This document shows positions 1 to 64,000 of a stretch of DNA of 64,000 nucleotides, one piece after another (the first letter of the stretch is position 1; each line of letters opens with the position of its first letter). Under the pieces are notes generated by a model. It saw nothing but the letters and a program-made list of their open reading frames with translations, searched no databases and had not been told where the DNA came from. The stretch lies in contig CASFNG010000007.1 of the NCBI GenBank assembly GCA_949296075.1, forward strand, positions 62,001 to 126,000, written 5' to 3'. The stretch is from an uncultured Parabacteroides sp. GTDB lineage: Bacteria > Bacteroidota > Bacteroidia > Bacteroidales > Tannerellaceae. The position numbers and the translations under genes were made by a program.

Positions 1-2
1 AC

Positions 3-314
3 GACGGGACGATACCGGGCAAGATGCAACTTGGCTCCGGCTGGTGGTTCCTCGACCAGGAAGACGGGATGCGCAAGCAGCTGAACGCGCTATCGGCTAT
101 GGGCTTGCTAAGCCGCTTCGTGGGGATGCTCACCGACTCCCGCAGTTTCCTCTCCTACCCGCGCCACGAGTATTTCCGCAGGATCCTCTGCAACGTGATC
201 GGCGAGGATGTGGAAAGCGGCAGGCTGCCCAAGAGCGAGATGGGTTTCCTCTCGAAAATGGTGGCCGACATCTCGTATTACAACGCCAAGAGCTATTTCG
301 GTTTCGGCGAATGA
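3..314 (+). CDS. uxaC: Glucuronate isomerase, 3' end (partial)
   Basis: The frame is open from the window edge and ends at TGA 312-314, so only the C-terminal about 103 residues are present. UxaC isomerises D-glucuronate to D-fructuronate (and galacturonate to tagaturonate) in the cytoplasm. The residues [11 protein letters not shown], then [26 protein letters not shown] and the end [10 protein letters not shown] are hallmark C-terminal UxaC sequence; the SYPRH stretch lies near the active site in this amidohydrolase-like family. The next three genes on the same strand take the product through D-mannonate to 2-keto-3-deoxygluconate, so it belongs to a hexuronate operon. The start codon is outside the window. 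Confidence 0.95.
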
Positions 315-413
315 TCCAAAAGTTAAACCATAACACGTATCCATGAAGTTTCACCTTAATCTAATCGCTTGAAAAGATGCGACTTCCAGATCGACTTAAA
401 ACATCTTCATCAT

Positions 414-1904
414 ATGACAAAAACCTCTTCAACATCCTTGAGATTGATGACCAACTTTCGTTGGTGGATATGCATACTTCTTTTCGTCGCGACCACGGTC
501 AATTACTTGGACCGGCAGGTGCTCTCGCTGACGTGGAAAGACTTCATCGCCCCTGAGTTCCATTGGACCGACGATGACTACGGAACCATCGCCGCCGTCT
601 TCTCCCTGATCTACGCGATCGGTATGCTCTTCGCGGGTCGTTTCATCGACTGGATGGGCACGAAAAAAGGGTATCTGTGGGCGATCGGCGTATGGTCCGT
701 GGGGGCTTGCCTGCACGCTTTCTGCGGCTGGGCGACGATGCACATCGAGGGTTTCTCCTCCATCCAGGCGATGACCTCCGTCGAGGCGGGTACGGCCGTC
801 GCTCTCGCGGTCGCCTCGACGAGTGTATGGCTCTTTCTCGCCGCCCGCTGTATCCTGGCCTTGGGCGAGGCGGGTAACTTCCCCGCCGCCATCAAGGTGA
901 CGGCTGAGTATTTCCCCAAGAAGGATCGCGCTTTCGCCACCTCCATCTTCAACGCCGGCGCATCGGTTGGCGCCTTGGTTGCCCCGGCTTCCATTCCGCT
1001 GATCGCCGAGTACTTCAAGAACAAGGGGATAGGCGGAGGCTGGGAGATGGCGTTCCTTATCATCGGAGCGCTCGGTTTCCTGTGGATGGGCTTGTGGATC
1101 TTCCTGTACGAGAAACCCGAGAAATCAAGACACGTGAACGAAGCGGAACTGGCGTATATCCACCTGGATGACGCCGAGGAGAGCATCCCCGACGAGGAGG
1201 AACGGACGGGCGAGCCGGAAAAGATCATTCCTTTCTGGCAATGCTTCACCTACCGGCAGACCTGGTCGTTCATCGCGGGTAAGTTCTTCACCGATGGCGT
1301 ATGGTGGTTCTACCTGTTCTGGGCACCTGCCTATTTCTCGGATCAATATGGTTATTCCTCCAATTCAGGGATGGGTATCGCTTTGATCTTCACGCTTTAC
1401 GCCATCGTGACCGTACTGTCAATCTTCGGTGGCTATCTGCCGAAGCTTTTCGTGGATCGCAAGAAGATGAACCCATACGCCGGACGTATGCTGGCGATGC
1501 TGCTTTTCGCCTTCCTGCCGCTTCCCGCCCTGTTCGCCCAAAGCGCCGGGACGGTCTCGGTATGGTGGCCCGCCATCATCATCGGCTTGGCAGGAGCGGG
1601 GCATCAGGCTTGGTCGGCCAACCTCTTCTCCACCGTCGGCGATATGTTCCCTAAATCGGCTATCGCCACGATCACGGGTATCGGAGGCATGGCCGGAGGC
1701 GTGAGCTCATTCCTTATCAATAAGGGAGCAGGTGCCCTCTTCACCTACTCGGAAGGCTTGGGCGAGGCGTTCCACTTCATGGGTTTCTACGGAAAAGAGG
1801 CGGGTTACATGATTATCTTCTGCATCTGCGCCGTGGCTTACTTGGTGGCCTGGGCGATCATGAAAGCATTGGTTCCTAAATACAAACCGATCATTTTAGT
1901 ATAA
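414..1904 (+). CDS. exuT: MFS hexuronate transporter (ExuT-like)
   Basis: Twelve-helix major facilitator of the anion:cation symporter group, 496 residues from ATG 414. The N-terminus FRWWICILLFVATTVNYLDR matches the first helix of ExuT-type hexuronate permeases, and GRFIDWMGTKKGY is the MFS loop 2-3 motif. An extra loop of about 30 residues after the second helix lengthens it compared with E. coli ExuT (about 430-470). The central acidic linker (DDAEESIPDEEERTGEPEK) is the usual cytoplasmic loop. An in-frame TTG at 369 and a second ATG at 447 are alternatives; 447 would place the start right at the first helix. It sits between uxaC and the mannonate genes, so glucuronate or galacturonate import is the likely role. 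Substrate is inferred from context. Confidence 0.85.
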   Translation: MTKTSSTSLRLMTNFRWWICILLFVATTVNYLDRQVLSLTWKDFIAPEFHWTDDDYGTIAAVFSLIYAIGMLFAGRFIDWMGTKKGYLWAIGVWSVGACLHAFCGWATMHIEGFSSIQAMTSVEAGTAVALAVASTSVWLFLAARCILALGEAGNFPAAIKVTAEYFPKKDRAFATSIFNAGASVGALVAPASIPLIAEYFKNKGIGGGWEMAFLIIGALGFLWMGLWIFLYEKPEKSRHVNEAELAYIHLDDAEESIPDEEERTGEPEKIIPFWQCFTYRQTWSFIAGKFFTDGVWWFYLFWAPAYFSDQYGYSSNSGMGIALIFTLYAIVTVLSIFGGYLPKLFVDRKKMNPYAGRMLAMLLFAFLPLPALFAQSAGTVSVWWPAIIIGLAGAGHQAWSANLFSTVGDMFPKSAIATITGIGGMAGGVSSFLINKGAGALFTYSEGLGEAFHFMGFYGKEAGYMIIFCICAVAYLVAWAIMKALVPKYKPIILV

Positions 1905-1924
1905 TCTCAAAAATATTTTCTACT

Positions 1925-2740
1925 ATGGCAAACGAATTATTTAGCGTAAAAGACAAGGTATTCGTCATCACAGGTGCCGCCGGGATCTTAGGACGGTCGA
2001 TGGTACGCCATTTTGCCACCGAAGGTGCGAAAGTGGTGATCCTCGATCGTAACGAAGAGGCCGGTAATCAGTTGGCGAATGAGGTAAAAGAGAAGGGAGG
2101 GGAAGCGCTCTTCCTCTATACCGACGTACTGAAAAAGGAGGCCGTCGAGAAGAATTACGACGAGATCATGTCCCAATACGGCCGGATAGACGTACTGATC
2201 AACGGCGCGGGCGGCAATATGGCCGGAGCTACGATAGCCCCGGACAAGACGATCTTCGACTTAGACATCGACGCGGTAAAGAAAGTGGTGGAACTGAACC
2301 TGTTCGGCACGATTATCCCTACTATGGTATTCGCCAAGGCGATGGTGAAACAGAAAGAGGGCTCGATCATCAATATCGCCTCCGAAGCCGCTTTGCGCCC
2401 TTTGACCCGTGTGGCGGGCTACGGCGTGGCCAAGGCTGCCGTGGTGAACTTCACCAAATATATGTGCGGTGAGCTGGCTACCAAGTTTGGCTCGGGATTA
2501 CGGGTGAACGCGATCGCGCCCGGTTTCTTCCTGACTGAGCAGAACCGTACGCTGCTGACCAATCCGGATGGCAGCCTCACGCCTCGTTCGCATACGATCT
2601 TGGCGCACACGCCTTACGGCCGTTTCGGTGAGCCGGAGGAACTGCTCGGCACTTTGCAATGGTTGGCTAGCGACGCTTCCCGGTTCGTATCGGGCACATT
2701 AACCGTGATCGATGGAGGATTTGACGCTTTCTCGATCTAA
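1925..2740 (+). CDS. SDR-family D-mannonate oxidoreductase (fructuronate reductase)
   Basis: Short-chain dehydrogenase of 271 residues. The Rossmann glycine motif is GAAGILG (about residues 17-23), the NNAG-equivalent is NGAGG, the catalytic serine is in NIASEAA and the catalytic pair is YGVAK; the end [16 protein letters not shown] is typical of the family. Located 20 bases after the transporter and just before uxuA, it most likely reduces D-fructuronate to D-mannonate with NAD(P)H, the step done by the unrelated long-chain UxuB in E. coli. The SDR version is known from Gram-positive and Bacteroidetes hexuronate operons. A 2-deoxy-D-gluconate dehydrogenase activity is the main alternative, but the context favours mannonate. 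Confidence 0.85.
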
Positions 2741-2828
2741 TCACTTAAAAGTAAACAAACTATCAATCGGGGGATGCTCATCCGTTTCTTCAAGGAGGGT
2801 GGGCATTCCCCAAAAACAACAGCATATC

Positions 2829-4001
2829 ATGTATCTTTGCAAACAATCATGGCGATGGTACGGGCCGAACGATCCCGTGAGCCTATGGGACATCCGCCAA
2901 GCGGGGGCTACCGATATAGTCCACGCCCTGCACCATATCCCGAACGGGGAGGTATGGACAATCGAAGAGATCGAAAAACGCAAACAGATGATCGCCGATG
3001 CAGGCTTGACATGGAGCGTCGTGGAGAGCGTTCCCGTCCATGAGCATATCAAGACCCAGACGGGCGATTTCCAAAAGTATATCGACAACTACAAGCAGAG
3101 CATCCGCAATCTGGCGGCATGCGGCATCTATGTGGTGACGTACAACTTCATGCCTGTGCTCGACTGGACGCGCACGGACTTGGCTTACACGCTGCCTGAC
3201 GGCTCGAAGGCGCTCCGGTTCGAGCGTGCCGCTTTCATGGCTTTCGACCTCTTCATCCTGAAACGTCCCGGTGCCGAGCAGGAATACAGCGAAGCGGACA
3301 AGGCGAAGGCAAAAGCACGCTACGAGCAGATGACCGAGGCGGACAAGACCTTGCTGACACGTAACATGATCGCCGGGCTGCCCGGCTCGGAGGAGAGCTT
3401 CACCGTGGAGCAATTCCAGGAGGCTCTCGATCGCTACAAGGAGATCGACGCCGGGCGACTGCGCGCGAACCTGATCTATTTCCTGAAAGAGATCACCCCG
3501 GTAGCCGACGAGGTGGGCGTGGAGATGGTGATCCATCCGGACGATCCCCCCTACCCGATCTTGGGATTGCCCCGGATCCTCTCTACGGCGGACGATTTCC
3601 GCCGACTGATCGAGGCCGTGCCCAACAAGTCGAACGGATTATGTCTTTGCACAGGCTCGTTCGGTGTGCGAAGCGACAACGAGCTGGCGAGCATGATGGA
3701 GGAGTTCGGCGACCGGGTTGGCTTCGTCCATCTGCGGAGTACCAAACGGGACTCCGAGGGGAATTTCTACGAGGCGAATCACTTGGAGGGAGACGTGGAT
3801 ATGTATGGCGTGATGAAGGCGCTGTTAGCGCTCCAGCAACGCCGTAAGGTATCGATACCGATGCGCCCCGATCATGGACACCAGATGGTGGATGACTTGC
3901 GGAAAAAGACCAATCCCGGCTATTCCTGCATCGGTCGCCTGCGCGGATTGGCGGAGTTACGCGGGCTAGAGATGGGTATCGCCAAGAGCCTCTACAAATA
4001 G
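2829..4001 (+). CDS. uxuA: Mannonate dehydratase
   Basis: UxuA removes water from D-mannonate to give 2-keto-3-deoxy-D-gluconate. The protein is 390 residues from ATG 2829; a longer open frame begins upstream inside the previous gene, but the family N-terminus is [19 protein letters not shown]. Diagnostic stretches are [64 protein letters not shown] and MRPDHGHQM, which supply the TIM-barrel metal ligands. It is the last gene of the hexuronate unit and is followed by a strong hairpin terminator at 4101. The 88 bases before it contain no other gene. Confidence 0.97.
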
Positions 4002-4100
4002 GTCTGAATACCTCGGACCGCAATCCACATCATCGGCTGACCACTCGTAACAATCAGCAGGTCTCTTATGGATCTATAACACAGGCCTCTGGCATAAATC

Positions 4101-4142
4101 AAAAGAGGAGAACCTATTATCAAGAATAAGTTCTCCTCTTTT
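4101..4142. terminator. Hairpin terminator between uxuA and the ABC exporter operon
   Basis: A perfect 12-bp inverted repeat, AAAAGAGGAGAA at 4101-4112 and TTCTCCTCTTTT at 4131-4142, separated by 18 bases and flanked by A and T runs. It can end uxuA transcription on + and the convergent exporter operon on -. The rest of 4002-4253 shows no gene. Confidence 0.8.
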
Positions 4143-4253
4143 TTAGTGACCGCATTTATCAACGCTTCCCACTCTTTATCTCCCTTCCACCACACAAACA
4201 AAAAAGTCTTCCCAATCATCTTGAGAAGACTTCCTGATACTTTCCAAAAACGT

Positions 4254-5363
4254 TCAAGCTCTTTTCCTATACGTGACCGCGGCCACAAGGAAAAAGAGAA
4301 GAGCATAACCGAAAAGGGAGAGATATTGTACCCAGAGATCGGCTATGGTAGCCCCTTTCAGGTAGATAGAACGCATGATCTCTATGAAGTAACGGGGCGG
4401 GACAAGATAGGTGATATATTGCGCCCAGCGGGGCATGGAGGCGATCGGGGTAAACAAGCCGCCCATAAGCTGGAATACGATGATGCAGGCGAACATCAAG
4501 AAGATGCTTTGCAGGATGGTGGAGGACTGATTCGCGATGGACACCCCCAATCCGGACATGACCAAACTGAACAGGATCGCCGCCAAATAAATGCTCGCTA
4601 CATTCCCTTCCGGCACAAGCCCATAGACCAACCAGCCGATAAGCATTCCCACGGTCACGACGAGAATGCCTACCACCCAATAAGGGATCAATTTGGAGAG
4701 AACGAACTCCAATCGCCCTACGGGTGTGACATTCATCGCCTCGATGGTGCCGCTCTCCTTCTCGCTGACCAGGTTCAAGGCTGGCAAAAAACCGCAAATG
4801 AGGATAAGCAACACCACCATAAGGGCAGGAATCATATAGTTGCGGAAGTTGAGTGTCGGATTGTAGAGGTTTATCACGGAAGATTCCACCGAAGGTAAGG
4901 GGATCCCTTGTTCCGCCTGCCACCGGGAAAGGGTGCTGGCGATGGAAAGGGTGGCATATCTTGCCCCGAGCATTCCCTTCGTGGCGTTCACGCCGTTCGC
5001 CTTCAAATCCAGTATCGGTCTCTTCCCATTGCCCAAGTCGCTCAGGTAATCCACCGGGATAGTGACGATAGCATCCGCCTCTCCTCTCTCTATTTGCCGG
5101 AACGCCTCGTCATAGCTGAAATAACAACCTGCCACGGAGATGTATTCAGAGGCATCCATATCGGCGACCATCCGCCGCGACAGTTCCGAACGGTCGTTGT
5201 CTACTACCACCACGCCCACATTCCTCACGTCGAGCGTCGCCACAAGCGGGATAACCAGCATCACCAAGATGGGCATGGCTATGATCAAACGCGGGATAAG
5301 CGGGTTTCGCTTTATCAAGGCGATCTCTTTCTTCAATAAAATCCTCAAGATCCTCGTATCCAT
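4254..5363 (-). CDS. ABC-2 type permease (YbhR-like)
   Basis: Membrane subunit of an ABC exporter, 369 residues. Layout is one N-terminal helix (about residues 24-44), a large extracytoplasmic domain of about 150 residues, then five helices starting near NYMIPALMVVLLILICGF, as in ABC2_membrane_3 proteins such as YbhR and YhhJ. The signature LVSEKESGTIEAMNVTPV (about residues 200-217) is the conserved coupling segment of this family. It is the last gene of the export operon, 9 bases after a second permease, so the two probably form a heterodimer. Substrate unknown; the E. coli relatives are linked to drug and cation export. A terminator follows at 4101-4142. Confidence 0.9.
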   Translation of the reverse strand: MDTRILRILLKKEIALIKRNPLIPRLIIAMPILVMLVIPLVATLDVRNVGVVVVDNDRSELSRRMVADMDASEYISVAGCYFSYDEAFRQIERGEADAIVTIPVDYLSDLGNGKRPILDLKANGVNATKGMLGARYATLSIASTLSRWQAEQGIPLPSVESSVINLYNPTLNFRNYMIPALMVVLLILICGFLPALNLVSEKESGTIEAMNVTPVGRLEFVLSKLIPYWVVGILVVTVGMLIGWLVYGLVPEGNVASIYLAAILFSLVMSGLGVSIANQSSTILQSIFLMFACIIVFQLMGGLFTPIASMPRWAQYITYLVPPRYFIEIMRSIYLKGATIADLWVQYLSLFGYALLFFLVAAVTYRKRA

Positions 5364-5372
5364 GACGCTTCT

Positions 5373-6419
5373 CTATTTCTTAACGTTGAACTTCTTGACG
5401 GCCAAGACCAGGACAACCAACGTCATGCCCGACAAGACCGCGACCTCCGTCAACACGTATTCTACCGACAACTGCTGGATCATCAGGACACGCATGGCCG
5501 AGATATACCAACGAGCCGGGATGACGCACGAAAACCATCGCAAGACCAAGGGCATATTCTCCACCGGAAAGATCATGCCGGACAACAAAACCACCGGAAT
5601 CATGAACATCATACCGGAAACGAGTAGCGCCGACACTTGGGTAGAGGCGATCGTTGAGATAAATAATCCCAATGCGAGCGCCAGGATCACGTACAAGAGG
5701 CTCACCCATATCACATGAACGACGCTGAAGGAGAAAGGAATCCCTAACACGGTGTAGCTCAACACAAGCGTCAAGGTCAAGATTATGCACGACAGGAGGA
5801 AATAAGGCACTAATTTGCCCAAGATGATCGTGCGGGGGCGTACCGGAGAGACGAGCAAGAGGTTCATGGTTCCTGTCTCCTTCTCGCTTACGATCGAGAC
5901 AGAAGTCATCATGGCACAGATAAGGATGAAGATCATTCCCATGATGCCCGGCACGAAATTATAGGCGCTCCTTAGTCGCGGGTTGTAAAGCGTGCCGCTC
6001 ACCACCGGTATAGCCGCGGCATTCCCGATCACACTCTCAAGATAAGCCGTGGCAGTCTGCGCCATATTGGTATTGGAAGCATCCACGATGATCTGATGCT
6101 TTAGGGCACCACCTTCGGAACGGAACACGACAACAGCGTCCACTTCCCCTTTCCGCAGGAGGTTTTCCACATCATCATAAGCGACAATACCTTCGAACGT
6201 AAAATAAGGATTGGCCCTGAGACGGTCTACAACTCGCTTAGTGTCGTCGGTATGCCGGTCTGCCACGACAGCCACCTTCACGTCGTTGACCTCAGTCGAT
6301 ATGGCAAAACCGAACAACAGTAACAGGACAACGGGCATAATCAACACGACCGTTACGGTACGGAAGTCCCGAAGAAGATGCAAGACCTCTTTCCTTATAA
6401 GAGAACTGAATATCGACAT
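5373..6419 (-). CDS. ABC-2 type permease (YbhS-like)
   Basis: Second ABC-2 membrane subunit, 348 residues, with the same plan as its neighbour: N-terminal helix (VVLIMPVVLLLLFGFAIS), periplasmic domain, then the coupling sequence IVSEKETGTMNLLLVSPVRP and five more helices. The two permeases share architecture but differ clearly in sequence, so this is an old duplication. It starts 20 bases after the end of the second ATPase gene and belongs to the same minus-strand operon. Confidence 0.9.
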   Translation of the reverse strand: MSIFSSLIRKEVLHLLRDFRTVTVVLIMPVVLLLLFGFAISTEVNDVKVAVVADRHTDDTKRVVDRLRANPYFTFEGIVAYDDVENLLRKGEVDAVVVFRSEGGALKHQIIVDASNTNMAQTATAYLESVIGNAAAIPVVSGTLYNPRLRSAYNFVPGIMGMIFILICAMMTSVSIVSEKETGTMNLLLVSPVRPRTIILGKLVPYFLLSCIILTLTLVLSYTVLGIPFSFSVVHVIWVSLLYVILALALGLFISTIASTQVSALLVSGMMFMIPVVLLSGMIFPVENMPLVLRWFSCVIPARWYISAMRVLMIQQLSVEYVLTEVAVLSGMTLVVLVLAVKKFNVKK

Positions 6420-6439
6420 AATCCCTAATCGTTTGCTAT

Positions 6440-7183
6440 TTACTCCGACCGCTTGGCCTCTTTAGCCACAATCCGGAACACCTCGTCCATACTTTCCGCC
6501 CGGTAACGCTCTTTCAGTCCGGCAGGACTGTCCAAGGCCTTGACGCGCCCATCCACCATGATCGAGAGACGATCGCAGTATTCAGCCTCATCCAGATAGT
6601 GGGTGGTCACGAAGATGGTCATGCCCTCCGACGAGGCTTTGTATATCATCTCCCAGAACTTTCTCCTCGTGGCCGGGTCAACACCTCCGGTCGGTTCATC
6701 CAAAAAAACAATATCCGGGGAATGCAAGGTAGCGGTCGTGAACGCCAATTTCTGTTTCCATCCAAGCGGAATCTCCTTTACCAAGGCATCCCTCATTCCC
6801 ACCATACCCAAGACATCGAATATCTCTCCGCATTTTCGGCGGATCTCTTGGGCGGACATCCCATAGATCGTGGCGAAAAGCCTCAAATTCTCCCACACGG
6901 TCAGGTTCTCGTAAAGGGAGAACTTTTGGCTCATATAACCGATATGCCGCTTGATCTCCTCCGCCTGGCGGAGAATGTCGTACCCGGCTACGCTCCCGCT
7001 GCCTGAGGTCGGGTAGCTAAGTCCGCAAAGCATACGCATGGCCGTGGTCTTGCCCGCTCCGTTCGCCCCTAAGAAACCGAAAATCTCCCCTCTACCAACT
7101 TGAAAAGTGATATGATCCACGGCAGTGAAATCCCCGAATTTCTTCGTAAGATCCCTGACCGATATGGCCCATTCCCGATCCAT
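6440..7183 (-). CDS. ABC transporter ATPase with degenerate signature motif
   Basis: Nucleotide-binding subunit of 247 residues. The open frame extends further upstream, but ATG 7183 fits: it lies one base after the previous stop and gives MDREWAISVRDLTKKFGDF, a normal ABC N-terminus. Walker A is GANGAGKTT, the Q-loop MSQKFSLYENLTV, Walker B IVFLDEPTGGVDP, and the H-loop VTTHYLDEAEYCD. The ABC signature LSGGQ is replaced by IPLGWKQ. That matches the second half of E. coli YbhF, a fused double ATPase, whose C-terminal half also lacks the canonical signature. Here the two halves are separate genes. Expected to pair with the adjacent canonical ATPase. Confidence 0.92.
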   Translation of the reverse strand: MDREWAISVRDLTKKFGDFTAVDHITFQVGRGEIFGFLGANGAGKTTAMRMLCGLSYPTSGSGSVAGYDILRQAEEIKRHIGYMSQKFSLYENLTVWENLRLFATIYGMSAQEIRRKCGEIFDVLGMVGMRDALVKEIPLGWKQKLAFTTATLHSPDIVFLDEPTGGVDPATRRKFWEMIYKASSEGMTIFVTTHYLDEAEYCDRLSIMVDGRVKALDSPAGLKERYRAESMDEVFRIVAKEAKRSE

Positions 7184-7184
7184 A

Positions 7185-8090
7185 CTACTTAGCCAGTTTG
7201 ATAAATAAATCCTCCATATTCCCTTTAGCCGGATAAATCCGGGCATCCTCCAAGCCATCCAGCCGAAGTTTCCTAACCGCCTCCTCCGGAATGAAACCAT
7301 CGCCCGCCACGATATGTAGCGTCGCGCCAAAGGTATAGCAATCCTTCACGTCAGGTATCCTGCGTAAAGCTTGCAGAAGCGGGTACATCTCCCTCGATGA
7401 CGCATTATAAAGATTCTCGTCCAACCCGTCAACCAACCCGTCAGGTGTATTCAAGTCCAAGATCTTCCCCTTATTGATCAAAGCGATCCGATCACAACGC
7501 CCGGCCTCATCCATATAAGATGTAGATACGAGGATCGTAATCCCCTTTTCCTTGAGAGCGAACAGCATGTCCCAAAACTCACCCCTCGACACAGCATCGA
7601 CGCCAGTGGTCGGCTCATCCAAGAATAAGACCCTCGGGCGGTGTATCAACGCGCAACTCAAAGCCAGTTTTTGCTTCATTCCCCCGGACAAGGCACCAGC
7701 CATGCGATTGGGGAATCTCGTCAATTGATCAAATATAGGAGCGATGAGATCGAGACTATCTTTCACGTCCACACCAAAAAGCGAGGCGAAGAAACCCAAG
7801 TTCTCACGGACGGTAAGATCCGGATACAGCGAGAATTTCTCCGGCATATAGCCTATCTCTGAACGTAGTTGCCTGTAATCCGTCACCACATCTAATCCCG
7901 CTATCGAAGCCATACCCTCATCCGGTGTGAGCAAAGTGGTCAGGATCTGGTAAAGCGTGGTCTTTCCTGCGCCATCCGGCCCTATAAGGCCAAACAAACA
8001 ACCCTCGGGAACGGAAAATGTCACCCGATCGAGGGCGGTCAGTGTCCCATATCGCTTCGTAAGGCTGCGGATGTCTATCATATCGTTCAT
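7185..8090 (-). CDS. ABC transporter ATPase with canonical signature
   Basis: ATPase of 301 residues: Walker A GPDGAGKTT, Q-loop MPEKFSLYPDLTV, signature LSGGMKQKLAL, Walker B VLFLDEPTTGVD, H-loop STSYMDEAGRCD. About 70 extra residues at the C-terminus follow the usual ABC fold. It corresponds to the N-terminal half of YbhF. Its ATG overlaps the stop of the HlyD-like gene by 4 bases (ATGA), so the two are translationally coupled, and it ends one base before the next ATPase gene. Confidence 0.93.
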   Translation of the reverse strand: MNDMIDIRSLTKRYGTLTALDRVTFSVPEGCLFGLIGPDGAGKTTLYQILTTLLTPDEGMASIAGLDVVTDYRQLRSEIGYMPEKFSLYPDLTVRENLGFFASLFGVDVKDSLDLIAPIFDQLTRFPNRMAGALSGGMKQKLALSCALIHRPRVLFLDEPTTGVDAVSRGEFWDMLFALKEKGITILVSTSYMDEAGRCDRIALINKGKILDLNTPDGLVDGLDENLYNASSREMYPLLQALRRIPDVKDCYTFGATLHIVAGDGFIPEEAVRKLRLDGLEDARIYPAKGNMEDLFIKLAK

Positions 8091-8974
8091 AGACGAACCT
8101 CCCCATACTGGCCCAGCTTTAGCCTGCCGTCGTTCTTGACCGCGATCTTAACCGCATACACCAAATTAGCTCTTGAATCACGAGTCTGGATGTTTTTTGG
8201 GGTAAACTCGCTCTCTTGCGCTATCCAAGTGATTTTTCCCGGATACTCGTATTGTTCATCCCCGCCGAAATCCGCGATAACCGTTACCTCCTGCCCAATC
8301 CGGATATGCGCCAATTGGGAAGCCGTAAAGTAACATCTAAAATAAACAGCATCCAAGTTTGCCATCTTGAAAAGGGGTCTTCCCGGAGTAGCATACTCTC
8401 CCCGTTCCGCATATTTCTCCAAGATAGTGCCAGTTATCGGAGCCGCTATGTGGCACTTACGTATCTGTACCTCTATCTGTTCCCGCTGATATTGCAAGGC
8501 CGAAGCGCTTTCAGAGATAGAGCCCCTACTCTTATCGAGCTGCGAGAGCAATCCATCCAATTGTCCTCGCAGGGTCCTCAATTGCGCATCCGCGTCATCA
8601 CGCTGCTTCTGGGTAGCCGCACCGTCCGCAAGCAAGCGGGCTACGCGATCACACTCATGCCGCTGATGGGCGATCCGCACCCTCAATGCCGCCGCCTGCG
8701 CCGCAATATCGGGCGAAGACTTCTCAATTGACGCTTGTTGGCTCTGAAGTTGTTTGCGCTGGAGCGAGAGCAAGGTAGTATCTACCAGCCCAACTTCATG
8801 CCCGGCCAAGACACTATCACCCTCTTCGATGTCAAGACTCTCGATCTTCCCGCTTACCTCAGCAGATACGGTCACGGTATTCGCCTCGAAAATACCAGTA
8901 GCATCATACTCCCGGCTGTCATAGCAGGCGACCGACAAAATCACGGTGACAAAAAACAACGCTGTCTTTTTCAT
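8087..8974 (-). CDS. HlyD/YbhG-like periplasmic adaptor, probable lipoprotein
   Basis: Membrane-fusion protein of 295 residues that should link the inner-membrane ABC transporter to the TolC-like channel. The N-terminus MKKTALFFVTVILSVAC ends in a lipobox-like SVAC, giving lipid anchoring at Cys17. The half lipoyl motif EVSGKIESLDIEEGDSVLAG is followed by a long coiled coil (about residues 70-165), the second lipoyl half AAPITGTILEKYAERGEYATPG and a beta-barrel region. Overlaps by 4 bases with the genes on both sides. Confidence 0.92.
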   Translation of the reverse strand: MKKTALFFVTVILSVACYDSREYDATGIFEANTVTVSAEVSGKIESLDIEEGDSVLAGHEVGLVDTTLLSLQRKQLQSQQASIEKSSPDIAAQAAALRVRIAHQRHECDRVARLLADGAATQKQRDDADAQLRTLRGQLDGLLSQLDKSRGSISESASALQYQREQIEVQIRKCHIAAPITGTILEKYAERGEYATPGRPLFKMANLDAVYFRCYFTASQLAHIRIGQEVTVIADFGGDEQYEYPGKITWIAQESEFTPKNIQTRDSRANLVYAVKIAVKNDGRLKLGQYGEVRL

Positions 8975-10254
8975 CTATTCAACGTATATTTAAGTTTATA
9001 AATGCTTTGAAGAAGTTGGATCTCATGGTAAGAAGCGGTGAGACGAGCCTGCTTCTCATCTGTCAGCTTCGTCAATAAATCGATCGCGTCGATAACTCCA
9101 TTATCAAGTTGAGCCTCCGCCGCTTTCCGCACGTTAGCACGCAACTCCACGATCCGTTCGTTTTCCCTCATGATCGTTTCCAACTCATGGATACGATCGA
9201 GCTGGGAACGTATCTTCAAGTCGGTATTAAACAGGAAAATATCCCGCTCCACAGATATATCCTCCGAAGAGAGGCGTAACTTCCTCCGGTCATTTTTCTT
9301 CGTGTAGAAAGCCCCTATATTCCAAGAGACCCTCACTCCGGCAAGCATATTGAAAGATAGTTCACGACTCATCATGCTCTCAAAATAGTCGAGCCCGGGA
9401 TAACCATAATAGGCTTGGGCAAACAATCCTATTTTTGGCATCGTACTTGAAGCGATACCGGCATTCCTTGCCTCATTACTCCGTAACAAAGCCTCGAAAT
9501 GCCGCAACTCAGGTCTGTCCGGCATCAAGTCTTGCGGGACAGAAGCATCCGGCTTTATCAAAGTCCGTCCATCCAAGTTCTCCCCTATGAACATCTCAAG
9601 TACCTTCCTGTAGCTCCTCGATAGGCTCTCGGCTTGCGTCAATTGCTGACCGACACTGAGATATTGAGCCTCTATCATGTCCACGTCGCTTTGCATGGCC
9701 GTCCCGTTTTTCAACATGGCTCGCAACTTATCCAGATTTCCCAGAAGCAATGTCCGCATGAGGCGTGTCTGCCCTGCCTGTTCCTCGATAAGCAATATAC
9801 CGAAAAACAGCTCCTCTATCCTCTCCCGGATAGCATAAAGCTGCACATCCACGGCGGCCTGTCGTTCCGCATCCTGCGCACGTTCTATCTCCCGCCGGGC
9901 TTTGGCCGCTCCCCCATCCCAGATAGACTGGTTGATGTCGGTGCCCACTTTATACTGCCATTCATCTAATCCTACAATATCCGTGCCAGCCTGACTGATA
10001 ATCCCAGCCAACGACTCCGGGAAAGAGGGTGTCTCGTTCTGCACGCTCCCCTGCCCGTACACATTAACCTGAGGCAACCAGCTTTTGTTGATAGCTGACA
10101 GGTTCACCTCTTTAAGCTGACGCAATAAATCATACTTCCGGATAAGCGGATAATTCTCTCGCGCAAGCTCGACACATCGCTCCAGAGTAAGTTGGGCGGA
10201 GAGATGAATCCCCATGAAAAGCATCAACGCCAACCATACATACCGTCTCAACAT
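8971..10254 (-). CDS. TolC-family outer membrane efflux protein
   Basis: Outer-membrane factor of 427 residues with a signal peptide (YVWLALMLFMGIHLSAQ) and two repeated halves of long helices, as in TolC. The N-terminal TLERCVELARENYPLIRKYD and later LRSNEARNAGIASS stretches are typical of the OEP family. With the HlyD-like adaptor and ABC subunits downstream it completes a tripartite exporter spanning both membranes, unlike E. coli ybhGFSR, which has no dedicated channel gene in the operon. It begins 2 bases after the TetR gene. Confidence 0.93.
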   Translation of the reverse strand: MLRRYVWLALMLFMGIHLSAQLTLERCVELARENYPLIRKYDLLRQLKEVNLSAINKSWLPQVNVYGQGSVQNETPSFPESLAGIISQAGTDIVGLDEWQYKVGTDINQSIWDGGAAKARREIERAQDAERQAAVDVQLYAIRERIEELFFGILLIEEQAGQTRLMRTLLLGNLDKLRAMLKNGTAMQSDVDMIEAQYLSVGQQLTQAESLSRSYRKVLEMFIGENLDGRTLIKPDASVPQDLMPDRPELRHFEALLRSNEARNAGIASSTMPKIGLFAQAYYGYPGLDYFESMMSRELSFNMLAGVRVSWNIGAFYTKKNDRRKLRLSSEDISVERDIFLFNTDLKIRSQLDRIHELETIMRENERIVELRANVRKAAEAQLDNGVIDAIDLLTKLTDEKQARLTASYHEIQLLQSIYKLKYTLNR

Positions 10255-10256
10255 AA

Positions 10257-10889
10257 TCAGCGGATTTTAAGTTTTCTCAAAATAGTCTCCACATTCTCCC
10301 TCTTACGCATCTCAAGAAACGCATTAGCGTCCCCAATAGGATTACCGACAATCTCTTGAAGCATCGGGGCTGCCATAAGCGGGAATACATTCAACGACAC
10401 AATGTCAATCATCAGTACCCGGGCATCTATTCGTTCGCAAAGCCCTCGTCCCGCATATTCATCGATCTCGCGCTGCAAATTATCCAAGAGGCCATTCACC
10501 ATCTTCCGCAGACCCTCACTAATGATCTTGACACGCTCCGGGTGAGTACAAACCTCATTTATGATAAACCTTGGCAGATTCCTGTTGGATGCGATAAAGT
10601 CAAAATGGCGCTCCACGCCTTGACGAATCCGATCCTCCAAAGGCAGATCATCATCCCCGATAGCGCTTAATACGATATTCCCCAGCATATTCATCTTTCC
10701 GGAGACCACCCGTTCAAATAACTGATCTTTTGTCCGGAAATAATAGTGGAGCATCGCATGCGTCACACCCGCGGCCTCCGCGATCGAAGCGGTTCTCGCC
10801 CCCGCATATCCTTTTTCGAAAAACTCTTTCTCCGCCGCTTCGAGAATCCTCGTCTCCGTATCTTGGGAATAAGCTGATTTCTTTTCCAT
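10257..10889 (-). CDS. TetR-family transcriptional regulator of the export operon
   Basis: Regulator of 210 residues. The TetR helix-turn-helix is at about residues 10-55: TRILEAAEKEFFEKGYAGAR, then TASIAEAAGVTHAMLHYYF and FRTKDQLFERVV. The remaining all-helical part is a ligand-binding and dimer domain with no recognisable ligand. It is the first gene of the exporter operon, like cecR (ybiH), which precedes ybhGFSR in E. coli. An 18-bp perfect palindrome lies 29 bases upstream, so it very likely represses itself and the exporter until an inducer binds. Confidence 0.93.
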   Translation of the reverse strand: MEKKSAYSQDTETRILEAAEKEFFEKGYAGARTASIAEAAGVTHAMLHYYFRTKDQLFERVVSGKMNMLGNIVLSAIGDDDLPLEDRIRQGVERHFDFIASNRNLPRFIINEVCTHPERVKIISEGLRKMVNGLLDNLQREIDEYAGRGLCERIDARVLMIDIVSLNVFPLMAAPMLQEIVGNPIGDANAFLEMRKRENVETILRKLKIR

Positions 10890-10917
10890 ACCTCGCCTCA
10901 GTCAATTAACCAACTTG

Positions 10918-10935
10918 ACTAACAAATTTGTTAGT
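10918..10935. promoter_or_regulatory. TetR operator palindrome
   Basis: ACTAACAAATTTGTTAGT is a perfect 18-bp palindrome. It lies directly downstream of the predicted -7 box at 10937-10944 on the minus strand, so it covers the likely transcription start. This is where a TetR repressor would block initiation. Binding by the adjacent TetR protein is inferred. Confidence 0.8.
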
Positions 10936-10936
10936 A

Positions 10937-10965
10937 CAAATATAAACTCTTTTTAAATCAAGCAA
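10937..10965 (-). promoter_or_regulatory. Promoter of the tetR-exporter operon
   Basis: Bacteroidetes-type promoter on the minus strand: TTG at 10965-10963, an 18-base spacer, and TATATTTG (TAnnTTTG consensus) at 10944-10937. The start site would fall inside the operator palindrome. From 10966 to the tRNA terminator at 11164 I see no gene. Confidence 0.7.
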
Positions 10966-11163
10966 GATTAAAAAGTGAAATTTTAGGGGCTTTAGCCAAT
11001 TATTTAATTACTATTAACACACTCTAAGCCATACCCGACATGAACGGATGCCGTCATCTATCCTATAATCCAAATAGTGTATATATTGTATTGAAAAGAG
11101 ATTGCCGAAAACGCCAAGCGATTGATACTATACGTGATAAGCTCCCGATTGAAAACAGGTACG

Positions 11164-11194
11164 AAAAAAAGGAGCTGCCTTCATAAGCAACTCC
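11164..11194 (-). terminator. Terminator of tRNA-Pro
   Basis: On the minus strand GGAGTTGC pairs with GCAGCTCC (one G-T wobble) around a short loop and is followed directly by seven T, 17 bases after the tRNA 3' end. A standard intrinsic terminator. Confidence 0.8.
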
Positions 11195-11210
11195 TTAACT
11201 ATCTAATCGT

Positions 11211-11284
11211 CGGGGTGAACGGATTCGAACCATCGACCCCCTGCTCCCAAAGCAGGTGCGCTAACCGGACTGCGCTACACCCCG
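11211..11284 (-). tRNA. tRNA-Pro(TGG)
   Basis: Minus-strand cloverleaf of 74 bases. The acceptor ends CGGGGTG and CACCCCG pair; the D arm contains AGTCCGGTTAG; the anticodon stem CCTGC/GCAGG encloses loop TTTGGGA with anticodon TGG (proline); the T arm contains GGTTCGAATCC. CCA is not encoded, as usual in Bacteroidetes. It has its own promoter and terminator. Confidence 0.97.
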
Positions 11285-11317
11285 TTACACGAATCGACCT
11301 TCCCGCCGATCGCGGTG

Positions 11318-11347
11318 CAAAGGTACGTTTTTATTTTAAAAAGCAAA
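11318..11347 (-). promoter_or_regulatory. Promoter of tRNA-Pro
   Basis: Minus-strand TTTG (11347-11344), 18-base AT-rich spacer, TACCTTTG (11325-11318), a near-perfect Bacteroidetes promoter about 34 bases before the mature tRNA 5' end. Confidence 0.8.
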
Positions 11348-11393
11348 ACATTCATCCCCGTTTTTTCATCAACGGAGGCATGATCCATACCTG

Positions 11394-11431
11394 AAAAAAG
11401 CAGGATGAACCGATCGGCTCACCCTGCTTTT
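11394..11431 (-). terminator. Terminator of the GH97 gene
   Basis: Inverted repeat with arms AAAAGCAGG and CCTGCTTTT around an inner second stem (CCGATCGG). On the minus strand it is followed by a T run and lies 24 bases after the GH97 stop codon. Confidence 0.75.
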
Positions 11432-11454
11432 CTATCATCTTGGCTCTGACAGGA

Positions 11455-13446
11455 TCATCTCTTCACGATACGGGCAGCGAAGCCTCCACCGGGTGCCATA
11501 TGGATTGCCAGTTTCCGATCCGCAGGCACGGGAACAACCTCTTTCTTGTAATCGCGGGCCGCCCGATCAGCGTTCATGCCATCCTTGAACAACTCCAGCG
11601 AATAATCGCCGTCACCCAAGAACGAAAGATCCAGTACCAGATCTCTCGACGACCAGTTCGTCAACGCCCCCACATACCATACGTCAGCATGACGACGGGC
11701 GATCGCCACATATTCGGAAACCTTTCCGTCCAAGGCTACTGTCTCGTCCCAAACTGTCGGGATCCGTGCGATGAACTCCGTACACTCGCCCTCGTTCCGG
11801 TAATTGGAAGGAGAATCACACAACATATTGATAGGAGACTCAAACACGACATACGTAGCCAACTGACGGCAACGGGTACCTTGGCTCATCGGTTCTGAGT
11901 TGACCGGGCGATAGTTACCCCTCGTCGCGTTGCGCATCGCTCCCTGCGTATAATCCATCGGTCCAGCCACCATGCGGATGAAGGGGATCGTGACATCGTA
12001 AGTCACCATATCGTACGACTCAGGCGACCATTTCAGTTGCTCCAGACCATTCACGCCCTCATAGTTCAACACGTTCGGATAGGTACGTTGCAGGCCCGTA
12101 GGCTTGAACACGCCGTGAAAGTCCAAGAGCATCTTATACTTGGCGCACACCTCGGAAGCCTCGTAAACAAAATTGACCATCTCCTGATCATCACGGTCAA
12201 GGAAATCCACCTTAAAGCCTTTTACCCCCATATCCGCGTAATGCTTCACCACATTCTCCATGTCGCGGGCGAAGGCCCAATAGCCAGCCCACAGGATAAT
12301 CCCCACGTTTTTCGACTTGCCATACTCCACAAGTTCCGTCAAATTGATCTCCGGGATCACCTGCAACATATCCGCCTTCAGGTTCACGGCCCATCCCTCA
12401 TCAAGGATCACATATTCGATGCCATGCTCCGCGGCGAAATCGATATAATATTTATAGGTATCATTATTGATCCCCGCACGGAAGTCCACGCCATACAGGT
12501 TCCAGTCGTTCCACCATTCCCAAGCCACCTTCCCCGGCTTGATCCAAGAGATGTCGTCCAAGCGTGAGGGAGATGCCAGGCGATATACCATATCACAATC
12601 CGCCAGCTCCTTATCGTTTTGGGAAAGGATGAACGCACGCCAAGGGAATGCCCGTTTCCCGGCCGTCTTCGCGATAAAGTCCTCCCGTTCCTTCACCAGC
12701 ATTTGCAACATATTATGCCCTCCTTGCTCCGTCACCTTCGGATAAGGGGCATGAACGCCCTTCAAGCTCGTCTTTCCCCGCTCATTGTTCAAGAACATCC
12801 CGGGAAAATCCTCCATGTCGGCCTCGGTGATACATAGCTTACGTCCATCCCCCAAATCAACCAATAACGGCAATATTTTCAACCGTCCGTCATTCAGTTT
12901 AGAGATCGGCTCATTGGCGTAAGGTTGCTCGAACGAATTGAAGAACTGCTCCTCGAAGGTAGGTTTCGTACTATTCACGTAAGCCGTGAAGGTCTTATAA
13001 TCCGCCGGAAAATCAAACTCAGCTCCCTCCTCTTTCACATAAAGCGAATCCTTCCGGTCAGTCGTGAATCGATACGACACGCCATCATCATACGCCCGGA
13101 AGACCAAGCCGTAATTTCCCCGGAAAGAGATACGCATCTCATTATAAGCATCTTTCACTTCCTTCTTCTTATAAAAGGGGGAAGCGATCGTTTGATCCAC
13201 GGAGGTACGTCTCACCTTCGACACCTTGGGATTCGCTCCAAGCACCTCACCGTCCAACAAGGTCATCGAGACCTCCGAGCTCATCACCTCCGAGCCGGAT
13301 TGCTGGAGCGAGAAAGTAATTTTATCAGACACCGTGACGTCCACGGTCACATTCCGGTCGGGCGACTGGAGTTGATAACTCTTTTGCGCAAATAACGGAC
13401 AAGCGCCAAGCAAAAGGGCACAAACGGAAATGATTCCTTTATTCAT
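11455..13446 (-). CDS. GH97 family glycoside hydrolase, probably retaining (alpha-galactosidase type)
   Basis: Secreted or periplasmic enzyme of 663 residues with signal peptide MNKGIISVCALLLGACPLFA. The family fold is seen in order: N-terminal beta-supersandwich (about residues 22-290), TIM barrel with WEWWNDWNLYG, YVILDEGWA, ILWAGYWAF, GFKVDFLDRDDQ and LLDFHG, then NYEGVNGLE, and a C-terminal beta domain. Asp414 in KVDFLDRDD sits where the nucleophile of the retaining Bacteroides enzyme (Asp415 of BtGH97b) is found, whereas the inverting alpha-glucosidase SusB uses Glu residues instead. So alpha-galactosidase-like retaining activity is more likely than SusB activity. No SusC/SusD pair is adjacent; it has its own promoter and terminator. 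Confidence 0.9.
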   Translation of the reverse strand: MNKGIISVCALLLGACPLFAQKSYQLQSPDRNVTVDVTVSDKITFSLQQSGSEVMSSEVSMTLLDGEVLGANPKVSKVRRTSVDQTIASPFYKKKEVKDAYNEMRISFRGNYGLVFRAYDDGVSYRFTTDRKDSLYVKEEGAEFDFPADYKTFTAYVNSTKPTFEEQFFNSFEQPYANEPISKLNDGRLKILPLLVDLGDGRKLCITEADMEDFPGMFLNNERGKTSLKGVHAPYPKVTEQGGHNMLQMLVKEREDFIAKTAGKRAFPWRAFILSQNDKELADCDMVYRLASPSRLDDISWIKPGKVAWEWWNDWNLYGVDFRAGINNDTYKYYIDFAAEHGIEYVILDEGWAVNLKADMLQVIPEINLTELVEYGKSKNVGIILWAGYWAFARDMENVVKHYADMGVKGFKVDFLDRDDQEMVNFVYEASEVCAKYKMLLDFHGVFKPTGLQRTYPNVLNYEGVNGLEQLKWSPESYDMVTYDVTIPFIRMVAGPMDYTQGAMRNATRGNYRPVNSEPMSQGTRCRQLATYVVFESPINMLCDSPSNYRNEGECTEFIARIPTVWDETVALDGKVSEYVAIARRHADVWYVGALTNWSSRDLVLDLSFLGDGDYSLELFKDGMNADRAARDYKKEVVPVPADRKLAIHMAPGGGFAARIVKR

Positions 13447-13476
13447 AAATTATAGATTTAAGTTAGTTCATGGCAA

Positions 13477-13497
13477 CAAATATACGCGTTATCTTCG
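13477..13497. promoter_or_regulatory. Divergent promoter region, GH97 / SGNH hydrolase
   Basis: The 76-base gap between divergent genes holds a perfect minus-strand -7 box TATATTTG (13484-13477) for the GH97 gene and a plus-strand near match TATCTTCG (13490-13497) for the hydrolase. The boxes nearly touch, so the two promoters must interfere or be co-regulated. No clear -33 element for either. Confidence 0.55.
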
Positions 13498-13522
13498 CGT
13501 TTAGTAACAAAATCCAATAATT

Positions 13523-15259
13523 ATGAGACCACTTCTATCTTTCTTGCTATTGGCGTGCTTGCCGATAATCGGCGTGCAGGCCCAATGGAAATGGATCAAT
13601 CCGTTCGAGTGTGAATATCCAGTCGTTCAAAATCAGGGCTGGACAGAAGAAATCGGGAAAACGTACAACCGCCTGCCCCCGAGGGCTGAAGAAAAGGTAC
13701 GCGAACCGGTATGGAACCTCTCGCGGGCGTCCGCCGGACTGGCGCTCCATTTCTACACAAACGCCACCGAGATCAAGGTGCGCTATACGGTAAGCGATCC
13801 GATAAGTCTGCCTCATATGCCGGCAACCGGCGTATCGGGCGTAGACCTATATAGTATCGATAGCGACGGGAGCTGGCACTGGTATTCCGGAGGCTACCCG
13901 TCCGGCGACACGATCCAATGCCACTATAAGAATATCGGGAAAGACAAATATCACGACTTAGGCTATGAGTTCCGTCTTTACCTCCCTTTATATAATCACG
14001 TGAATTGGTTAGAGGTGGGGATTCCCGACAGCGCGAGCCTCACCTGGATTCCTAAATCTCCGGAAAAACCGATCTTGCTTTATGGCACCTCGATCGCACA
14101 AGGAGCCTGCGCCTCCCGTCCGGGAATGGCTTGGAGCACGATCGTGCAGCGATCGTTAGGATACCCGCTGATCAACCTCGGCTTCTCGGGCAACGGTCGT
14201 TTAGAGAAAGAGGTGCTGGATCTCATCGACGAGGTGGACGCACGTCTCTACATCTTGGATTGCCTGCCGAACTTAACCGGCGAGAGCGAGGAAGAGGTAA
14301 CCCGCCGGGTAGTGGCCGCCGTCCGGCAGATCAGGGCGAATCACTCCGCCCCCATCCTGTTGGTGGAGCACGCGGGCTATAACGACGCGAGCGCCAACCC
14401 CAAACGAGAGAACGATTACCTGCGCATGAACCGGGGATCGCGCGAGGCTTTCGAGCTTTTACAAGCGGAAGGGATCCCGGGAATCCATTACCTGAGCCAT
14501 GAGGAGATCGGGATGCCTGCCGACGCATGGACAGATACCGTGCATCCATCGGATTGGGGTATGCATACGCAGGCGGAAGCCGTGGAGCGGAAGATCCGGG
14601 AGATCCTGCATATCCCGGATGGTTCGATAGAGACCACGCGACCGGTCACCCAACGCCGCGAGCCACACAATTACGAATGGCAGCGACGCCATCGCGACAT
14701 CCTCGCGCTCAACCGGGAGGTTCCGCCCCGGAGGGTCATTATAGGCAACTCGATCACCCATTTCTGGGGAGGCGAGCCGGAAGGTCCCTCCAAACGGGGG
14801 ACAAAAAGTTGGGAGCAATTCATGCGCCCTGCCGGATTCCGCAACTTGGGCTTCGGATGGGATCGGATAGAGAATGTGCTCTGGCGTGTCTATCACGATG
14901 AGTTAGAGGGATACGAGGCGGAAGAGATCGTCTTGATGATCGGCACGAACAATGAGGGGATCAGCACTGACGACGAGATCGTGGAGGGCATGCGCGTCCT
15001 CCTCTCCGCCATCCGGCTACGGCAACCCCAAGCGAAGCTCAAGGTGATCGGGATCTTGCCTCGGCGCGACCGGGAGGAATGGGTAGAGCGGATCAACTCT
15101 CGCATCCGTCAAGTGGCGGAAGAGGCAGGCTGCCTGTTCCGGGATCCCGGCACGAATCTCTTATCAAAAGAGGGGAAGATAGACGAGTCTCTTTTCTCTG
15201 ATGGCCTGCATCCCAACGAGGAGGGCTACTCGCGGATCGTGGAGGAGATAGCCCGCTAA
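13523..15259 (+). CDS. Tandem SGNH/GDSL hydrolase (two catalytic domains), exported
   Basis: Exported protein of 578 residues with signal peptide ending VQA. After an N-terminal beta domain (about residues 25-185), a first SGNH hydrolase domain has block [21 protein letters not shown] (block II Gly) and the catalytic pair [10 protein letters not shown] second SGNH domain from about residue 400 has [20 protein letters not shown], the Asn block LMIGTNNEG and [10 protein letters not shown]. Both domains keep Ser, Asp and His, so both look active. Such enzymes are deacetylases or esterases on carbohydrates; the target is unknown. It is divergent from the GH97 gene and ends with a 4-base overlap with pncC on the other strand. 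Confidence 0.85.
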
Positions 15260-15762
15260 GGCTTAGGCTCTCCTATCCGTTCTTCCCGCAGCAAATCGAG
15301 CAACATCCGCAAGGCGGCCTCTACCGAAAGGCGGATGTTCTCCCCGCGGGAGTTCCCATTGAAATGATGGCATACGGCAACTGTCCGCTCCTTATAGGCG
15401 GCGGCCATCCATACCGTACCGACCGGCTTCGTAGGGGTCCCCCCACCCGGTCCCGCGATTCCGGAGGTAGCCACGGCGCAATCGCATCCCAACACACGCA
15501 TCGCCCCTCGCGCCATCTGACGCACGACCGGCTCACTCACGGCACCAAACCGCTCCAAATCGTCTTGAGACACGCCCAATACGTTATGCTTCACCTCATT
15601 GCAATACGACACGATCCCGCCCTTGAAATAGGCGGAGCTGCCCGCCACCGAGGTAATCCGGCTCGCTATCGAGCCGCCCGTGCAGCTCTCTGCCGTACCC
15701 ATCATGAGCCCCGCTTCCAAAAGCGTACGCCCCATCTCCTCTTCTATCGGTAACTTCTTCAT
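15256..15762 (-). CDS. pncC: Nicotinamide-nucleotide amidase (CinA C-terminal type)
   Basis: Stand-alone CinA C-terminal domain, 168 residues. It hydrolyses nicotinamide mononucleotide to nicotinate mononucleotide in NAD recycling. Motifs: [24 protein letters not shown], and [19 protein letters not shown]. The N-terminal molybdopterin-binding half of full-length CinA is absent, as in E. coli PncC. It lies downstream of tsaD on the same strand and overlaps the hydrolase gene 3' end by 4 bases. Confidence 0.92.
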
Positions 15763-15790
15763 TTTTCTTGTTGATCTTTTTGGGAAACCA

Positions 15791-15839
15791 AGCCGGGATT
15801 TCCCTTAAAACTTGCTCAGCTTAAAGGGAAACCCCGGCT
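15791..15839. terminator. Long hairpin between tsaD and pncC
   Basis: AGCCGGGATTTCCCTTAA (15791-15808) pairs with TTAAAGGGAAACCCCGGCT (15821-15839) with one mismatch or bulge, giving an arm of about 17 bp and a 12-base loop. There is no T run on the minus strand after it, so it may be an mRNA processing or stability element rather than a full terminator. Confidence 0.5.
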
Positions 15840-15862
15840 CACGAATAGACGGAACTATCCTC

Positions 15863-16882
15863 TTATATCACTACCCTTGAGAAGGGAGCGGCATCCATCG
15901 GGCAGAAATCCCGATCCATGTACTTGTAATATCCCGTGATGGCGACCATCGCGGCGTTGTCTGTCGTGAAGGAGAACTTCGGGATATGCACCTTCCATCC
16001 ATAGCGCTTGGCATGATCCAAGAAGGCGTCGCGCAAACCGGAATTGGCGGATACGCCTCCCGCCACGGCCACCTCCTTGATATGGAGGTCTTTCGCCGCC
16101 TTACGTAATTTATTCATCAGGATGTCGATTACGGTAGCCTGCAAGGAGGCGCAAAGGTCGCGCTTGTTTTTCTCGATGAAATCGGGATCTTCCTGCAACC
16201 TGTCGCGCAAGGTATAAAGGAAAGAGGTCTTCAATCCGCTGAAACTATAATCGTATCCGGGAATATGGGGCTTGCTGAAGCTGAAAGCCTCCGGATTCCC
16301 TTCGTTCGCCAAGCGGTTCACCACCGGCCCGCCCGGGTATCCTAATCCCATCACCTTAGCGCATTTGTCGAAAGCCTCGCCCGCGGCATCGTCTATCGTC
16401 TGCCCGATCACCTCCATGTCGTTATAGGCGTTCACCTTGATGATCTGAGAGTTACCTCCCGACACCAAGAGGCAAAGGAAAGGGAACGAGGGGGCGTGGT
16501 CATCCTCCGGGCTCTCCTTGATGAAATGCGCCAACACGTGCGCCTGAAGATGGTTGATCTCGATCATCGGGATCTCCAAGGATGCCGCCAATCCCTTGGC
16601 GAACGAGGTCCCCACCAGCAAGGATCCCATTAATCCCGGGCCGCGGGTGAACGCCACGGCGCTCAGTTCTGATTTATCGATGCCGGCTCGCTTGATCGCC
16701 TCGGCAACCACCGGGATAATATTCTGTTGATGGGCTCGCGAGGCCAGCTCGGGAACCACCCCGCCGTACGCCTCGTGTACGGCTTGGCTGGCGATTACGT
16801 TCGACAACATCACGCCGTCCCGGATCACGGAGGCGGAAGTATCGTCGCAAGAGGACTCGATCCCTAAGATTGTTATGCTCAT
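15863..16882 (-). CDS. tsaD: tRNA threonylcarbamoyladenosine modification protein TsaD
   Basis: Transferase that places the threonylcarbamoyl group on A37 of ANN-decoding tRNAs, with TsaB, TsaC and TsaE encoded elsewhere. 339 residues, the usual length. ASKHA-fold motifs: LGIESSCDDTSASV at the N-terminus, VVPELASRAHQQN and INHLQAHVLAH for metal-binding histidines, LLVSGGNSQI, DDAAGEAFDKCAK and AVAGGVSANSGLR. ATG 16882 is followed at once by the canonical MSITILGIESS. Confidence 0.97.
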   Translation of the reverse strand: MSITILGIESSCDDTSASVIRDGVMLSNVIASQAVHEAYGGVVPELASRAHQQNIIPVVAEAIKRAGIDKSELSAVAFTRGPGLMGSLLVGTSFAKGLAASLEIPMIEINHLQAHVLAHFIKESPEDDHAPSFPFLCLLVSGGNSQIIKVNAYNDMEVIGQTIDDAAGEAFDKCAKVMGLGYPGGPVVNRLANEGNPEAFSFSKPHIPGYDYSFSGLKTSFLYTLRDRLQEDPDFIEKNKRDLCASLQATVIDILMNKLRKAAKDLHIKEVAVAGGVSANSGLRDAFLDHAKRYGWKVHIPKFSFTTDNAAMVAITGYYKYMDRDFCPMDAAPFSRVVI

Positions 16883-16931
16883 ATCTTTGTCTTTTTCCCG
16901 CGAATTAACGAAATCTATCGCGATATTGTTG

Positions 16932-16939
16932 TAGATTTG
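16932..16939 (+). promoter_or_regulatory. Predicted -7 box of the TamB-like gene
   Basis: TAGATTTG fits TAnnTTTG. Initiation about 7-8 bases downstream would start the mRNA near 16946, almost at the first possible codon of the long frame. No good -33 element. Confidence 0.45.
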
Positions 16940-16945
16940 CGCTAA

Positions 16946-19900
16946 ATAAATCGAAAAGACATCAGAGGCTTAAAATACATAATCATCACCCTGCTTTCTC
17001 TATTCTGGATATTTTACGCGCTACCCGGCATCTTGTTGCGGATACCTTATATCCAATCCCGGATCTCGGAAATCGCCACGAAAGAGTTATCCGGTTACTT
17101 GGGCGTACCCGTAAGGATCGGGAACGTGGATGTAGAGTGGTTCAACCGGATCGTCCTGGAGGGGCTGTACTTGGAGGATCAGGAGGGGCGTACCTTGTTC
17201 GAGGCGAATCACGTGGCGGCCGGGTTCGAGGTCATGCCCTTGCTGGAAGGGAAGTTCGTGTTCACGACCGTAAGGCTGTTCGGATTCTCGGTCAACCTGC
17301 GAAAACCTGCCCCGGGACAGCCGCTGAACCTCCAGTTCGTGATCGACGCTTTCGCCAAGAAGGATCCCAAGAGGGAACCGGCGAACATCGATCTACGCTT
17401 CAACTCCATACTGATCCGGAGGGGGCATTTCAGCTATCACGAGAATAGCGCGCCGGAGACTCCCGGGCGGTTCAACGCCAAGCATGTTGAGGTAGGTAAC
17501 CTGAGTGCCAAAATCTCGCTCAAGGCGTTCCGGAAGGACAGCTTGAACGCCGAGATCAAGAAAATGAGCCTCGACGAGGCGTCGGGCTTCTCGCTCGACA
17601 AATTCTCCGTAGAGGTGGTGGGAAACCGGGATAGCCTCCTGCTCCGGGATTTCGAGATCAGGCTGCCCCAGACTGACTTGAAGATCGGGAAAGCCCGGAT
17701 CGACCTGCATGAGATGGATAGCTTACGCGATTTCTTGAGCCAAGCCCCGATCGAGCTACGGATCATGCCTTCGCAGGTCTGCCTGAGAGATCTCGCGCCT
17801 TTCCTGCCGGCATTCCGGAATTTCAGCGATACGATCGAGCTGTCCGCGGAGGCTGGTGGGTATGTCAATAACTTTGACTTGAGCCATCTCACCTTGAAAT
17901 ACAGCGACAAGATGCTTTTCATCGGGCAGATGGGATTGAAAAACATCACGCATCCGGCAGAGGCGTACCTATTCGGCAAGGTAAACAAGATGTATATCTC
18001 CACGGAAGGGATCGATGATTTAGCGCGAAATTTCAGTAATCGCCAGAAGAACCTGCCGGATGCGCTCATCAAGTTGGGGACGATCAACTTTACGGGGGAG
18101 ATCTCCGGGTTCTTCGATAACTTAGTGGCATTCGGTAAACTGTCGTCCCCGATCGGCTCCATCCAGACGGATCTGATCTTTGGTCGCGACAAAGAGAAGA
18201 ATATCGACGCTTACCTGCGCGGACATATCACATCGAGCGACCTGCACATCCAGGAATTGTTCCCGGAGAACAACCCCTTCGGGAACGTGCGCCTTGACAT
18301 CCAGATCGACGCGGGCAAGACGCCGGGAGGATCCTTCGCCGGGAATATCCAAGCCCAGGTCAAGGAATTTGACTACAAGGGCTACACGTATAAGGACATC
18401 AACCTGTCCGGCAACTTCAAACGTAATAGTTTCGACGGAACTGTCTACGTGGCGGATCCGAACGGGGAGCTGTTCGCACAGGGAATCGTCAGGCGAGAAG
18501 GGGAAAACTCCCTGTTTAATTTCACCGCTCACTTGGATCATTTCCGGCCGGACAGGCTGCATCTGACCGATAAATACGAGGAACCTGAAATATCTCTCTC
18601 GCTCAACGCGGACTTCACGGGGAATAACATCGACAACCTTTCGGGGAATATCCGCCTTGACAGCCTCCTGTTCAGAACCGCTCCTAATCACTTTTTCCTG
18701 AAACGGATGGAGATCGCCGCCTCGGGCGACAGTATCGACCGGCAGCTGACCATCTCTTCCGACATCCTGAATGGAGAGGTGACCGGGACTTACTCGTTCC
18801 ACACTTTAGTCCCCAGTCTGCTTGGCACATTCAAGGGATACGTCCCGGCTTTAATCAACACGACCCGGAAAAAACAGGCCACCAAGGAGAACAACTTCGC
18901 CCTCCTCTTGACGATCGAGAACACGGAAGCGTTATCAGCGACCCTGAAATTGCCCTTCTCGATGGTGCAACCCGGGCGGATCACGGGGCACTATAACAAT
19001 ATCTACGACAAATTCCGCATCGAGGCTTGGCTTCCTAAATTCAACATCGGGAAATCCAAATTCGAATCCGGTCACTTGGTTTGCGATAACCAAGACGACA
19101 AGGTGAACCTTCAGCTCAAGGCAACCCAACAAAGCAAAAAAGGGATAAGGAATTACATAGAGATCAAGTCTGAGGCGAAAGACAACCTCGTGAACACTTT
19201 GATAGGATGGGCCAACAGCAAGGAGCGTTTGTTTAAGGCAGACATCGCCACCTCTACCCGCTTCGTGGAGGAAGAAAACGAGGATGGCTCCTCACGCTTA
19301 CGCACGGAAGTGGCCCTGAAGCAAAGTCCCCTCATCGTGAATGACACGCTTTGGACTATCCATCCTGCGGAAATCACGATACAAGACGGGAAGATCCAGG
19401 TCAGCCGTTTCAAGATCGATCACGGCTCCCAATATCTTACGATGGAAGGAAAGGTATCGAAAGAGCCGACAGATACACTTTTGGTGGACTTAAGGCAGAT
19501 CGAGTTGAGCTACGTTTTCGACGTGCTGAACATCCCTGTCCTCCAGTTTGGCGGCGAAGCGACCGGAAAGATCTACGCGAACGACCTTTTCGACCGGCGT
19601 ATGCTCAACACGAACTTGAAAATCCGGGATTTCTCGTTCAACCAAGTGACACTCGGCCAGCTGGATCTGTTCAGCGAATGGGACGACGAGCAGAAAGGGA
19701 TCTTCATGATGGGTAATATCCTTAAGGACGACACGACATGGACGAACGTAAACGGCTACGTATTCCCCGTCGGGCCGAAAGCGGGACTCTCCCTCTATTT
19801 TGACGCGAACGGAACGGATCTCGCCTTCTTACGGCCATTCGTCGAGACCGTCGTGAAGGATCTCCGGGGAAAAGGGTACGGAAGTGTCCATCTGCATGGC

Positions 19901-21487
19901 CCATTCAAGGGGCTGACCGTGGAGGGAGACGCCTACGTCAAAGACGGTGGACTTGGCGTGGATTTCCTGAACACCTACTACACCTTCGCCGACTCCGTGC
20001 ATTTGGACTCGACCTCTGTCAATCTCCGCGGCGTCACGCTAAAAGACAAATTCGGCAATTCCGGAAAAGTCAGCCTACGCTTTAACCATACCCACTTCAA
20101 GAATTACAATTTCTTAGTCGATGTGCAAGGGAATAATATGTTGATGTACGACGCCGACAAGAAGAAGAATCCGTTGATATATGGCACCGTATTCGCAAGC
20201 GGGACGGCACGGATCCAGGGAAACAGCAAGTTGGTCGATTTCGACATCAACCTGCAAAACGAGCCGAATACCTCAGTCTTCTTGGACTTCATCAACAACA
20301 ACTCCGCGACCGAGTACGACTTTATCACCTTCATCGACAAGAGCCAGCAAGCATCCGCCCCCGATTCCACCCAGGCTAACCCATTGGCGGTCTCGCCCGA
20401 CGAGGAGAGAGCCGAGCTCCGCATGAACTTCCTGCTGGACATCACCCCGGAAGCCGACATCGACCTGATCATGGATCCGGTGGCAGGCGACCATATCAAG
20501 GGCAACGCGAGCGGAAGCCTGCAAATACAGTACGGTACCCGGAACAATCTGCGGATGTACGGCGACATGAACATCGTGCAAGGTAACTATAACTTCAGCC
20601 TGCAACAGATCATCCATAAGGACTTCAAGATACGGGAAGGCAGCACGATCAACTTCAGGGGAGATCCGCTCAACGCGCACATGAACATCAATGCCATCTA
20701 CAACCTGACGGCTAACATCGGAGACTTGGATGAAAGCCTGCTTAACGAGACAGCCCGTCCCAGTGTTCCCGTGAACTGTGTCTTGCTGCTCGACGGGGCT
20801 TTACGGGCTCCCTCCATCTCGTTCGACTTAGAGTTCCCTAATTCCAACGAGGAGCTGGAACGGCAGGTGAAAGCCTTCGTCGATACCGAGGACATGATGA
20901 CCCGGCAAATCGTATATCTATTGGTGCTGAACAAGTTTTACACCCCGGAATATGCCCAGACCTCTTATCGGTCGAGCGAATTGAACGCCGTGGCCTCATC
21001 AGCCATCTCCGCCCAATTGTCGAGCCTGCTCAACAGTTTCACGGACAAGGTGCAAATCGGGACAAATATCCGGGCAGGCCAAGACGGATTCCGGGACGAT
21101 ACGGAATACGAGATGCTGCTCTCAAGCCAATTGTTAGACAACCGTTTGCTGATTAACGGGAACTTCGGCGTGCGCAACACGATCAATACCGGGAAGAACA
21201 ACACCTTCATCGGGGAGTTCGACTTAGAATACAAACTGACCAAATCAGGAGATATACGGCTCAAGGCCTACAATCACGCACGGGATATGTATTTCGGATT
21301 AAAACAGGCACTTACGATCCAAGGCGTGGGTATCATGTTCAGGAAAGACTTCACGCATTTCTCCGAGATTTTCCGGAGAAGAAGGAAATTCCGCATCCCA
21401 TCGGCGCCCGCCGACTCGACCAAGTTAGCGCCTGCCGTCAGCGATCCAGCAACGCCGATACCGCCGACCGATACGCAGGCAAGGTAG
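16946..21487 (+). CDS. TamB/AsmA-like translocation and assembly protein
   Basis: Very large protein (1484 residues from TTG 17033; frame open from 16946). TamB-type proteins are anchored in the inner membrane and span the periplasm as a hydrophobic beta groove that moves phospholipid or helps outer-membrane protein assembly. The C-terminal DUF490/TamB region is clear: NLRMYGDMNIVQGNYNFSLQ, FKIREGSTINFRGDP, SFDLEFPNSNEELERQVKAF, QIVYLLVLNKFYTP, ending in the usual beta-rich tail. The first normal start codon, 17033, lies after the membrane helix; the frame upstream encodes KYIIITLLSLFWIFYALPGI, an obvious anchor. No ATG, GTG or TTG precedes it in frame after the stop at 16943, so ATA 16946, ATC 16961 or CTG 16991 may be used. 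The start is therefore uncertain. The 3' end overlaps the convergent dus gene by 50 bases. Confidence 0.88.
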   Translation: MNRKDIRGLKYIIITLLSLFWIFYALPGILLRIPYIQSRISEIATKELSGYLGVPVRIGNVDVEWFNRIVLEGLYLEDQEGRTLFEANHVAAGFEVMPLLEGKFVFTTVRLFGFSVNLRKPAPGQPLNLQFVIDAFAKKDPKREPANIDLRFNSILIRRGHFSYHENSAPETPGRFNAKHVEVGNLSAKISLKAFRKDSLNAEIKKMSLDEASGFSLDKFSVEVVGNRDSLLLRDFEIRLPQTDLKIGKARIDLHEMDSLRDFLSQAPIELRIMPSQVCLRDLAPFLPAFRNFSDTIELSAEAGGYVNNFDLSHLTLKYSDKMLFIGQMGLKNITHPAEAYLFGKVNKMYISTEGIDDLARNFSNRQKNLPDALIKLGTINFTGEISGFFDNLVAFGKLSSPIGSIQTDLIFGRDKEKNIDAYLRGHITSSDLHIQELFPENNPFGNVRLDIQIDAGKTPGGSFAGNIQAQVKEFDYKGYTYKDINLSGNFKRNSFDGTVYVADPNGELFAQGIVRREGENSLFNFTAHLDHFRPDRLHLTDKYEEPEISLSLNADFTGNNIDNLSGNIRLDSLLFRTAPNHFFLKRMEIAASGDSIDRQLTISSDILNGEVTGTYSFHTLVPSLLGTFKGYVPALINTTRKKQATKENNFALLLTIENTEALSATLKLPFSMVQPGRITGHYNNIYDKFRIEAWLPKFNIGKSKFESGHLVCDNQDDKVNLQLKATQQSKKGIRNYIEIKSEAKDNLVNTLIGWANSKERLFKADIATSTRFVEEENEDGSSRLRTEVALKQSPLIVNDTLWTIHPAEITIQDGKIQVSRFKIDHGSQYLTMEGKVSKEPTDTLLVDLRQIELSYVFDVLNIPVLQFGGEATGKIYANDLFDRRMLNTNLKIRDFSFNQVTLGQLDLFSEWDDEQKGIFMMGNILKDDTTWTNVNGYVFPVGPKAGLSLYFDANGTDLAFLRPFVETVVKDLRGKGYGSVHLHGPFKGLTVEGDAYVKDGGLGVDFLNTYYTFADSVHLDSTSVNLRGVTLKDKFGNSGKVSLRFNHTHFKNYNFLVDVQGNNMLMYDADKKKNPLIYGTVFASGTARIQGNSKLVDFDINLQNEPNTSVFLDFINNNSATEYDFITFIDKSQQASAPDSTQANPLAVSPDEERAELRMNFLLDITPEADIDLIMDPVAGDHIKGNASGSLQIQYGTRNNLRMYGDMNIVQGNYNFSLQQIIHKDFKIREGSTINFRGDPLNAHMNINAIYNLTANIGDLDESLLNETARPSVPVNCVLLLDGALRAPSISFDLEFPNSNEELERQVKAFVDTEDMMTRQIVYLLVLNKFYTPEYAQTSYRSSELNAVASSAISAQLSSLLNSFTDKVQIGTNIRAGQDGFRDDTEYEMLLSSQLLDNRLLINGNFGVRNTINTGKNNTFIGEFDLEYKLTKSGDIRLKAYNHARDMYFGLKQALTIQGVGIMFRKDFTHFSEIFRRRRKFRIPSAPADSTKLAPAVSDPATPIPPTDTQAR

Positions 21488-22370
21488 CGCTTTTCAGGAT
21501 CTTCTTGCGAGCCTTCCTGTCGGCATCGGGCAACAGATAATCCCAGACCGTCTTCATCTTTGCCAAGAGCTGGTGATCTCCTCCCTCCAAACGGGCCTGA
21601 TAACCCTCCAGCAACGCCTCGTGGAACGCGGCCAAACGCTCTTTTTTGTCACTAAGGCTTAACGGCTCTCCGGAATGATATTCAAGCCCGAGCCAAGGCG
21701 CCGCCAGCAAACCGCGCCCCAACATCACGCCCACCAGACGGGGATACCGCCCCATAACCTCCCGGATAGCATTCAAGTCGGTCAAGTCGCCATTATAAAA
21801 CAACGGACGCTCGCACGCCTCATAAAAACGGGCGAACCCCTCCTCGTCGGTTTTTCCCTTATATTGCTGGATTCCCAAGCGGGGATGCAGGGTGATCTGC
21901 CGGAGAGGTAAGGCATTGAGCAACGGGAGAAGCGCGACCGCCTCCTCCGCGCTTTCCCATCCCAAACGCATTTTCACGGAGAAAGAGACGGAAGGAAACT
22001 CTTCTATCGTACGTAGCAAGGCCTCCGCCTCCTCCCTATAAGGCAAGATCCCCGCGCCGCGATGGGCACGCGCCTGCATCGGGAAGGGACAACCCAAGTT
22101 AATATCCACCTCCCGGTAACCCTCTGCCAAAAAAACAGGAAGGATAGTCCGGAACTCCTCAGGCGAGGAGGCGATCAGCTGCGGGATCACCCGGGCACCC
22201 GTCGCGTCGGGACGGGCGACATCCCGCAAGTCTTTCTTCCGGAATCCCCCTTTCTCCAGACGGACAAAAGGCGTATAATACGCGTCCACGCCACCAAAGA
22301 TCCGGGCGTGCGCCTCCCGATACGTCCGATCGGTATACCCCTGCAAAGGAGCGAAATGAATAGCTGCCAT
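21438..22370 (-). CDS. tRNA-dihydrouridine synthase family protein
   Basis: Flavoenzyme of 310 residues that reduces uridine to dihydrouridine in tRNA. Family features: N-terminal APLQGYTDRTYR, the catalytic cysteine in NLGCPFP, the basic residues in VKMRLGW and LHPRL, FYNGDLTD, and the flavin phosphate site VGVMLGRGLLAAPWL. It is shorter and diverged from DusB and closer to a DusC-like or Bacteroidetes-specific branch; which uridines it modifies cannot be told. Last gene of a minus-strand group mtgA-lipB-dus; starts 1 base after lipB ends and runs 50 bases into the convergent tamB-like gene. Confidence 0.92.
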   Translation of the reverse strand: MAAIHFAPLQGYTDRTYREAHARIFGGVDAYYTPFVRLEKGGFRKKDLRDVARPDATGARVIPQLIASSPEEFRTILPVFLAEGYREVDINLGCPFPMQARAHRGAGILPYREEAEALLRTIEEFPSVSFSVKMRLGWESAEEAVALLPLLNALPLRQITLHPRLGIQQYKGKTDEEGFARFYEACERPLFYNGDLTDLNAIREVMGRYPRLVGVMLGRGLLAAPWLGLEYHSGEPLSLSDKKERLAAFHEALLEGYQARLEGGDHQLLAKMKTVWDYLLPDADRKARKKILKSATLPAYRSAVSALLDR

Positions 22371-22371
22371 A

Positions 22372-23037
22372 TCAAGCGAATAGCTCTGAGAAGATCGTCA
22401 GCAACCGTTGTTTCGCCAACTCGAAATCTTGCGGCTCACCCAGCTCAGCCTGTAACGAGGTGACCCCCTTGTCGGTAAACCCGCAAGGGTTAATCAAGGA
22501 GAAATAACTCAAGTCCGTATTCACGTTCAAGGCGAAACCATGCATGGTGACGAACCGGCTGCTCCGTACCCCGATCGCGCAAATCTTACGGGCTCGCCCC
22601 GGCACCTCCGGATCGATCCAGACACCGGTAGCCCCATCCAGTCGCTCGCCCCTCAATCCGTAGAGCGAGAGGAAACGGATGATCGCCTCTTCCAGCAGAT
22701 GGATATACTGTTTCAGCCCGATTCGCCAACACTCCAGGTCGAATATCGGGTAACCCGTGATCTGCCCCGGCCCGTGATAGGTTATGTCTCCGCCCCGGCT
22801 GACGTGATAGAACGAGATCCCCTTCTCCCGCAACAAGTCCTCCGGGATCAGCAAGTTCGACTCCTTCCCGCTCTTCCCGATCGTAAGCACCGGCAAGTGC
22901 TCGCAAAAAAGCAGCTGGTTCTCCACGGATCTCCCGGCGCTCTTCGCCGCCAACGACGCCTCGAACGCCTCAGTCTGGCGCGTCAGCGCGTCAGCGTAAG
23001 CGATCCGCCCCAAGTCATGATAACAAAAACGTCCCAT
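22372..23037 (-). CDS. lipB: Octanoyltransferase LipB
   Basis: Transfers octanoate from acyl carrier protein to lipoyl domains, the first step of lipoate synthesis. 221 residues. The signature RGGDITYHGPGQITGYPI is intact, followed by RTGVWIDP-like ATGVWIDPEVPGRARKICAIG, HGFALNVNTDLSYF and the catalytic Cys and Lys in INPCGFTDKGVTS. lipA is not nearby. It starts 13 bases after mtgA ends. Confidence 0.96.
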   Translation of the reverse strand: MGRFCYHDLGRIAYADALTRQTEAFEASLAAKSAGRSVENQLLFCEHLPVLTIGKSGKESNLLIPEDLLREKGISFYHVSRGGDITYHGPGQITGYPIFDLECWRIGLKQYIHLLEEAIIRFLSLYGLRGERLDGATGVWIDPEVPGRARKICAIGVRSSRFVTMHGFALNVNTDLSYFSLINPCGFTDKGVTSLQAELGEPQDFELAKQRLLTIFSELFA

Positions 23038-23050
23038 CTTTTCCTCCTTC

Positions 23051-23785
23051 TTATTTGTTCCGCCGTGCGGGCTTAGACCGCCCGGGCTCGTATCCCATCT
23101 CCACTTTCAGCAATTTTCCCATCAAGGAGAGGATCTGCCCTTTCCGGCGCGATACGTACGGTGAGGGCTTCGCCGAGTTGAACCGTCGGGGGTTGGGCAA
23201 GGTAGCGGCGATCAAGGCCGCCTCGCCACGCCCCAACTGATAGGCGTGCTTGCCGAAGTGCGCTTTCGCCACCGCCTCGGCGCCATAGATCCCGTCGCCC
23301 ATCTCGATCGAGTTGAGATAGACCTCCATGATCCGCTCCTTTCCCCACACCCACTCAATCAGCAGGGTGAAATAGGCTTCCAGTCCCTTGCGCAGATAGC
23401 TCTTGCCGGGCCAGAGGAACACGTTCTTGGCCGTCTGCTGGGAGATCGTGCTGGCTCCGCGCACCCGTCGGCCCTTCTCCGCCTCGTCGCGCGCCAATCG
23501 GATCTGCTCGATGTCGAAACCGTGATGCTCCATGAAGCGGTTATCTTCCGAGGCGACCACCGCTTGCGCCAATGGCTGCGCTATCCGCTCCATCGGTACC
23601 CATTCATGCTCCAGCCTCAGCTCCTTGCCATCCTGATGCCGCTCATACAACCGGATCAGCATCAAGGGCGTATAATAGACCGGCACATATTTATATACGA
23701 CCACCGCCAACAGGCTCGACAGGAACAGGCAGAGCGCGAGCTTCCCGCACCATCTCCCGATCCGTCTCATTACACGTGCCCCCAT
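23051..23785 (-). CDS. mtgA: Monofunctional peptidoglycan glycosyltransferase
   Basis: GT51 family enzyme of 244 residues that polymerises lipid II into glycan strands. One N-terminal membrane helix (about residues 15-33, LALCLFLSSLLAVVVYKYVP) anchors it. GT51 motifs in order: VVASEDNRFMEHHGFD with the catalytic Glu, RGASTISQQTAKNVFLW, KERIMEVYLNSIEMGDGIYG and AEAVAKAHFGK. No transpeptidase domain follows, so it is MtgA rather than a class A PBP. A second in-frame ATG at 23770 could be the start. Confidence 0.95.
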   Translation of the reverse strand: MGARVMRRIGRWCGKLALCLFLSSLLAVVVYKYVPVYYTPLMLIRLYERHQDGKELRLEHEWVPMERIAQPLAQAVVASEDNRFMEHHGFDIEQIRLARDEAEKGRRVRGASTISQQTAKNVFLWPGKSYLRKGLEAYFTLLIEWVWGKERIMEVYLNSIEMGDGIYGAEAVAKAHFGKHAYQLGRGEAALIAATLPNPRRFNSAKPSPYVSRRKGQILSLMGKLLKVEMGYEPGRSKPARRNK

Positions 23786-23986
23786 TCGCCTTTCCTCCTT
23801 GAAAAATTTCCGCGAAGATAGGAAATTTCATCCCTCCACCTCCAAAAATCCATTTTTTAACCCACGCCCTCAGCAAGGGGCGGGAAGTTCCCGGAAAAAC
23901 CTGACCAGCGATCCCGGGAAACCTGCCCTACCTTCCGCGAGAAGTCCGCCATCCTTTTCACGCCAGAAGCCCCGGAAGCCGGGAGA

Positions 23987-24027
23987 TTTTTCGTATGTTC
24001 GCGTATAAAATCGGAACATACGAAAAA
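23987..24027. repeat. Perfect 14-bp inverted repeat upstream of prmA
   Basis: TTTTTCGTATGTTC (23987-24000) and GAACATACGAAAAA (24014-24027) are exact inverted copies separated by 13 bases and end 10 bases before the prmA start. It could be an operator or a 5' leader hairpin that limits ribosome access. The remaining gap 23786-23986 between mtgA and prmA shows no gene. Confidence 0.6.
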
Positions 24028-24037
24028 AAAGACGACT

Positions 24038-24898
24038 ATGAATTACTACGAGTTAAGCTTCTCTTATGACTCCCCGGTGGAGCGGGAGATCATCAGCGAC
24101 GTGCTGGCCGCCGAGTTAGGCGAGATCGGTTTCGAGAGCTTCGCGGAAGGCGAGAACGGGCTGACCGGATACGTCCCCGAGAACCTATACGACAAGCGAT
24201 CCTTGGACGAGCGAATCGCCACCTTCCCGATCGAGGGTACGCGGATAACCTATACCGCCCGTCTGATCGAGAACAAGGACTGGAACGAGGAATGGGAGAA
24301 GAACTACTTCAAGCCTATCCGGATCAACGACGAATGTATCATCCGCGCGTCATTCCACGAGGTGGAGCCGGGTTATAAATACGACATCATCATCGATCCC
24401 AAGATGGCATTCGGGACCGGGAACCACGAGACGACCTTCCTGATGATAAGCGAGATGCTAAAACTCGACCTGAGGGGGAAATCCCTGCTCGACATGGGAT
24501 GCGGAACCGCCGTGCTCGCCATCCTCGCCAAACTGAAAGGGGCGGAAAAAGTCGTGGCGATCGACATCGACGAGTGGGCGTACAACAACGCGCGGGAGAA
24601 TATCCGCCTCAACCATACGGAAGAGATCCAGGTAGCTCTTGGAGGCGCCGAGCGGATCCCGGAATTCGGACGGTTCGACCTGATATTCGCCAATATCAAC
24701 CGCAACATCCTGCTGAACGACATCTCCCGCTACGCCCCCAGCCTGAACCCCGGAGGCACGCTCTACATGAGTGGTTTCTACGAGGATGACATCCCCGCTA
24801 TCGAGGCGGAATGCCACGCGAACGGGCTGGTTCCCGGGACACATAGCGAGAAAAAGCATTGGGTGGCCTTGAAAGTCAGCAAGCCGAAGGCCGATTAA
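24038..24898 (+). CDS. prmA: Ribosomal protein L11 methyltransferase
   Basis: SAM-dependent methyltransferase of 286 residues that trimethylates ribosomal protein L11. Motifs: N-terminal substrate-recognition domain (about residues 1-100) with DWNEEWEKNYFKPI, then MAFGTGNHETT, the SAM site LLDMGCGTAVLAILA, AIDIDEWAYNNARENI and the catalytic-loop FANINRNIL. Length is normal. A perfect inverted repeat lies directly upstream. Confidence 0.96.
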   Translation: MNYYELSFSYDSPVEREIISDVLAAELGEIGFESFAEGENGLTGYVPENLYDKRSLDERIATFPIEGTRITYTARLIENKDWNEEWEKNYFKPIRINDECIIRASFHEVEPGYKYDIIIDPKMAFGTGNHETTFLMISEMLKLDLRGKSLLDMGCGTAVLAILAKLKGAEKVVAIDIDEWAYNNARENIRLNHTEEIQVALGGAERIPEFGRFDLIFANINRNILLNDISRYAPSLNPGGTLYMSGFYEDDIPAIEAECHANGLVPGTHSEKKHWVALKVSKPKAD

Positions 24899-24985
24899 AG
24901 ATTTTTTTCGTAAAAAAACGGGAAAACAGAAGGATTATCCAAATAAAATGCCTATCTTAGTGGAAACTTCTAAACAGAAAAAGTT

Positions 24986-25207
24986 ATGAAAAGTGTAGAT
25001 TCTAAATTACTATTAGGTCTGGTAGTAGGCGCCGCCGTGGGTGCCGCGGTAGGTTACTTGGCCGCCACCGACAAGAGAGAGCAATTGTTAGACGAGCTGA
25101 ACAGCGTGATCGGCAAGGTAAAAGAGGGCTTCAACGCCACCCTCGCCAAATATAAGGAGGGCAAGCAAGAGGTAGCGCAAGCCGCTGAGGAAACCGTAGC
25201 CGAGTAA
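24986..25207 (+). CDS. YtxH domain small membrane protein
   Basis: 73 residues: a short N-terminal glycine-alanine membrane segment (LLLGLVVGAAVGAAVGYLAA) and a charged helical tail, the YtxH layout. Function in Bacteroidetes is unknown; Gram-positive relatives respond to general stress. It is followed after 6 bases by a holin-like protein and then a basic-tailed protein, a triad that is probably one transcription unit. Confidence 0.8.
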   Translation: MKSVDSKLLLGLVVGAAVGAAVGYLAATDKREQLLDELNSVIGKVKEGFNATLAKYKEGKQEVAQAAEETVAE

Positions 25208-25213
25208 CCCCCT

Positions 25214-25621
25214 ATGGAGAAAGATTCAAGCAAGGTATTCCACACGCTGAAAGAGGATCTGACAGCCTACGTGGAATCGCGACTTGAGCTCCTGAAGCTG
25301 AATACCTACGAGAGGACGGGCAAGGTGATTGCCGTCCTCTCGTACGGCTTGATCTTGCTGTTCCTGGCGTTCTTCGCCATCCTGTTCATCTTCCTTGCGC
25401 TGGGCTTCTTCCTCGGGGAATGGATGGACTCTTTCGGGACGGGATTCGGTATCGTGGCGGTGCTCTACCTGCTGCTTATCGGCCTCATCACCTGGAACAA
25501 GGACAAGATCCGAGAGAAAGTGATCAACGAAGTAATAGCCGCCCTGACGGCCAACGATGACAAAACGAACGCGACAAATGACGAACAAGCAGCAGACCCC
25601 CTGGGAGAAACTGATCGCTGA
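25214..25621 (+). CDS. Phage holin family / putative Actinobacterial Holin-X-like membrane protein
   Basis: 135 residues: an N-terminal amphipathic region (VFHTLKEDLTAYVESRLELL), two membrane helices (about residues 42-66 and 76-96) and a charged C-terminus. This matches the chromosomal holin-X-like family (DUF1469), which is not phage-borne here and likely acts in the envelope. It overlaps the next gene by 44 bases. Confidence 0.75.
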   Translation: MEKDSSKVFHTLKEDLTAYVESRLELLKLNTYERTGKVIAVLSYGLILLFLAFFAILFIFLALGFFLGEWMDSFGTGFGIVAVLYLLLIGLITWNKDKIREKVINEVIAALTANDDKTNATNDEQAADPLGETDR

Positions 25622-25955
25622 CAAGGAGCGCGTCTCCGACCAATGCCGCCAACACGAGCGGAAGCTGAACGAGGACTTCGCTTACATCCAGGAAAACGCC
25701 GGAAGCCTGCTGCTATCCGGGTTATCCTCGCTCCTGTTTCCCGGCAATAAATCCGGAGGCAAGACGAAAGAGGGATCAACCTCGGTAATCCCGGCGGAAC
25801 AGGCTCCCGTCTCTTTGGGGATCGCGGATTATCTCTCCATCGCAAAAGGCATGATACCCATAGCCTGGGACATCATACAACCGATGCTCGTGACTTGGGG
25901 AATCCAAAAAGCCAAGAGATGGATCAGCCGATCGCTCTTCAAAAAAAAGAAATAA
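25578..25955 (+). CDS. Hypothetical protein of the YtxH/holin-X triad
   Basis: 125 residues from ATG 25578; an ATG at 25557 also opens the frame. The N-terminal half is charged and helical (WEKLIADKERVSDQCRQHER), the middle has a glycine-rich weakly hydrophobic segment (GSLLLSGLSSLLFPG) and the end is strongly basic (SLFKKKK). I do not recognise a domain. The 44-base overlap with the holin-like gene and the shared direction suggest a fixed partnership with the two proteins before it. Confidence 0.7.
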   Translation: MTNKQQTPWEKLIADKERVSDQCRQHERKLNEDFAYIQENAGSLLLSGLSSLLFPGNKSGGKTKEGSTSVIPAEQAPVSLGIADYLSIAKGMIPIAWDIIQPMLVTWGIQKAKRWISRSLFKKKK

Positions 25956-26028
25956 CCTCCAACAATTAATTTATGTTAGAGGACATATTTTTCTAACCGA
26001 AATATAAGGATCTAACCAAAAACATGAC

Positions 26029-26036
26029 TAAATTTG
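26029..26036 (+). promoter_or_regulatory. Predicted -7 box of gap
   Basis: TAAATTTG fits TAnnTTTG, 92 bases before the gap start. It implies a long AT-rich leader of about 85 bases, common for strongly expressed Bacteroidetes genes. No clear -33 box. Confidence 0.45.
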
Positions 26037-26116
26037 CAACCGTTAAAAACGGAGGGGACGAGAGCGATCGTCCACTAAATGAAAAACAAGGAAACTTATT
26101 ATTAATAAACCCATAA

Positions 26117-27139
<1,023 letters not shown>

Positions 27140-27161
27140 TCAAGCAATCCAATAGAATGAA

Positions 27162-27190
27162 GCCGCATCCTTCGGGGTGCGGCTTTTTTT
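27162..27190 (+). terminator. Intrinsic terminator of gap
   Basis: GCCGCATCC, loop TTCG, GGGTGCGGC, then seven T. A compact hairpin with a stable tetraloop, 22 bases after the gap stop codon. Confidence 0.92.
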
Positions 27191-27208
27191 GTATATCTTT
27201 GCCCCACT

Positions 27209-28132
27209 ATGGAAAAGTACGAACTGATTACCATACTGGGCCCTACCGCCTCCGGGAAAACGGGTTTCGCCGCCGCGCTCGCCGCTCGCATGGACACGGA
27301 GATCATCAGCGCCGACTCCCGGCAGATCTACCGCTCGATGGACATCGGCACCGGCAAGGATCTCGCAAACTATGAGGTAGGCGGGAAGCATGTCCCCTAC
27401 CATCTGATCGATATTCGCGAGCCGGGCTACAAGTATAATGTATTCGAGTACCAGCACGACTTCTTCCGGGTGTATGAGGAAATCCGGAGAAGAGGAAAAC
27501 TACCGATCCTTTGCGGAGGGACAGGCATGTATATCGAGGCGGTACTGAAGGGATACAAGCTGCTCGACGTACCGCCTAACCCGGCATTGAGGGCATCGCT
27601 GAAAGGGAAGACACTCCAAGAGCTGGAGAATATCCTCGCCTCATACAAAGTCTTGCACAACAAGACCGACGTGGACAGCGCGCAACGTGCGATCCGTGCT
27701 ATCGAGATCGAGGAGTATTATAAGACACAAGCTCCTGACGTAAACGAATATGCCCCGGTAAAGAGCCTGATCGTCGGTATCGATATTGACCGTGAACGAC
27801 GCCGTTCGAAAATATCAGACCGATTGCGGGCTCGCTTGAACGAAGGCATGGTGGACGAGGTTCGGGGACTGTTAGCGAAAGGCCTCAAGCCAGAGGATCT
27901 CATCTACTACGGGTTGGAATATAAGTACCTCACCCTTTATGTCACCGGCCAGCTGACTTACGACGAAATGTTCGCTCAATTAGAGATAGCCATACATCAA
28001 TTCGCCAAAAGGCAAATGACCTGGTTCCGGGGAATGGAGCGGAGAGGCTTCCAAATCCACTGGATAGAGGCCGGATTGCCCACCGAGGAAAAAATAAACA
28101 TCACCTTACGACTCCTAAACAATCAGCTATGA
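27209..28132 (+). CDS. miaA: tRNA dimethylallyltransferase
   Basis: Prenylates A37 of tRNAs reading UNN codons. 307 residues. P-loop GPTASGKT at residues 10-17, then SADSRQIYRSMDIGTGK and ILCGGTGMYIEAVLKGY, and the C-terminal QFAKRQMTWFRG, all MiaA signatures. Its TGA overlaps the kdsA ATG (ATGA), so kdsA is translationally coupled. Confidence 0.96.
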   Translation: MEKYELITILGPTASGKTGFAAALAARMDTEIISADSRQIYRSMDIGTGKDLANYEVGGKHVPYHLIDIREPGYKYNVFEYQHDFFRVYEEIRRRGKLPILCGGTGMYIEAVLKGYKLLDVPPNPALRASLKGKTLQELENILASYKVLHNKTDVDSAQRAIRAIEIEEYYKTQAPDVNEYAPVKSLIVGIDIDRERRRSKISDRLRARLNEGMVDEVRGLLAKGLKPEDLIYYGLEYKYLTLYVTGQLTYDEMFAQLEIAIHQFAKRQMTWFRGMERRGFQIHWIEAGLPTEEKINITLRLLNNQL

Positions 28133-28932
28133 TAACGATAAACGACTTGAACAAGGATGGGAAGTTCTTCTTGATGGCAGGTCCCTGCGTAATAGAGGGA
28201 GAGGAAATGGCGCTGCGAATCGCCGAGAAAATAACAGAAATAACGGAAAAATTGGGTATCCCTTACATATTCAAGGGCTCGTATCGGAAAGCGAACCGCT
28301 CCCGACTGGACTCTTTCACCGGGATAGGCGACGAGAAGGCGCTACGGATCTTGCGGAAGGTCGGGGAGACATTCCAGATCCCTACCGTGACCGACATCCA
28401 CGAAAGCCACGAGGCGGCGATGGCGGCGGAATACGTGGATGTACTCCAGATACCGGCTTTCCTATGCCGTCAGACAGATCTATTGGTAGCGGCGGCAAGG
28501 ACAGGCAAGATCGTGAACATAAAAAAGGGACAGTTCCTCTCGCCTGACGCCATGCGATTCGCAGTCCAGAAGGTAGTGGACGCAGGTAATCCGCAAGTCA
28601 TGATCACCGAGCGGGGAACCACCTTCGGCTATACGGATTTAGTGGTGGACTTCCGGGGAATTCCCCAGATGCAAGCGTTCGGCTTCCCCGTCATCATGGA
28701 CGCGACTCACTCGCTGCAACAGCCCAACCAAGCCTCAGGCGTGACAGGTGGCCTACCCGCCTTGATCGAGACCATCGCGAAAGCCGCCATAGCCATCGGA
28801 GCGGACGGATTGTTCATCGAGACGCATCCAGAGCCCAGCCAAGCCAAATCCGATGGAGCGAACATGCTACGGCTCGATCTGCTGGAAGGCCTTCTCACCC
28901 GTCTGGTTCGCTTACGGCAAGCGATCCTATAA
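28129..28932 (+). CDS. kdsA: 3-deoxy-D-manno-octulosonate 8-phosphate synthase, metal-dependent type
   Basis: Condenses phosphoenolpyruvate with arabinose 5-phosphate to make KDO-8-phosphate for lipopolysaccharide. 267 residues. Core motifs: LMAGPCVIEGEE, FKGSYRKANRSR, DIHE, LQIPAFLCRQTDLL, IKKGQFLSP, ITERGTTFGY, DATHSLQQP and ETHPEPSQAKSD. The AGPC cysteine is the metal ligand of class II KdsA; E. coli has Asn at that site and needs no metal. So this enzyme is predicted to need a divalent metal. Confidence 0.97.
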   Translation: MITINDLNKDGKFFLMAGPCVIEGEEMALRIAEKITEITEKLGIPYIFKGSYRKANRSRLDSFTGIGDEKALRILRKVGETFQIPTVTDIHESHEAAMAAEYVDVLQIPAFLCRQTDLLVAAARTGKIVNIKKGQFLSPDAMRFAVQKVVDAGNPQVMITERGTTFGYTDLVVDFRGIPQMQAFGFPVIMDATHSLQQPNQASGVTGGLPALIETIAKAAIAIGADGLFIETHPEPSQAKSDGANMLRLDLLEGLLTRLVRLRQAIL

Positions 28933-28976
28933 GATAAAAAAGAAAGGGAGCATAAAAGCTCCCTTTCTTTTTTATC
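28933..28976. terminator. Bidirectional terminator kdsA / Crp-family gene
   Basis: Perfect 19-bp inverted repeat (28933-28951 and 28958-28976) with a 6-base loop; the GC core GGGAGC/GCTCCC is flanked by A and T runs on both sides, so it ends both convergent genes. Confidence 0.93.
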
Positions 28977-29001
28977 TATCCCGATCAATTTGTCAACTTT
29001 G

Positions 29002-29703
29002 TTATCCCATCCGGCTGATTTTCTTCAGGCGATCCTCATCGATCAGCTTGATCTTACGGCCATCCAAGGCGATAATATGCTCCGCCACGAAAGTCGATAA
29101 GGTACGGATCGCGTTAGACGTAGTCATATTCGACAAATTAGCCAGATCCTCACGGGCCAGATAGATGCTCAATGTGGCGCCATCCTCCTCCAACCCGTAA
29201 CTATCCTTCAAGAATAACAAAGATTCAGCCAAACGCCCGCGAATATGCTTCTGCGTGAGGTTCACCGTACGTTCGTCCGCTATGCCTAAGTCAATGGACA
29301 ACTGGCGGATAAAGAACATGGCCAAATTCGGATTGCTCATCAGCAGGTCTTTCACGACAGTCATAGGAATCAGGCAAACGGTGGAAGCCTCAAAAGCGGA
29401 AGCGTTCGTCAAATAATCCTCTTGAGCGAAACTAGCCCGGTAACCAAAATACTGCACTGGCTTAATCATCCGGATAATCTGGCTCCTGCCTCCTACGCCA
29501 TCCTTGAAAATCTTTACTTTACCCTTTAATAAGCACATCATATCCTTTGGTTCGTCACCCTCGCAATAGATCAACTCGTTACGTTTGAAATGCTGGATCG
29601 TCGAATTACCACGGAGGATCTCCCGCTCTTTTTCGGTCAATACCCTCCAAACTTCTGATAAACTAGCCGAGAAATCGACTTCTTCTTTTTGCTGTTTAAC
29701 CAC
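29002..29703 (-). CDS. Crp/Fnr-family transcriptional regulator
   Basis: 233 residues. N-terminal cyclic-nucleotide-type beta barrel (about residues 30-140: RNELIYCEGDEPKDMMCLLKG), a dimer helix with SNPNLAMFFIRQLS, and a C-terminal winged helix (HIRGRLAESLLFL, LAREDLANLSNMTTSNAIRT). It lacks the FNR N-terminal cysteine cluster and the cAMP-binding Arg-Ser signature, so the signal is unknown. It belongs to the group of Bacteroidetes Crp-like regulators. A TGTTA-CA-TAACA palindrome lies just downstream of its -7 box. Confidence 0.92.
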   Translation of the reverse strand: MVKQQKEEVDFSASLSEVWRVLTEKEREILRGNSTIQHFKRNELIYCEGDEPKDMMCLLKGKVKIFKDGVGGRSQIIRMIKPVQYFGYRASFAQEDYLTNASAFEASTVCLIPMTVVKDLLMSNPNLAMFFIRQLSIDLGIADERTVNLTQKHIRGRLAESLLFLKDSYGLEEDGATLSIYLAREDLANLSNMTTSNAIRTLSTFVAEHIIALDGRKIKLIDEDRLKKISRMG

Positions 29704-29706
29704 AAC

Positions 29707-29739
29707 TGTTACATAACATAATTACGAAGCACAAATATA
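29707..29739 (-). promoter_or_regulatory. Promoter and possible autoregulatory site of the Crp-family gene
   Basis: Minus-strand -7 box TATATTTG at 29739-29732; palindrome TGTTACATAACA at 29707-29718 between the box and the start codon, placed for autorepression. The -33 box is not evident. Role of the palindrome is inferred. Confidence 0.45.
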
Positions 29740-29841
29740 CAATTTTTCTTTTTATAATGAGAAAACATTTTCACGATTAATCTAATGATATGATAACATT
29801 TTACTTTCTTTTACCTCCAAACTTAGATTTATTCATTATGT

Positions 29842-32079
29842 TTGCCTCTAAAGAATGTAAAATCGTTGAGAAAGCTATATTCGATAGCCATCTGGATCTT
29901 GATCGTTCTCAATGGCATTCCCGCCAGAGGGAGCGAGACGCGTGATGACAGACTCTCGCCACTGACGCCCGAGCGTAGGGAAACGATCAGGCGAGCGGAC
30001 TCGATCATGCGCATCGTCATCCGGAAAGCGACCGAATACGAGAACACGGTCTCAGAATATGACGCGCGTATCTACACCAAGGGGCGCACGGAGATACTGA
30101 GACAGAACATCCTGATCCGGCTGGCTCCACACATCATCCCCGTCGATTGGAAAAACAAGGATATGCTATTCGAGATGGTGAGCCAATCCACCTACACCTC
30201 CCCCAACCACTACACGCACAACTTGGAGGCCGTCAACGGGAATAGCATCCCTGACGGGAAGAAGCAGGAGGAGGTACTGGCCTTCCTGAACCTGAACGTC
30301 TATTCGCCCACCGTCTACAACGACGCCATTTTCATGCCTATCGCCGAGAACGCTTTCGATCACTACGCGTTCAACCTCGAATCATCGGAGGAAGTCCAGG
30401 GATACACCATCTACAAGATCAGTTTCCTGCCCAAGCAATGGAGCCAAAAGTTAGCATGCGGCTACCTATACATCGTGGACCAGGTCTGGTCTATCGACAG
30501 GATCGACATAAACGGGCGCTACTCGTTCGCTGAATTCAACTTGGCCATGAGCTACGGACGCGACTCAAGCCAGTTCATCCTCCCCACCCAAGCGGATCTT
30601 TTCCTGCGTTACAAGGTATTGGGCAACACGATCGTCTCGACATATCATTCCTCCTTTCAATACCAGCGGGTAAAGAGAATAGAGACAGCCTCCGCACGGC
30701 ATTCGCGAAGGGCCTCCTTGGATCTGACCAGCTACGCCCAGATCTCGGCAGATACGATCCCGATCGTGAAAGACCCGGCGTTTTGGGCAGAGCACAGGGA
30801 TCTCCCCTTGATGCCGGAAGAGGAGGCCCTATATCAAATGGTTGGGGCGAAAGAGGGGAAAGGCACCGACACGACCGAGAATAACCTGCGGAGGTACGTC
30901 AAGCTGACCAAGCAGCTGACCAATACCGTCAACATGGATTTCAAATCGACACGCATCAAATACTCCGGATTGCTCAACCCCTTTCAATTAGGTTACTCAG
31001 CGCGTAACGGAATCACCTACAAGCAGGCGTTCCGCGTCCGGAAGCTATTCGATCGAGACAGGCAAATACGTTTCAACCCGGAAGTGGGCTACGTGTTCAA
31101 ACGCAAGCAACTGTTCTTCAAGATACGGGGTGAATGGGAATATCTACCCCAAAGGATGGGGACCTTGTCCTTGGAGGTGGCGAACGACAACGAGAGCTAT
31201 TCCTCCGAGATCACGGACAGGATCAATGAGGAACTGCGGGATTCCACCTTCAATTTCGAGGATTTAGACTTGGAGTACTTCAAGCATTACTACGCGGAGC
31301 TAAAAAACGACATCGAGCTGTCCAACGGTTTCCTGCTGACCACGGGAATCTCTTACCATCGGCGGATCCCGACCAAGAGACAGGCGGCGATCAATCCGGG
31401 GGAAGACGTGACCGAGATCCTGAACCAAGAGTACAACGACTTCGTCCCGGCCATCGGTATATCCTACACCCCACGGCAATATTACCGCATGGACGGCTAC
31501 AAGAAAGAATATGTGTATTCCTATTATCCCACATTGTCCATCGAATTCGCGAAAGCTATCCCAGGAATCGGGGAAAGCACCGGCGACTATGCCCGAATCG
31601 AGGCCGACATTCACCAAAGCCTGATGCTGGGCCTGTGCCGTCGGCTGAACTATCACGTCAGCGGCGGGCTCTATACACGCCAGCGATCCACCTATTTCGC
31701 CGATTTCAAGTATTTCGCCAGAAGGAATTTCCCGGAGACCTGGGACGATCAGATCGGTGGCGTGTTCAATTTGCTGAAAGGGGAGTGGTACAACGCCTCC
31801 GACAAATATGTGCAGGCCCATCTCATGTACGAGAGCCCTTTCGTGCTCTTCAAGATCTTACGTATCAATTCCAAGAGGAAGTTCCTGAGGATGGTCTCGC
31901 GGTATATCCTCTCCGAGCGTTTTTACCTGAGCCAGCTCTGGACTCCTATGCTGCCCAGCTATACAGAGATCGGGTACGGGATCGGGAATCACCTGTTCAA
32001 TATCGCGGCATTCGCCTCATTCGACCGCTGGGAATACCAAGGGATGGGCTTTAAGTTCGCGTTCGAGCTATTTCAATGA
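29842..32079 (+). CDS. DUF5686 family outer-membrane-associated protein
   Basis: 745 residues from TTG 29842 (TTG 29866 is another option); the nearby ATG at 29838 is out of frame. N-terminal signal (LYSIAIWILIVLNGIPARG) followed by the DUF5686 region: RRADSIMRIVIRKATEYEN, YDARIYTKG, GYTIYKISFLPKQ, GYLYIVDQVWSIDRIDI. The C-terminal half (about residues 370-745) consists of alternating beta-strand sequence ending WEYQGMGFKFAFELFQ, i.e. an aromatic C-terminal residue typical of outer-membrane barrels. The common N-terminal CarboxypepD_reg-like domain of the family is absent here. Function unknown. It overlaps the convergent next gene by 7 bases. Confidence 0.82.
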   Translation: MPLKNVKSLRKLYSIAIWILIVLNGIPARGSETRDDRLSPLTPERRETIRRADSIMRIVIRKATEYENTVSEYDARIYTKGRTEILRQNILIRLAPHIIPVDWKNKDMLFEMVSQSTYTSPNHYTHNLEAVNGNSIPDGKKQEEVLAFLNLNVYSPTVYNDAIFMPIAENAFDHYAFNLESSEEVQGYTIYKISFLPKQWSQKLACGYLYIVDQVWSIDRIDINGRYSFAEFNLAMSYGRDSSQFILPTQADLFLRYKVLGNTIVSTYHSSFQYQRVKRIETASARHSRRASLDLTSYAQISADTIPIVKDPAFWAEHRDLPLMPEEEALYQMVGAKEGKGTDTTENNLRRYVKLTKQLTNTVNMDFKSTRIKYSGLLNPFQLGYSARNGITYKQAFRVRKLFDRDRQIRFNPEVGYVFKRKQLFFKIRGEWEYLPQRMGTLSLEVANDNESYSSEITDRINEELRDSTFNFEDLDLEYFKHYYAELKNDIELSNGFLLTTGISYHRRIPTKRQAAINPGEDVTEILNQEYNDFVPAIGISYTPRQYYRMDGYKKEYVYSYYPTLSIEFAKAIPGIGESTGDYARIEADIHQSLMLGLCRRLNYHVSGGLYTRQRSTYFADFKYFARRNFPETWDDQIGGVFNLLKGEWYNASDKYVQAHLMYESPFVLFKILRINSKRKFLRMVSRYILSERFYLSQLWTPMLPSYTEIGYGIGNHLFNIAAFASFDRWEYQGMGFKFAFELFQ

Positions 32080-32948
32080 GCCGTAATAGGGCGGGCAACC
32101 AGCAAGCCTACGCAGCGCTTGATCCCCGTCATGTATTCCACTAATGAGGAGGGTTGCACGATCACCTTACCGACGACAGAGGAAGCGTGTATGAAGGTCA
32201 ACTCGCCCTCTCGCCAATAGGCGATCCCGGTATGCGTCACGTCCAGTCCCTTGATCGAGGTAACGAAGCTGATTATATCGCCATTTCGTATGCCTCCCTC
32301 CAGACGCGCCAACTCCTCCTTCGGGATATAATAATGCGGGCGGCCATTGATCGCCCTCTCCCTATCCCGCATCACGCGGACAAGCTCCGGGTGACCCTCC
32401 AACTGCCGGTAGCGATCCGGGTGCGCCGATATAAACGATAACGCTAACCGCCACGGGGAACCGCCCAACTCACGAGTGATATCCCGTACGATCCCCTTCC
32501 GCTCATTCTCATAGACCCAGTCTGTCATATAATGCAACCGGTCGGTATACCCCCGGATCATACCCTCCCGGTAACGTATCTCACGCAAGTTATCAAGGAA
32601 GGAAGAAAAAGAGGGGCTCTCCTCCCGCAGGGTACGGGCTAAAGCCAAGACGCTCTCCACGAATGTCGTGCAATCCATTTCCCGCAAGTTGGCTACCAGA
32701 CCTTCCGGTTCCTGCTCCAACGTCCCTCCCACGTAAGGCGTCTCCCGGAAAAACAAGGCGGTACGGATCAACAGATCCTCAAGATCCCCGCCAGCCTCCT
32801 CCTCCATCGAACACACATAACGCTCGAACACGACGCTATCTTCCGCCGTGTAATACAACGGGAAGGAACGCTCATCAGCCCGGATCATGCCCAAACTCCA
32901 CAAAAACGAACACACAAACACGAGAATCGCTATCCTGCCCATGCTCAA
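32073..32948 (-). CDS. DUF1460 family protein (NlpC/P60-like amidase)
   Basis: 291 residues with a signal peptide (IAILVFVCSFLWSLGMIRA). DUF1460 proteins have a cysteine-peptidase-like fold related to NlpC/P60 and are thought to act as N-acetylmuramoyl-L-alanine amidases. The likely nucleophile is in REMDCTTFVESVLAL and the His in LDVTHTGIAY; PHYYIP and NGDIISFVTSIKGLD are other conserved parts. Its start overlaps the uvrB stop by 4 bases, so it is co-translated with uvrB. Confidence 0.85.
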   Translation of the reverse strand: MSMGRIAILVFVCSFLWSLGMIRADERSFPLYYTAEDSVVFERYVCSMEEEAGGDLEDLLIRTALFFRETPYVGGTLEQEPEGLVANLREMDCTTFVESVLALARTLREESPSFSSFLDNLREIRYREGMIRGYTDRLHYMTDWVYENERKGIVRDITRELGGSPWRLALSFISAHPDRYRQLEGHPELVRVMRDRERAINGRPHYYIPKEELARLEGGIRNGDIISFVTSIKGLDVTHTGIAYWREGELTFIHASSVVGKVIVQPSSLVEYMTGIKRCVGLLVARPITAH

Positions 32949-34966
32949 TCCTTCTTCGTCTTCAACATATCCTCTAACCGGATCAGCTCATCCCGATACT
33001 GGGCAGCCTCGATAAACTCCAGTTTCTTCGCGGCTTCCATCATCTGCTTGCGGGTACGCTCGATCGCCTTCTCAAGCTGTGCCCGGCTCATATATTGCAC
33101 CACAGGATCAGCCGCCAAGGTAGGCTCCGGCTCCACATAAGCGTAAGGCTCTGCCGCCTGCTGCCTTTCCACTAACATAGAGACGCTGTTTTTCATCACC
33201 TGCCGCGGGGTAATACCATGCGCCTTGTTATAAGCCATTTGTTTCTCCCGTCGACGGTTCGTCTCCTCCATCGTCTGCCGCATGCTATCCGTGATCCGAT
33301 CCGCATAGAAGATCACCATCCCGTTCACGTTGCGTGCCGCCCGACCAGCCGTCTGCGTCAGCGAACGATGCGAGCGCAAGAAGCCTTCCTTGTCTGCGTC
33401 CAAGATAGCCACCAAAGAGACCTCCGGCAAATCCAAGCCCTCACGCAGCAGGTTCACGCCAATCAGCACGTCGAACAGCCCTTTCCGCAGGTCATCCATG
33501 ATCTGCACCCGCTCCAAGGTATCCACGTCGCTATGGATATAGTTGCAACGGACGCCCAAACGGGTCATATACGAGGTCAGCTCCTCCGCCATCCGTTTGG
33601 TCAGGGTCGTGACTAAGATCCGCTCATCCTTCGCGGCGCGGCGCGTGATCTCTTCCATCAGATCATCTATCTGATTCAGGGTAGGGCGTACCTCGATCAC
33701 GGGATCCAGCAGACCGGTCGGTCGGATCACCTGCTCCACCACGACACCTTCGCTCTTCTCCAACTCATAGTCCGCCGGAGTAGCGCTCACGTAAATCGCC
33801 AAAGGGGTGAGCGACTCGAACTCCTCGAAGGTGAGCGGCCGGTTGTCCATCGCCGCAGGCAGACGGAAACCATACTCCACCAAGTTCTTCTTCCTCGCGT
33901 AATCCCCACCATACATCGCCCGGATCTGGGGAATAGTCACGTGGCTCTCGTCCACCACCAACAAGAAATCTTTCGGGAAATAGTCTAACAGGCAGAAAGG
34001 ACGCTCGCCTGCCTCCCGGCCATCGAAATAGCGGGAATAGTTCTCGATCCCTGAGCAATGCCCCAACTCACGTATCATCTCCAGGTCGAAGGTGACCCGC
34101 TCATACAATCGTTTCGCCTCGAAAGGCTTTCCGATCTCCTTCAGATATTCTACCTGCGTCCCCAGATCCACGTCGATCTGGCTGATCGCCTTATTGATCC
34201 GGTCCTGCGTGGTGACAAACAGGTTGGTCGGATAGATATTCAGCTCGTCCTGCTCGTCGAACTCCTCGCCCGTCTGCGGATCGAACGAAGAGATACGGTC
34301 GATCTCATCGTCCCAGAACTCGATCCGGTAGGCCATCCCGTCGAAGGTCTCGATCGCAGGAAAAATATCGACCGTATCCCCATTCACCCGGAAACAGCCG
34401 CTCTTGAACTCCAACTTGTTGTTCACATAAAGCGCCTCCACGAAGCGGCGCAGCAACCGGTCGCGGTCAATACGTGCGCCTCGCTCCAGATGGATCACCT
34501 TCTCCGCGAAGGCGGTAGGATCCGCCATACCGTAAAGGCAGGAGACGGAAGAGACCACGATCACGTCTTTCCGCCCGGAGAGCAAGGAAGCCGTAGCCCG
34601 CAAACGCAGCTTGTCGATCTCCTCGTTGATCGCCAAGTCCTTCTCGATATAGGTATCTGTCGAGGGAAGATAGGCCTCCGGCTGGTAATAATCGTAATAA
34701 GAGACGAAATACTCCACGGCGTTGTTCGGGAAGAAAGCCTTGAACTCGCTGTACAGCTGCGCGGCGAGCGTCTTGTTATGGCTCAGGATCAGGGTAGGCC
34801 GCTGGACCTCCTTGATGACGTTGGCGATGGTGAATGTCTTTCCGGATCCTGTCACCCCGAGAAGGGTTTGGAAAGGCACGCCGCTCTTGATCCCTTCCGA
34901 CAAAGCAGCGATCGCCTCGGGCTGGTCGCCCGTGGGACTGAAGGAGGAGGATATTTCAAAATTCAT
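32945..34966 (-). CDS. uvrB: Excinuclease ABC subunit B
   Basis: Damage-verification helicase of nucleotide excision repair, 673 residues. P-loop GVTGSGKTF, beta-hairpin YFVSYYDYYQPEAYLPSTD, DEXX-type VVDESHV, SATPADYE, helicase motifs DVLIGVNLLREGLDLPEVSLVAILDADKEGF (split over two motifs) and TAGRAARN, and the C-terminal UVR helix pair LEKAIERTRKQMMEAAKKLE that binds UvrC. Full length. Confidence 0.98.
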   Translation of the reverse strand: MNFEISSSFSPTGDQPEAIAALSEGIKSGVPFQTLLGVTGSGKTFTIANVIKEVQRPTLILSHNKTLAAQLYSEFKAFFPNNAVEYFVSYYDYYQPEAYLPSTDTYIEKDLAINEEIDKLRLRATASLLSGRKDVIVVSSVSCLYGMADPTAFAEKVIHLERGARIDRDRLLRRFVEALYVNNKLEFKSGCFRVNGDTVDIFPAIETFDGMAYRIEFWDDEIDRISSFDPQTGEEFDEQDELNIYPTNLFVTTQDRINKAISQIDVDLGTQVEYLKEIGKPFEAKRLYERVTFDLEMIRELGHCSGIENYSRYFDGREAGERPFCLLDYFPKDFLLVVDESHVTIPQIRAMYGGDYARKKNLVEYGFRLPAAMDNRPLTFEEFESLTPLAIYVSATPADYELEKSEGVVVEQVIRPTGLLDPVIEVRPTLNQIDDLMEEITRRAAKDERILVTTLTKRMAEELTSYMTRLGVRCNYIHSDVDTLERVQIMDDLRKGLFDVLIGVNLLREGLDLPEVSLVAILDADKEGFLRSHRSLTQTAGRAARNVNGMVIFYADRITDSMRQTMEETNRRREKQMAYNKAHGITPRQVMKNSVSMLVERQQAAEPYAYVEPEPTLAADPVVQYMSRAQLEKAIERTRKQMMEAAKKLEFIEAAQYRDELIRLEDMLKTKKD

Positions 34967-34969
34967 TCC

Positions 34970-35167
34970 TTATCCTATCTGCTGTTTTTTAGGCATAATC
35001 AGCCACAATATGATATAAAGCAAGATGCCGACCCCGGCGAAAAAGACCATCAGTACCCAAACCACCCGGATAACCGTCGGGTCAAGGTCTAAATACTCCG
35101 CTATCCCGGCACAAACACCGCCCAACATCTTATTGTCGGAACGGGTCAATCTCCTTTTCTCGTCCAT
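34970..35167 (-). CDS. PspC domain small membrane protein
   Basis: 65 residues: RLTRSDNKMLGGVCAGIAEY and LDLDPTVIRVVWVLMVF are the PspC signature, with one to two membrane helices after it. Phage-shock-protein-C-like proteins sense or buffer envelope stress. First gene of the minus-strand group with uvrB (3 bases apart). Confidence 0.9.
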   Translation of the reverse strand: MDEKRRLTRSDNKMLGGVCAGIAEYLDLDPTVIRVVWVLMVFFAGVGILLYIILWLIMPKKQQIG

Positions 35168-35254
35168 AGTCTCACGAATTAATTGTTAGCCAAACAAAGG
35201 TATAAATAAAAGGCGAGATTCACGGCAAGAGTATCCCAATATTAAGAAATGGGA

Positions 35255-35281
35255 AAGGGGAGGAAAATATCCCCTCCCCTT
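35255..35281. terminator. Hairpin downstream of hcp
   Basis: AAGGGGAGG (35255-35263) pairs with CCTCCCCTT (35273-35281). It lies between hcp and the pspC gene and may end hcp transcription, though the following T run on the minus strand is weak. Nothing else is visible in 35168-35352. Confidence 0.5.
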
Positions 35282-35352
35282 CCTTTAATTCTCCTCGCCA
35301 CACCGGGGTAAGCCGGAAAACAACGCCGTCGCCCCATCCGGGGCCTGTCCGC

Positions 35353-37011
35353 CTATCGCAGCCCGAACACTTTCAGATCCTCGTCAACCGTATTGATGCC
35401 GGCAATGCCGAAGTTCTCCACCAGCACCTTCGCCACGTTAGGCGAGAGGAAGGCAGGCAAGGTCGGCCCTAAATGAATGTTCTTCACGCCAAGGCTCAGG
35501 AGCGCAAGCAACACGATCACCGCCTTCTGCTCGTACCAAGCGATATTGTAAGCGATGGGCAGCTCGTTGACATCATTCAGCTGGAACACCTCTTTCAGCT
35601 TCAAGGCGATCAGCGCCAAGGAGTAGCTATCGTTGCACTGCCCGGCATCGAGCACACGGGGAATGCCGTTGATGTCGCCGAGCGGCAATTTGTTGTAACG
35701 ATATTTCGCGCACCCAGCCGTCAGGATCACGCAGTCTTTCGGGAGCGCCTGCGCAAACTCCGTGTAATACGAGCGGTCTTTCATACGTCCGTCGCAGCCC
35801 GCCATCACGATAAACTTACGGATAGCCCCCGTCTTCACGGCATCCACTACCTTGTCGGCGAGCGAGAACACCTGCGCGTGGGCGAACCCGCCGACCACGG
35901 AGCCATGCTCGATCTCCGTCGGGGCCTCGCATTTCTTGGCCAGCTCGATGATCTCGCTGAAATCCTTCTTCCCGTCGGCATCAGCCGCGATATGCTTCCA
36001 CCCCGGGAAGCCGGTGCTGTTGGTCGTATAGACCCGGCCGGAATAAGAAGCCTTCGCCGTAGGCGGGACGATGCAGTTGGTGGTGAACAGGATCGGCCCG
36101 TTGAAGGTCTCGAACTCCTCGCGCTGTTTCCACCAAGCGTTCCCGTAATTGCCCTTCAAGTGGGTATATTTCTTCAATCGGGGATAATAATGCGCGGGCA
36201 ACATCTCGCCATGCGTATAAATATCGATACCGCTATCCTTGCTTTGCTCAAGCAGCTGCTCTATATCATTCAGGTCGTGTCCGCTCACCAAGATGCCCGG
36301 GCGGTTCCCTACTGAAATGGAGACCTCCGTGATCTCCGGGTTCCCGTAGGCCTCCGTGTTCGCCTTATCCAGAAGCGCCATCGCCTTCACGCCCCACTCG
36401 CCGGTAGCCAAGACAAGATTCGTGAGCGCGGCGGCATCCTCATTCAGCGCCAGCTCGCCCAACGCATGGATCATGAACTCGTTGATCGCCGGATCCACCT
36501 GACCTAAACGGGCGGCGTGCTCCAGGTAGGCGGCCATTCCTTTCAGCCCATACATCGTAAGCTCCTTCAGCGAACGCACATCCTCGTCCTTCTCAGCCAG
36601 TACGCCAACCGTTTTCGCCTTCTCTCCATAGGTATCGCGACCACCTTTCCAGGTAAGGCTGTCCAACTCCGGCAGACGTACCCCCTTCTCGGTCATCCGG
36701 CTGACGATCTTATCCCGCCAAGCGATAGCCTGATCCACCCGGTCATAAATACTCTCCAAGTCGAAATTGGCGTTCGTGATCGTAGAGAACAAGGCGTCGT
36801 TCACGAAATCATACAGTTTCCCTCTATCCGGGCAGCCACCGTCGCGTCCGGCATCGCAGAGCCCGGCCGCGGCACATATCCCTTTCACGAAGTGAAGCAG
36901 CAGATCCTGCGCGTTAGCCACCTCGGGCTTCTTTCCACATACTCCCACGAGCTTGCAACCGGCTCCACCGGCGGTCTCCTGACATTGATAACAAAACATT
37001 TTAGCGTCCAT
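35353..37011 (-). CDS. hcp: Hybrid cluster protein (hydroxylamine reductase), class I
   Basis: 552 residues. Hcp reduces NO to N2O and hydroxylamine to ammonia, protecting anaerobes from nitrosative stress. The N-terminal cysteines have spacing CX2CX8CX5C ([13 protein letters not shown]...VGVC), the class I arrangement of strict anaerobes that carries a [4Fe-4S] cluster. Ligands of the hybrid cluster are in [45 protein letters not shown] and [10 protein letters not shown]. No hcr reductase gene is adjacent. An FNR-type palindrome precedes it at an activator position. Confidence 0.97.
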
Positions 37012-37052
37012 AGTCGTTTTATTTAGGTGTCTTACAATATTCGAAAATCATC

Positions 37053-37076
37053 AGGAACAATCCTTTGGATGTTCCT
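37053..37076. repeat. Inverted repeat in the hcp leader
   Basis: AGGAACA (37053-37059) and TGTTCCT (37070-37076) with a 10-base spacer, about 41-65 bases before the hcp start and just after the predicted transcription start. Could form a leader hairpin or a second protein site. Purpose unknown. Confidence 0.4.
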
Positions 37077-37087
37077 CAGGTTTGTCG

Positions 37088-37131
37088 CGAAAGTAGGGCA
37101 GGCCTCGTGGAAACAGCGTAACAAATGTTAC
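37088..37131 (-). promoter_or_regulatory. hcp promoter with FNR/HcpR-like palindrome
   Basis: Palindrome GTAACA-AA-TGTTAC (37118-37131) and, on the minus strand, a -7-like box TACTTTCG (37095-37088; one mismatch to TAnnTTTG). A start near 37082 would put the palindrome centre at about -42, the class II activator position used by Crp/Fnr proteins. HcpR-type regulators of this family control hcp in related bacteria, so activation by nitrosative stress is the likely meaning; the assignment is inferred. Confidence 0.55.
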
Positions 37132-37161
37132 ACCTCTGCCCGTGGCGGTCTTGATTAGTCT

Positions 37162-37206
37162 TTTTTAAGAAAAATAAAAAATCCCGGGAGAATGATCTCC
37201 CGGGAT
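37162..37206 (-). terminator. Terminator of the kinase/dynamin operon
   Basis: Perfect 11-bp stem ATCCCGGGAGA/TCTCCCGGGAT (37181-37206) with a 4-base loop; on the minus strand it is followed by a long T-rich tract. It lies 42 bases after the kinase stop codon. Confidence 0.88.
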
Positions 37207-37247
37207 CTGTTTCTTGCGATTACGCCCGGCAAAAGTTAGCCTCAGCC

Positions 37248-38867
37248 TCAATAATAAACGCCTATCTTCTTCAATATCCAATCAATCGCGCCACCGATCG
37301 CAAAAACGCAGATCATCACGGTCACCGTCCACGCCGTCCCAATATCCGGATCTACCGCCATCGCGATCACAATGCTGAGAACGATAGCGACCAACCAATG
37401 GATCACCAGTACCCCAATAGGACGGTAGGCGTCATCATCCGAGGAAGAAGAAGTATGCGTATGCTTCGTGGTGGTATGAGAAGAGGATGTGGTAGTCGTC
37501 GTGGTAGTGGAAGCCCGCACCGGAAACAGTATCATCTCCATACTTGACGCCCCCGGGGCGAAATCATACGTTTGGCTGACCTTACGATTCGCTCCCTCTC
37601 TCTCACGGAACTCATACGTATGCCTACCCGGAGGACAGCTTACCAACGGGCTCCCCACGCCATCCACGAAACCGATCTTCTCACCGTCCGCATAAACATC
37701 ACAGGGGACTCCTCCCGTCATAAACATAATAGTTGCCTGTTTATCGCTCGCCGAGGCCGAAGAGGAAGGGTCGGCATCTGAAGCCGTTCCCACGATTTTT
37801 CCCCACGCGATCTCCCGCCGGCAGGTCTCTCCCGCATAATAATATCCGTTGATCCAATGCACGGTCAGGCGATTAGCCATCTTATCCTTGAAATCCAGGT
37901 CGTGCTTCCCCGCCGGGATGGTCAGGGTACAGGAATTGCCGCGGGCCGTCGTCAGGAAGTTCCCGTCCATATAGACGTCATACAAGGCGCTCTCCTTCGA
38001 ACTCAACACCAAGGTGGCCTCATTTCTCCCCGTGGTTTCCATCTTTCTCCGGGTCTCTTCCTCTTCAGGCTGGGCAGATCGGGCACCGGTGTCCTGGAGC
38101 TCTTTCAGGAAAGTCTGGCAATCCGGCGTACGCCGTTCGAGGTTCTTACGGATCGCATGGCGGATCGCTGCTACCAATCGCTCATCGGGGATCTCATTCA
38201 GCGAGTCGCTTTCCATCTCAAGCGGGTCGTTACCGGTCATCAGGTTGTAAAGCGTCATGCCAAACGCATAGATGTCGGTACGGCCATCCACCTCGGCTGT
38301 CGATTTTATCTGCTCAGGACTCATGTACGAGATGGTCCCCATCTTCTGCCGGGTCTGCGTCTCCTGCTCGGTAGCCTCCTCATCTTCCCCGAAAAGTATT
38401 TTAGAGATCCCGAAATCCAGCAGCTTGATGATCCCACCCTTCACCAAGAAAAGGTTGGAAGGTTTAATATCCCGGTGAATAATATTACGGCTATGGGCTA
38501 CCGACAAGGCGTTCAATACCTGGGCACACATCCGTCGGATGGCGCCATAGTCGTGTATCGGTCCTTTTTTCTTCACATAATCCCGGAGATTCAACCCTTC
38601 CAGATATTCCATAATGATGACTAACTTTCCCTCAAACTCCCGACAATCATAGACATGACACACGTTCTCCACGTCGTCCAGCCTCATCATGATTTGCGCC
38701 TCTCGCTTAAAACGGGAGATCACTTCTGGATCTTTCGAGAACTTCTCTTTCAACACTTTGATGGCCACCCTCCGGTGGAGATTGTTTTCGGCGTAATAAA
38801 CCGTGGCCATTCCCCCCTCTCCTAACTGACGAAGGAGCTTATATCCATCGATAACTGTCCCTATCAT
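37248..38867 (-). CDS. Membrane-anchored Ser/Thr protein kinase with PEGA-like repeats
   Basis: 539 residues. A complete Hanks-type kinase domain (about residues 9-260): glycine loop GEGGMA (16-21), ATP lysine Lys37, HRDIKPSN (131-138), DFG (151-153), SPE (183-185) and DIYAFGMTL. It lacks the RD-dependent extras of a receptor and has no N-terminal helix. After a charged linker come two beta-rich PEGA-like repeats (YDVYMDGNFLTTARG and CDVYADGEKIGFVDG), a Thr/Ser-rich linker with a run of Thr codons, and two C-terminal membrane helices (about residues 482-531). So the kinase faces the cytoplasm and is tethered at its C-terminus. Last gene of the operon, just after the PP2C phosphatase that probably reverses its action. 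Confidence 0.93.
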   Translation of the reverse strand: MIGTVIDGYKLLRQLGEGGMATVYYAENNLHRRVAIKVLKEKFSKDPEVISRFKREAQIMMRLDDVENVCHVYDCREFEGKLVIIMEYLEGLNLRDYVKKKGPIHDYGAIRRMCAQVLNALSVAHSRNIIHRDIKPSNLFLVKGGIIKLLDFGISKILFGEDEEATEQETQTRQKMGTISYMSPEQIKSTAEVDGRTDIYAFGMTLYNLMTGNDPLEMESDSLNEIPDERLVAAIRHAIRKNLERRTPDCQTFLKELQDTGARSAQPEEEETRRKMETTGRNEATLVLSSKESALYDVYMDGNFLTTARGNSCTLTIPAGKHDLDFKDKMANRLTVHWINGYYYAGETCRREIAWGKIVGTASDADPSSSASASDKQATIMFMTGGVPCDVYADGEKIGFVDGVGSPLVSCPPGRHTYEFREREGANRKVSQTYDFAPGASSMEMILFPVRASTTTTTTTSSSHTTTKHTHTSSSSDDDAYRPIGVLVIHWLVAIVLSIVIAMAVDPDIGTAWTVTVMICVFAIGGAIDWILKKIGVYY

Positions 38868-38899
38868 AATAACGATCCCCTCTATATAACACGTTTCTA

Positions 38900-39889
38900 T
38901 CAGGATTCTTTTTTCTTTAATAGCAGATTAATGGCATGAAGGCATTTGTCCAACAGTCCCTTCAAGTACGATATTTTCTCCGGTTGTTCCAAGTTATCCT
39001 CCTCTTCCCTATGTGGATTTCCAAGCGCCTCCTCCACCTCTCTCATGACACGTGCCTGATGAATATCACGCCAATCCTCATCCGACAGGAACTCCTTCCC
39101 CTGCTGTTCCTCCAGACGGCAAGTATCATTTGCCCCTTCCACCTGTATCTGGATTAAATAGGCGGAGAAGTTATCCCGAGAACGCTCCCGGCATACCGCC
39201 ACGATCTGGCTCATTTTATCTTCCGCATCCCCTCCGGTATTAAAAAGATCCACAAGTTCATCGTCCGTCCAACCCTCGATCACGCCATCCGTGCAGAGGA
39301 GAAAATAATCGCCTGACCTTAAATCCGTCAATATAGCCGCCTCCGGCTTGATTTTATCTGATGGAACGGACAGAATCACCTGCGTAATGATGTTCTTCTT
39401 CGGATGCTTCCTGGCCTCTTGCTCCGTCAATATACCCGCGTCAACCCAACGTTGCACCAAGGAATGGTCTTTTGAGCGATAAACGATCCCCACGCCCGGC
39501 CGGAATTGATAGATCCGGCTGTCGCCTACATGAGCCACGAACACGGCCTCCTTCCCCAAACTCAATAAAGTCAGCGTCGTTCCCATGCCGTTTCCCTCGT
39601 CAGCATCTACGTCAAGCGCCCCCATCTTCCCGACAGCCACCTCGATAGCGGCCATCAGCTTACGGGTCGTATCATCCTGCTCCTCATTAATCATCCAATA
39701 ATGGGCGATAGCCTCAGAGGTAATGGCACTGGCCACCTCCCCCTTCTCATGGCCTCCCATTCCGTCACAGACCAAGAAAAGACGGGTGTCTCCCGCCGCC
39801 AATCCGGGACGAGGATAAATGGCATCTTCATTATTTTCCCGACGTCCGATCTCATTGCAATAAGAAGATGTATGTATCGAAACTACCAT
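38900..39889 (-). CDS. PP2C-family Ser/Thr phosphatase
   Basis: 329 residues. PPM fold with metal and phosphate residues: RRENNED (Glu21, Asp22), CDGMGGHEKG (Asp42, Gly43), GMGTTL, VGDSRIY (about 121-127), KDHS, CTDGVIEGW (Asp201) and SRDNFSAYL (Asp239, Asn240). All catalytic positions are present. A C-terminal extension of about 85 residues is charged and ends in a hydrophobic-basic segment (LKGLLDKCLHAINLLLKKK), perhaps for membrane association. It is placed between the FHA-bearing Hsp70 protein and the kinase (32 bases before it), a classic kinase-phosphatase-FHA set. Confidence 0.95.
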   Translation of the reverse strand: MVVSIHTSSYCNEIGRRENNEDAIYPRPGLAAGDTRLFLVCDGMGGHEKGEVASAITSEAIAHYWMINEEQDDTTRKLMAAIEVAVGKMGALDVDADEGNGMGTTLTLLSLGKEAVFVAHVGDSRIYQFRPGVGIVYRSKDHSLVQRWVDAGILTEQEARKHPKKNIITQVILSVPSDKIKPEAAILTDLRSGDYFLLCTDGVIEGWTDDELVDLFNTGGDAEDKMSQIVAVCRERSRDNFSAYLIQIQVEGANDTCRLEEQQGKEFLSDEDWRDIHQARVMREVEEALGNPHREEEDNLEQPEKISYLKGLLDKCLHAINLLLKKKES

Positions 39890-39901
39890 AAGGTTTTAGA
39901 T

Positions 39902-41362
39902 TTAAGCGTTCAACGTAAAAAGGTGATGCCCGGCACGAACCACGTCACCATTATTCAACAAAACCCGGCCCGAGACACGCCGGTCGTTCACGAAAGTACC
40001 ATTCGTGCTTCCCAGATCTTCCACAAAATACAGGTATCGGTTGGTCGGCTGGTCATACAGGATCACAAACTTTAAATGGGCCCGGCTAATCAATCGCTTC
40101 TCATCCGGCCCGAAATGGATCGGGATCTCCACGCTCGTCCCCGCGACCCAACGCCCCAAGACAAACTCGCCTTCCCGATCGAAGACAAAGGTACACAATT
40201 TATTTTGTTCCCCATACTCAATATAACCTAACCGGGGACGTCGAGGGGCGCTTTTCTTCTTGGCGAAAATCGCTCCGCCCAAAGCCACGGCAAATTGGGG
40301 ATCTATATCTCTCCCGTTCTCCGTGGTACGCCATACGATCGCGCCGTTAGACGCATTACGGGCATTAAGAAACGAACGTATTTTCTCACGGATTAACGGG
40401 ATAGCGCAGGATCCTCCGATCATCAGCACACGGGCGATCTGTTCCCAGCATACATCGTTTTTCCGCAACAGCAAGTCACAAGTCTCCAACGTCCGGTCGA
40501 TCATGCCGGAGATCATCGCCTCGAACTCCTTCCGGGTCAGCCTATATTCCTCTCCGGATGATCCGACAGGGAAAGATCCCTCTTCCTTATACGACAAGTA
40601 ACGCTTGATCGACTCGCATTTAGACTGGATCGCCAGCATCTGCCTCAACGACTCCGGATCGTCAAGACGCACATTCAGCTTGATCCCGCTGCGACGAAGA
40701 TAATCAAGCGTGATCTTCTCCGTGAAGAACTTCCCTCCCACGGGGATACCGACATTCCCATTGCCGATCAACCGGCAGCCATCAGGCGTATGCTTAATCA
40801 AGGCAGGATCGAAGGTACCTCCTCCAAGATCATAGACCAATGACACGCTCTCCGCCCGCTCTCCCTGTCCCGCGGAGGAGATATAGTCGTAATAGAGCGC
40901 GGCGGCCTGCGCCTCTCTCAAGAACTCCACCTTCCGGAAGCCGGCTGACTCTGCCGCCTCCCGCATGATAACCTGCCTGACATCCAAATCATTGTAGATG
41001 GCCGGAACAGTCAGCACCACCTGGTCGATCACCTCTTGCAGTTGCCTTTCAGCGGCAGCTTTCAAGGTTTTCAGTATCTCCGCGACGACCTCCTCATACG
41101 TTACGCCCAGCAATGGTATCGCCTGCCGCTTCATATCCAGCTTGAACTCGCGCAAGAAACGTACCGGGTCGTGAATATACATCTGATTTGCCTCATGACA
41201 CACCGAGATCCGCCCCCGTCCATCCACATAAGCTACCGTGGGAAACAGTTTGCTTCCCGCCGCGTCCGCCATCAGAGGGGTCACCAATTCCGGCTCCCCG
41301 CCGCGAATAATGACAGCGGCCGACGAGCTCGTCCCGAAATCTATACTCATCCAATTCGCCAT
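39902..41362 (-). CDS. Hsp70-type ATPase domain fused to an FHA domain
   Basis: 486 residues from ATG 41362; that start lies one base after the previous stop. Longer starts exist (ATG 41374) but overlap the dynamin gene. Residues 1-370 are an actin/Hsp70 nucleotide-binding domain: phosphate loop IDFGTSSS (7-14), VLTVPAIYND, phosphate loop 2 VYDLGGGTFD (176-185), adenosine motif MIGGS (314-318) and FAVALGGAIFA. The Hsp70 peptide-binding domain is missing; instead residues about 398-486 are an FHA phosphothreonine-binding domain with LGR, ISRAHL and GSTNGT. Predicted to bind a protein phosphorylated by the operon kinase and couple this to ATP hydrolysis. Neighbours: dynamin gene before, PP2C after (12 bases). 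Confidence 0.93.
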   Translation of the reverse strand: MANWMSIDFGTSSSAAVIIRGGEPELVTPLMADAAGSKLFPTVAYVDGRGRISVCHEANQMYIHDPVRFLREFKLDMKRQAIPLLGVTYEEVVAEILKTLKAAAERQLQEVIDQVVLTVPAIYNDLDVRQVIMREAAESAGFRKVEFLREAQAAALYYDYISSAGQGERAESVSLVYDLGGGTFDPALIKHTPDGCRLIGNGNVGIPVGGKFFTEKITLDYLRRSGIKLNVRLDDPESLRQMLAIQSKCESIKRYLSYKEEGSFPVGSSGEEYRLTRKEFEAMISGMIDRTLETCDLLLRKNDVCWEQIARVLMIGGSCAIPLIREKIRSFLNARNASNGAIVWRTTENGRDIDPQFAVALGGAIFAKKKSAPRRPRLGYIEYGEQNKLCTFVFDREGEFVLGRWVAGTSVEIPIHFGPDEKRLISRAHLKFVILYDQPTNRYLYFVEDLGSTNGTFVNDRRVSGRVLLNNGDVVRAGHHLFTLNA

Positions 41363-41363
41363 A

Positions 41364-42956
41364 TCACTTTCCATATAAAAAACGAGAAGCCGCGTCCAAT
41401 TTGCATTGCGCCGTCCGTATATCATTCAACAACAGCCGGTACGAATCGATAAACAGCTTCATGAACCTTGCCCGCGAGGGAAACAGTATCCCCACGGAAT
41501 TATAATTCCCCATCCAATACTCCAGCCGCTCCGACACCTTACTTACCATCTCCCCGACCGTCGCCCCCTCCGGCAACCCGATCCGGTTCAGGCACGAAGC
41601 GCCATACTCTCCGCATACACGCCTCAACTCCTCATACTCCTCTTCCTCCAGCTCCAGCTTACCCTCGTACATCTCGATCAGGAAATCCACCTTCTGGAAC
41701 TCCACATACAACACCTCCATCACCTCGTCGACTTTGCGAAGTACCTTGTTCAACAGCAAACGGTTCGCTATCGAGGCGGAATCCGACCGCCGGCAAAGGC
41801 GATCCCCCTCCTGATGACAACGAACCGACAGGGCATAAAGTGAGCTATAATTCTTTATCAAAGCCGCCCGCTCACCGAAATGCTCGCGAACCACCTTCAT
41901 GAACGCGTCGAAACCGCTCTTCTGGAGCAACATCTGCCTCATACCTTCCAACGAGGCATCCTCGCCATTCCGCCGCAAGTATTCCACGGCTAAATAAATT
42001 CCATAACGCCCATATTTAGCGAGCAACTCAGCGCGTCGCTCCTCGCTCACCTCCACATCCTCATAAACGGCCAAGAATCGCCTCTCAGACTTCAATAGCC
42101 TCTTGAACCGCTCCCCGTCCAACCGGCTTAACGCCTTGAATAAGCGCAGATCTTCCTCCGTCGCGCTACTGACGCACAACGCCAGCATCGCCGTGACCGG
42201 GTAGATGTCGAACAGGGTATTACGGACAACTTCCTGCGAACGCAGCCCGTCGATCACCTGATGGGCCTCCCGCAAAGGATCCAGCTCCGGATCAGATGCC
42301 CAGATCTCGTCTATCTTCGACATCACCCCCATCGCATTGATCGGGAGAAAGCCATTCCCCACGCCTTGGCGAAAATCCTCGATGATCCCCAGCGTATCGG
42401 CGTTGATGCTCTTGGCGAATAGCATGATAACCGCGTCAGGACGCACTTGTCGTAAGAAATCGAGCGTGTTCCGCGAGTCGGTGCCATAGAAAGAGTCCAA
42501 GCCCGGGGTATCGATGATATTGATCTGCTTCAGGATCTCCTGATCGGAAGTGACCTCTATATAGGAGACCGTATCACGCAGTTGCTCATTATCATCCCGC
42601 TTCCGGTTCGCCCATTCGGCCCACTCTTTCCGAGAGATCCGCTCCGAAGTCCCCTTTTTATAATGCACCACCACATCACCCTCCGGATCGCCATATTTCA
42701 GCCAACTGACGTTCCAAGTCTCTTCCATCGCTCCGGTACGCACCACCTCCGGCTGCCCGAGGATAGCGTTCACCAACGTCGATTTAGAAGAGCTGATCTT
42801 ACCGACAATGGCTAACTGCATCGGGGAGGCGAGTCGCTCCGGTATCCGTGCGAAAGCCTGGCGCAAATCCTCGAAGCAACTCCCGGATAAATCCTCTTGC
42901 GCCTCCCGCGCCAGCGCGGTAATCCTCGCCAATATATTGAACTCGCCATCCATCAT
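41364..42956 (-). CDS. Dynamin-like GTPase, second of a pair
   Basis: 530 residues. GTPase motifs: G1 GKISSSKST (about residues 52-60), G3 IDTPGLDS, G4 MSKID. The switch I threonine region is ETWNVSW. The rest is helical and charged, with a long coiled-coil-like part (VEFQKVDFLIEMYEGKLELEEEEYEELRR) but no long hydrophobic paddle. Its start overlaps the end of the first dynamin gene by 4 bases (coupled translation), as in other bacterial dynamins that work as unequal pairs in which one subunit holds the membrane and the other assists. Confidence 0.88.
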   Translation of the reverse strand: MMDGEFNILARITALAREAQEDLSGSCFEDLRQAFARIPERLASPMQLAIVGKISSSKSTLVNAILGQPEVVRTGAMEETWNVSWLKYGDPEGDVVVHYKKGTSERISRKEWAEWANRKRDDNEQLRDTVSYIEVTSDQEILKQINIIDTPGLDSFYGTDSRNTLDFLRQVRPDAVIMLFAKSINADTLGIIEDFRQGVGNGFLPINAMGVMSKIDEIWASDPELDPLREAHQVIDGLRSQEVVRNTLFDIYPVTAMLALCVSSATEEDLRLFKALSRLDGERFKRLLKSERRFLAVYEDVEVSEERRAELLAKYGRYGIYLAVEYLRRNGEDASLEGMRQMLLQKSGFDAFMKVVREHFGERAALIKNYSSLYALSVRCHQEGDRLCRRSDSASIANRLLLNKVLRKVDEVMEVLYVEFQKVDFLIEMYEGKLELEEEEYEELRRVCGEYGASCLNRIGLPEGATVGEMVSKVSERLEYWMGNYNSVGILFPSRARFMKLFIDSYRLLLNDIRTAQCKLDAASRFLYGK

Positions 42957-44860
42957 CCGACTGTCGCCTCATGGTTCATACCTGCGTCACCCTTATCCGA
43001 TGCTTCCGCCCGGGAATCCCGGGAAAAAGATCCCGACCTTTCCGCGGAAACCTTACCAACATTCGCGAAAGGGTTGGTCAAGAAAACCTTCAATACCCCC
43101 AAGATCTGTTCCACCGGCTTCAACTCATCTTCCAACAGCTTCGTCCTCAGCTGCTTCTGTTGCATCGTCTCTTGCTTCAGACGGTTCAAGTCGCTCAACG
43201 TACTCTCCATCTGATGAATCAAATCCTGCGTACCTTGCTGCATCGCCGCGATCAACGACGTATTAAATTCCTCGAACCGGTTATTGATATAATTGCGCAA
43301 ATGATTCACGGCAATCGAGATCTGCGGCGACAACTTACCCGCGAGAAACGCCCTCTGCTCGCTTGAGCTTGCCTCCGAGACCGTCTTGCCTATATAGCCC
43401 AACGCGGAGGCCGCCCCAATCAGCAACGCCGCCCCTCCTACGATCCCTCCCGTAAACAGGGAAGCGACAACACCAGCAGCCAATCCGCCGATGCCCAAGC
43501 CCGGCATCACGTGGCGAGCCACGTTACACACCTTGCTCCCGACCGACCGCTCCACCGGCGACAAGTCGGTATGGATCTCGAACCGGAATCCTTTCGCCGA
43601 GGTATGCATCGTGTTCATTCCAAGGAGCTGGATCACCTGATCCTCCGCCGCGTCGATCATCAAGTCCAGCTCAGCGGAAATACTACCTATGCCATCATTC
43701 AGCCGACGCAGCAACCAAGTCGAGTCTTTTGCCTCCGGAGAAGAGAGCAAAGCCTGCAAACGATCGGTAGAGAGCAATACACTCTCCTCGGAAAGGCGTG
43801 TCTCCACTTGGCTACGGGCTTGGCGGATCGTAGAGGCGATCTTCTGCCGATAGTTCGAGTTCGGGTTAGAAAGACGCTCTTTCTGGTCGCGCAGCTCGGT
43901 CAACTCCTGCTCAAGCTTCCCGATCAAGTGCGGATCCGGCACCTTGATTTGCCCCATTTTCAATTTGATAGGCTCTAAGATTCCACGAAAGACGTCGATC
44001 AAGTAATCGCGCAACTCCAGCAACAGCCCCCTCCGGACATTCTCAATAAGATTATCGATCTCCTTCTCAACCGCGGCGAAATTCGATTCCTCCAAGCTCA
44101 TCTCATCCCCGCTATCCAAATAATCCTGCATCAACATGGAAGAAACAGGGATCACGGTCAGGGACTGTCGCTCCTGAAGTTTGTTTCGCACATCAGCGAC
44201 CCATTCCTGCACCTTCCGCTCGCTGGATAAGCTATCCGCCTTGTTCACCAGCACAATATGTTGGCGGGAGTAAGGAAGTATCTTCTTTTTAAAGAAAGTG
44301 ATCTCGGCGCCGGTCAGAGGCTCGCCGGTGTCTGTCACGAAGATCGCCGCATCCGCTTTCGGAAGAAAGTAAGTGGTCAGGAAAGCATGCCGGGGATCCA
44401 GTCCTCCCACGCCCGGCGTATCAAACAGGGCTATTCCCTTTTTCAGTTTCTCATTCGGAAGCTCGATCACCAGCAAGACGGTATTATCGATCTCCTCCGC
44501 CGAGCCTTTCGCGTAACGCTCTATGTCGTCCCGGCTCGACAACTCCTCGGTTTTCAGGTCATTCAACTCCCCATATTGCCGGACAAGGCGAAACTTCTCG
44601 CCATACCTTATCAACGAGACAGCGGAGGTCGCTATACCTACGTCCACCGGGCATACCTGTTCGCCCAAGAAGGCGTTGATGAAAGAGGATTTACCACGCT
44701 TGAACTCCCCGCAAACCAGCACGGATACCTCCTGCCGGTCGATCCGTTCCCAATATGTATCGATCACGCCAAGCTCACGCGTCTTCCCCATTCCGCGAAG
44801 CACACCTTGGGCTTGTTCGCATATCTTGCGGAGCTGAGCCGTTTCCATTGGTATATTCAT
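42953..44860 (-). CDS. Dynamin-like GTPase with membrane-insertion paddle
   Basis: 635 residues. G1 GEFKRGKSSF (about 51-60), G2 region GIATSAV, G3 FDTPGVGG, G4 VNKADS. The stalk helices are interrupted at about residues 450-495 by a glycine-rich hydrophobic segment (GLGIGGLAAGVVASLFTGG and the following GAALLIGAASALGYIG), which resembles the paddle that inserts in lipid in cyanobacterial BDLP and relatives. Long coiled coil after it, then a low-complexity tail. Likely tubulates or fuses membrane with its smaller partner encoded directly downstream. Predicted to be cytoplasmic and peripheral to the inner membrane. Confidence 0.9.
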   Translation of the reverse strand: MNIPMETAQLRKICEQAQGVLRGMGKTRELGVIDTYWERIDRQEVSVLVCGEFKRGKSSFINAFLGEQVCPVDVGIATSAVSLIRYGEKFRLVRQYGELNDLKTEELSSRDDIERYAKGSAEEIDNTVLLVIELPNEKLKKGIALFDTPGVGGLDPRHAFLTTYFLPKADAAIFVTDTGEPLTGAEITFFKKKILPYSRQHIVLVNKADSLSSERKVQEWVADVRNKLQERQSLTVIPVSSMLMQDYLDSGDEMSLEESNFAAVEKEIDNLIENVRRGLLLELRDYLIDVFRGILEPIKLKMGQIKVPDPHLIGKLEQELTELRDQKERLSNPNSNYRQKIASTIRQARSQVETRLSEESVLLSTDRLQALLSSPEAKDSTWLLRRLNDGIGSISAELDLMIDAAEDQVIQLLGMNTMHTSAKGFRFEIHTDLSPVERSVGSKVCNVARHVMPGLGIGGLAAGVVASLFTGGIVGGAALLIGAASALGYIGKTVSEASSSEQRAFLAGKLSPQISIAVNHLRNYINNRFEEFNTSLIAAMQQGTQDLIHQMESTLSDLNRLKQETMQQKQLRTKLLEDELKPVEQILGVLKVFLTNPFANVGKVSAERSGSFSRDSRAEASDKGDAGMNHEATVG

Positions 44861-44905
44861 GTCATTCTATTTAAGGTTCTAATGATTAAATGAAGCGAAA
44901 GCCGG

Positions 44906-46006
44906 TCAACCCTGCGGGAATCCCATTCCCGGATCGGCATTCCAGCCCATATCCATGCCATAAGCGTCCACCGGGTTGATGCCAAAAGCTTGGCAAAACT
45001 CCATATAATGGGCCTGTTGCCCATAGAAATCAGCCTTTCGAAGGTCGCCCATCGCCTCGAAGTTCGAGGCTTGCGACTGGAAATAGTCGCTCAAGTAATC
45101 CGCCGTAGCATCTCCATGCACAAAATCGGCTATCCCGGAATGGCTAAACATGTCGTTCTGCATATATGTACTCGCGTAATTGGATATGAATTGCGAGGGA
45201 TCTACCTGGGTCATGAAATCATATTGTCCCTCATCCAACAGCCGGGCCAGATCATCTGTCCGGGCGTAATCCAAATAAGCCTGTGTGAGGGAACTTATGG
45301 GATGAGCGCCTCGCGAAGGATCCCAGCCTTGCATATCGGGCAAAGCCTGGGATACGTCGTGGAAAAGCTGGAAATCCGCGTAACTATTGCCGGCCACATC
45401 CGCCAAATGCATGGCGGGCTGCCCATTGGCGGTCTGCACGCTCGCGAACTCCGCCGGAGCTATGTCCGTAGAAACCATGAAGCAACTCGAATCTTTCCAA
45501 GCATCCATAAACTGATCCAACGGATACCTTTTACAGAGGTCGCCCATTCCCGGATCGGTCAGAAGCACCATTGGATTCGAGGGATCCGAATTGTCAACGC
45601 CAGCCACGATCAAGGCATGATCGGCGCCCGTATCACCGTGGCGCAGGTCTTCCCACCATTCTTTCAGATCGGCCTTCAAGCCTTGATCCCACAGTTCTCC
45701 GGAATCCACACCAACGATGACCTTATGTCCTTGGGAGAGCTCGCTGACCAGATCGAACACCGTCGCGTCCACCTTGCCCGTGACCGGTATCCCACCCTCT
45801 TGCAAGAGGATACCTACGTCGCTCATCCTGGTGCCGTTGCCGGTATATAGCCCATGCTCCGCCGACCATGCCACGAGATCGTCCTCCGTGACCTCGATCC
45901 CGAAATCTTGCAAGATCAACTGCTGCGACTTGATAGCGCACGTATCTGAATATTGTTGCTCAATCGGGTTAACCTCTCCATAAACTCCTTGCTTACCCAT
46001 TTCCAT
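44906..46006 (-). CDS. C39-like cysteine peptidase domain protein
   Basis: 366 residues, no signal peptide. The N-terminal about 180 residues are a C39-type papain-fold: QQYSDTCAIKSQQLIL with catalytic Cys23 and the preceding Gln oxyanion residue, His130 in GADHALIVAGV and Asp151 in LTDPGMG. Residues about 200-366 are acidic and aromatic, with no domain that I recognise (LTQAYLDYARTDDLARLLDE, YGQQAHYMEFCQAFG, GMDMGWNADPGMGFPQG). First gene of the six-gene operon, 45 bases before the large dynamin. It may be an effector or a processing enzyme; no peptide with a double-glycine leader is visible nearby. The catalytic set makes an active peptidase plausible; substrate unknown. Confidence 0.82.
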   Translation of the reverse strand: MEMGKQGVYGEVNPIEQQYSDTCAIKSQQLILQDFGIEVTEDDLVAWSAEHGLYTGNGTRMSDVGILLQEGGIPVTGKVDATVFDLVSELSQGHKVIVGVDSGELWDQGLKADLKEWWEDLRHGDTGADHALIVAGVDNSDPSNPMVLLTDPGMGDLCKRYPLDQFMDAWKDSSCFMVSTDIAPAEFASVQTANGQPAMHLADVAGNSYADFQLFHDVSQALPDMQGWDPSRGAHPISSLTQAYLDYARTDDLARLLDEGQYDFMTQVDPSQFISNYASTYMQNDMFSHSGIADFVHGDATADYLSDYFQSQASNFEAMGDLRKADFYGQQAHYMEFCQAFGINPVDAYGMDMGWNADPGMGFPQG

Positions 46007-46033
46007 ATCGTATTATCCTTAAGGTTTACTCCT

Positions 46034-46041
46034 CCAAAGAT
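46034..46041 (-). promoter_or_regulatory. Predicted -7 box of the kinase/dynamin operon
   Basis: Minus-strand TATCTTTG (46041-46034) matches TAnnTTTG exactly, 28 bases before the first gene. The upstream TTG is about 24 bases away, a little far. Together with the terminator at 37162-37206 it defines a transcription unit of about 8.8 kb. Confidence 0.6.
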
Positions 46042-46077
46042 ATACAAATTCCGGGATATGGGGATACAAGATGCCTT

Positions 46078-47886
46078 TCAATATTTCCCCTGAAAATAAT
46101 CGGATCGGATCAGCTGGTCGGATATGGTCCATGCCTCACGTGCCCGCCTCACGCCTTGGGCTCCGGAGGAAAGCGTGTCGCCTACCGCGACAAGGGCGGG
46201 ATCCACGGCGAATCCCAGACCGGAATCGCCTGCCACGCTATGGCCGAGACCTGTCCAGCCATAATGATCTAACGAAAGGAGATTCAATAAAGTAGGATAA
46301 ATATCCACCTGCCCCATCACCGGTTCGTACCGGCGACTGACGGGCGAGTTCAAGACGATGAGCGGCACAAACCGCCCCTCGGAGATATACCGCCGGCCCA
46401 TCTCCGTGGAGCGAAGCGGCTTCCGGTCCGAAGCCAGCCCCTCATGGTCGCCCGTGATCACGATCATCGCGTCGCGGAAACGCTCGTCCGCGCGCATGGC
46501 ACGCACGAAATCACCCACGGCCTGATCCGTATAATGCGCCATCGTCAGATAATCAGCCATTCGCCGGGGGACAGCGGACGAGAACGAGATCGTCCGCAAC
46601 CGCTCGGGCAGCACGAACGGACTATGCCCGGAGTAAGTGATGAACACCATGAGCCGGTGATCTGACCGGTCGAAATCGCCCTCCCGTAACTTGCGTGCGC
46701 ACTGGGTGAAGAAAGAACGGTCGCCCAATCGCTCGCGGGAGCCTACTCGTTCATCGAGCACGAAATCCTTCTTCCACACCAAGCTGTCATAACCGAAAGC
46801 CTTCGCCACCTCCCGCTGGTTCCACGTAATATCCTTGTCCACCGTCACCACGCCGGTGAAAGCATCCGGGTGGGCCTCCTTGAAAGCCTTGACAAGGGAG
46901 GGATAACAGGAATGGGGATAACGGATGCTATACGCCCCGTCGTTGATAGGCAGCAGTCCGGTATTAAACAGCAGCTGGGAGTCGATCGAGCGGCCGCCCT
47001 TCACTTGCGAGAGCACCCGGGGGGCAAAGAATACATCCTTCTCCCGCAGGAACGCGTTCAGGTTGGGCGTGATCTCCTTCCCCTCCACCTCGATGCCCAA
47101 AGGCCAGCTCTCGAATGATTCCAGCAGGAGGTAGAAGCAGTTGTCCCTACCCGGCGAATAGGGCAGCGCCACATGAGGCGACCTCGCCGCGAGCCACGCC
47201 TCCACCTTCCCCGCCTCGGCAGGCTCATGGCAGGAACGCTCCGCCTCGTATTGGCAGAACAGGGAGCCGAAAAGGGTAAACACAGGTACCCGCACCGTGA
47301 AATAATGGGCGTTCTGCATATCCTTATCCTCCCGCATGATTCCCCCATACGAATGGAAAAAACAACCGGTCACCAAACAACTCAGCAGGGTGAGGAGGAG
47401 ATGGTTCCTCCCCCTCGGGCGGGCCATGCCAATCCGGCTCACCCACACGCAAGCGATCACGGTGGTCAACGGGAAAAGCGTGTCGATCCAGCGGAGAGAG
47501 TCGCGTACGCTGGAGGTAAAATCAGTCAAGTTGCCAACCAAACGATAGCTATCCAACGGGATAGCCGTACCATAAGTACGGAAATACATCAGGTTCGACA
47601 CCAAGAATGCGTCGGTCAATATCCCCAATACGGCGACAGTCCATGCCACGCGCCCCGCGGTGCGGAGAAACGGCAAGAGCAACGGAAGGCTCAAGACGAG
47701 ACATACCGCGATCTTGTTCACATAGCCCTGCACGAACGAGAAAGAGGAAAATGTCGTGCTATATGACCAGATCAAGTCAAAAAGAATAAACTTCGAGAAC
47801 AACATCCCCAGCGCAATCCACTGGTTATCAGACAAACGCACGTATCCCCCCATACGACGCCCCACACACTTTATTACATTCATCAC
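46078..47886 (-). CDS. LTA synthase-like membrane sulfatase/phosphatase-superfamily protein
   Basis: 602 residues: about five N-terminal membrane helices (up to residue 195), then an extracytoplasmic alkaline-phosphatase-superfamily domain as in LtaS and OpgB-type phosphoglycerol transferases. Metal and active-site motifs: LLLESFESWPLG, ITPNLNAFL, KGGRSIDSQLLF (Ser in place of the usual Thr nucleophile region), TYSGHSPF, ITGDHEGL and GQVDIYPTLLNLL. Bacteroidetes have no lipoteichoic acid, so it probably transfers or removes a phospho-group on lipid or glycan. It ends 36 bases upstream of the C39 operon promoter, same strand; whether functionally linked is unknown. Confidence 0.88.
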   Translation of the reverse strand: MMNVIKCVGRRMGGYVRLSDNQWIALGMLFSKFILFDLIWSYSTTFSSFSFVQGYVNKIAVCLVLSLPLLLPFLRTAGRVAWTVAVLGILTDAFLVSNLMYFRTYGTAIPLDSYRLVGNLTDFTSSVRDSLRWIDTLFPLTTVIACVWVSRIGMARPRGRNHLLLTLLSCLVTGCFFHSYGGIMREDKDMQNAHYFTVRVPVFTLFGSLFCQYEAERSCHEPAEAGKVEAWLAARSPHVALPYSPGRDNCFYLLLESFESWPLGIEVEGKEITPNLNAFLREKDVFFAPRVLSQVKGGRSIDSQLLFNTGLLPINDGAYSIRYPHSCYPSLVKAFKEAHPDAFTGVVTVDKDITWNQREVAKAFGYDSLVWKKDFVLDERVGSRERLGDRSFFTQCARKLREGDFDRSDHRLMVFITYSGHSPFVLPERLRTISFSSAVPRRMADYLTMAHYTDQAVGDFVRAMRADERFRDAMIVITGDHEGLASDRKPLRSTEMGRRYISEGRFVPLIVLNSPVSRRYEPVMGQVDIYPTLLNLLSLDHYGWTGLGHSVAGDSGLGFAVDPALVAVGDTLSSGAQGVRRAREAWTISDQLIRSDYFQGKY

Positions 47887-48013
47887 ATTTAGGTGATTAA
47901 GACAACAAAAGTTCCCGCGAGTTTAGTCAAAAGATCCGGATAAATTTCCAAAAACATGGGAAATAATCAAAATTCAAGGGGAAACAGCCAATAAACGACC
48001 CGACAATAAGGGC

Positions 48014-50110
48014 CTAATCGTATCTATCCCTGTACGCTAAGGAGGGGGACAACTGATAATCCACCAGATTATCGCAATGGCCACGGATCCGCTTGGATGT
48101 TTTCGTGTCGGGATATTTCTTTACGGCTGTCGCCCACATGCACCAGTCTTGGTAAGCTTTCGCCGCCCGCTCATCATCCGTAAACAAAGAGAACGCTTTC
48201 TCCTTTAACTTTTGGGACTCAGCGACGATCTCTTCCGCCAAACGGCGCTGGTTCTGGCCATAGAATGGATACCCATACCACTCCCCCCTATAATAACTTG
48301 TCAGCACCCAACAGTTGTCTCCCACAGAGTTTTGCATACCACGGGCATAACGTAGCATACTTTCCGCCCGGACATTGGGATCTGCCGCATGACGCATATC
48401 GCTCTCCAAGCGAGACATCTCTTCCGCGAAACGCAATTTATACAGAGGGTCTGATGGTTTAACTCTTTTCTCCAAGGAAAATGGATCCCGATTGAAATAG
48501 CTTGCCACATTCCGGCTTCGCTGGAATTGCTCTGACACCTGGGCCAGATAAAAAGCCGCCTCCTTGTATTTCCTCTCCGCTATAAGTTGAGTCCCTATAA
48601 TGTCATAAAGGTATTGCGGATCGATATAGCTATTCTTATTCAAGAAGCTATCCAAGGGACTGATCGGATTCGCCATCCGGTACGCAAGCCGCTCGACATA
48701 TTTCACGCCTATCGAATCCAGATTAATGAAGAAGTCGTTTCTGTAATCATAATCGTTACTATATTTAAGGCTGTTACGATACTCTTCCCAGGATAACAAA
48801 TCTTTTTTCACACACCAATCAGTATCCGACTCAAAATACTCGACTCCCTTTTGCGGGACCTTATTGAAAATCCCGTTATCCGCCATATTCAAATACTGAA
48901 GAGCCCGTGTTTTATAATCAGACTTGATGCACAAAGGGACCACGTTCCCTATAACTATTTTCCGTAACATATCGTTCCAATAGTACTGACTGTAACCACA
49001 AATATGATTATAGTCCCCATAATCTCTTATCTCTGCTTGTATCCCCGTTGTCAAATTATCCGTGATCTTATGATCCAACCACGACAATTCCCTGTATAAA
49101 TAGTTCTCAAGATCGGGATCGTACACCTTCGCGTACTTTGTCCTCAGATAGATCTCCAAAATACGTACCACGCTTTTGATCTCGGTATCCTTCGCATGAG
49201 CCTTTGCCTCAAGGATACTCGACATCGCCTCCTCCCGTTTCTCCAACCTGTCCGCGAGGAAAGCCTTGGTATAATGCCATCGCGCTTCATATTTCAAGTC
49301 TCCCTGTTGGATAACCTGCGCGACCTTTTGGTAATACTTCACTAAAGCAGACGGATCCGAATAACTCTCTATTCCATGCAGTCCTCTTTGTATCTCATAA
49401 AGCAGATGCCTCTCTTTCATCTCTCTTATCAACGGTAATTCAGGAAGAAGACAGGTGTCGCCTACACGCTCGCAAGCACCGTAGATATAGTTGGCCGCCA
49501 ATTCCTTGATAACCCTTGTCCGGAAATCCTTTTCACGCTCTTTCCACAGTTCTATGCACGTGTCGAATCGGGACATGGCGAACAACGCCCGGATAGCTTG
49601 CAGCAAATACCTGTCTTTTAAGCGCTCGCCGGTATAAGCCAATGATGTCCGCGAGATTTCGTCAAGCGACAGACTTTCCTCGTCCCCATCCACCGGATAA
49701 TACCATTTGCTGCTCCGAGTGGCACGAACCCATTCACTGCGTTTGGCGAGAAGCAGGAAGTCGATCACCTCATTATCCTGATGTTCCACGATCCATCTCG
49801 CGAAGGAATTATCTTGATGGCGCATACCCGGAGCACGAAGTGAATCAAGTTGTTCAATACTCCATTTATACACTACTCGCTTAATATCGTCCAATGGGAT
49901 AGAACGCAACGTGATCTTTGCCCATTCCTCGCAATTCTCCCGGTATTGCGCCTCCAATGAGGATTGAGGATAGTTCCCTTTCATGTTATCTCCTAAAAGA
50001 CGAAACATATAATAATCCTCCGCCAAATAATTCCTGTCAAAAGGGCCACAAGCGAAAACAGGCACGACAGGGAATAACATCCCGAATAAAAGGTAAAAAA
50101 GATGTTTCAT
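48014..50110 (-). CDS. Exported helical-repeat protein, possible lipoprotein
   Basis: 698 residues with a signal peptide MKHLFYLLFGMLFPVVPVFA and Cys21 (FAC, a weak lipobox), then CGPFDRNY. The rest is helical with spaced Tyr, Trp and Arg, resembling TPR or Sel1-type repeats (KVAQVIQQGDLKYEARWHYTKAF, LAQVSEQFQRSRNVASYFNR), though no standard repeat can be aligned by eye. The start follows directly on the stop of the next gene upstream (TAAATG), so both are co-translated. Known only as hypothetical in my memory. Likely acts in the periplasm or at the surface. Confidence 0.65.
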   Translation of the reverse strand: MKHLFYLLFGMLFPVVPVFACGPFDRNYLAEDYYMFRLLGDNMKGNYPQSSLEAQYRENCEEWAKITLRSIPLDDIKRVVYKWSIEQLDSLRAPGMRHQDNSFARWIVEHQDNEVIDFLLLAKRSEWVRATRSSKWYYPVDGDEESLSLDEISRTSLAYTGERLKDRYLLQAIRALFAMSRFDTCIELWKEREKDFRTRVIKELAANYIYGACERVGDTCLLPELPLIREMKERHLLYEIQRGLHGIESYSDPSALVKYYQKVAQVIQQGDLKYEARWHYTKAFLADRLEKREEAMSSILEAKAHAKDTEIKSVVRILEIYLRTKYAKVYDPDLENYLYRELSWLDHKITDNLTTGIQAEIRDYGDYNHICGYSQYYWNDMLRKIVIGNVVPLCIKSDYKTRALQYLNMADNGIFNKVPQKGVEYFESDTDWCVKKDLLSWEEYRNSLKYSNDYDYRNDFFINLDSIGVKYVERLAYRMANPISPLDSFLNKNSYIDPQYLYDIIGTQLIAERKYKEAAFYLAQVSEQFQRSRNVASYFNRDPFSLEKRVKPSDPLYKLRFAEEMSRLESDMRHAADPNVRAESMLRYARGMQNSVGDNCWVLTSYYRGEWYGYPFYGQNQRRLAEEIVAESQKLKEKAFSLFTDDERAAKAYQDWCMWATAVKKYPDTKTSKRIRGHCDNLVDYQLSPSLAYRDRYD

Positions 50111-51130
50111 TTATCGCAAAATTTTATCGATTTCTTCTGAGGTAAAACGAAATAATTCCATAGAATCCAAATGATAAATAATAGAGCTTTCTATCGGGGA
50201 TACTATTTGTTTTATGGCTAAATTTCTCACTTTCTCAATTTCATTAAACGAAGGCCTTTCCAATCTTATCAGATCCCCCTTAGACATCGCATGACCTTCT
50301 AAATCATGATAGCGCCGGACCTCAAAGATACTGTCACGCGTATATCGGTATAGGTTATCATCACTAAAATCAGTCTGGTGCAAGATACACATGAACTTAT
50401 CATCGCGCATGGCTATCCCCCAACTATAAGCAGGGTAGGCCAGCGAGAGAGGCAGCTTGTAACTAATCTCCGTTTTCAGATAAGGGGCGACATCATCGTA
50501 GCTCAAAATAGAATTCTCCGTCTCCGGATCATAGATAGAGCCGGTATTATACAGCATCAACACGCCTCGATCTACCGGAGGGACAGAGTCTTTTAGCTGG
50601 TGAAGGCGGATTGTAGCGCTAAGTGAGACACTGTCCGCGAGCATGAGCGCCCGCATACGCTGACACAGCCCGAAGAATTTATCCCGGGTGCTCCTTGTCC
50701 AATCACAGTCCAGCTGGATCTCCTTGAGATTCGTAAAGCCATGCTTGGCAGCCATCGCCTTGATCCGCTTATAAAGCAGCTCATGGAAATCCGGATCATT
50801 CCGGATCGCCTCCTGGGTTATATATACAACCGGGACGATCTCTATCCGGTCGGGAATCTTTCCTTTAAACCGAACCGTGGCGACAGGCACGGACTTTTGC
50901 ACCCCGTCGTTATCATATTCATAAGCCACGTCGAACAAACGCATATATATCCGCTCCACATCGTGCTCATGGAGGAAGTTCTTATCCCAATCCGATAAAT
51001 CAAATACCGTCTTCCAATAATATATACCATGCTTATTGGCTTCATCGGAACGTTTCTCCCCGACAAGCCCGTTTTGATTGCCACAGCCCATCATGCACAG
51101 GCTTAATAACAACACTAAATACCTCATCAT
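50111..51130 (-). CDS. Lipoprotein, DUF3142-like TIM-barrel candidate
   Basis: 339 residues from ATG 51130 (ATG 51127 adjacent). A long frame continues upstream, but MMRYLVLLLSLCMMGC is an evident lipoprotein signal with Cys16. The mature part starts HGIYYWKTVFDLSDWDKNFL and includes VERIYMRLFDVAYE, EIQLDCDWTRSTRDKFFGLC, and LSYDDVAPYL. The order of beta-like segments and the LDCDW motif recall DUF3142 and glycosidase-like TIM barrels; this is a weak similarity. It is followed without gap by the 698-residue protein. A promoter and a phased direct repeat lie upstream. Confidence 0.6.
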   Translation of the reverse strand: MMRYLVLLLSLCMMGCGNQNGLVGEKRSDEANKHGIYYWKTVFDLSDWDKNFLHEHDVERIYMRLFDVAYEYDNDGVQKSVPVATVRFKGKIPDRIEIVPVVYITQEAIRNDPDFHELLYKRIKAMAAKHGFTNLKEIQLDCDWTRSTRDKFFGLCQRMRALMLADSVSLSATIRLHQLKDSVPPVDRGVLMLYNTGSIYDPETENSILSYDDVAPYLKTEISYKLPLSLAYPAYSWGIAMRDDKFMCILHQTDFSDDNLYRYTRDSIFEVRRYHDLEGHAMSKGDLIRLERPSFNEIEKVRNLAIKQIVSPIESSIIYHLDSMELFRFTSEEIDKILR

Positions 51131-51235
51131 TCTCCCTCGTTTTAATCGTATATAACCAGTGAAAAAACCGCACATTCCTATTAGACATTCATCCAATAAG
51201 CCTGCGTTTTCCGGCTCTTTATCCGTCTCTATCGG

Positions 51236-51267
51236 CAAAGTTATATAAAGAGGGAAGGGAATCCCAA
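51236..51267 (-). promoter_or_regulatory. Promoter of the two-gene lipoprotein operon
   Basis: Minus-strand TTG (51267-51265), 21-base spacer, TAACTTTG (51243-51236), an exact -7 box. The 5' leader would be about 100 bases. A phased direct repeat lies 16-47 bases upstream of the TTG. Confidence 0.6.
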
Positions 51268-51284
51268 GCGATAGGATTCCCTTT
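51255..51284 (-). terminator. Hairpin after the NAGPA-like gene
   Basis: AAGGGAATCC (51255-51264) pairs with GGATTCCCTT (51274-51283). It overlaps the -33 region of the next operon. Likely ends the LytTR/NAGPA transcript; the T run after it is interrupted by C. Confidence 0.55.
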
Positions 51285-51314
51285 GTATGAAATAGTATCC
51301 GTATTGTATGAAAT
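51283..51314. promoter_or_regulatory. Phased direct repeat, probable LytTR site
   Basis: TTGTATGAAAT occurs twice, at 51283-51293 and 51304-51314, exactly 21 bp apart (two helical turns). LytTR-domain regulators typically bind two direct repeats spaced about 21 bp upstream of the -35 region; here the repeats fall at about -53 to -84 from the predicted start of the lipoprotein operon. A LytTR gene is 1.2 kb away. Binding is inferred. Confidence 0.6.
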
Positions 51315-51319
51315 GACGT

Positions 51320-52183
51320 TTATCTAAAGGATCTCTTATCGCTAAAAACGATATAATTGGCATTAGGGAAAGGATTCCCTTTTCGCACGCCTAAATCATA
51401 GGTCTCTGAGCCGATGCGGCACCAGCCATACGAGGTTCCGCCCACCAAATACAACGCGTCCGTGAAACCCATATCCGCCAAGGCCTCGGAGAAGTCGTAA
51501 AGCGATTCCCTATTCCGGCTCATGACCACATAAAGATCACCCCCTTGCCGCGCTAATGCCCGGCGGTTCGCTTTTCCTTTCAGGGCATTGATAATCACCT
51601 CTCCATCCATCACCAAGGGGTATTGCCTGAAGAAATCGCCCCGGCGCTCTATGCAATGATCTTTCATCTCGTCGCTATCACTATTCCCCAGCGTCACCTT
51701 CCCATCCACGATAGCGCAATAACCGGTCTTCCGTTTGCCCCTGGAGAGTTGCTCTCCATCCAAGACAAAATCCCCCAAGATCTGTTTATTATCCTTCCGT
51801 ATATCCGCCGCCTGCAAGACGAAGCGAACGGTAGTATCCGTCTTCTCCGGCAAGCTAAGCGAAAGCCTCGCCTCCAAATCATGGAGCGCATAAATATCAA
51901 GGACGACGTCGTTGATGGAATCTTTCCGCATCACGACGCTCGGCAGGCTGTCGTTCGCCAACGGCGGTACCTCCATAACCATCTCCTCGCTCACCTCCTC
52001 CGATATTTCCTCCTCAGGGATGGAAGAGTCTTCCTTGATATAAAGGATCGCGACGACTATCAGGATGGCCAGTATCGCCAACACCAAGAGCCATTTCCAC
52101 GGATCATGCTTTCGCTTAGAGGTGGTGCCCAACACCTCGATCTCGTCCTCGCCATTATCTCTTATCTCCCTTATAAACCTCAT
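51320..52183 (-). CDS. Membrane-anchored phosphodiester glycosidase (NAGPA)-like protein
   Basis: 287 residues with a short cytoplasmic N-terminus, one membrane helix (WLLVLAILAILIVVAILYI, about residues 31-49) and an extracytoplasmic domain. Its later part (GYCAIVDGKVTLGNSDSDE, PLVMDGEVI, GGDLYVVMSRNRESLYDFSE and ADMGFTDALYLVGGTSYGWC) follows the DUF2233/NAGPA pattern, where VGGTSYGW corresponds to LDGGGSS-type sequence. The match is moderate, so the enzymatic role is tentative. It starts 2 bases after the LytTR gene ends. Confidence 0.55.
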   Translation of the reverse strand: MRFIREIRDNGEDEIEVLGTTSKRKHDPWKWLLVLAILAILIVVAILYIKEDSSIPEEEISEEVSEEMVMEVPPLANDSLPSVVMRKDSINDVVLDIYALHDLEARLSLSLPEKTDTTVRFVLQAADIRKDNKQILGDFVLDGEQLSRGKRKTGYCAIVDGKVTLGNSDSDEMKDHCIERRGDFFRQYPLVMDGEVIINALKGKANRRALARQGGDLYVVMSRNRESLYDFSEALADMGFTDALYLVGGTSYGWCRIGSETYDLGVRKGNPFPNANYIVFSDKRSFR

Positions 52184-52185
52184 AT

Positions 52186-52551
52186 TTATTCTATTTCTTG
52201 TTCCACCAAATTCTTCAACTGCCGCAACGCCTCCTTGGAGGCCGAGAGCGTAAAGGCTTGCCCTATCCGCATATCAGATAGGATAAGCGTCTGTTTACCT
52301 ATATTGATCTTATAGATATACCTTCGGTTGATTATCAAGCTTTTCCCTATACGTATAAAAATAGAGGCCTCAGCTTTCATCTGCCTCTCCAAGATCTGCT
52401 GGAAATGGGAAAGATTAAACGAGAACAGATGCTCCGTCTGGTCGTGCAACACCATCACCGAATAATTCCCATCCGATGAGATATAGACGATCCGCTCAGG
52501 ATATACCCGGATCAGCTCGTTAGCTGACGTTATGATAATAGGTACTGGCAT
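52186..52551 (-). CDS. LytTR DNA-binding domain regulator (no receiver)
   Basis: 121 residues, almost entirely a LytTR domain: RVYPERIVYISSDGNYSVMV, then FSFNLSHFQQILE, FIRIGKSLIINRRYIYKIN and the end FTLSASKEALRQL. No receiver or membrane part, so it must be controlled by level or by a partner. It opens a two-gene unit with the NAGPA-like membrane protein, and has a candidate target site upstream of the neighbouring lipoprotein operon. The domain is clear; the regulon is inferred. Confidence 0.9.
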   Translation of the reverse strand: MPVPIIITSANELIRVYPERIVYISSDGNYSVMVLHDQTEHLFSFNLSHFQQILERQMKAEASIFIRIGKSLIINRRYIYKINIGKQTLILSDMRIGQAFTLSASKEALRQLKNLVEQEIE

Positions 52552-52599
52552 TGACTCGCTATTCCGTATTTCGCTTTTTATTGATAACTGGTTATTTCA

Positions 52600-52701
52600 C
52601 TATTCTGCCTTAACACTGAAGGAACCGGATACTCGACCCATGTTATCCTGGATATTAGCGGAAGGATTCGGTAGGATCCCTTTATGTTCTTGTATATACA
52701 T
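52600..52701 (-). CDS. Small leader ORF (33 aa) upstream of the LytTR gene
   Basis: ATG 52701 to TAG 52600 encodes MYIQEHKGILPNPSANIQDN followed by MGRVSGSFSVKAE. It starts about 12 bases after the predicted transcription start and ends 48 bases before lytTR, in the same transcript. The composition is protein-like (balanced polar, few rare residues) and not compositional junk. I do not recognise it. It may be a small protein or a regulatory leader peptide; the reverse-strand frame overlapping it seems a shadow. Confidence 0.5.
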   Translation of the reverse strand: MYIQEHKGILPNPSANIQDNMGRVSGSFSVKAE

Positions 52702-52719
52702 AGGCATCTCTGTTTTCTG

Positions 52720-52761
52720 CAAATATACGGTTTAGCGGATAATTAACCGCGAAATTCGCGG
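52720..52761 (-). promoter_or_regulatory. LytTR promoter with palindrome
   Basis: Minus-strand -7 box TATATTTG (52727-52720). A perfect palindrome CCGCGAA-A-TTCGCGG (52747-52761) is centred about 40 bases upstream of the expected start, in place of a normal -33 box, so an activator or repressor probably binds there. Confidence 0.55.
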
Positions 52762-52993
52762 CTTGTTGTCCGCATGAAAGCATAAATTCAATCATTTATC
52801 GGGACATCATCTTTCCGGAGAAAACAAAAACTTCCGATTTCGCCTGGGAATCAGGAGTTTACTGCTATTTGCTTTTCTTCAAAGTGGTGCCACCAGGAAT
52901 ATAAATGTTAAATTATTATCAATCTGATTAAATCCAAATATATGCTAATATGTTGATATTAACGCTAATTAAACGAATTTCAATTTAGGCGAG

Positions 52994-53052
52994 TAGTGAC
53001 TGTTTTAGAAATTATAGTGACTATTGTAGTGACTATCCGGAAAAAGTCACTA
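52994..53052. repeat. Integrase-proximal repeats (candidate att/arm sites)
   Basis: TAGTGACT occurs as direct repeats at 52994-53001, 53015-53022 and 53027-53034, and inverted as AGTCACTA at 53045-53052, all within 60 bases upstream of the integrase gene and overlapping its -7 box. Such clusters serve as arm-type binding sites of tyrosine integrases or as autoregulatory sites. From 52762 to 52993 no gene is visible; the island edge should lie there. Confidence 0.6.
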
Positions 53053-53058
53053 ACTTTG
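53051..53058 (+). promoter_or_regulatory. Predicted -7 box of the integrase gene
   Basis: TAACTTTG matches TAnnTTTG, 38 bases before ATG 53097, and overlaps the inverted TAGTGACT copy, so integrase binding would shut its own promoter. Confidence 0.55.
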
Positions 53059-53096
53059 CAGTGTCCGATTCATAAGGGAATCGAACCTTGGATTCT

Positions 53097-54533
53097 ATGG
53101 CAAAATCTCTTTCCCGGTTCTTCATCCGCAAGCAGGACGAGAAGAACGAAATCGCAACTCTTTTCTTTAGGGTGCAGAATAAGAAACACAAAGTCGATAC
53201 GCTCTTTTCCTCTCAGATCCGTGTGAATGTTGCGGAGTGGAAAGAGGCTTTGTCGTGTCCTGAAAAATGGATGCGACATCAAAGGGCGAACTTTAATTTA
53301 CACGACTCACTCAATAGGATTGAACTGGTAGTAAAATCGGAAGTCGAAGGCATGTCTTTCGACAAGTCGCATGTTGAGGCCGAAATCCTCGCTATCGCCA
53401 ATCCGAAAAAGGCAGAAGCCATAATGAAAGCGAAGCGTGAAGAGGAGGAACGGCAACGCGAGGAAGAACGCATAAAGGAAGAGCAGGAACGTCTGATAAA
53501 GGAAGGCATCGATGCTGAACGCGCCAAAATATGGAATTTCATAGACCGATTTTGCAATGAAATCAAGAGCGGTGCCAGGCTTAATGGTCATGATAGATAT
53601 GCGCCCGGCACTGTGAAGGCATGGAATAGCTTTAGGAAGCTCTATGACTTGTTTGACAGAAAGCATCGCAACACATGGTATGACGTAGACCGTGCGTTCG
53701 TCACCAAATTCCTGAATTTTATGGAGAAGAAAGATTATATGGTGACTGCGCAGAATAAATATCTGGTTGATCTCCGTGCAATTATCAGCTACGCTTATGC
53801 AGACGGAATCCACAACAATGACCGTGCCCTGCAATATTTCGCAAAAAAGAAAATTGAAGAGAAAGACAAGGCTATCGAAATCTACCTTACCGAGGCAGAG
53901 CTTCAGGCATTGTATGAAATGCCACTGTCAGGCAAGCAGGAAGAGGTGCGCGATATATTTCTTGTCGGGTGCTACACTTGTCAGCGCGTGAGCGATTACA
54001 ACGACATCGACAAGGATTGTTTCACCACTACTGCCAAAGGAACACCGGTAATACGCCTCATTCAGAAGAAAACCCGCAACGAGGTAAAGATTCCTATAAT
54101 GAATCCCAACCTAAAGGCTATATGCGAAAAATACGACTACAATCTCCCTTATGTTGTTGACGTGATACTCAACCGCTACATAAAGGAGATTCTAAAGGAG
54201 CTGTCCGGTAAAGTGCCCGACTTAGCCAGGATGGTAGTAACCAAGCTTACTCAAAAGCAGAAGAAACTGGTGGAGGACGGCAAGCTCGTTGTCGAGCACA
54301 ACGAAAAGGGAGAGGTGATAATGCCCCGCTATAAGTGCGTGACTACCCACACAGCCCGCCGCAGTGGAATAACCAACATGTACCTCACCCACAAATACTC
54401 CATAGTCCAGATGATGCACGTCAGCGGCCACAAAACGCAAAAGACCTTCATGGACTACATCAAACTCTCCTCCGATGAAATTGCCGACGAGATTAACGCT
54501 ATCGCCAATGGCAGTAAAACGGAAGTATTTTAA
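53097..54533 (+). CDS. Tyrosine recombinase / integrase of the island
   Basis: 478 residues from ATG 53097 (TTG 53088 is an alternative). N-terminal Arm DNA-binding-like domain (FFIRKQDEKNEIATLFFRVQ), a long charged coiled region with Glu/Arg repeats (about residues 105-145), a SAM-like core-binding domain (APGTVKAWNSFRKLYDLF) and the catalytic domain: first Arg in CYTCQRVSDY, HTARRSG with His and second Arg, the GHKTQKTF stretch and the nucleophile Tyr in FMDYIKLS. All catalytic residues present, so it should be active. The charged insertion before the SAM-like domain is longer than in most Bacteroidales integrases. Confidence 0.95.
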   Translation: MAKSLSRFFIRKQDEKNEIATLFFRVQNKKHKVDTLFSSQIRVNVAEWKEALSCPEKWMRHQRANFNLHDSLNRIELVVKSEVEGMSFDKSHVEAEILAIANPKKAEAIMKAKREEEERQREEERIKEEQERLIKEGIDAERAKIWNFIDRFCNEIKSGARLNGHDRYAPGTVKAWNSFRKLYDLFDRKHRNTWYDVDRAFVTKFLNFMEKKDYMVTAQNKYLVDLRAIISYAYADGIHNNDRALQYFAKKKIEEKDKAIEIYLTEAELQALYEMPLSGKQEEVRDIFLVGCYTCQRVSDYNDIDKDCFTTTAKGTPVIRLIQKKTRNEVKIPIMNPNLKAICEKYDYNLPYVVDVILNRYIKEILKELSGKVPDLARMVVTKLTQKQKKLVEDGKLVVEHNEKGEVIMPRYKCVTTHTARRSGITNMYLTHKYSIVQMMHVSGHKTQKTFMDYIKLSSDEIADEINAIANGSKTEVF

Positions 54534-54586
54534 CTATTATTACTCAGAAACAGCTACAAATCAAAATATAAATTGTAATTTTGAAT

Positions 54587-55561
54587 ATGGAAACAAATAA
54601 TTCACAGCTCGTAATCTATCAGGCACCCGACGGAAATATGTCGATTGATGTGACAGTTCAGAATGATACCGTATGGTTGAGCCAAGGGCAGATGGCCGAA
54701 CTCTTTGACAAAGATCAGTCAGTTATTGCCCGCCACATCTCTAATGTTTTCAAGGAAGGCGAGCTGGAGAAAGAGAGTAATATGCAAATTTTGCATAATA
54801 CTCTGTCGAAGTACAAGCCGACTCAAGTTTACAGCCTTGATGTTATTATCTCTGTTGGCTATCGCGTTAAATCCAAACGTGGCACTCAATTCCGCATTTG
54901 GGCGAATAAGATATTGAAGCAGTATCTTCTTCAAGGCTATGCTATAAACGAACGCATAGCTGCGCAGAAATATGACGAACTGAGTCAGTTGGTAAAAGTG
55001 CTTGGCCGCACAATCCAGAATCAAGAAAGGCTTACGGAGGATAGCCGTTCATTGCTTGATGTTGTCGTCGATTACACATACGCCCTCGACACCCTTGACC
55101 GCTACGACTATCAGGAACTGAAGATTGAGGACACCACCGGTAGAGAGTCGTTTCATGCCACCTACGAAAACGCCATGGAAGTCATCCGCGAGTTACATGA
55201 GAAATTTGGAGGTAGCACATTGTTCGGCAACGAAAAAGATGATTCCTTCAAAAGCTCCATCGGTCAGATTTACCAGACTTTCGGAGGCGTTGACCTCTAT
55301 CCCTCAGTGGAGGAGAAAGCCGCCATGCTCCTGTATCTCGTTACCAAAAACCACTCGTTCAGTGACGGCAACAAACGCATTGCCGCCACACTGTTCCTGT
55401 GGTTCCTCAACGGCAATGGCATTCTCTACAACGAAGACGGCACAAAGCGCATTGCCGACAACACCCTCGTCGCCCTTACCCTTATGATAGCAGAAAGCCG
55501 CACTGAGGAAAAGGACACAATGGTTAAAGTCATCGTCAACCTCATCAACAAGAATAACTGA
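54587..55561 (+). CDS. RhuM-Fic/Doc fusion protein
   Basis: 324 residues from ATG 54587. Residues about 5-135 are a RhuM-type domain (IYQAPDGNMSIDVTVQNDTV, WLSQGQMAELFDKDQSVIARHI, VYSLDVIISVGYRVKSKRGTQFRIWAN cut over two motifs); the C-terminal half is Fic/Doc-like with HSFSDGNKR (residues 256-264) and flanking LYLVTKNH/IAATLFLWFLNG. The motif has HxFxDGNKR like Doc (kinase) and Fic (AMP transferase) proteins, so it is likely an active nucleotide or phosphate transferase. No small antitoxin is adjacent. A perfect -7 box TAATTTTG (54576-54583) sits almost at the start codon. Confidence 0.85.
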   Translation: METNNSQLVIYQAPDGNMSIDVTVQNDTVWLSQGQMAELFDKDQSVIARHISNVFKEGELEKESNMQILHNTLSKYKPTQVYSLDVIISVGYRVKSKRGTQFRIWANKILKQYLLQGYAINERIAAQKYDELSQLVKVLGRTIQNQERLTEDSRSLLDVVVDYTYALDTLDRYDYQELKIEDTTGRESFHATYENAMEVIRELHEKFGGSTLFGNEKDDSFKSSIGQIYQTFGGVDLYPSVEEKAAMLLYLVTKNHSFSDGNKRIAATLFLWFLNGNGILYNEDGTKRIADNTLVALTLMIAESRTEEKDTMVKVIVNLINKNN

Positions 55562-55646
55562 CGCCTTGTCCATAAAAGTCAAAGGGGTTTTTCACAACAA
55601 GAAAGCTGCTGATTGTCTATATATTACGCAATATATTAGGTGTCGG

Positions 55647-55675
55647 TTGGTGATTTAATAAAAAATCTAATTTTG
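55647..55675 (+). promoter_or_regulatory. Promoter of the small ORF at 55698
   Basis: TTG (55647-55649), 18-base spacer, TAATTTTG (55668-55675). A good Bacteroidetes promoter that points at ATG 55698, which supports transcription of the short frame there. Confidence 0.6.
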
Positions 55676-55697
55676 CTGCTCAAATTGAGCCTAAGAA

Positions 55698-55919
55698 ATG
55701 GAAGGACTCATTGTCGATACAGACACATTTGTAATAGTTGGAGCATGGAATCGCGAAATCCTTTCTCAGGAATGGGTGATGCAGAATTTGCGTCGGAGAT
55801 GGAAGCGACGTTTCGTTGCATTGTTGACAGATGTAACGCGATGCTCTGGTTGCGGTGGCCTCGAATGGGGCGATGAATATAGTACAAGCCCGTCCTTGAC
55901 TTTCTCGTTCCATCTTTGA
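55698..55919 (+). pseudogene. Small ORF, probable remnant of a larger gene
   Basis: 73 residues. The first about 30 (MEGLIVDTDTFVIVGAWNRE then ILSQEWVMQN) look like genuine protein sequence; the rest (basic, Cys-rich, ending TSPSLTFSFHL) does not, and another frame opens at the same place, which suggests a frameshift or truncation. A good promoter lies upstream. I do not recognise the family with certainty. The surrounding gap 55562-56011 holds nothing else. Confidence 0.4.
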
Positions 55920-56011
55920 ATGTAGACCACCGATTATGACATGAAAGAAAAGTATAATTATTGCAGTTTTTCTTTTGCTCAGTTATGCTAATATACAAAT
56001 ATAACGATGTT

Positions 56012-57301
56012 CTACTTCCATGCTTTCCGGGCTCTATATGACGAATATGCGTTTTCTGCCAATTGAGCCAATAGGAATGGAATTAGTATGGCTAAAACAT
56101 TTTCTATTCCAATTACAAATCTACCAATTATAATTAACAAACAAGATATCACCCCAAAAATAAGTTTGCTGATTATGTAAGAGTCGTTCTTTAATCTAAC
56201 AATCAAGGAAGTATTAAATACTTCCGTCCCACAAGCGAACAAAGAAATCACGAACACGATACATAGCCCCAAGCATTTATAAACCGACCACCCCTCTAAT
56301 ACAAGATCCGAAACCGCAATAATAATAAACAGTATGACACAACAGATTCTTGAAAATCTGATTAACATCTGTGAATATGGCGAAAACTTGCCGGATTGCT
56401 TTTTACTATATATTTCAGCAAAATAATTCAAAGTGATTTCCTGCAGTGCATCAACCGGAACCTGAATCAATCCCCAATATGAAAAGATTAATGTCAAAAG
56501 CGCGACTTGATTATTAGGGAAGAAATATGAACAAAACAAGAAAAGGGCAAGAGAACCTACATGGAAGCCAATCTCTGATATAGCTGGATATACTGACGCA
56601 TACGAGAATATGCGGGACAGCAACCTGTTATGTCTGATAGGAACATCGAATTTCCAGGGCACATATCGTCTCAATACATATACTCCCATCATTATTATTG
56701 CGAAAAGCTCAGACAATGCCGAAGTCAGTAAAACAATACTTGTCGGATTAAAATGCGTCGAGACCTTAAACAGCAGAACATAGCCAGATACGCCATTCAG
56801 GACAACGCAGCATATAGATATCCATGCCAGCAGCCGATAATGCCCCAATCCCATTAAAAATGAATTGAGCCACATAGATATATATGAACATAACGCCAAG
56901 GGCAAGATAAACCATATTACTTGCCCAACACACTCAATCACGTCATTGTCCCCGAGAAATCTTGCGCCAAATGATGAAAGCAGGATTACAAATAGAGAAA
57001 CAACTATTCCGGATATTCCGAATTTTAGCCATGCTTTTCTGAAAACCGCAATCACCTCCACAATATTTTTATCTCTATATCTTGCAAAATAATTCTGATA
57101 CGAATCATTCAAGGCTATGCCATAGGCTAAAATAATGAGAAGAATAGCATCTATTATTCCTACAGAAGCCAGATATACCGACGGCATATAAGAGAGCAGT
57201 ATGGAGTCTGTCACAATCAGGGCTTCTTCCAAAAACTCACTTATTATTACCGGGGCGGCAAGTCGTGCAATAGCATCCAACCTGAGATCTTCATTTCTCA
57301 T
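56012..57301 (-). CDS. MATE-type multi-helix transporter
   Basis: 429 residues from ATG 57301; a longer frame runs into the previous gene, but this start gives MRNEDLRLDAIARLAAPVII, a MATE-like N-terminus, with an 11-base overlap to the decarboxylase gene. About twelve hydrophobic helices (for example YLASVGIIDAILLIILAYGI, VIWFILPLALCSYISMWLNS) in two halves. Distant from NorM, so the polysaccharide-export relatives of the same superfamily are alternatives. Last gene of a five-gene operon of small-molecule-type enzymes, hence a likely exporter of their product. Confidence 0.8.
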   Translation of the reverse strand: MRNEDLRLDAIARLAAPVIISEFLEEALIVTDSILLSYMPSVYLASVGIIDAILLIILAYGIALNDSYQNYFARYRDKNIVEVIAVFRKAWLKFGISGIVVSLFVILLSSFGARFLGDNDVIECVGQVIWFILPLALCSYISMWLNSFLMGLGHYRLLAWISICCVVLNGVSGYVLLFKVSTHFNPTSIVLLTSALSELFAIIMMGVYVLRRYVPWKFDVPIRHNRLLSRIFSYASVYPAISEIGFHVGSLALFLFCSYFFPNNQVALLTLIFSYWGLIQVPVDALQEITLNYFAEIYSKKQSGKFSPYSQMLIRFSRICCVILFIIIAVSDLVLEGWSVYKCLGLCIVFVISLFACGTEVFNTSLIVRLKNDSYIISKLIFGVISCLLIIIGRFVIGIENVLAILIPFLLAQLAENAYSSYRARKAWK

Positions 57302-58010
57302 CAGACATAAATATAGGGTCAATACCGGCTTCGACATGCACAAGTTCTCTGACGCATGGAGAAAACTTAATATCAGATGGAATAATGAGAGTGGCCATGC
57401 TGCCATATCTGATCTGACCTATTCGCTGGTTCTGTTTCAGCGGACGGTTGTTGCCCGTGAAGAAACTGACTATAGTATCAATATCGTAATCAGCAGTGAG
57501 AAGCAGAAATAGCTTCCGGCCGATCATCGGAGAGAAAATCTCAAACAAGGATCTTTGATTAAAGGCAAAGGTCCCTATCTCCCTACGGTCTATTTCAGAA
57601 ATCCTGCCGTTAATGATAGTGTTCTCGAAATCCAGCATCGGATGGTCCAGAACATAGTATGGCGGTAAGTCTTTACGAGAAACTACTCCGTCAAACGGCA
57701 TTCTGACAATATGCGGATCATAAAATGTAAGGAATATCGATACGCAGGTATAGTTGCCGTTTTCTATCATGCCATGGCACAGTGACGACAGGCACACATT
57801 CCCCATTTTGGTGTATATAAGTTGATCCACAGAATCCACTTTGGATACATCTATCACTATTCCATCAGCAGGCGAATATATTATTCCGGAATTGTTCTTA
57901 ATAGGCCTGATAGGATCCCTGAAACAGAACTCTGAAGACAAATAGTCTACAGTACAGTCCCGTGTGATGCTTTTTATCCTCTTCCGCCATTGGGAAATTG
58001 CTTCTGCCAT
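57291..58010 (-). CDS. Phosphatidylserine decarboxylase-like pyruvoyl enzyme
   Basis: 239 residues. PSD family signs: FCFRDPIRPI, Asp49 in SPADGIV, His100 in FLTFYDPHIVRMPFDGVV and the self-cleavage/pyruvoyl region GQIRYGSMATLIIP with Gly203-Ser204, where normal enzymes have LGST or FGS. So the Asp-His-Ser triad for autocleavage is kept. No N-terminal membrane helix is evident, unlike many membrane PSDs. PSD relatives can decarboxylate free amino acids (as in psilocybin synthesis), and the operon context (acylase, amidinotransferase-like, exporter) suggests such a metabolite role. Overlaps the transporter gene. Confidence 0.8.
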   Translation of the reverse strand: MAEAISQWRKRIKSITRDCTVDYLSSEFCFRDPIRPIKNNSGIIYSPADGIVIDVSKVDSVDQLIYTKMGNVCLSSLCHGMIENGNYTCVSIFLTFYDPHIVRMPFDGVVSRKDLPPYYVLDHPMLDFENTIINGRISEIDRREIGTFAFNQRSLFEIFSPMIGRKLFLLLTADYDIDTIVSFFTGNNRPLKQNQRIGQIRYGSMATLIIPSDIKFSPCVRELVHVEAGIDPIFMSDEK

Positions 58011-58014
58011 AATT

Positions 58015-58908
58015 TCAGATTAGTTTTGTCAGCATTCTTTCATAATTCACATGAAGGACCAAGCATGACAGCAGACCGCCGCCTTTCATATACTCCTCAA
58101 GATTGAAATAGCACACCTCCATAGCATTGTCCGCAGCAATCTGCTCAAGCCTGCGGTTTTTATCCGATTCATATCTGTAATCCTCAGAACGCTTCGACAG
58201 AAAGTCGATATCGGATGCATTCAGAAGATAATTGTTGACCCTTACCGAGTTGGTGAGTCCGGTATGTGCCTGATCCATGGTAATGGGGATTATATCAGCC
58301 ACTTTTTCTATACTCTTGATCTCTTCCTTCGTGAAAGAGTCTACCGCCACTATCACACTCTCGTTTGTGAGAGGAAATATCGTGCAGTCGAGGTGGTAGT
58401 TCTTCGGGTCCTTCAGCTCAAGCTTAATAATGTTCATTCCAAATTCCGACTCCATCCACTCGTAAGCACGCTTATCCGAGCGAATTCCATATCCTCCTAT
58501 ATAGATATTGTCTCTGAGGTATTTAAGTTCGGCCTCTCCCTCAAATTCAAATGGTGAGCGGATTGTCTTATATCCCAACGAGTCAAAGAATCTCATTCCA
58601 ATCACCTCCTCGCCTATACGGTTGGTTGCTTTGAAATTAGACCCAATATATATGGGCGTATGCTGGAGTACGATTCCGTTATTCGCCACAAAAACCAAAT
58701 CCTGCAGTTTACAGTCAATGGGTGTAGGCAATAGATATACAAAGCCTTGGGAAGCAAGAAATGAATAAACCTCCCACATCTCACGTATCGCTTTGGGTTT
58801 ATTTACAATAATATCCTCATCGTCATATTCCTCCATCCATACATTGTTTCGTACAGCAGTATCATATGATGACGGGATATTCATCATAAAAGTAGGAACG
58901 TTTGTCAT
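58015..58908 (-). CDS. Amidinotransferase/dimethylargininase (DDAH)-like enzyme
   Basis: 297 residues with the guanidine-modifying alpha/beta propeller pattern: MNIPSSYDTAVRNNVWME at the start, QDLVFVANNG, FEGEAELKYL (counterpart of FEGGAD), YHLDCTIFPL with His172 and Asp174, and GGGLLSCLVLHVN with catalytic Cys282. Family members hydrolyse or transfer amidino groups of arginine-like substrates. Catalytic residues are all present. It starts within the stop codon of the acylase gene (TAATG) and is 4 bases before the decarboxylase gene. Confidence 0.8.
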   Translation of the reverse strand: MTNVPTFMMNIPSSYDTAVRNNVWMEEYDDEDIIVNKPKAIREMWEVYSFLASQGFVYLLPTPIDCKLQDLVFVANNGIVLQHTPIYIGSNFKATNRIGEEVIGMRFFDSLGYKTIRSPFEFEGEAELKYLRDNIYIGGYGIRSDKRAYEWMESEFGMNIIKLELKDPKNYHLDCTIFPLTNESVIVAVDSFTKEEIKSIEKVADIIPITMDQAHTGLTNSVRVNNYLLNASDIDFLSKRSEDYRYESDKNRRLEQIAADNAMEVCYFNLEEYMKGGGLLSCLVLHVNYERMLTKLI

Positions 58909-59576
58909 TATTTGATTATCATTTTAGATTTGTAATTTTGTTTATAGTATGTCATTGGTCTCAACTGTTTATATTCATTATTTAGAAATAAGTCAAGTTG
59001 AGATGTATAATGCTCTGCAGCTTCATCCGAAGATGTCCCATAAGGATGGCATGTACGTATATCTCTCTCATTCAGATTTATCAGCATTCTGAACGCACAC
59101 CCTTCTTCCGCTACGAGTTTGTCTTTCTCAAAATAGGAACGAATTGTATTTACAGAATCTGGAATACCTCCGATTGGCTTTGACACCGAACCGCGTTTGA
59201 TAAATTGAATGCTTCCAAGAGTCATTCCTTTGACATATCTTTTCGATACCCAGTCAAGACATTCATTGATTTCGGATGCAGAGGCTACCTTGATTGTATC
59301 CGGGTTCTTATGATATGTATAATACATATCCTTGTATCTATAGAATAGAAGTGCAAATACGGCAGCTCCTTCAGACATTATATCTGCTTCCCCATCCCAT
59401 TTTTGCAATATGTCAAGCAGAAACCCTCTATTGCCATGCGCAACCACCTCATAGATTACAGAAAAATCTATACCACGAACTATCGGAAGGATAACCCTCG
59501 TATCGGAAAAAATATTCGCAAGAGTCTCCAGATCGATTTTACCTTTGGCAATCTCCGTCTCCAGCAAATTTTTTAT
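58908..59576 (-). pseudogene. Acylase gene, 3' part separated by the IS element
   Basis: Encodes the last about 222 residues of a penicillin-amidase-like protein, beginning in the 8-bp duplication as IKNLLETEIAKGK. An open frame runs on into the IS terminal repeat (ending upstream at 59660), but no natural start codon of the gene is there; residual translation could begin inside. When the IS is removed the frame joins the 5' part exactly. Visible parts: IDLETLANIFSDTR, LDILQKWDGEADIMSEGAAVF and GMTLGSIQFIKRGSV. Confidence 0.85.
59569..59576. repeat. Target-site duplication, left copy
   Basis: TTTTTTAT directly outside the left IS end; same 8 bases at 60665-60672. Confidence 0.9.
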
Positions 59577-60664
59577 ATGAATGTCCGCAGATATCCAATT
59601 AGTAAATTCGATGTTTAAACTCAGCTCTATAAGTGCAAGCACAGAGTTCCAACCTCTCAAAGAGCCTAAAACCGAAATACCTTCGGTTGAACTTGTAGCA
59701 GAATTCGTTAAGGTAGAGTTGCAGGAATTCCGCCTTTATGTCATGGTAGGTGTCAAGGATGCTCCTCTTGGCGTTGCTGATGGCGATATGTACCCAAGGC
59801 AGAACCTTTCCGACTTTTTTCTTGTCATCCATGACAACGGCCTTGTGGGAAGCCACTGCCCCGTCCTTTTCAAGGGATGCGTATGTGCTGGAACCGTCCG
59901 TAGTGGCATTTGCCTTCCCGTCTGTCGCCTGTTTTATCCTGGGAGTTTCGGTGGAAGCCTTCAAATCATCTATTACCTCCATCTTTATGTGTCCCACGAT
60001 TTTAGGGGTACTCCGCTTCTTATCGGAAGGAGTGTCCGGGAAACTGCTTTCAGCCATGACAAGGACGGATGTCTTGCGCTGGCTTCCACGTCCACGTTTG
60101 AGCGGGCAGTCTTTCTGAGCCTCAGGCGTCTCGGTGGAGAAGAACCCTTCGTCTATCTCCACATCTCCATGAAGATTATAGCGTGCGTCACGCTTGCCCA
60201 TCACGTCACGAAGCTTGTGCACCATTTCCCATACGGGCTGGTAACGCTTGCGCCCCAGTTGACGTTGGATTTCCTTGGAGGATATGGCACGTTTGGTCGC
60301 CGTCAGAAGGTACATGGCGGCGAACCAGTCGCGGATGGGCAGGTTGCTTCCCTGCATCACAGTACCGGAACGCAAGGTCATCTCATGCTTACAGTCCATG
60401 CAGGTCCAAGAACGGTGGCTCGGATTCCAACTCAAACGCAAACCGCCGCAGCGGCTACAGAAAAGACCGTGGCGTTCACGGAAACGACGGAGAGCCTCCT
60501 CGCAGGAGCTTTCGTCAGGATATTGACGGTAGAAGTCAAGCAGATTCATTGTGTTTCCTTTCAATTGTTTTACATGGAATGCCTGCAAATTCTGTTCCTA
60601 TGCCTGCATTGGCATCTCAGAGCCTGTTTAAACTTTGCTAATTTGGACGTTTGCGGACATTCAT
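59577..60664. mobile_element. IS1595-family insertion sequence, complete
   Basis: 1088 bp. Both ends start ATGAATGTCCGCA in inverted orientation (59577-59589; 60664-60652), and similarity continues imperfectly for about 15 more bases (TCCAA-TTAG-AAA). The 8-bp duplication TTTTTTAT on both sides is the length known for IS1595. One intact transposase on the minus strand. It lies inside the acylase gene. Confidence 0.93.
59599..60549 (-). CDS. IS1595-family transposase (ISXO2-like)
   Basis: 316 residues from ATG 60549 (the frame extends to 60588 upstream). N-terminal zinc-ribbon FCSRCGGLRLSWN/WTCMDC, then LRSGTVMQGSNLPIRDWF, SSKEIQRQLG, the first acidic residues in DVEIDEGFFS, TDGSSTYASL with the second acidic residue, HIAISNAKRSI and C-terminal LNEFCYKFNRR. 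It is intact and should be active. It reads in the same direction as the interrupted gene. Confidence 0.93.
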   Translation of the reverse strand: MNLLDFYRQYPDESSCEEALRRFRERHGLFCSRCGGLRLSWNPSHRSWTCMDCKHEMTLRSGTVMQGSNLPIRDWFAAMYLLTATKRAISSKEIQRQLGRKRYQPVWEMVHKLRDVMGKRDARYNLHGDVEIDEGFFSTETPEAQKDCPLKRGRGSQRKTSVLVMAESSFPDTPSDKKRSTPKIVGHIKMEVIDDLKASTETPRIKQATDGKANATTDGSSTYASLEKDGAVASHKAVVMDDKKKVGKVLPWVHIAISNAKRSILDTYHDIKAEFLQLYLNEFCYKFNRRYFGFRLFERLELCACTYRAEFKHRIY

Positions 60665-61959
60665 TTTTTTATTCTTGTGGATCTTGAATTATCATTATAA
60701 TAATGAAGTCCATTTTTATTGAATCTTCTGCAATCATTATCAGTCTTCAAAGGAGACTGATTTGCACTGCATATATAACCGGATTTCGGATTTTCTATAT
60801 AAAACATTCCATCCTCAAAGCCATTATCAAGCTGGGTCAGGCTGTCAAGGCTTAGAATGTCAGACATATATTCATCTTCGGATGCACGTATTGGCTCATG
60901 GCTATTATGAACATATAGGATATTATTTTTTGTATCGATAGAAACCAGATCCAGATAAGGATATCCGTAATCAAGCGTTAATGCAAGTATCTCATTATTG
61001 CTTTGGGCATGAGATATCCTATAATTCAATTCCGTTCCTAATTTATATCCAATCAATGGAATGTCAATCAAAAAATAACGATGGTTTATCTTGACAATAG
61101 GCTTACCGTCCGGTGTTGTGAAATATTGTTTTACTATCGGAGCCGGGAACTTTCCATATAACAGGGTGTAATTGAAATAAGCACTCCTATTCAATGGAAT
61201 AAGCCCCTCTGTTACATTAAGTCTCTTATTAAACACACCTTTTAAGCCAACCTTGTATACAGAATACATATCAGGATAACTTGCAGTTGTGCCCCATGCT
61301 ACCTTGAAATTTGTCCCCATAAAAATCGTAAAGGTTATGGGCAAGATAAATCCGAATAATTCGCACCCGCTTTTTCGGTAAAATAAATGAATCTCATAGA
61401 ACGAAAAAATACCCTCAAGCGGTTGATGAGGGGAAATTGCTATGATACTATTGCCGCATCTTGTATGATTCCCTGACACTGCCAAGATGTTCGATCCTTC
61501 CTTGTTTGGGAATCCTTTACTTCTCTTTTTAGGTCCCCTCAGGTAAGAATATGGTTTATCAAGTTGAATTCCAACAATTTCTAACAGATGTTGAGCTTCA
61601 ATAACCTTATCGGCTGATACTGGGAATATCCCGGTGTCAAGTATTTGATCAGAGTGACTTTCGGCATATTCGTTAATGCCGTTGCAATAGTATGACACTG
61701 CTGATAAATATTCTTTAGATATTTGGGCCTTAAGTTTTGATACAGCTTTTTCTATATTGAAGAATTCGTATAAGAAGTCGAGATAAACGCCATCCCAGTC
61801 GTCAAAGCGCCCGGCCTTTTTATTAACAGCCAGCAACCATAATTGAATAGAAAAGAAATCATCTTCACAGTGACATAAAGCCGTTGCTCTTGCCCCATCA
61901 TTGAAATCATCACAAACGATGTGTGGTACTCCAAAAGAATCTCTATAGATTTCAATCAT
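60661..61959 (-). pseudogene. Penicillin-acylase-like Ntn hydrolase, 5' part (IS-interrupted)
   Basis: First 432 codons (the stop at 60661 comes from the IS end) of a 651-residue penicillin amidase family enzyme. IEIYRDSFGVPHIVCDD is the family start, GYxxAQDR-like ATALCHCEDDFFS follows, and the autocleavage site is EGSNILAVSGNHT with predicted nucleophile Ser156; SPHQP matches NDPHL. No signal peptide, whereas most relatives are periplasmic. Related enzymes cleave N-acyl amides such as acyl-homoserine lactones or penicillins, or remove acyl prodrug groups. The cut is after residue 431, so the alpha chain and the catalytic Ser are kept but the rest of the beta chain is lost. Confidence 0.85.
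60665..60672. repeat. Target-site duplication, right copy
   Basis: TTTTTTAT directly outside the right IS end. Confidence 0.9.
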
Positions 61960-62210
61960 TTCTTATAACAGTATCGACAGGGTGTTAGACCTTTGTTTAT
62001 AGCATTAATTTTTGAGCACTTCTTTATTTCACCAGAACAATGCTCAAGTCCTTTACAATCTTTGGCGATATGATATCTTTTAGATTTTGGCCCAGTACAA
62101 TAATATACACTCTCCGTGTTACCGCTTGGAGATGCATACATTGATTCCAGCGAAACAACTGAAATTATTGATATTATTATCCATGAATATTTCTTAAGCG
62201 CTTTCTTCAT
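61956..62210 (-). CDS. Small Cys-rich exported protein
   Basis: 84 residues from ATG 62210 (a longer frame goes to 62264). Signal peptide KKYSWIIISIISVVSLESMYA, then six cysteines and a His in a compact pattern: YYCTGPKSKRYHIAKDCKGL, EHCSGEIKKCSKIN and TPCRYCYKK. The pattern C-G-P-K-S-K-R-Y-H is seen in small proteins of Bacteroidetes mobile DNA. Probably metal- or disulfide-stabilised, function unknown. Its stop overlaps the acylase start (ATGA), so they are translated together. Confidence 0.65.
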   Translation of the reverse strand: MKKALKKYSWIIISIISVVSLESMYASPSGNTESVYYCTGPKSKRYHIAKDCKGLEHCSGEIKKCSKINAINKGLTPCRYCYKK

Positions 62211-62266
62211 ATCGTGTCTTAGTATGCATAAAGCAATTATGCTATATAGATCCGTATTCAACAATG

Positions 62267-62296
62267 CAAAATTAGTGAATTTTTCTGAGTTGACAA
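62267..62296 (-). promoter_or_regulatory. Promoter of the five-gene acylase operon
   Basis: Minus-strand TTG (62296-62294), 19-base spacer, TAATTTTG (62274-62267): an almost ideal Bacteroidetes promoter, 57 bases before the small Cys-rich gene. Confidence 0.8.
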
Positions 62297-62327
62297 GCGA
62301 ATAATCTGATAAACATATATATATTGC

Positions 62328-62365
62328 GGCTGGCGCAGTTGGTCAGTACAGTTGGTGTGCCAGCC
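62328..62365. repeat. Hairpin with internal direct repeats in intergenic DNA
   Basis: GGCTGGC (62328-62334) and GCCAGCC (62359-62365) enclose two direct copies of CAGTTGGT (62336-62343, 62349-62356). Stable stem in an otherwise AT-rich gap of about 370 bases. May be a protein site or small RNA; unknown. Confidence 0.4.
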
Positions 62366-62582
62366 ATATCGGATCAGTATAATGCCACCATGAATTAGAG
62401 CCATATATTATGACAATTAGAGCGAATTCTAGCTATCACTCATACATAATCCAAGGTAGGATAATGTGAGAATATATTGTGAGTTATCAGATTTTTTGTC
62501 TATACATAGCAGTTAAATGGCGAAAATATGCGAAATTTGTTGTGAGTTTATTGTTTTACAAGACAAACGAAACACACGATAT

Positions 62583-63530
62583 ATGGATAATGGCAACGAG
62601 AATAATATCTCTGGAAGGGAGAAGTTTGATATGAAGGCGTGGATGGAGGAACATCCTCAGGAGTATGGCGAGTTTGCTGCGGCGATGGGCGAAGCGGACT
62701 TGCTGGAGGTGTTTCTGTTGGGTTCGGCTGCGTTTAATACGTCGCCGGAGTTCCAAAAACGGCTGGAGAATATGATTGACCTTGACAATATGGACTTGGA
62801 TGAGCTTTTGAAGATTCTTCAAGAGTCGGATTTTGCTGAGAAGATATTTGGCGAACAGGCAGAAGGGAGTGAATGGGCTAAATACCGGTTGCCCTTTGCC
62901 GCATGGCTCAAATATGGACGCTCTTTTGAAATGATGGTGGATAATATTGAGGAAGCGGCACTGTCGATTGACAACAAACAGTACCAGTGGCAGCTTGCAA
63001 AGTTCCTGAAGGCATTTCTTGCGAGGGAAGTTGAAGACAAACGACGCTCGCGCAAGGATTTGAAGGAGTATCTTGATTATCGAAAAAGTATCGATAACGG
63101 CAATTTGGCTGATTGGGCGTTGGAGGGCATCGACGAATCTAAACCGACCGCTAAAATTACGGAGAATACGGAATTGCCCCATGGCCTTCTTTCCCTTTTG
63201 GCATCTCACGACAGTGAGATTGTTAAGCGCATTGGCAAATGGATAGAAACACATATCCGTGGCGTTGACATCGCACACTTATATGTCGCACTTGTCGAGT
63301 CTGGCGAACTGGCTCCGTCAACACCTGTCAAGCGATTTGTCGGGATACTATCCGCCACATTCCCTGAATGCAAAATAGTCGGCGGCCGTCAGGTACAGAA
63401 GAGTGTAAGCACACTCCAAGGCTTATCCCCCAATCGCAAGCAATTCATCAAAGACGAGCCTGAACATCGCTTCGCTATTGATTCTATAAAGACTGATATT
63501 TTGCGAATCAGCACTGATGGAGTAGACTGA
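62583..63530 (+). CDS. Hypothetical protein of the mobile island
   Basis: 315 residues from ATG 62583, or 337 from ATG 62517; the extra residues of the longer form (KICEICCEF) look unlike the rest. Helical and acidic: MKAWMEEHPQEYGEFAAAMG, NMDLDELLKILQESDFAEKI, FEMMVDNIEEAALSI, then a C-terminal part with ASHDSEIVKRIGKWIETHI and LYVALVESGEL, VKRFVGILSATFPECKIVGG. The C-terminus resembles accessory proteins (for example DUF6043-type) of Bacteroidetes conjugative elements, but I cannot name the family. Function unknown. Confidence 0.7.
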   Translation: MDNGNENNISGREKFDMKAWMEEHPQEYGEFAAAMGEADLLEVFLLGSAAFNTSPEFQKRLENMIDLDNMDLDELLKILQESDFAEKIFGEQAEGSEWAKYRLPFAAWLKYGRSFEMMVDNIEEAALSIDNKQYQWQLAKFLKAFLAREVEDKRRSRKDLKEYLDYRKSIDNGNLADWALEGIDESKPTAKITENTELPHGLLSLLASHDSEIVKRIGKWIETHIRGVDIAHLYVALVESGELAPSTPVKRFVGILSATFPECKIVGGRQVQKSVSTLQGLSPNRKQFIKDEPEHRFAIDSIKTDILRISTDGVD

Positions 63531-63618
63531 AATAGCCTCTTTTCAATTCGTTTGATTCGTTTTAGAGTTCGCAAACTTAACGAATCGCCAATTCTTTTTA
63601 ATCCAAGAAATTACGCTA

Positions 63619-63656
63619 TACTTTTGCGCCATCGTTCCATTTCGGAGCGGTGGCGT
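63619..63656 (+). promoter_or_regulatory. Promoter and leader hairpin of the HTH gene
   Basis: -7 box TACTTTTG (63619-63626) followed at once by a leader that folds: CGCCATCG pairs with CGGTGGCG around TTCCATTTCGGAG. The hairpin is at or just after the start of transcription. Similar leaders with a TTTCGG loop precede excisionase-like genes in Bacteroides elements; that comparison is from memory. Confidence 0.5.
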
Positions 63657-63691
63657 TTCCGTCTTAAGCCGTCAGCGGAGGCGCCCAAAAA

Positions 63692-64000
63692 ATGATGGCA
63701 ATAGACATAAATATGCAAGATCTTTTAGATATTCTCAATGAAGGTCGCGCTCACGTCAAGGTAGAGATGAGCGCCGAAGACCTCAAGGCGTTTTCCGAAG
63801 ACCTGATCCGTCGGGCAAAGGATGAACTCGGTTCAATGGTAGAGGCTGCAAAGAAGGAACGAATGCTCACCAAAACCGAAGTCAAGGAACTTTTCGGAGT
63901 GTGCGATGCAACACTATGGCATTGGGCGAACAAAGGAATCCTCAAACCTGTCAAGACCGGCAACAAGATTATGTATCCGGAATATGAGGTACGCAAAGCT
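63692..64000 (+). CDS. Helix-turn-helix (excisionase/MerR-like) protein, partial
   Basis: Open to the window end; 103 codons visible from ATG 63692 (63695 or 63713 also possible). After a helical N-terminus (LLDILNEGRAHVKVEMSAED) comes LTKTEVKELFGVCDATLWHW and ANKGILKPVKTGNKIMYPEY, the winged-helix pattern of excisionases and MerR-like DNA-binding proteins. Such genes are regular parts of Bacteroidales integrative elements and regulate excision or transfer. The end is missing. Confidence 0.8.
   Translation, partial: MMAIDINMQDLLDILNEGRAHVKVEMSAEDLKAFSEDLIRRAKDELGSMVEAAKKERMLTKTEVKELFGVCDATLWHWANKGILKPVKTGNKIMYPEYEVRKA

What the first reader, a model, noticed from the sequence alone, without database searches (positions are those of the whole stretch)
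37248..46041. Six-gene operon joining dynamin pair, Hsp70-FHA, PP2C, Ser/Thr kinase and a C39-like peptidase
All six genes are on one strand, with gaps of 45, -4, 1, 12 and 32 bases, one -7 box in front and one terminator behind, so they look like a single transcription unit. Kinase, PP2C phosphatase and FHA domain form a phospho-threonine switch, as in type VI secretion (PpkA/PppA/Fha), but no secretion gene is present; the outputs here are membrane-remodelling GTPases and a peptidase. I know of no described bacterial system with this set. Hypothesis: phosphorylation of a dynamin or the peptidase recruits the Hsp70-FHA ATPase, which assembles or disassembles a dynamin coat, perhaps in envelope repair, phage defence or vesicle formation.
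Basis: partly seen in the sequence, partly recalled or inferred. Interest (0 to 1): 0.88.

Follow-up and report, generated by a model that had tools for sequence, protein, structure and literature searches.

The report
Kinase-controlled bacterial dynamin–Hsp70 operon
A bacterium carries six neighbouring genes that join a pair of membrane-bending dynamin-like proteins to a cut-down Hsp70, a protease-like protein and a kinase/phosphatase switch; a four-part core of this set turns up in three bacterial phyla, so it looks like an undescribed membrane-stress or anti-invader machine rather than a chance cluster.

Summary
Observation confirmed: six co-directional ORFs, gaps as stated, one upstream -7 box, one strong terminator. 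Catalytic motifs are present, but the second dynamin's P-loop reads GKISSSKS.

The six-gene set is rare: found again only in a Culturomica MAG; no close second-dynamin relative in 122 other family or 392 other order genomes (weak hits aside). The core is wider: dynamin 1, dynamin 2 and an Hsp70 without substrate-binding domain, often with the C39-like gene, recur on Anabaena, Rhodococcus and Gordonia plasmids. All 27 plasmids (of 72,556) matching C39 also match dynamin 2, 2.8-9.3 kb away. Dynamin and Hsp70 trees largely agree (long branches); the C39 tree does not.

In seven other Bacteroidota C39 loci a sigma-factor gene usually precedes C39 (6 of 7) and C39 has an anti-sigma-like N-terminus (6 of 7). 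Downstream genes vary: dynamins/Hsp70/double-GTPases, TIR + nSTAND1, M48. The window lacks that switch and has kinase/PP2C/FHA.

Best reading: a phospho-controlled variant of a GTPase/Hsp70 conflict or envelope-stress system; FHA replaces the Hsp70 substrate-binding domain and ties kinase state to dynamin assembly at the inner membrane. Function untested; no structure model obtained.

The parts
44906..46006 (-). C39-like (papain-fold family) protein, 366 aa, no TM segment; Q17, C23, H130, D151; no anti-sigma-like N-terminus
42953..44860 (-). DYN1: dynamin-like GTPase, 635 aa, canonical G1/G3/G4, hydrophobic stretch 451-491 (paddle-like, by hydropathy)
41364..42956 (-). DYN2: dynamin-like partner, 530 aa, no hydrophobic stretch, P-loop GKISSSKS (Gly to Ser), G3 and G4 kept
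39902..41362 (-). Hsp70 nucleotide-binding domain without substrate-binding domain, fused to a C-terminal FHA domain (ORF opens at 41425)
38900..39889 (-). PP2C-type Ser/Thr phosphatase, metal-binding motifs present
37248..38867 (-). Ser/Thr kinase (VAIK, HRD, DFG present), middle region, Thr/Ser-rich linker, two C-terminal TM-like segments
46035..46042 (-). -7 box TATCTTTG of a Bacteroidota-type promoter
   Evidence: consensus recalled
37179..37208 (-). intrinsic terminator

Best explanation
A phospho-controlled variant of a widespread, undescribed dynamin-pair/Hsp70/C39 system acting at the inner membrane. Shown by sequence: the six genes look like one unit; dyn1, dyn2 and Hsp70 without substrate-binding domain recur together in three phyla; kinase, PP2C, FHA, Hsp70 ATPase, DYN1 GTPase and C39 motifs are present. 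Inferred: DYN1 (with a paddle-like hydrophobic stretch) and DYN2 form a heterotypic membrane-bound assembly of the Cj-DLP1/2 kind. The membrane-anchored kinase senses stress or invasion and phosphorylates operon proteins or its own Thr/Ser-rich linker. The Hsp70 uses its FHA domain, in place of a substrate-binding domain, to dock on phospho-Thr and uses ATP to assemble, activate or strip the dynamin coat; PP2C resets it. The C39 protein, in relatives coupled to a sigma factor and an anti-sigma-like segment, is a control component (a processing switch) kept here without its sigma partner. Purpose: envelope rescue or anti-invader response.
For: Culturomica locus (Bacteroidota) with all six families and the four core genes in the same order. 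Core on Anabaena, Rhodococcus and Gordonia plasmids (Gordonia without C39). 27 of 27 C39-matching plasmids also match DYN2, 2.8-9.3 kb apart. dyn2 rows are one side of a 100/100 branch (10 rows); dyn1 rows a clade at 85/92 (8 rows), 11 other dynamins outside. The 14 operon Hsp70s fall outside a clade of 14 DnaK-type controls. Anabaena groups with window + Culturomica in dyn2 (99/98), Hsp70 (92/87) and, weakly, dyn1 (84/43). Hydrophobic stretch in DYN1 and not DYN2 in window, Culturomica, R. opacus and G217. DYN1 resembles IniA (1e-21); the DYN2 profile resembles Cj-DLP (1e-18) and IniA (4e-15). Sigma gene directly upstream in 6 of 7 other Bacteroidota C39 loci opened, anti-sigma-like N-terminus in 6 of 7, effectors varying and including TIR + nSTAND1. 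DynA delays phage lysis (PMC8844932, abstract).
Against: No experiment; no phosphosite or interaction evidence. FHA, kinase and PP2C were seen with the core only in window and Culturomica, where kinase and PP2C stand in swapped order with extra genes between. The Culturomica kinase has zinc ribbons instead of TM segments and a Thr-rich linker, its HRD is HLD, and its FHA Asn is His in the alignment. The C39 tree does not group Anabaena with window + Culturomica (0% of bootstraps). The tree tool flags long-branch joins in both other trees, among them Anabaena with the window Hsp70, and uneven letter make-up; the dyn1 clade is not among its starred branches. Anabaena dyn1 lacks the hydrophobic stretch at the threshold used. 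The anti-sigma reading rests on sub-threshold zf-HC2 matches (E about 0.01) in 2 of 4 such C39 proteins scanned and on motifs read by eye. No clear defence island; operon GC equals the left flank. No relative in viral contigs (C39 profile, DYN2) or phages (C39).
Confidence: 0.5

Rival explanations
1. General envelope-stress or membrane-repair operon like iniBAC or DynA, with no conflict role: the dynamin pair seals or reshapes damaged membrane, and the kinase system senses envelope damage.
For: DYN1's best PDB match is IniA. The iniBAC promoter responds to cell-wall drugs (PMC5760070, abstract start) and a dnaK-like gene lies downstream of iniR in M. smegmatis (passage). The upstream neighbour matches Pfam Sulfatase; that such genes serve the envelope is recalled.
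Against: Patchy distribution, plasmid location in other phyla, and double-GTPases or TIR/nSTAND1 beside related C39 genes point to a conflict setting.
Confidence: 0.28
2. Type VI secretion-style threonine phosphorylation switch (PpkA/PppA/Fha) regulating a remote secretion system.
For: Kinase, PP2C and FHA are encoded together.
Against: No TssC/VipB match in the 83.75%-complete genome, while the control run finds it in E. coli. The FHA is fused to Hsp70 and sits with dynamins whose relatives occur without the kinase.
Confidence: 0.03
3. Chance or selfish clustering: a dynamin-Hsp70-C39 cassette and an unrelated kinase/PP2C pair happen to be adjacent.
For: Only two genomes showed the six together in the searches made, and the kinase and PP2C are in different order in the second.
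Against: The FHA fused to the Hsp70 ties a phospho-reader to the core. Culturomica has the same families with kinase and PP2C diverged (34% and 45%), so the link is older than these lineages or was formed twice.
Confidence: 0.12

Closest known systems
GTPase-centric conflict systems (DO-GTPase/GAP1; Kaur et al. 2020, PMC7159879, passages seen)
   Same: GTPases with Hsp70 (some without peptide-binding domain) in one theme and active kinase + PP2C in another; membrane link. The related G217 and Anabaena loci each carry two DO-GTPase-like genes, one above and one below the Pfam cut-off.
   Different: The window has dynamins and no DO-GTPase or GAP1 match; it has C39 and an Hsp70-FHA fusion. The paper's text has no 'dynamin', 'C39' or 'sigma factor' (counts of 0).
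Paired bacterial dynamin-like proteins: Cj-DLP1/2 (PMC6104087, passages)
   Same: Side-by-side gene pair; profile similarity to 5owv.
   Different: Its operon is described with an HcpA-like beta-lactamase; 'Hsp70' occurs once, in the reference list, and 'peptidase', 'kinase', 'phosphatase', 'FHA' not at all.
Mycobacterial iniBAC / IniA (PMC5760070, passages; PMC6715688, listing only)
   Same: Dynamin pair; a dnaK-like gene lies downstream of iniR in M. smegmatis.
   Different: Regulator IniR has an AAA+ ATPase domain; 'peptidase', 'kinase', 'phosphatase' and 'FHA' do not occur in the text.
LeoABC dynamins (PADLOC LeoA and LeoBC models; PMC4159319, listing only)
   Same: DYN1 matches LeoA (4e-19) and LeoBC (5e-15).
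   Different: No Hsp70, C39 or phospho-switch known there (recalled).
EACC2-caspase + ECF sigma systems (PMC8195603, passages)
   Same: Same logic as the sigma/C39 loci: a constant peptidase plus a sigma factor with variable partners.
   Different: Caspase fold, not C39; 'C39' and 'dynamin' occur 0 times.

Membership tests
T6SS threonine phosphorylation pathway (PpkA/PppA/Fha) | kinase, PP2C and FHA encoded together | tested here: met
T6SS threonine phosphorylation pathway (PpkA/PppA/Fha) | secretion apparatus (TssC/VipB) in the genome | tested here: not met
   0 of 1 genome; genome 83.75% complete
DO-GTPase/GAP1 conflict systems | DO-GTPase gene | tested here: not met
   no such Pfam match in the six proteins (E up to 0.001)
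DO-GTPase/GAP1 conflict systems | GAP1 protein | tested here: not met
   no such Pfam match in the six proteins
DO-GTPase/GAP1 conflict systems | Hsp70 lacking peptide-binding domain (one theme) | tested here: met
   HSP70 profile matched only to 371/599
Bacterial dynamin-like protein pairs | two adjacent dynamin genes, GTP-binding motifs | tested here: met
   DYN2 G1 altered (GKISSSKS)
Bacterial dynamin-like protein pairs | membrane-inserting region in at least one partner | tested here: inconclusive
   hydrophobic stretch 451-491 in DYN1 by hydropathy only
Bacterial dynamin-like protein pairs | heterotypic complex, nucleotide-driven membrane remodelling | not testable with these tools
   needs biochemistry
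DnaK/Hsp70 chaperone | substrate-binding domain | tested here: not met
   FHA in its place; outside the clade of DnaK-type controls in the tree
C39 peptidase family | catalytic Cys, His and Asp in register | tested here: met
   C and H 13 of 13, D 12 of 13, Gln 10 of 13 rows; the window has all four
C39 peptidase family | Pfam gathering score of Peptidase_C39_2 | tested here: not met
   window 23.1 bits against 24; relatives L038, L069, L070, L104 above it, L039 below, L041 no match
iniBAC | iniB and iniR genes with the dynamin pair | not tested
   no IniB or IniR query was run

The most novel reading that the evidence does not exclude
A new class of cross-phylum bacterial immune or envelope-rescue systems: a sigma factor and a C39-like protease-fold sensor switch on variable NTP-driven effectors, often a dynamin pair driven by an Hsp70 without substrate-binding domain and with a swappable C-terminal adaptor (FHA, TM + C-terminal region, FGE-sulfatase, WF tail). 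The window is a version in which the transcriptional switch was replaced by a Ser/Thr phosphorylation switch that makes the Hsp70 read phospho-threonine.
Probability: 0.35. Interest if true: 0.86.

Novelty: new variant of a known kind. Interest (0 to 1): 0.68.

Why it matters
Regulators of bacterial dynamins are little known (recalled). A conserved partnership with an Hsp70 lacking its substrate-binding domain, here wired by FHA to a kinase and phosphatase, would give a concrete test of how bacterial dynamin coats are assembled or stripped, much as Hsc70 strips clathrin coats (PMC4436892, abstract start in the listing). It would also extend prokaryotic conflict systems to dynamin-based effectors and to a sigma/C39 control module that also occurs beside TIR-STAND genes.

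Tried and rejected
Hsp70 as a phylum query was uninformative: 197 of 198 genomes matched; the rows listed (a capped list) are mostly partial matches in long frames of DnaK length. The single genome-contig scan used one sequence's exact short peptides, so it is insensitive; it gave one locus. Viral contigs gave no relative for the C39 profile or DYN2; phage records none for C39. The Anabaena Hsp70 in plasmids drew 144 records, the 60 listed being mostly DnaK/HscA-type. An empty-site comparison in the genus was dropped: in five regions opened around sulfatase homologues (42-47% by tblastn) no other flanking gene was found, and the prismane homologues (66-69%, 8 other genomes) were not opened. 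A cognate sigma gene in the own genome: one weak match only (E 1.6e-5). Not opened: weak C39 profile matches G117, G592, G635; G729; G470; 6 of 15 other DYN2-profile genomes. Structure models: never obtained. One genome search was left unused.

Rejected: a T6SS role; clustering by chance; C39 simply co-inherited with the core (its tree does not show it).
Full report
Observation. All six genes are open ORFs on the minus strand with relatives elsewhere, with gaps of 45, -4, 1, 12 and 32 bases (the 1 needs the Hsp70 start at 41362). One -7 box lies 28 bases upstream of the first gene and a strong terminator lies behind the last. Pfam gives kinase, PP2C, Hsp70 + FHA, two Dynamin_N, and C39 just below the cut-off. 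Motifs: kinase VAIK/HRD/DFG; PP2C metal-binding motifs; Hsp70 phosphate loops; FHA GR and SRxH; C39 Q17-C23, H130, D151; DYN1 canonical G1/G3/G4. DYN2 has GKISSSKS in place of GxxxxGKS, shared only with Culturomica among the five dyn2 proteins checked. DYN1 has a hydrophobic stretch at 451-491 and DYN2 none; the kinase ends in two TM-like segments behind a Thr/Ser-rich linker. In PADLOC the kinase matches PD-T4-6 (1e-67) and mad6 models, which may be no more than a shared kinase domain, and DYN1 matches LeoA (4e-19).

How rare is the six-gene set? In the family, 0 of 122 other genomes had a close DYN2; 3 had matches at E of 1e-4 to 8e-4, of which 2 were opened and hold dynamins without tblastn matches to Hsp70 or C39. 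In the order, 0 of 392 others had a close DYN2; G729 had a partial match at 4e-16, not opened. The genome-contig scan, an insensitive one, found one relative in a Culturomica MAG (Bacteroidales). That locus has sigma, C39, dyn1, dyn2, Hsp70-FHA in order, then zinc-ribbon genes, kinase, a BACON-like protein (by eye), PP2C, a small anti-sigma-like ORF and M48. Kinase and PP2C thus stand in the opposite order to the window. Identities to the window proteins are 44-51% for the four core proteins, 45% for PP2C and 34% for the kinase domain.

The core is cross-phylum. DYN2 matches 35 of 72,556 plasmid records and C39 matches 27; all 27 also carry DYN2, 2.8-9.3 kb away. Twelve of the 27 are Prescottella, near-copies by their table rows, so independent cases are fewer. 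Seven records were opened. Anabaena pANA01 has Hsp70, an unknown, two DO-GTPase-like genes, an unknown similar to the first, C39, an unknown, dyn1, dyn2. Rhodococcus opacus and sp. WAY2 have dyn1-dyn2-Hsp70-hyp-C39-hyp-sigma. R. qingshengii has C39-hyp-sigma and, further on, dyn1-hyp-dyn2-Hsp70-Hsp70. Gordonia KTR9 and 135 have dyn1-dyn2-Hsp70 without C39. Lysinibacillus has three dynamins only. Of the 8 records with DYN2 and no C39 match, Nocardia, Nonomuraea, two Gordonia and R. pyridinivorans were not opened.

In the phylum sample the DYN2 profile matches 16 of 395 genomes, the window's included. I opened 9 of the 15 others. The three genomes with the best scores (G005, G639, G098; best E 6e-40 or lower) have Hsp70-like genes beside the dynamin; in the other six (E 2e-23 to 3e-18) tblastn found dynamins but no Hsp70 or C39.

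Trees. In a 29-row dynamin tree the ten dyn2 proteins are split off at 100/100 and the eight dyn1 proteins form a clade at 85/92, with 11 other dynamins outside. In a 28-row Hsp70 tree 14 DnaK-type controls (so called from their length; no call names them) form one clade (100/99) and the 14 operon Hsp70s fall outside it. Window + Culturomica + Anabaena group in dyn2 (99/98), Hsp70 (92/87) and weakly in dyn1 (84/43). The tool warns of long branches meeting in both trees (Anabaena with the window Hsp70; G217 with G005 in dyn1) and of uneven letter make-up. A 13-row C39 tree does not recover the group (0% of bootstraps). So the dynamin pair and the Hsp70 look co-inherited, with this caution, while the C39 may be exchanged.

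What the C39 gene does elsewhere. The C39 protein or profile led to seven other Bacteroidota loci that I opened: G217, G227, G345, G316, G303 (all 5 matches among 197 other genomes of the order) and G005, G098 (2 of 5 matches among 394 other genomes of the phylum; the other three are weak and were not opened). A sigma-factor gene lies directly upstream in 6 of 7, overlapping in 5 (not G005), and an anti-sigma-like N-terminus precedes the C39 domain in 6 of 7. Five of the six sigma proteins were scanned: two pass a Sigma70 cut-off (G316, G345), three match sigma families below it. zf-HC2 matches are sub-threshold, in 2 of 4 of these C39 proteins scanned; the rest of the anti-sigma reading is by eye. 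Downstream: G217 dynamin, Hsp70, two DO-GTPase-like, an unknown, dynamin; G227 three dynamins; G098 dyn1 at a contig end; G005 dyn1, Hsp70, a 140-aa ORF, dyn2, Hsp70-FGE-sulfatase; G316 TIR, nSTAND1, WD40/ankyrin; G303 an M48-like gene with zinc ribbon (by eye); G345 runs into a contig end. Thus dynamins follow in 4 of 7. The window C39 lacks the anti-sigma-like part, no sigma gene lies beside it, and its genome holds only one weak match to these sigma factors.

Interpretation. The recurrent parts elsewhere are a sigma/C39 control module and NTP-driven effectors, often the trio dyn1, dyn2 and Hsp70. The Hsp70s share the ATPase domain and differ behind it: FHA (window, Culturomica), TM and a C-terminal region (R. 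opacus), FGE-sulfatase (one of two in G005), a tail ending in WF (Anabaena), none (G217). In the window the adaptor is an FHA domain and the operon adds a kinase and phosphatase. The simplest mechanism is that the kinase makes the phospho-threonine the FHA reads, so the Hsp70 acts on the dynamin assembly (or on the kinase linker) only when the kinase is on. This step is inference. Whether the purpose is phage defence or envelope rescue is open; the DynA abstract reports both membrane surveillance and phage protection (PMC8844932).

Known literature. DO-GTPase/GAP1 systems (PMC7159879, passages) are the nearest described kind and share Hsp70 and kinase/PP2C themes, but that text has no dynamin, C39 or sigma factor. 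No paper describing this set was seen in the listings (several capped); the library lacks most subscription papers and preprints, so this is not proof of absence.

Limits. No structure model. The genome is 83.75% complete and unnamed; that it is a member of Bacteroidota rests on its relatives and promoter type.

Noticed in passing
L041:9170-17362 (G316): Sigma factor + zf-HC2-like/C39-like protein (its Asp position reads F in the alignment) followed by TIR, nSTAND1 and WD40/ankyrin genes: the same control module in front of immune-type effectors.
   Followed up: partly
L069:2225-8309 (Anabaena pANA01): Four of ten checked proteins of the locus (Hsp70, one DO-GTPase-like, two similar unknowns) end in D/N/E-WF, a shared C-terminal tail of unknown meaning.
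   Followed up: no
L103:5938-7956; L107:683-4783: Hsp70 without substrate-binding domain fused to an FGE-sulfatase domain in G005; two Hsp70-like ORFs with similar-looking C-termini sit side by side in G639 (domain read by eye there).
   Followed up: partly
window 41364-42956: DYN2 P-loop GKISSSKS (Gly to Ser) shared with Culturomica but canonical in the other three dyn2 proteins checked; possibly a GTP-binding partner with impaired hydrolysis.
   Followed up: partly
window 53088-55561: Phage-integrase-like gene and a RhuM-Fic gene, in a stretch where GC falls from about 0.53-0.55 to about 0.43 (from about 48 kb on).
   Followed up: no
window 46078-47886: Sulfatase-family gene directly upstream on the same strand, 71 bases away; seven genus relatives have a homologue at 45-49%.
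   Followed up: partly
L042:9166-11283 (G303): Sigma + C39-like + M48-like peptidase with zinc ribbon (by eye); an M48 gene also lies in the Culturomica locus, so it may be another recurrent partner.
   Followed up: no
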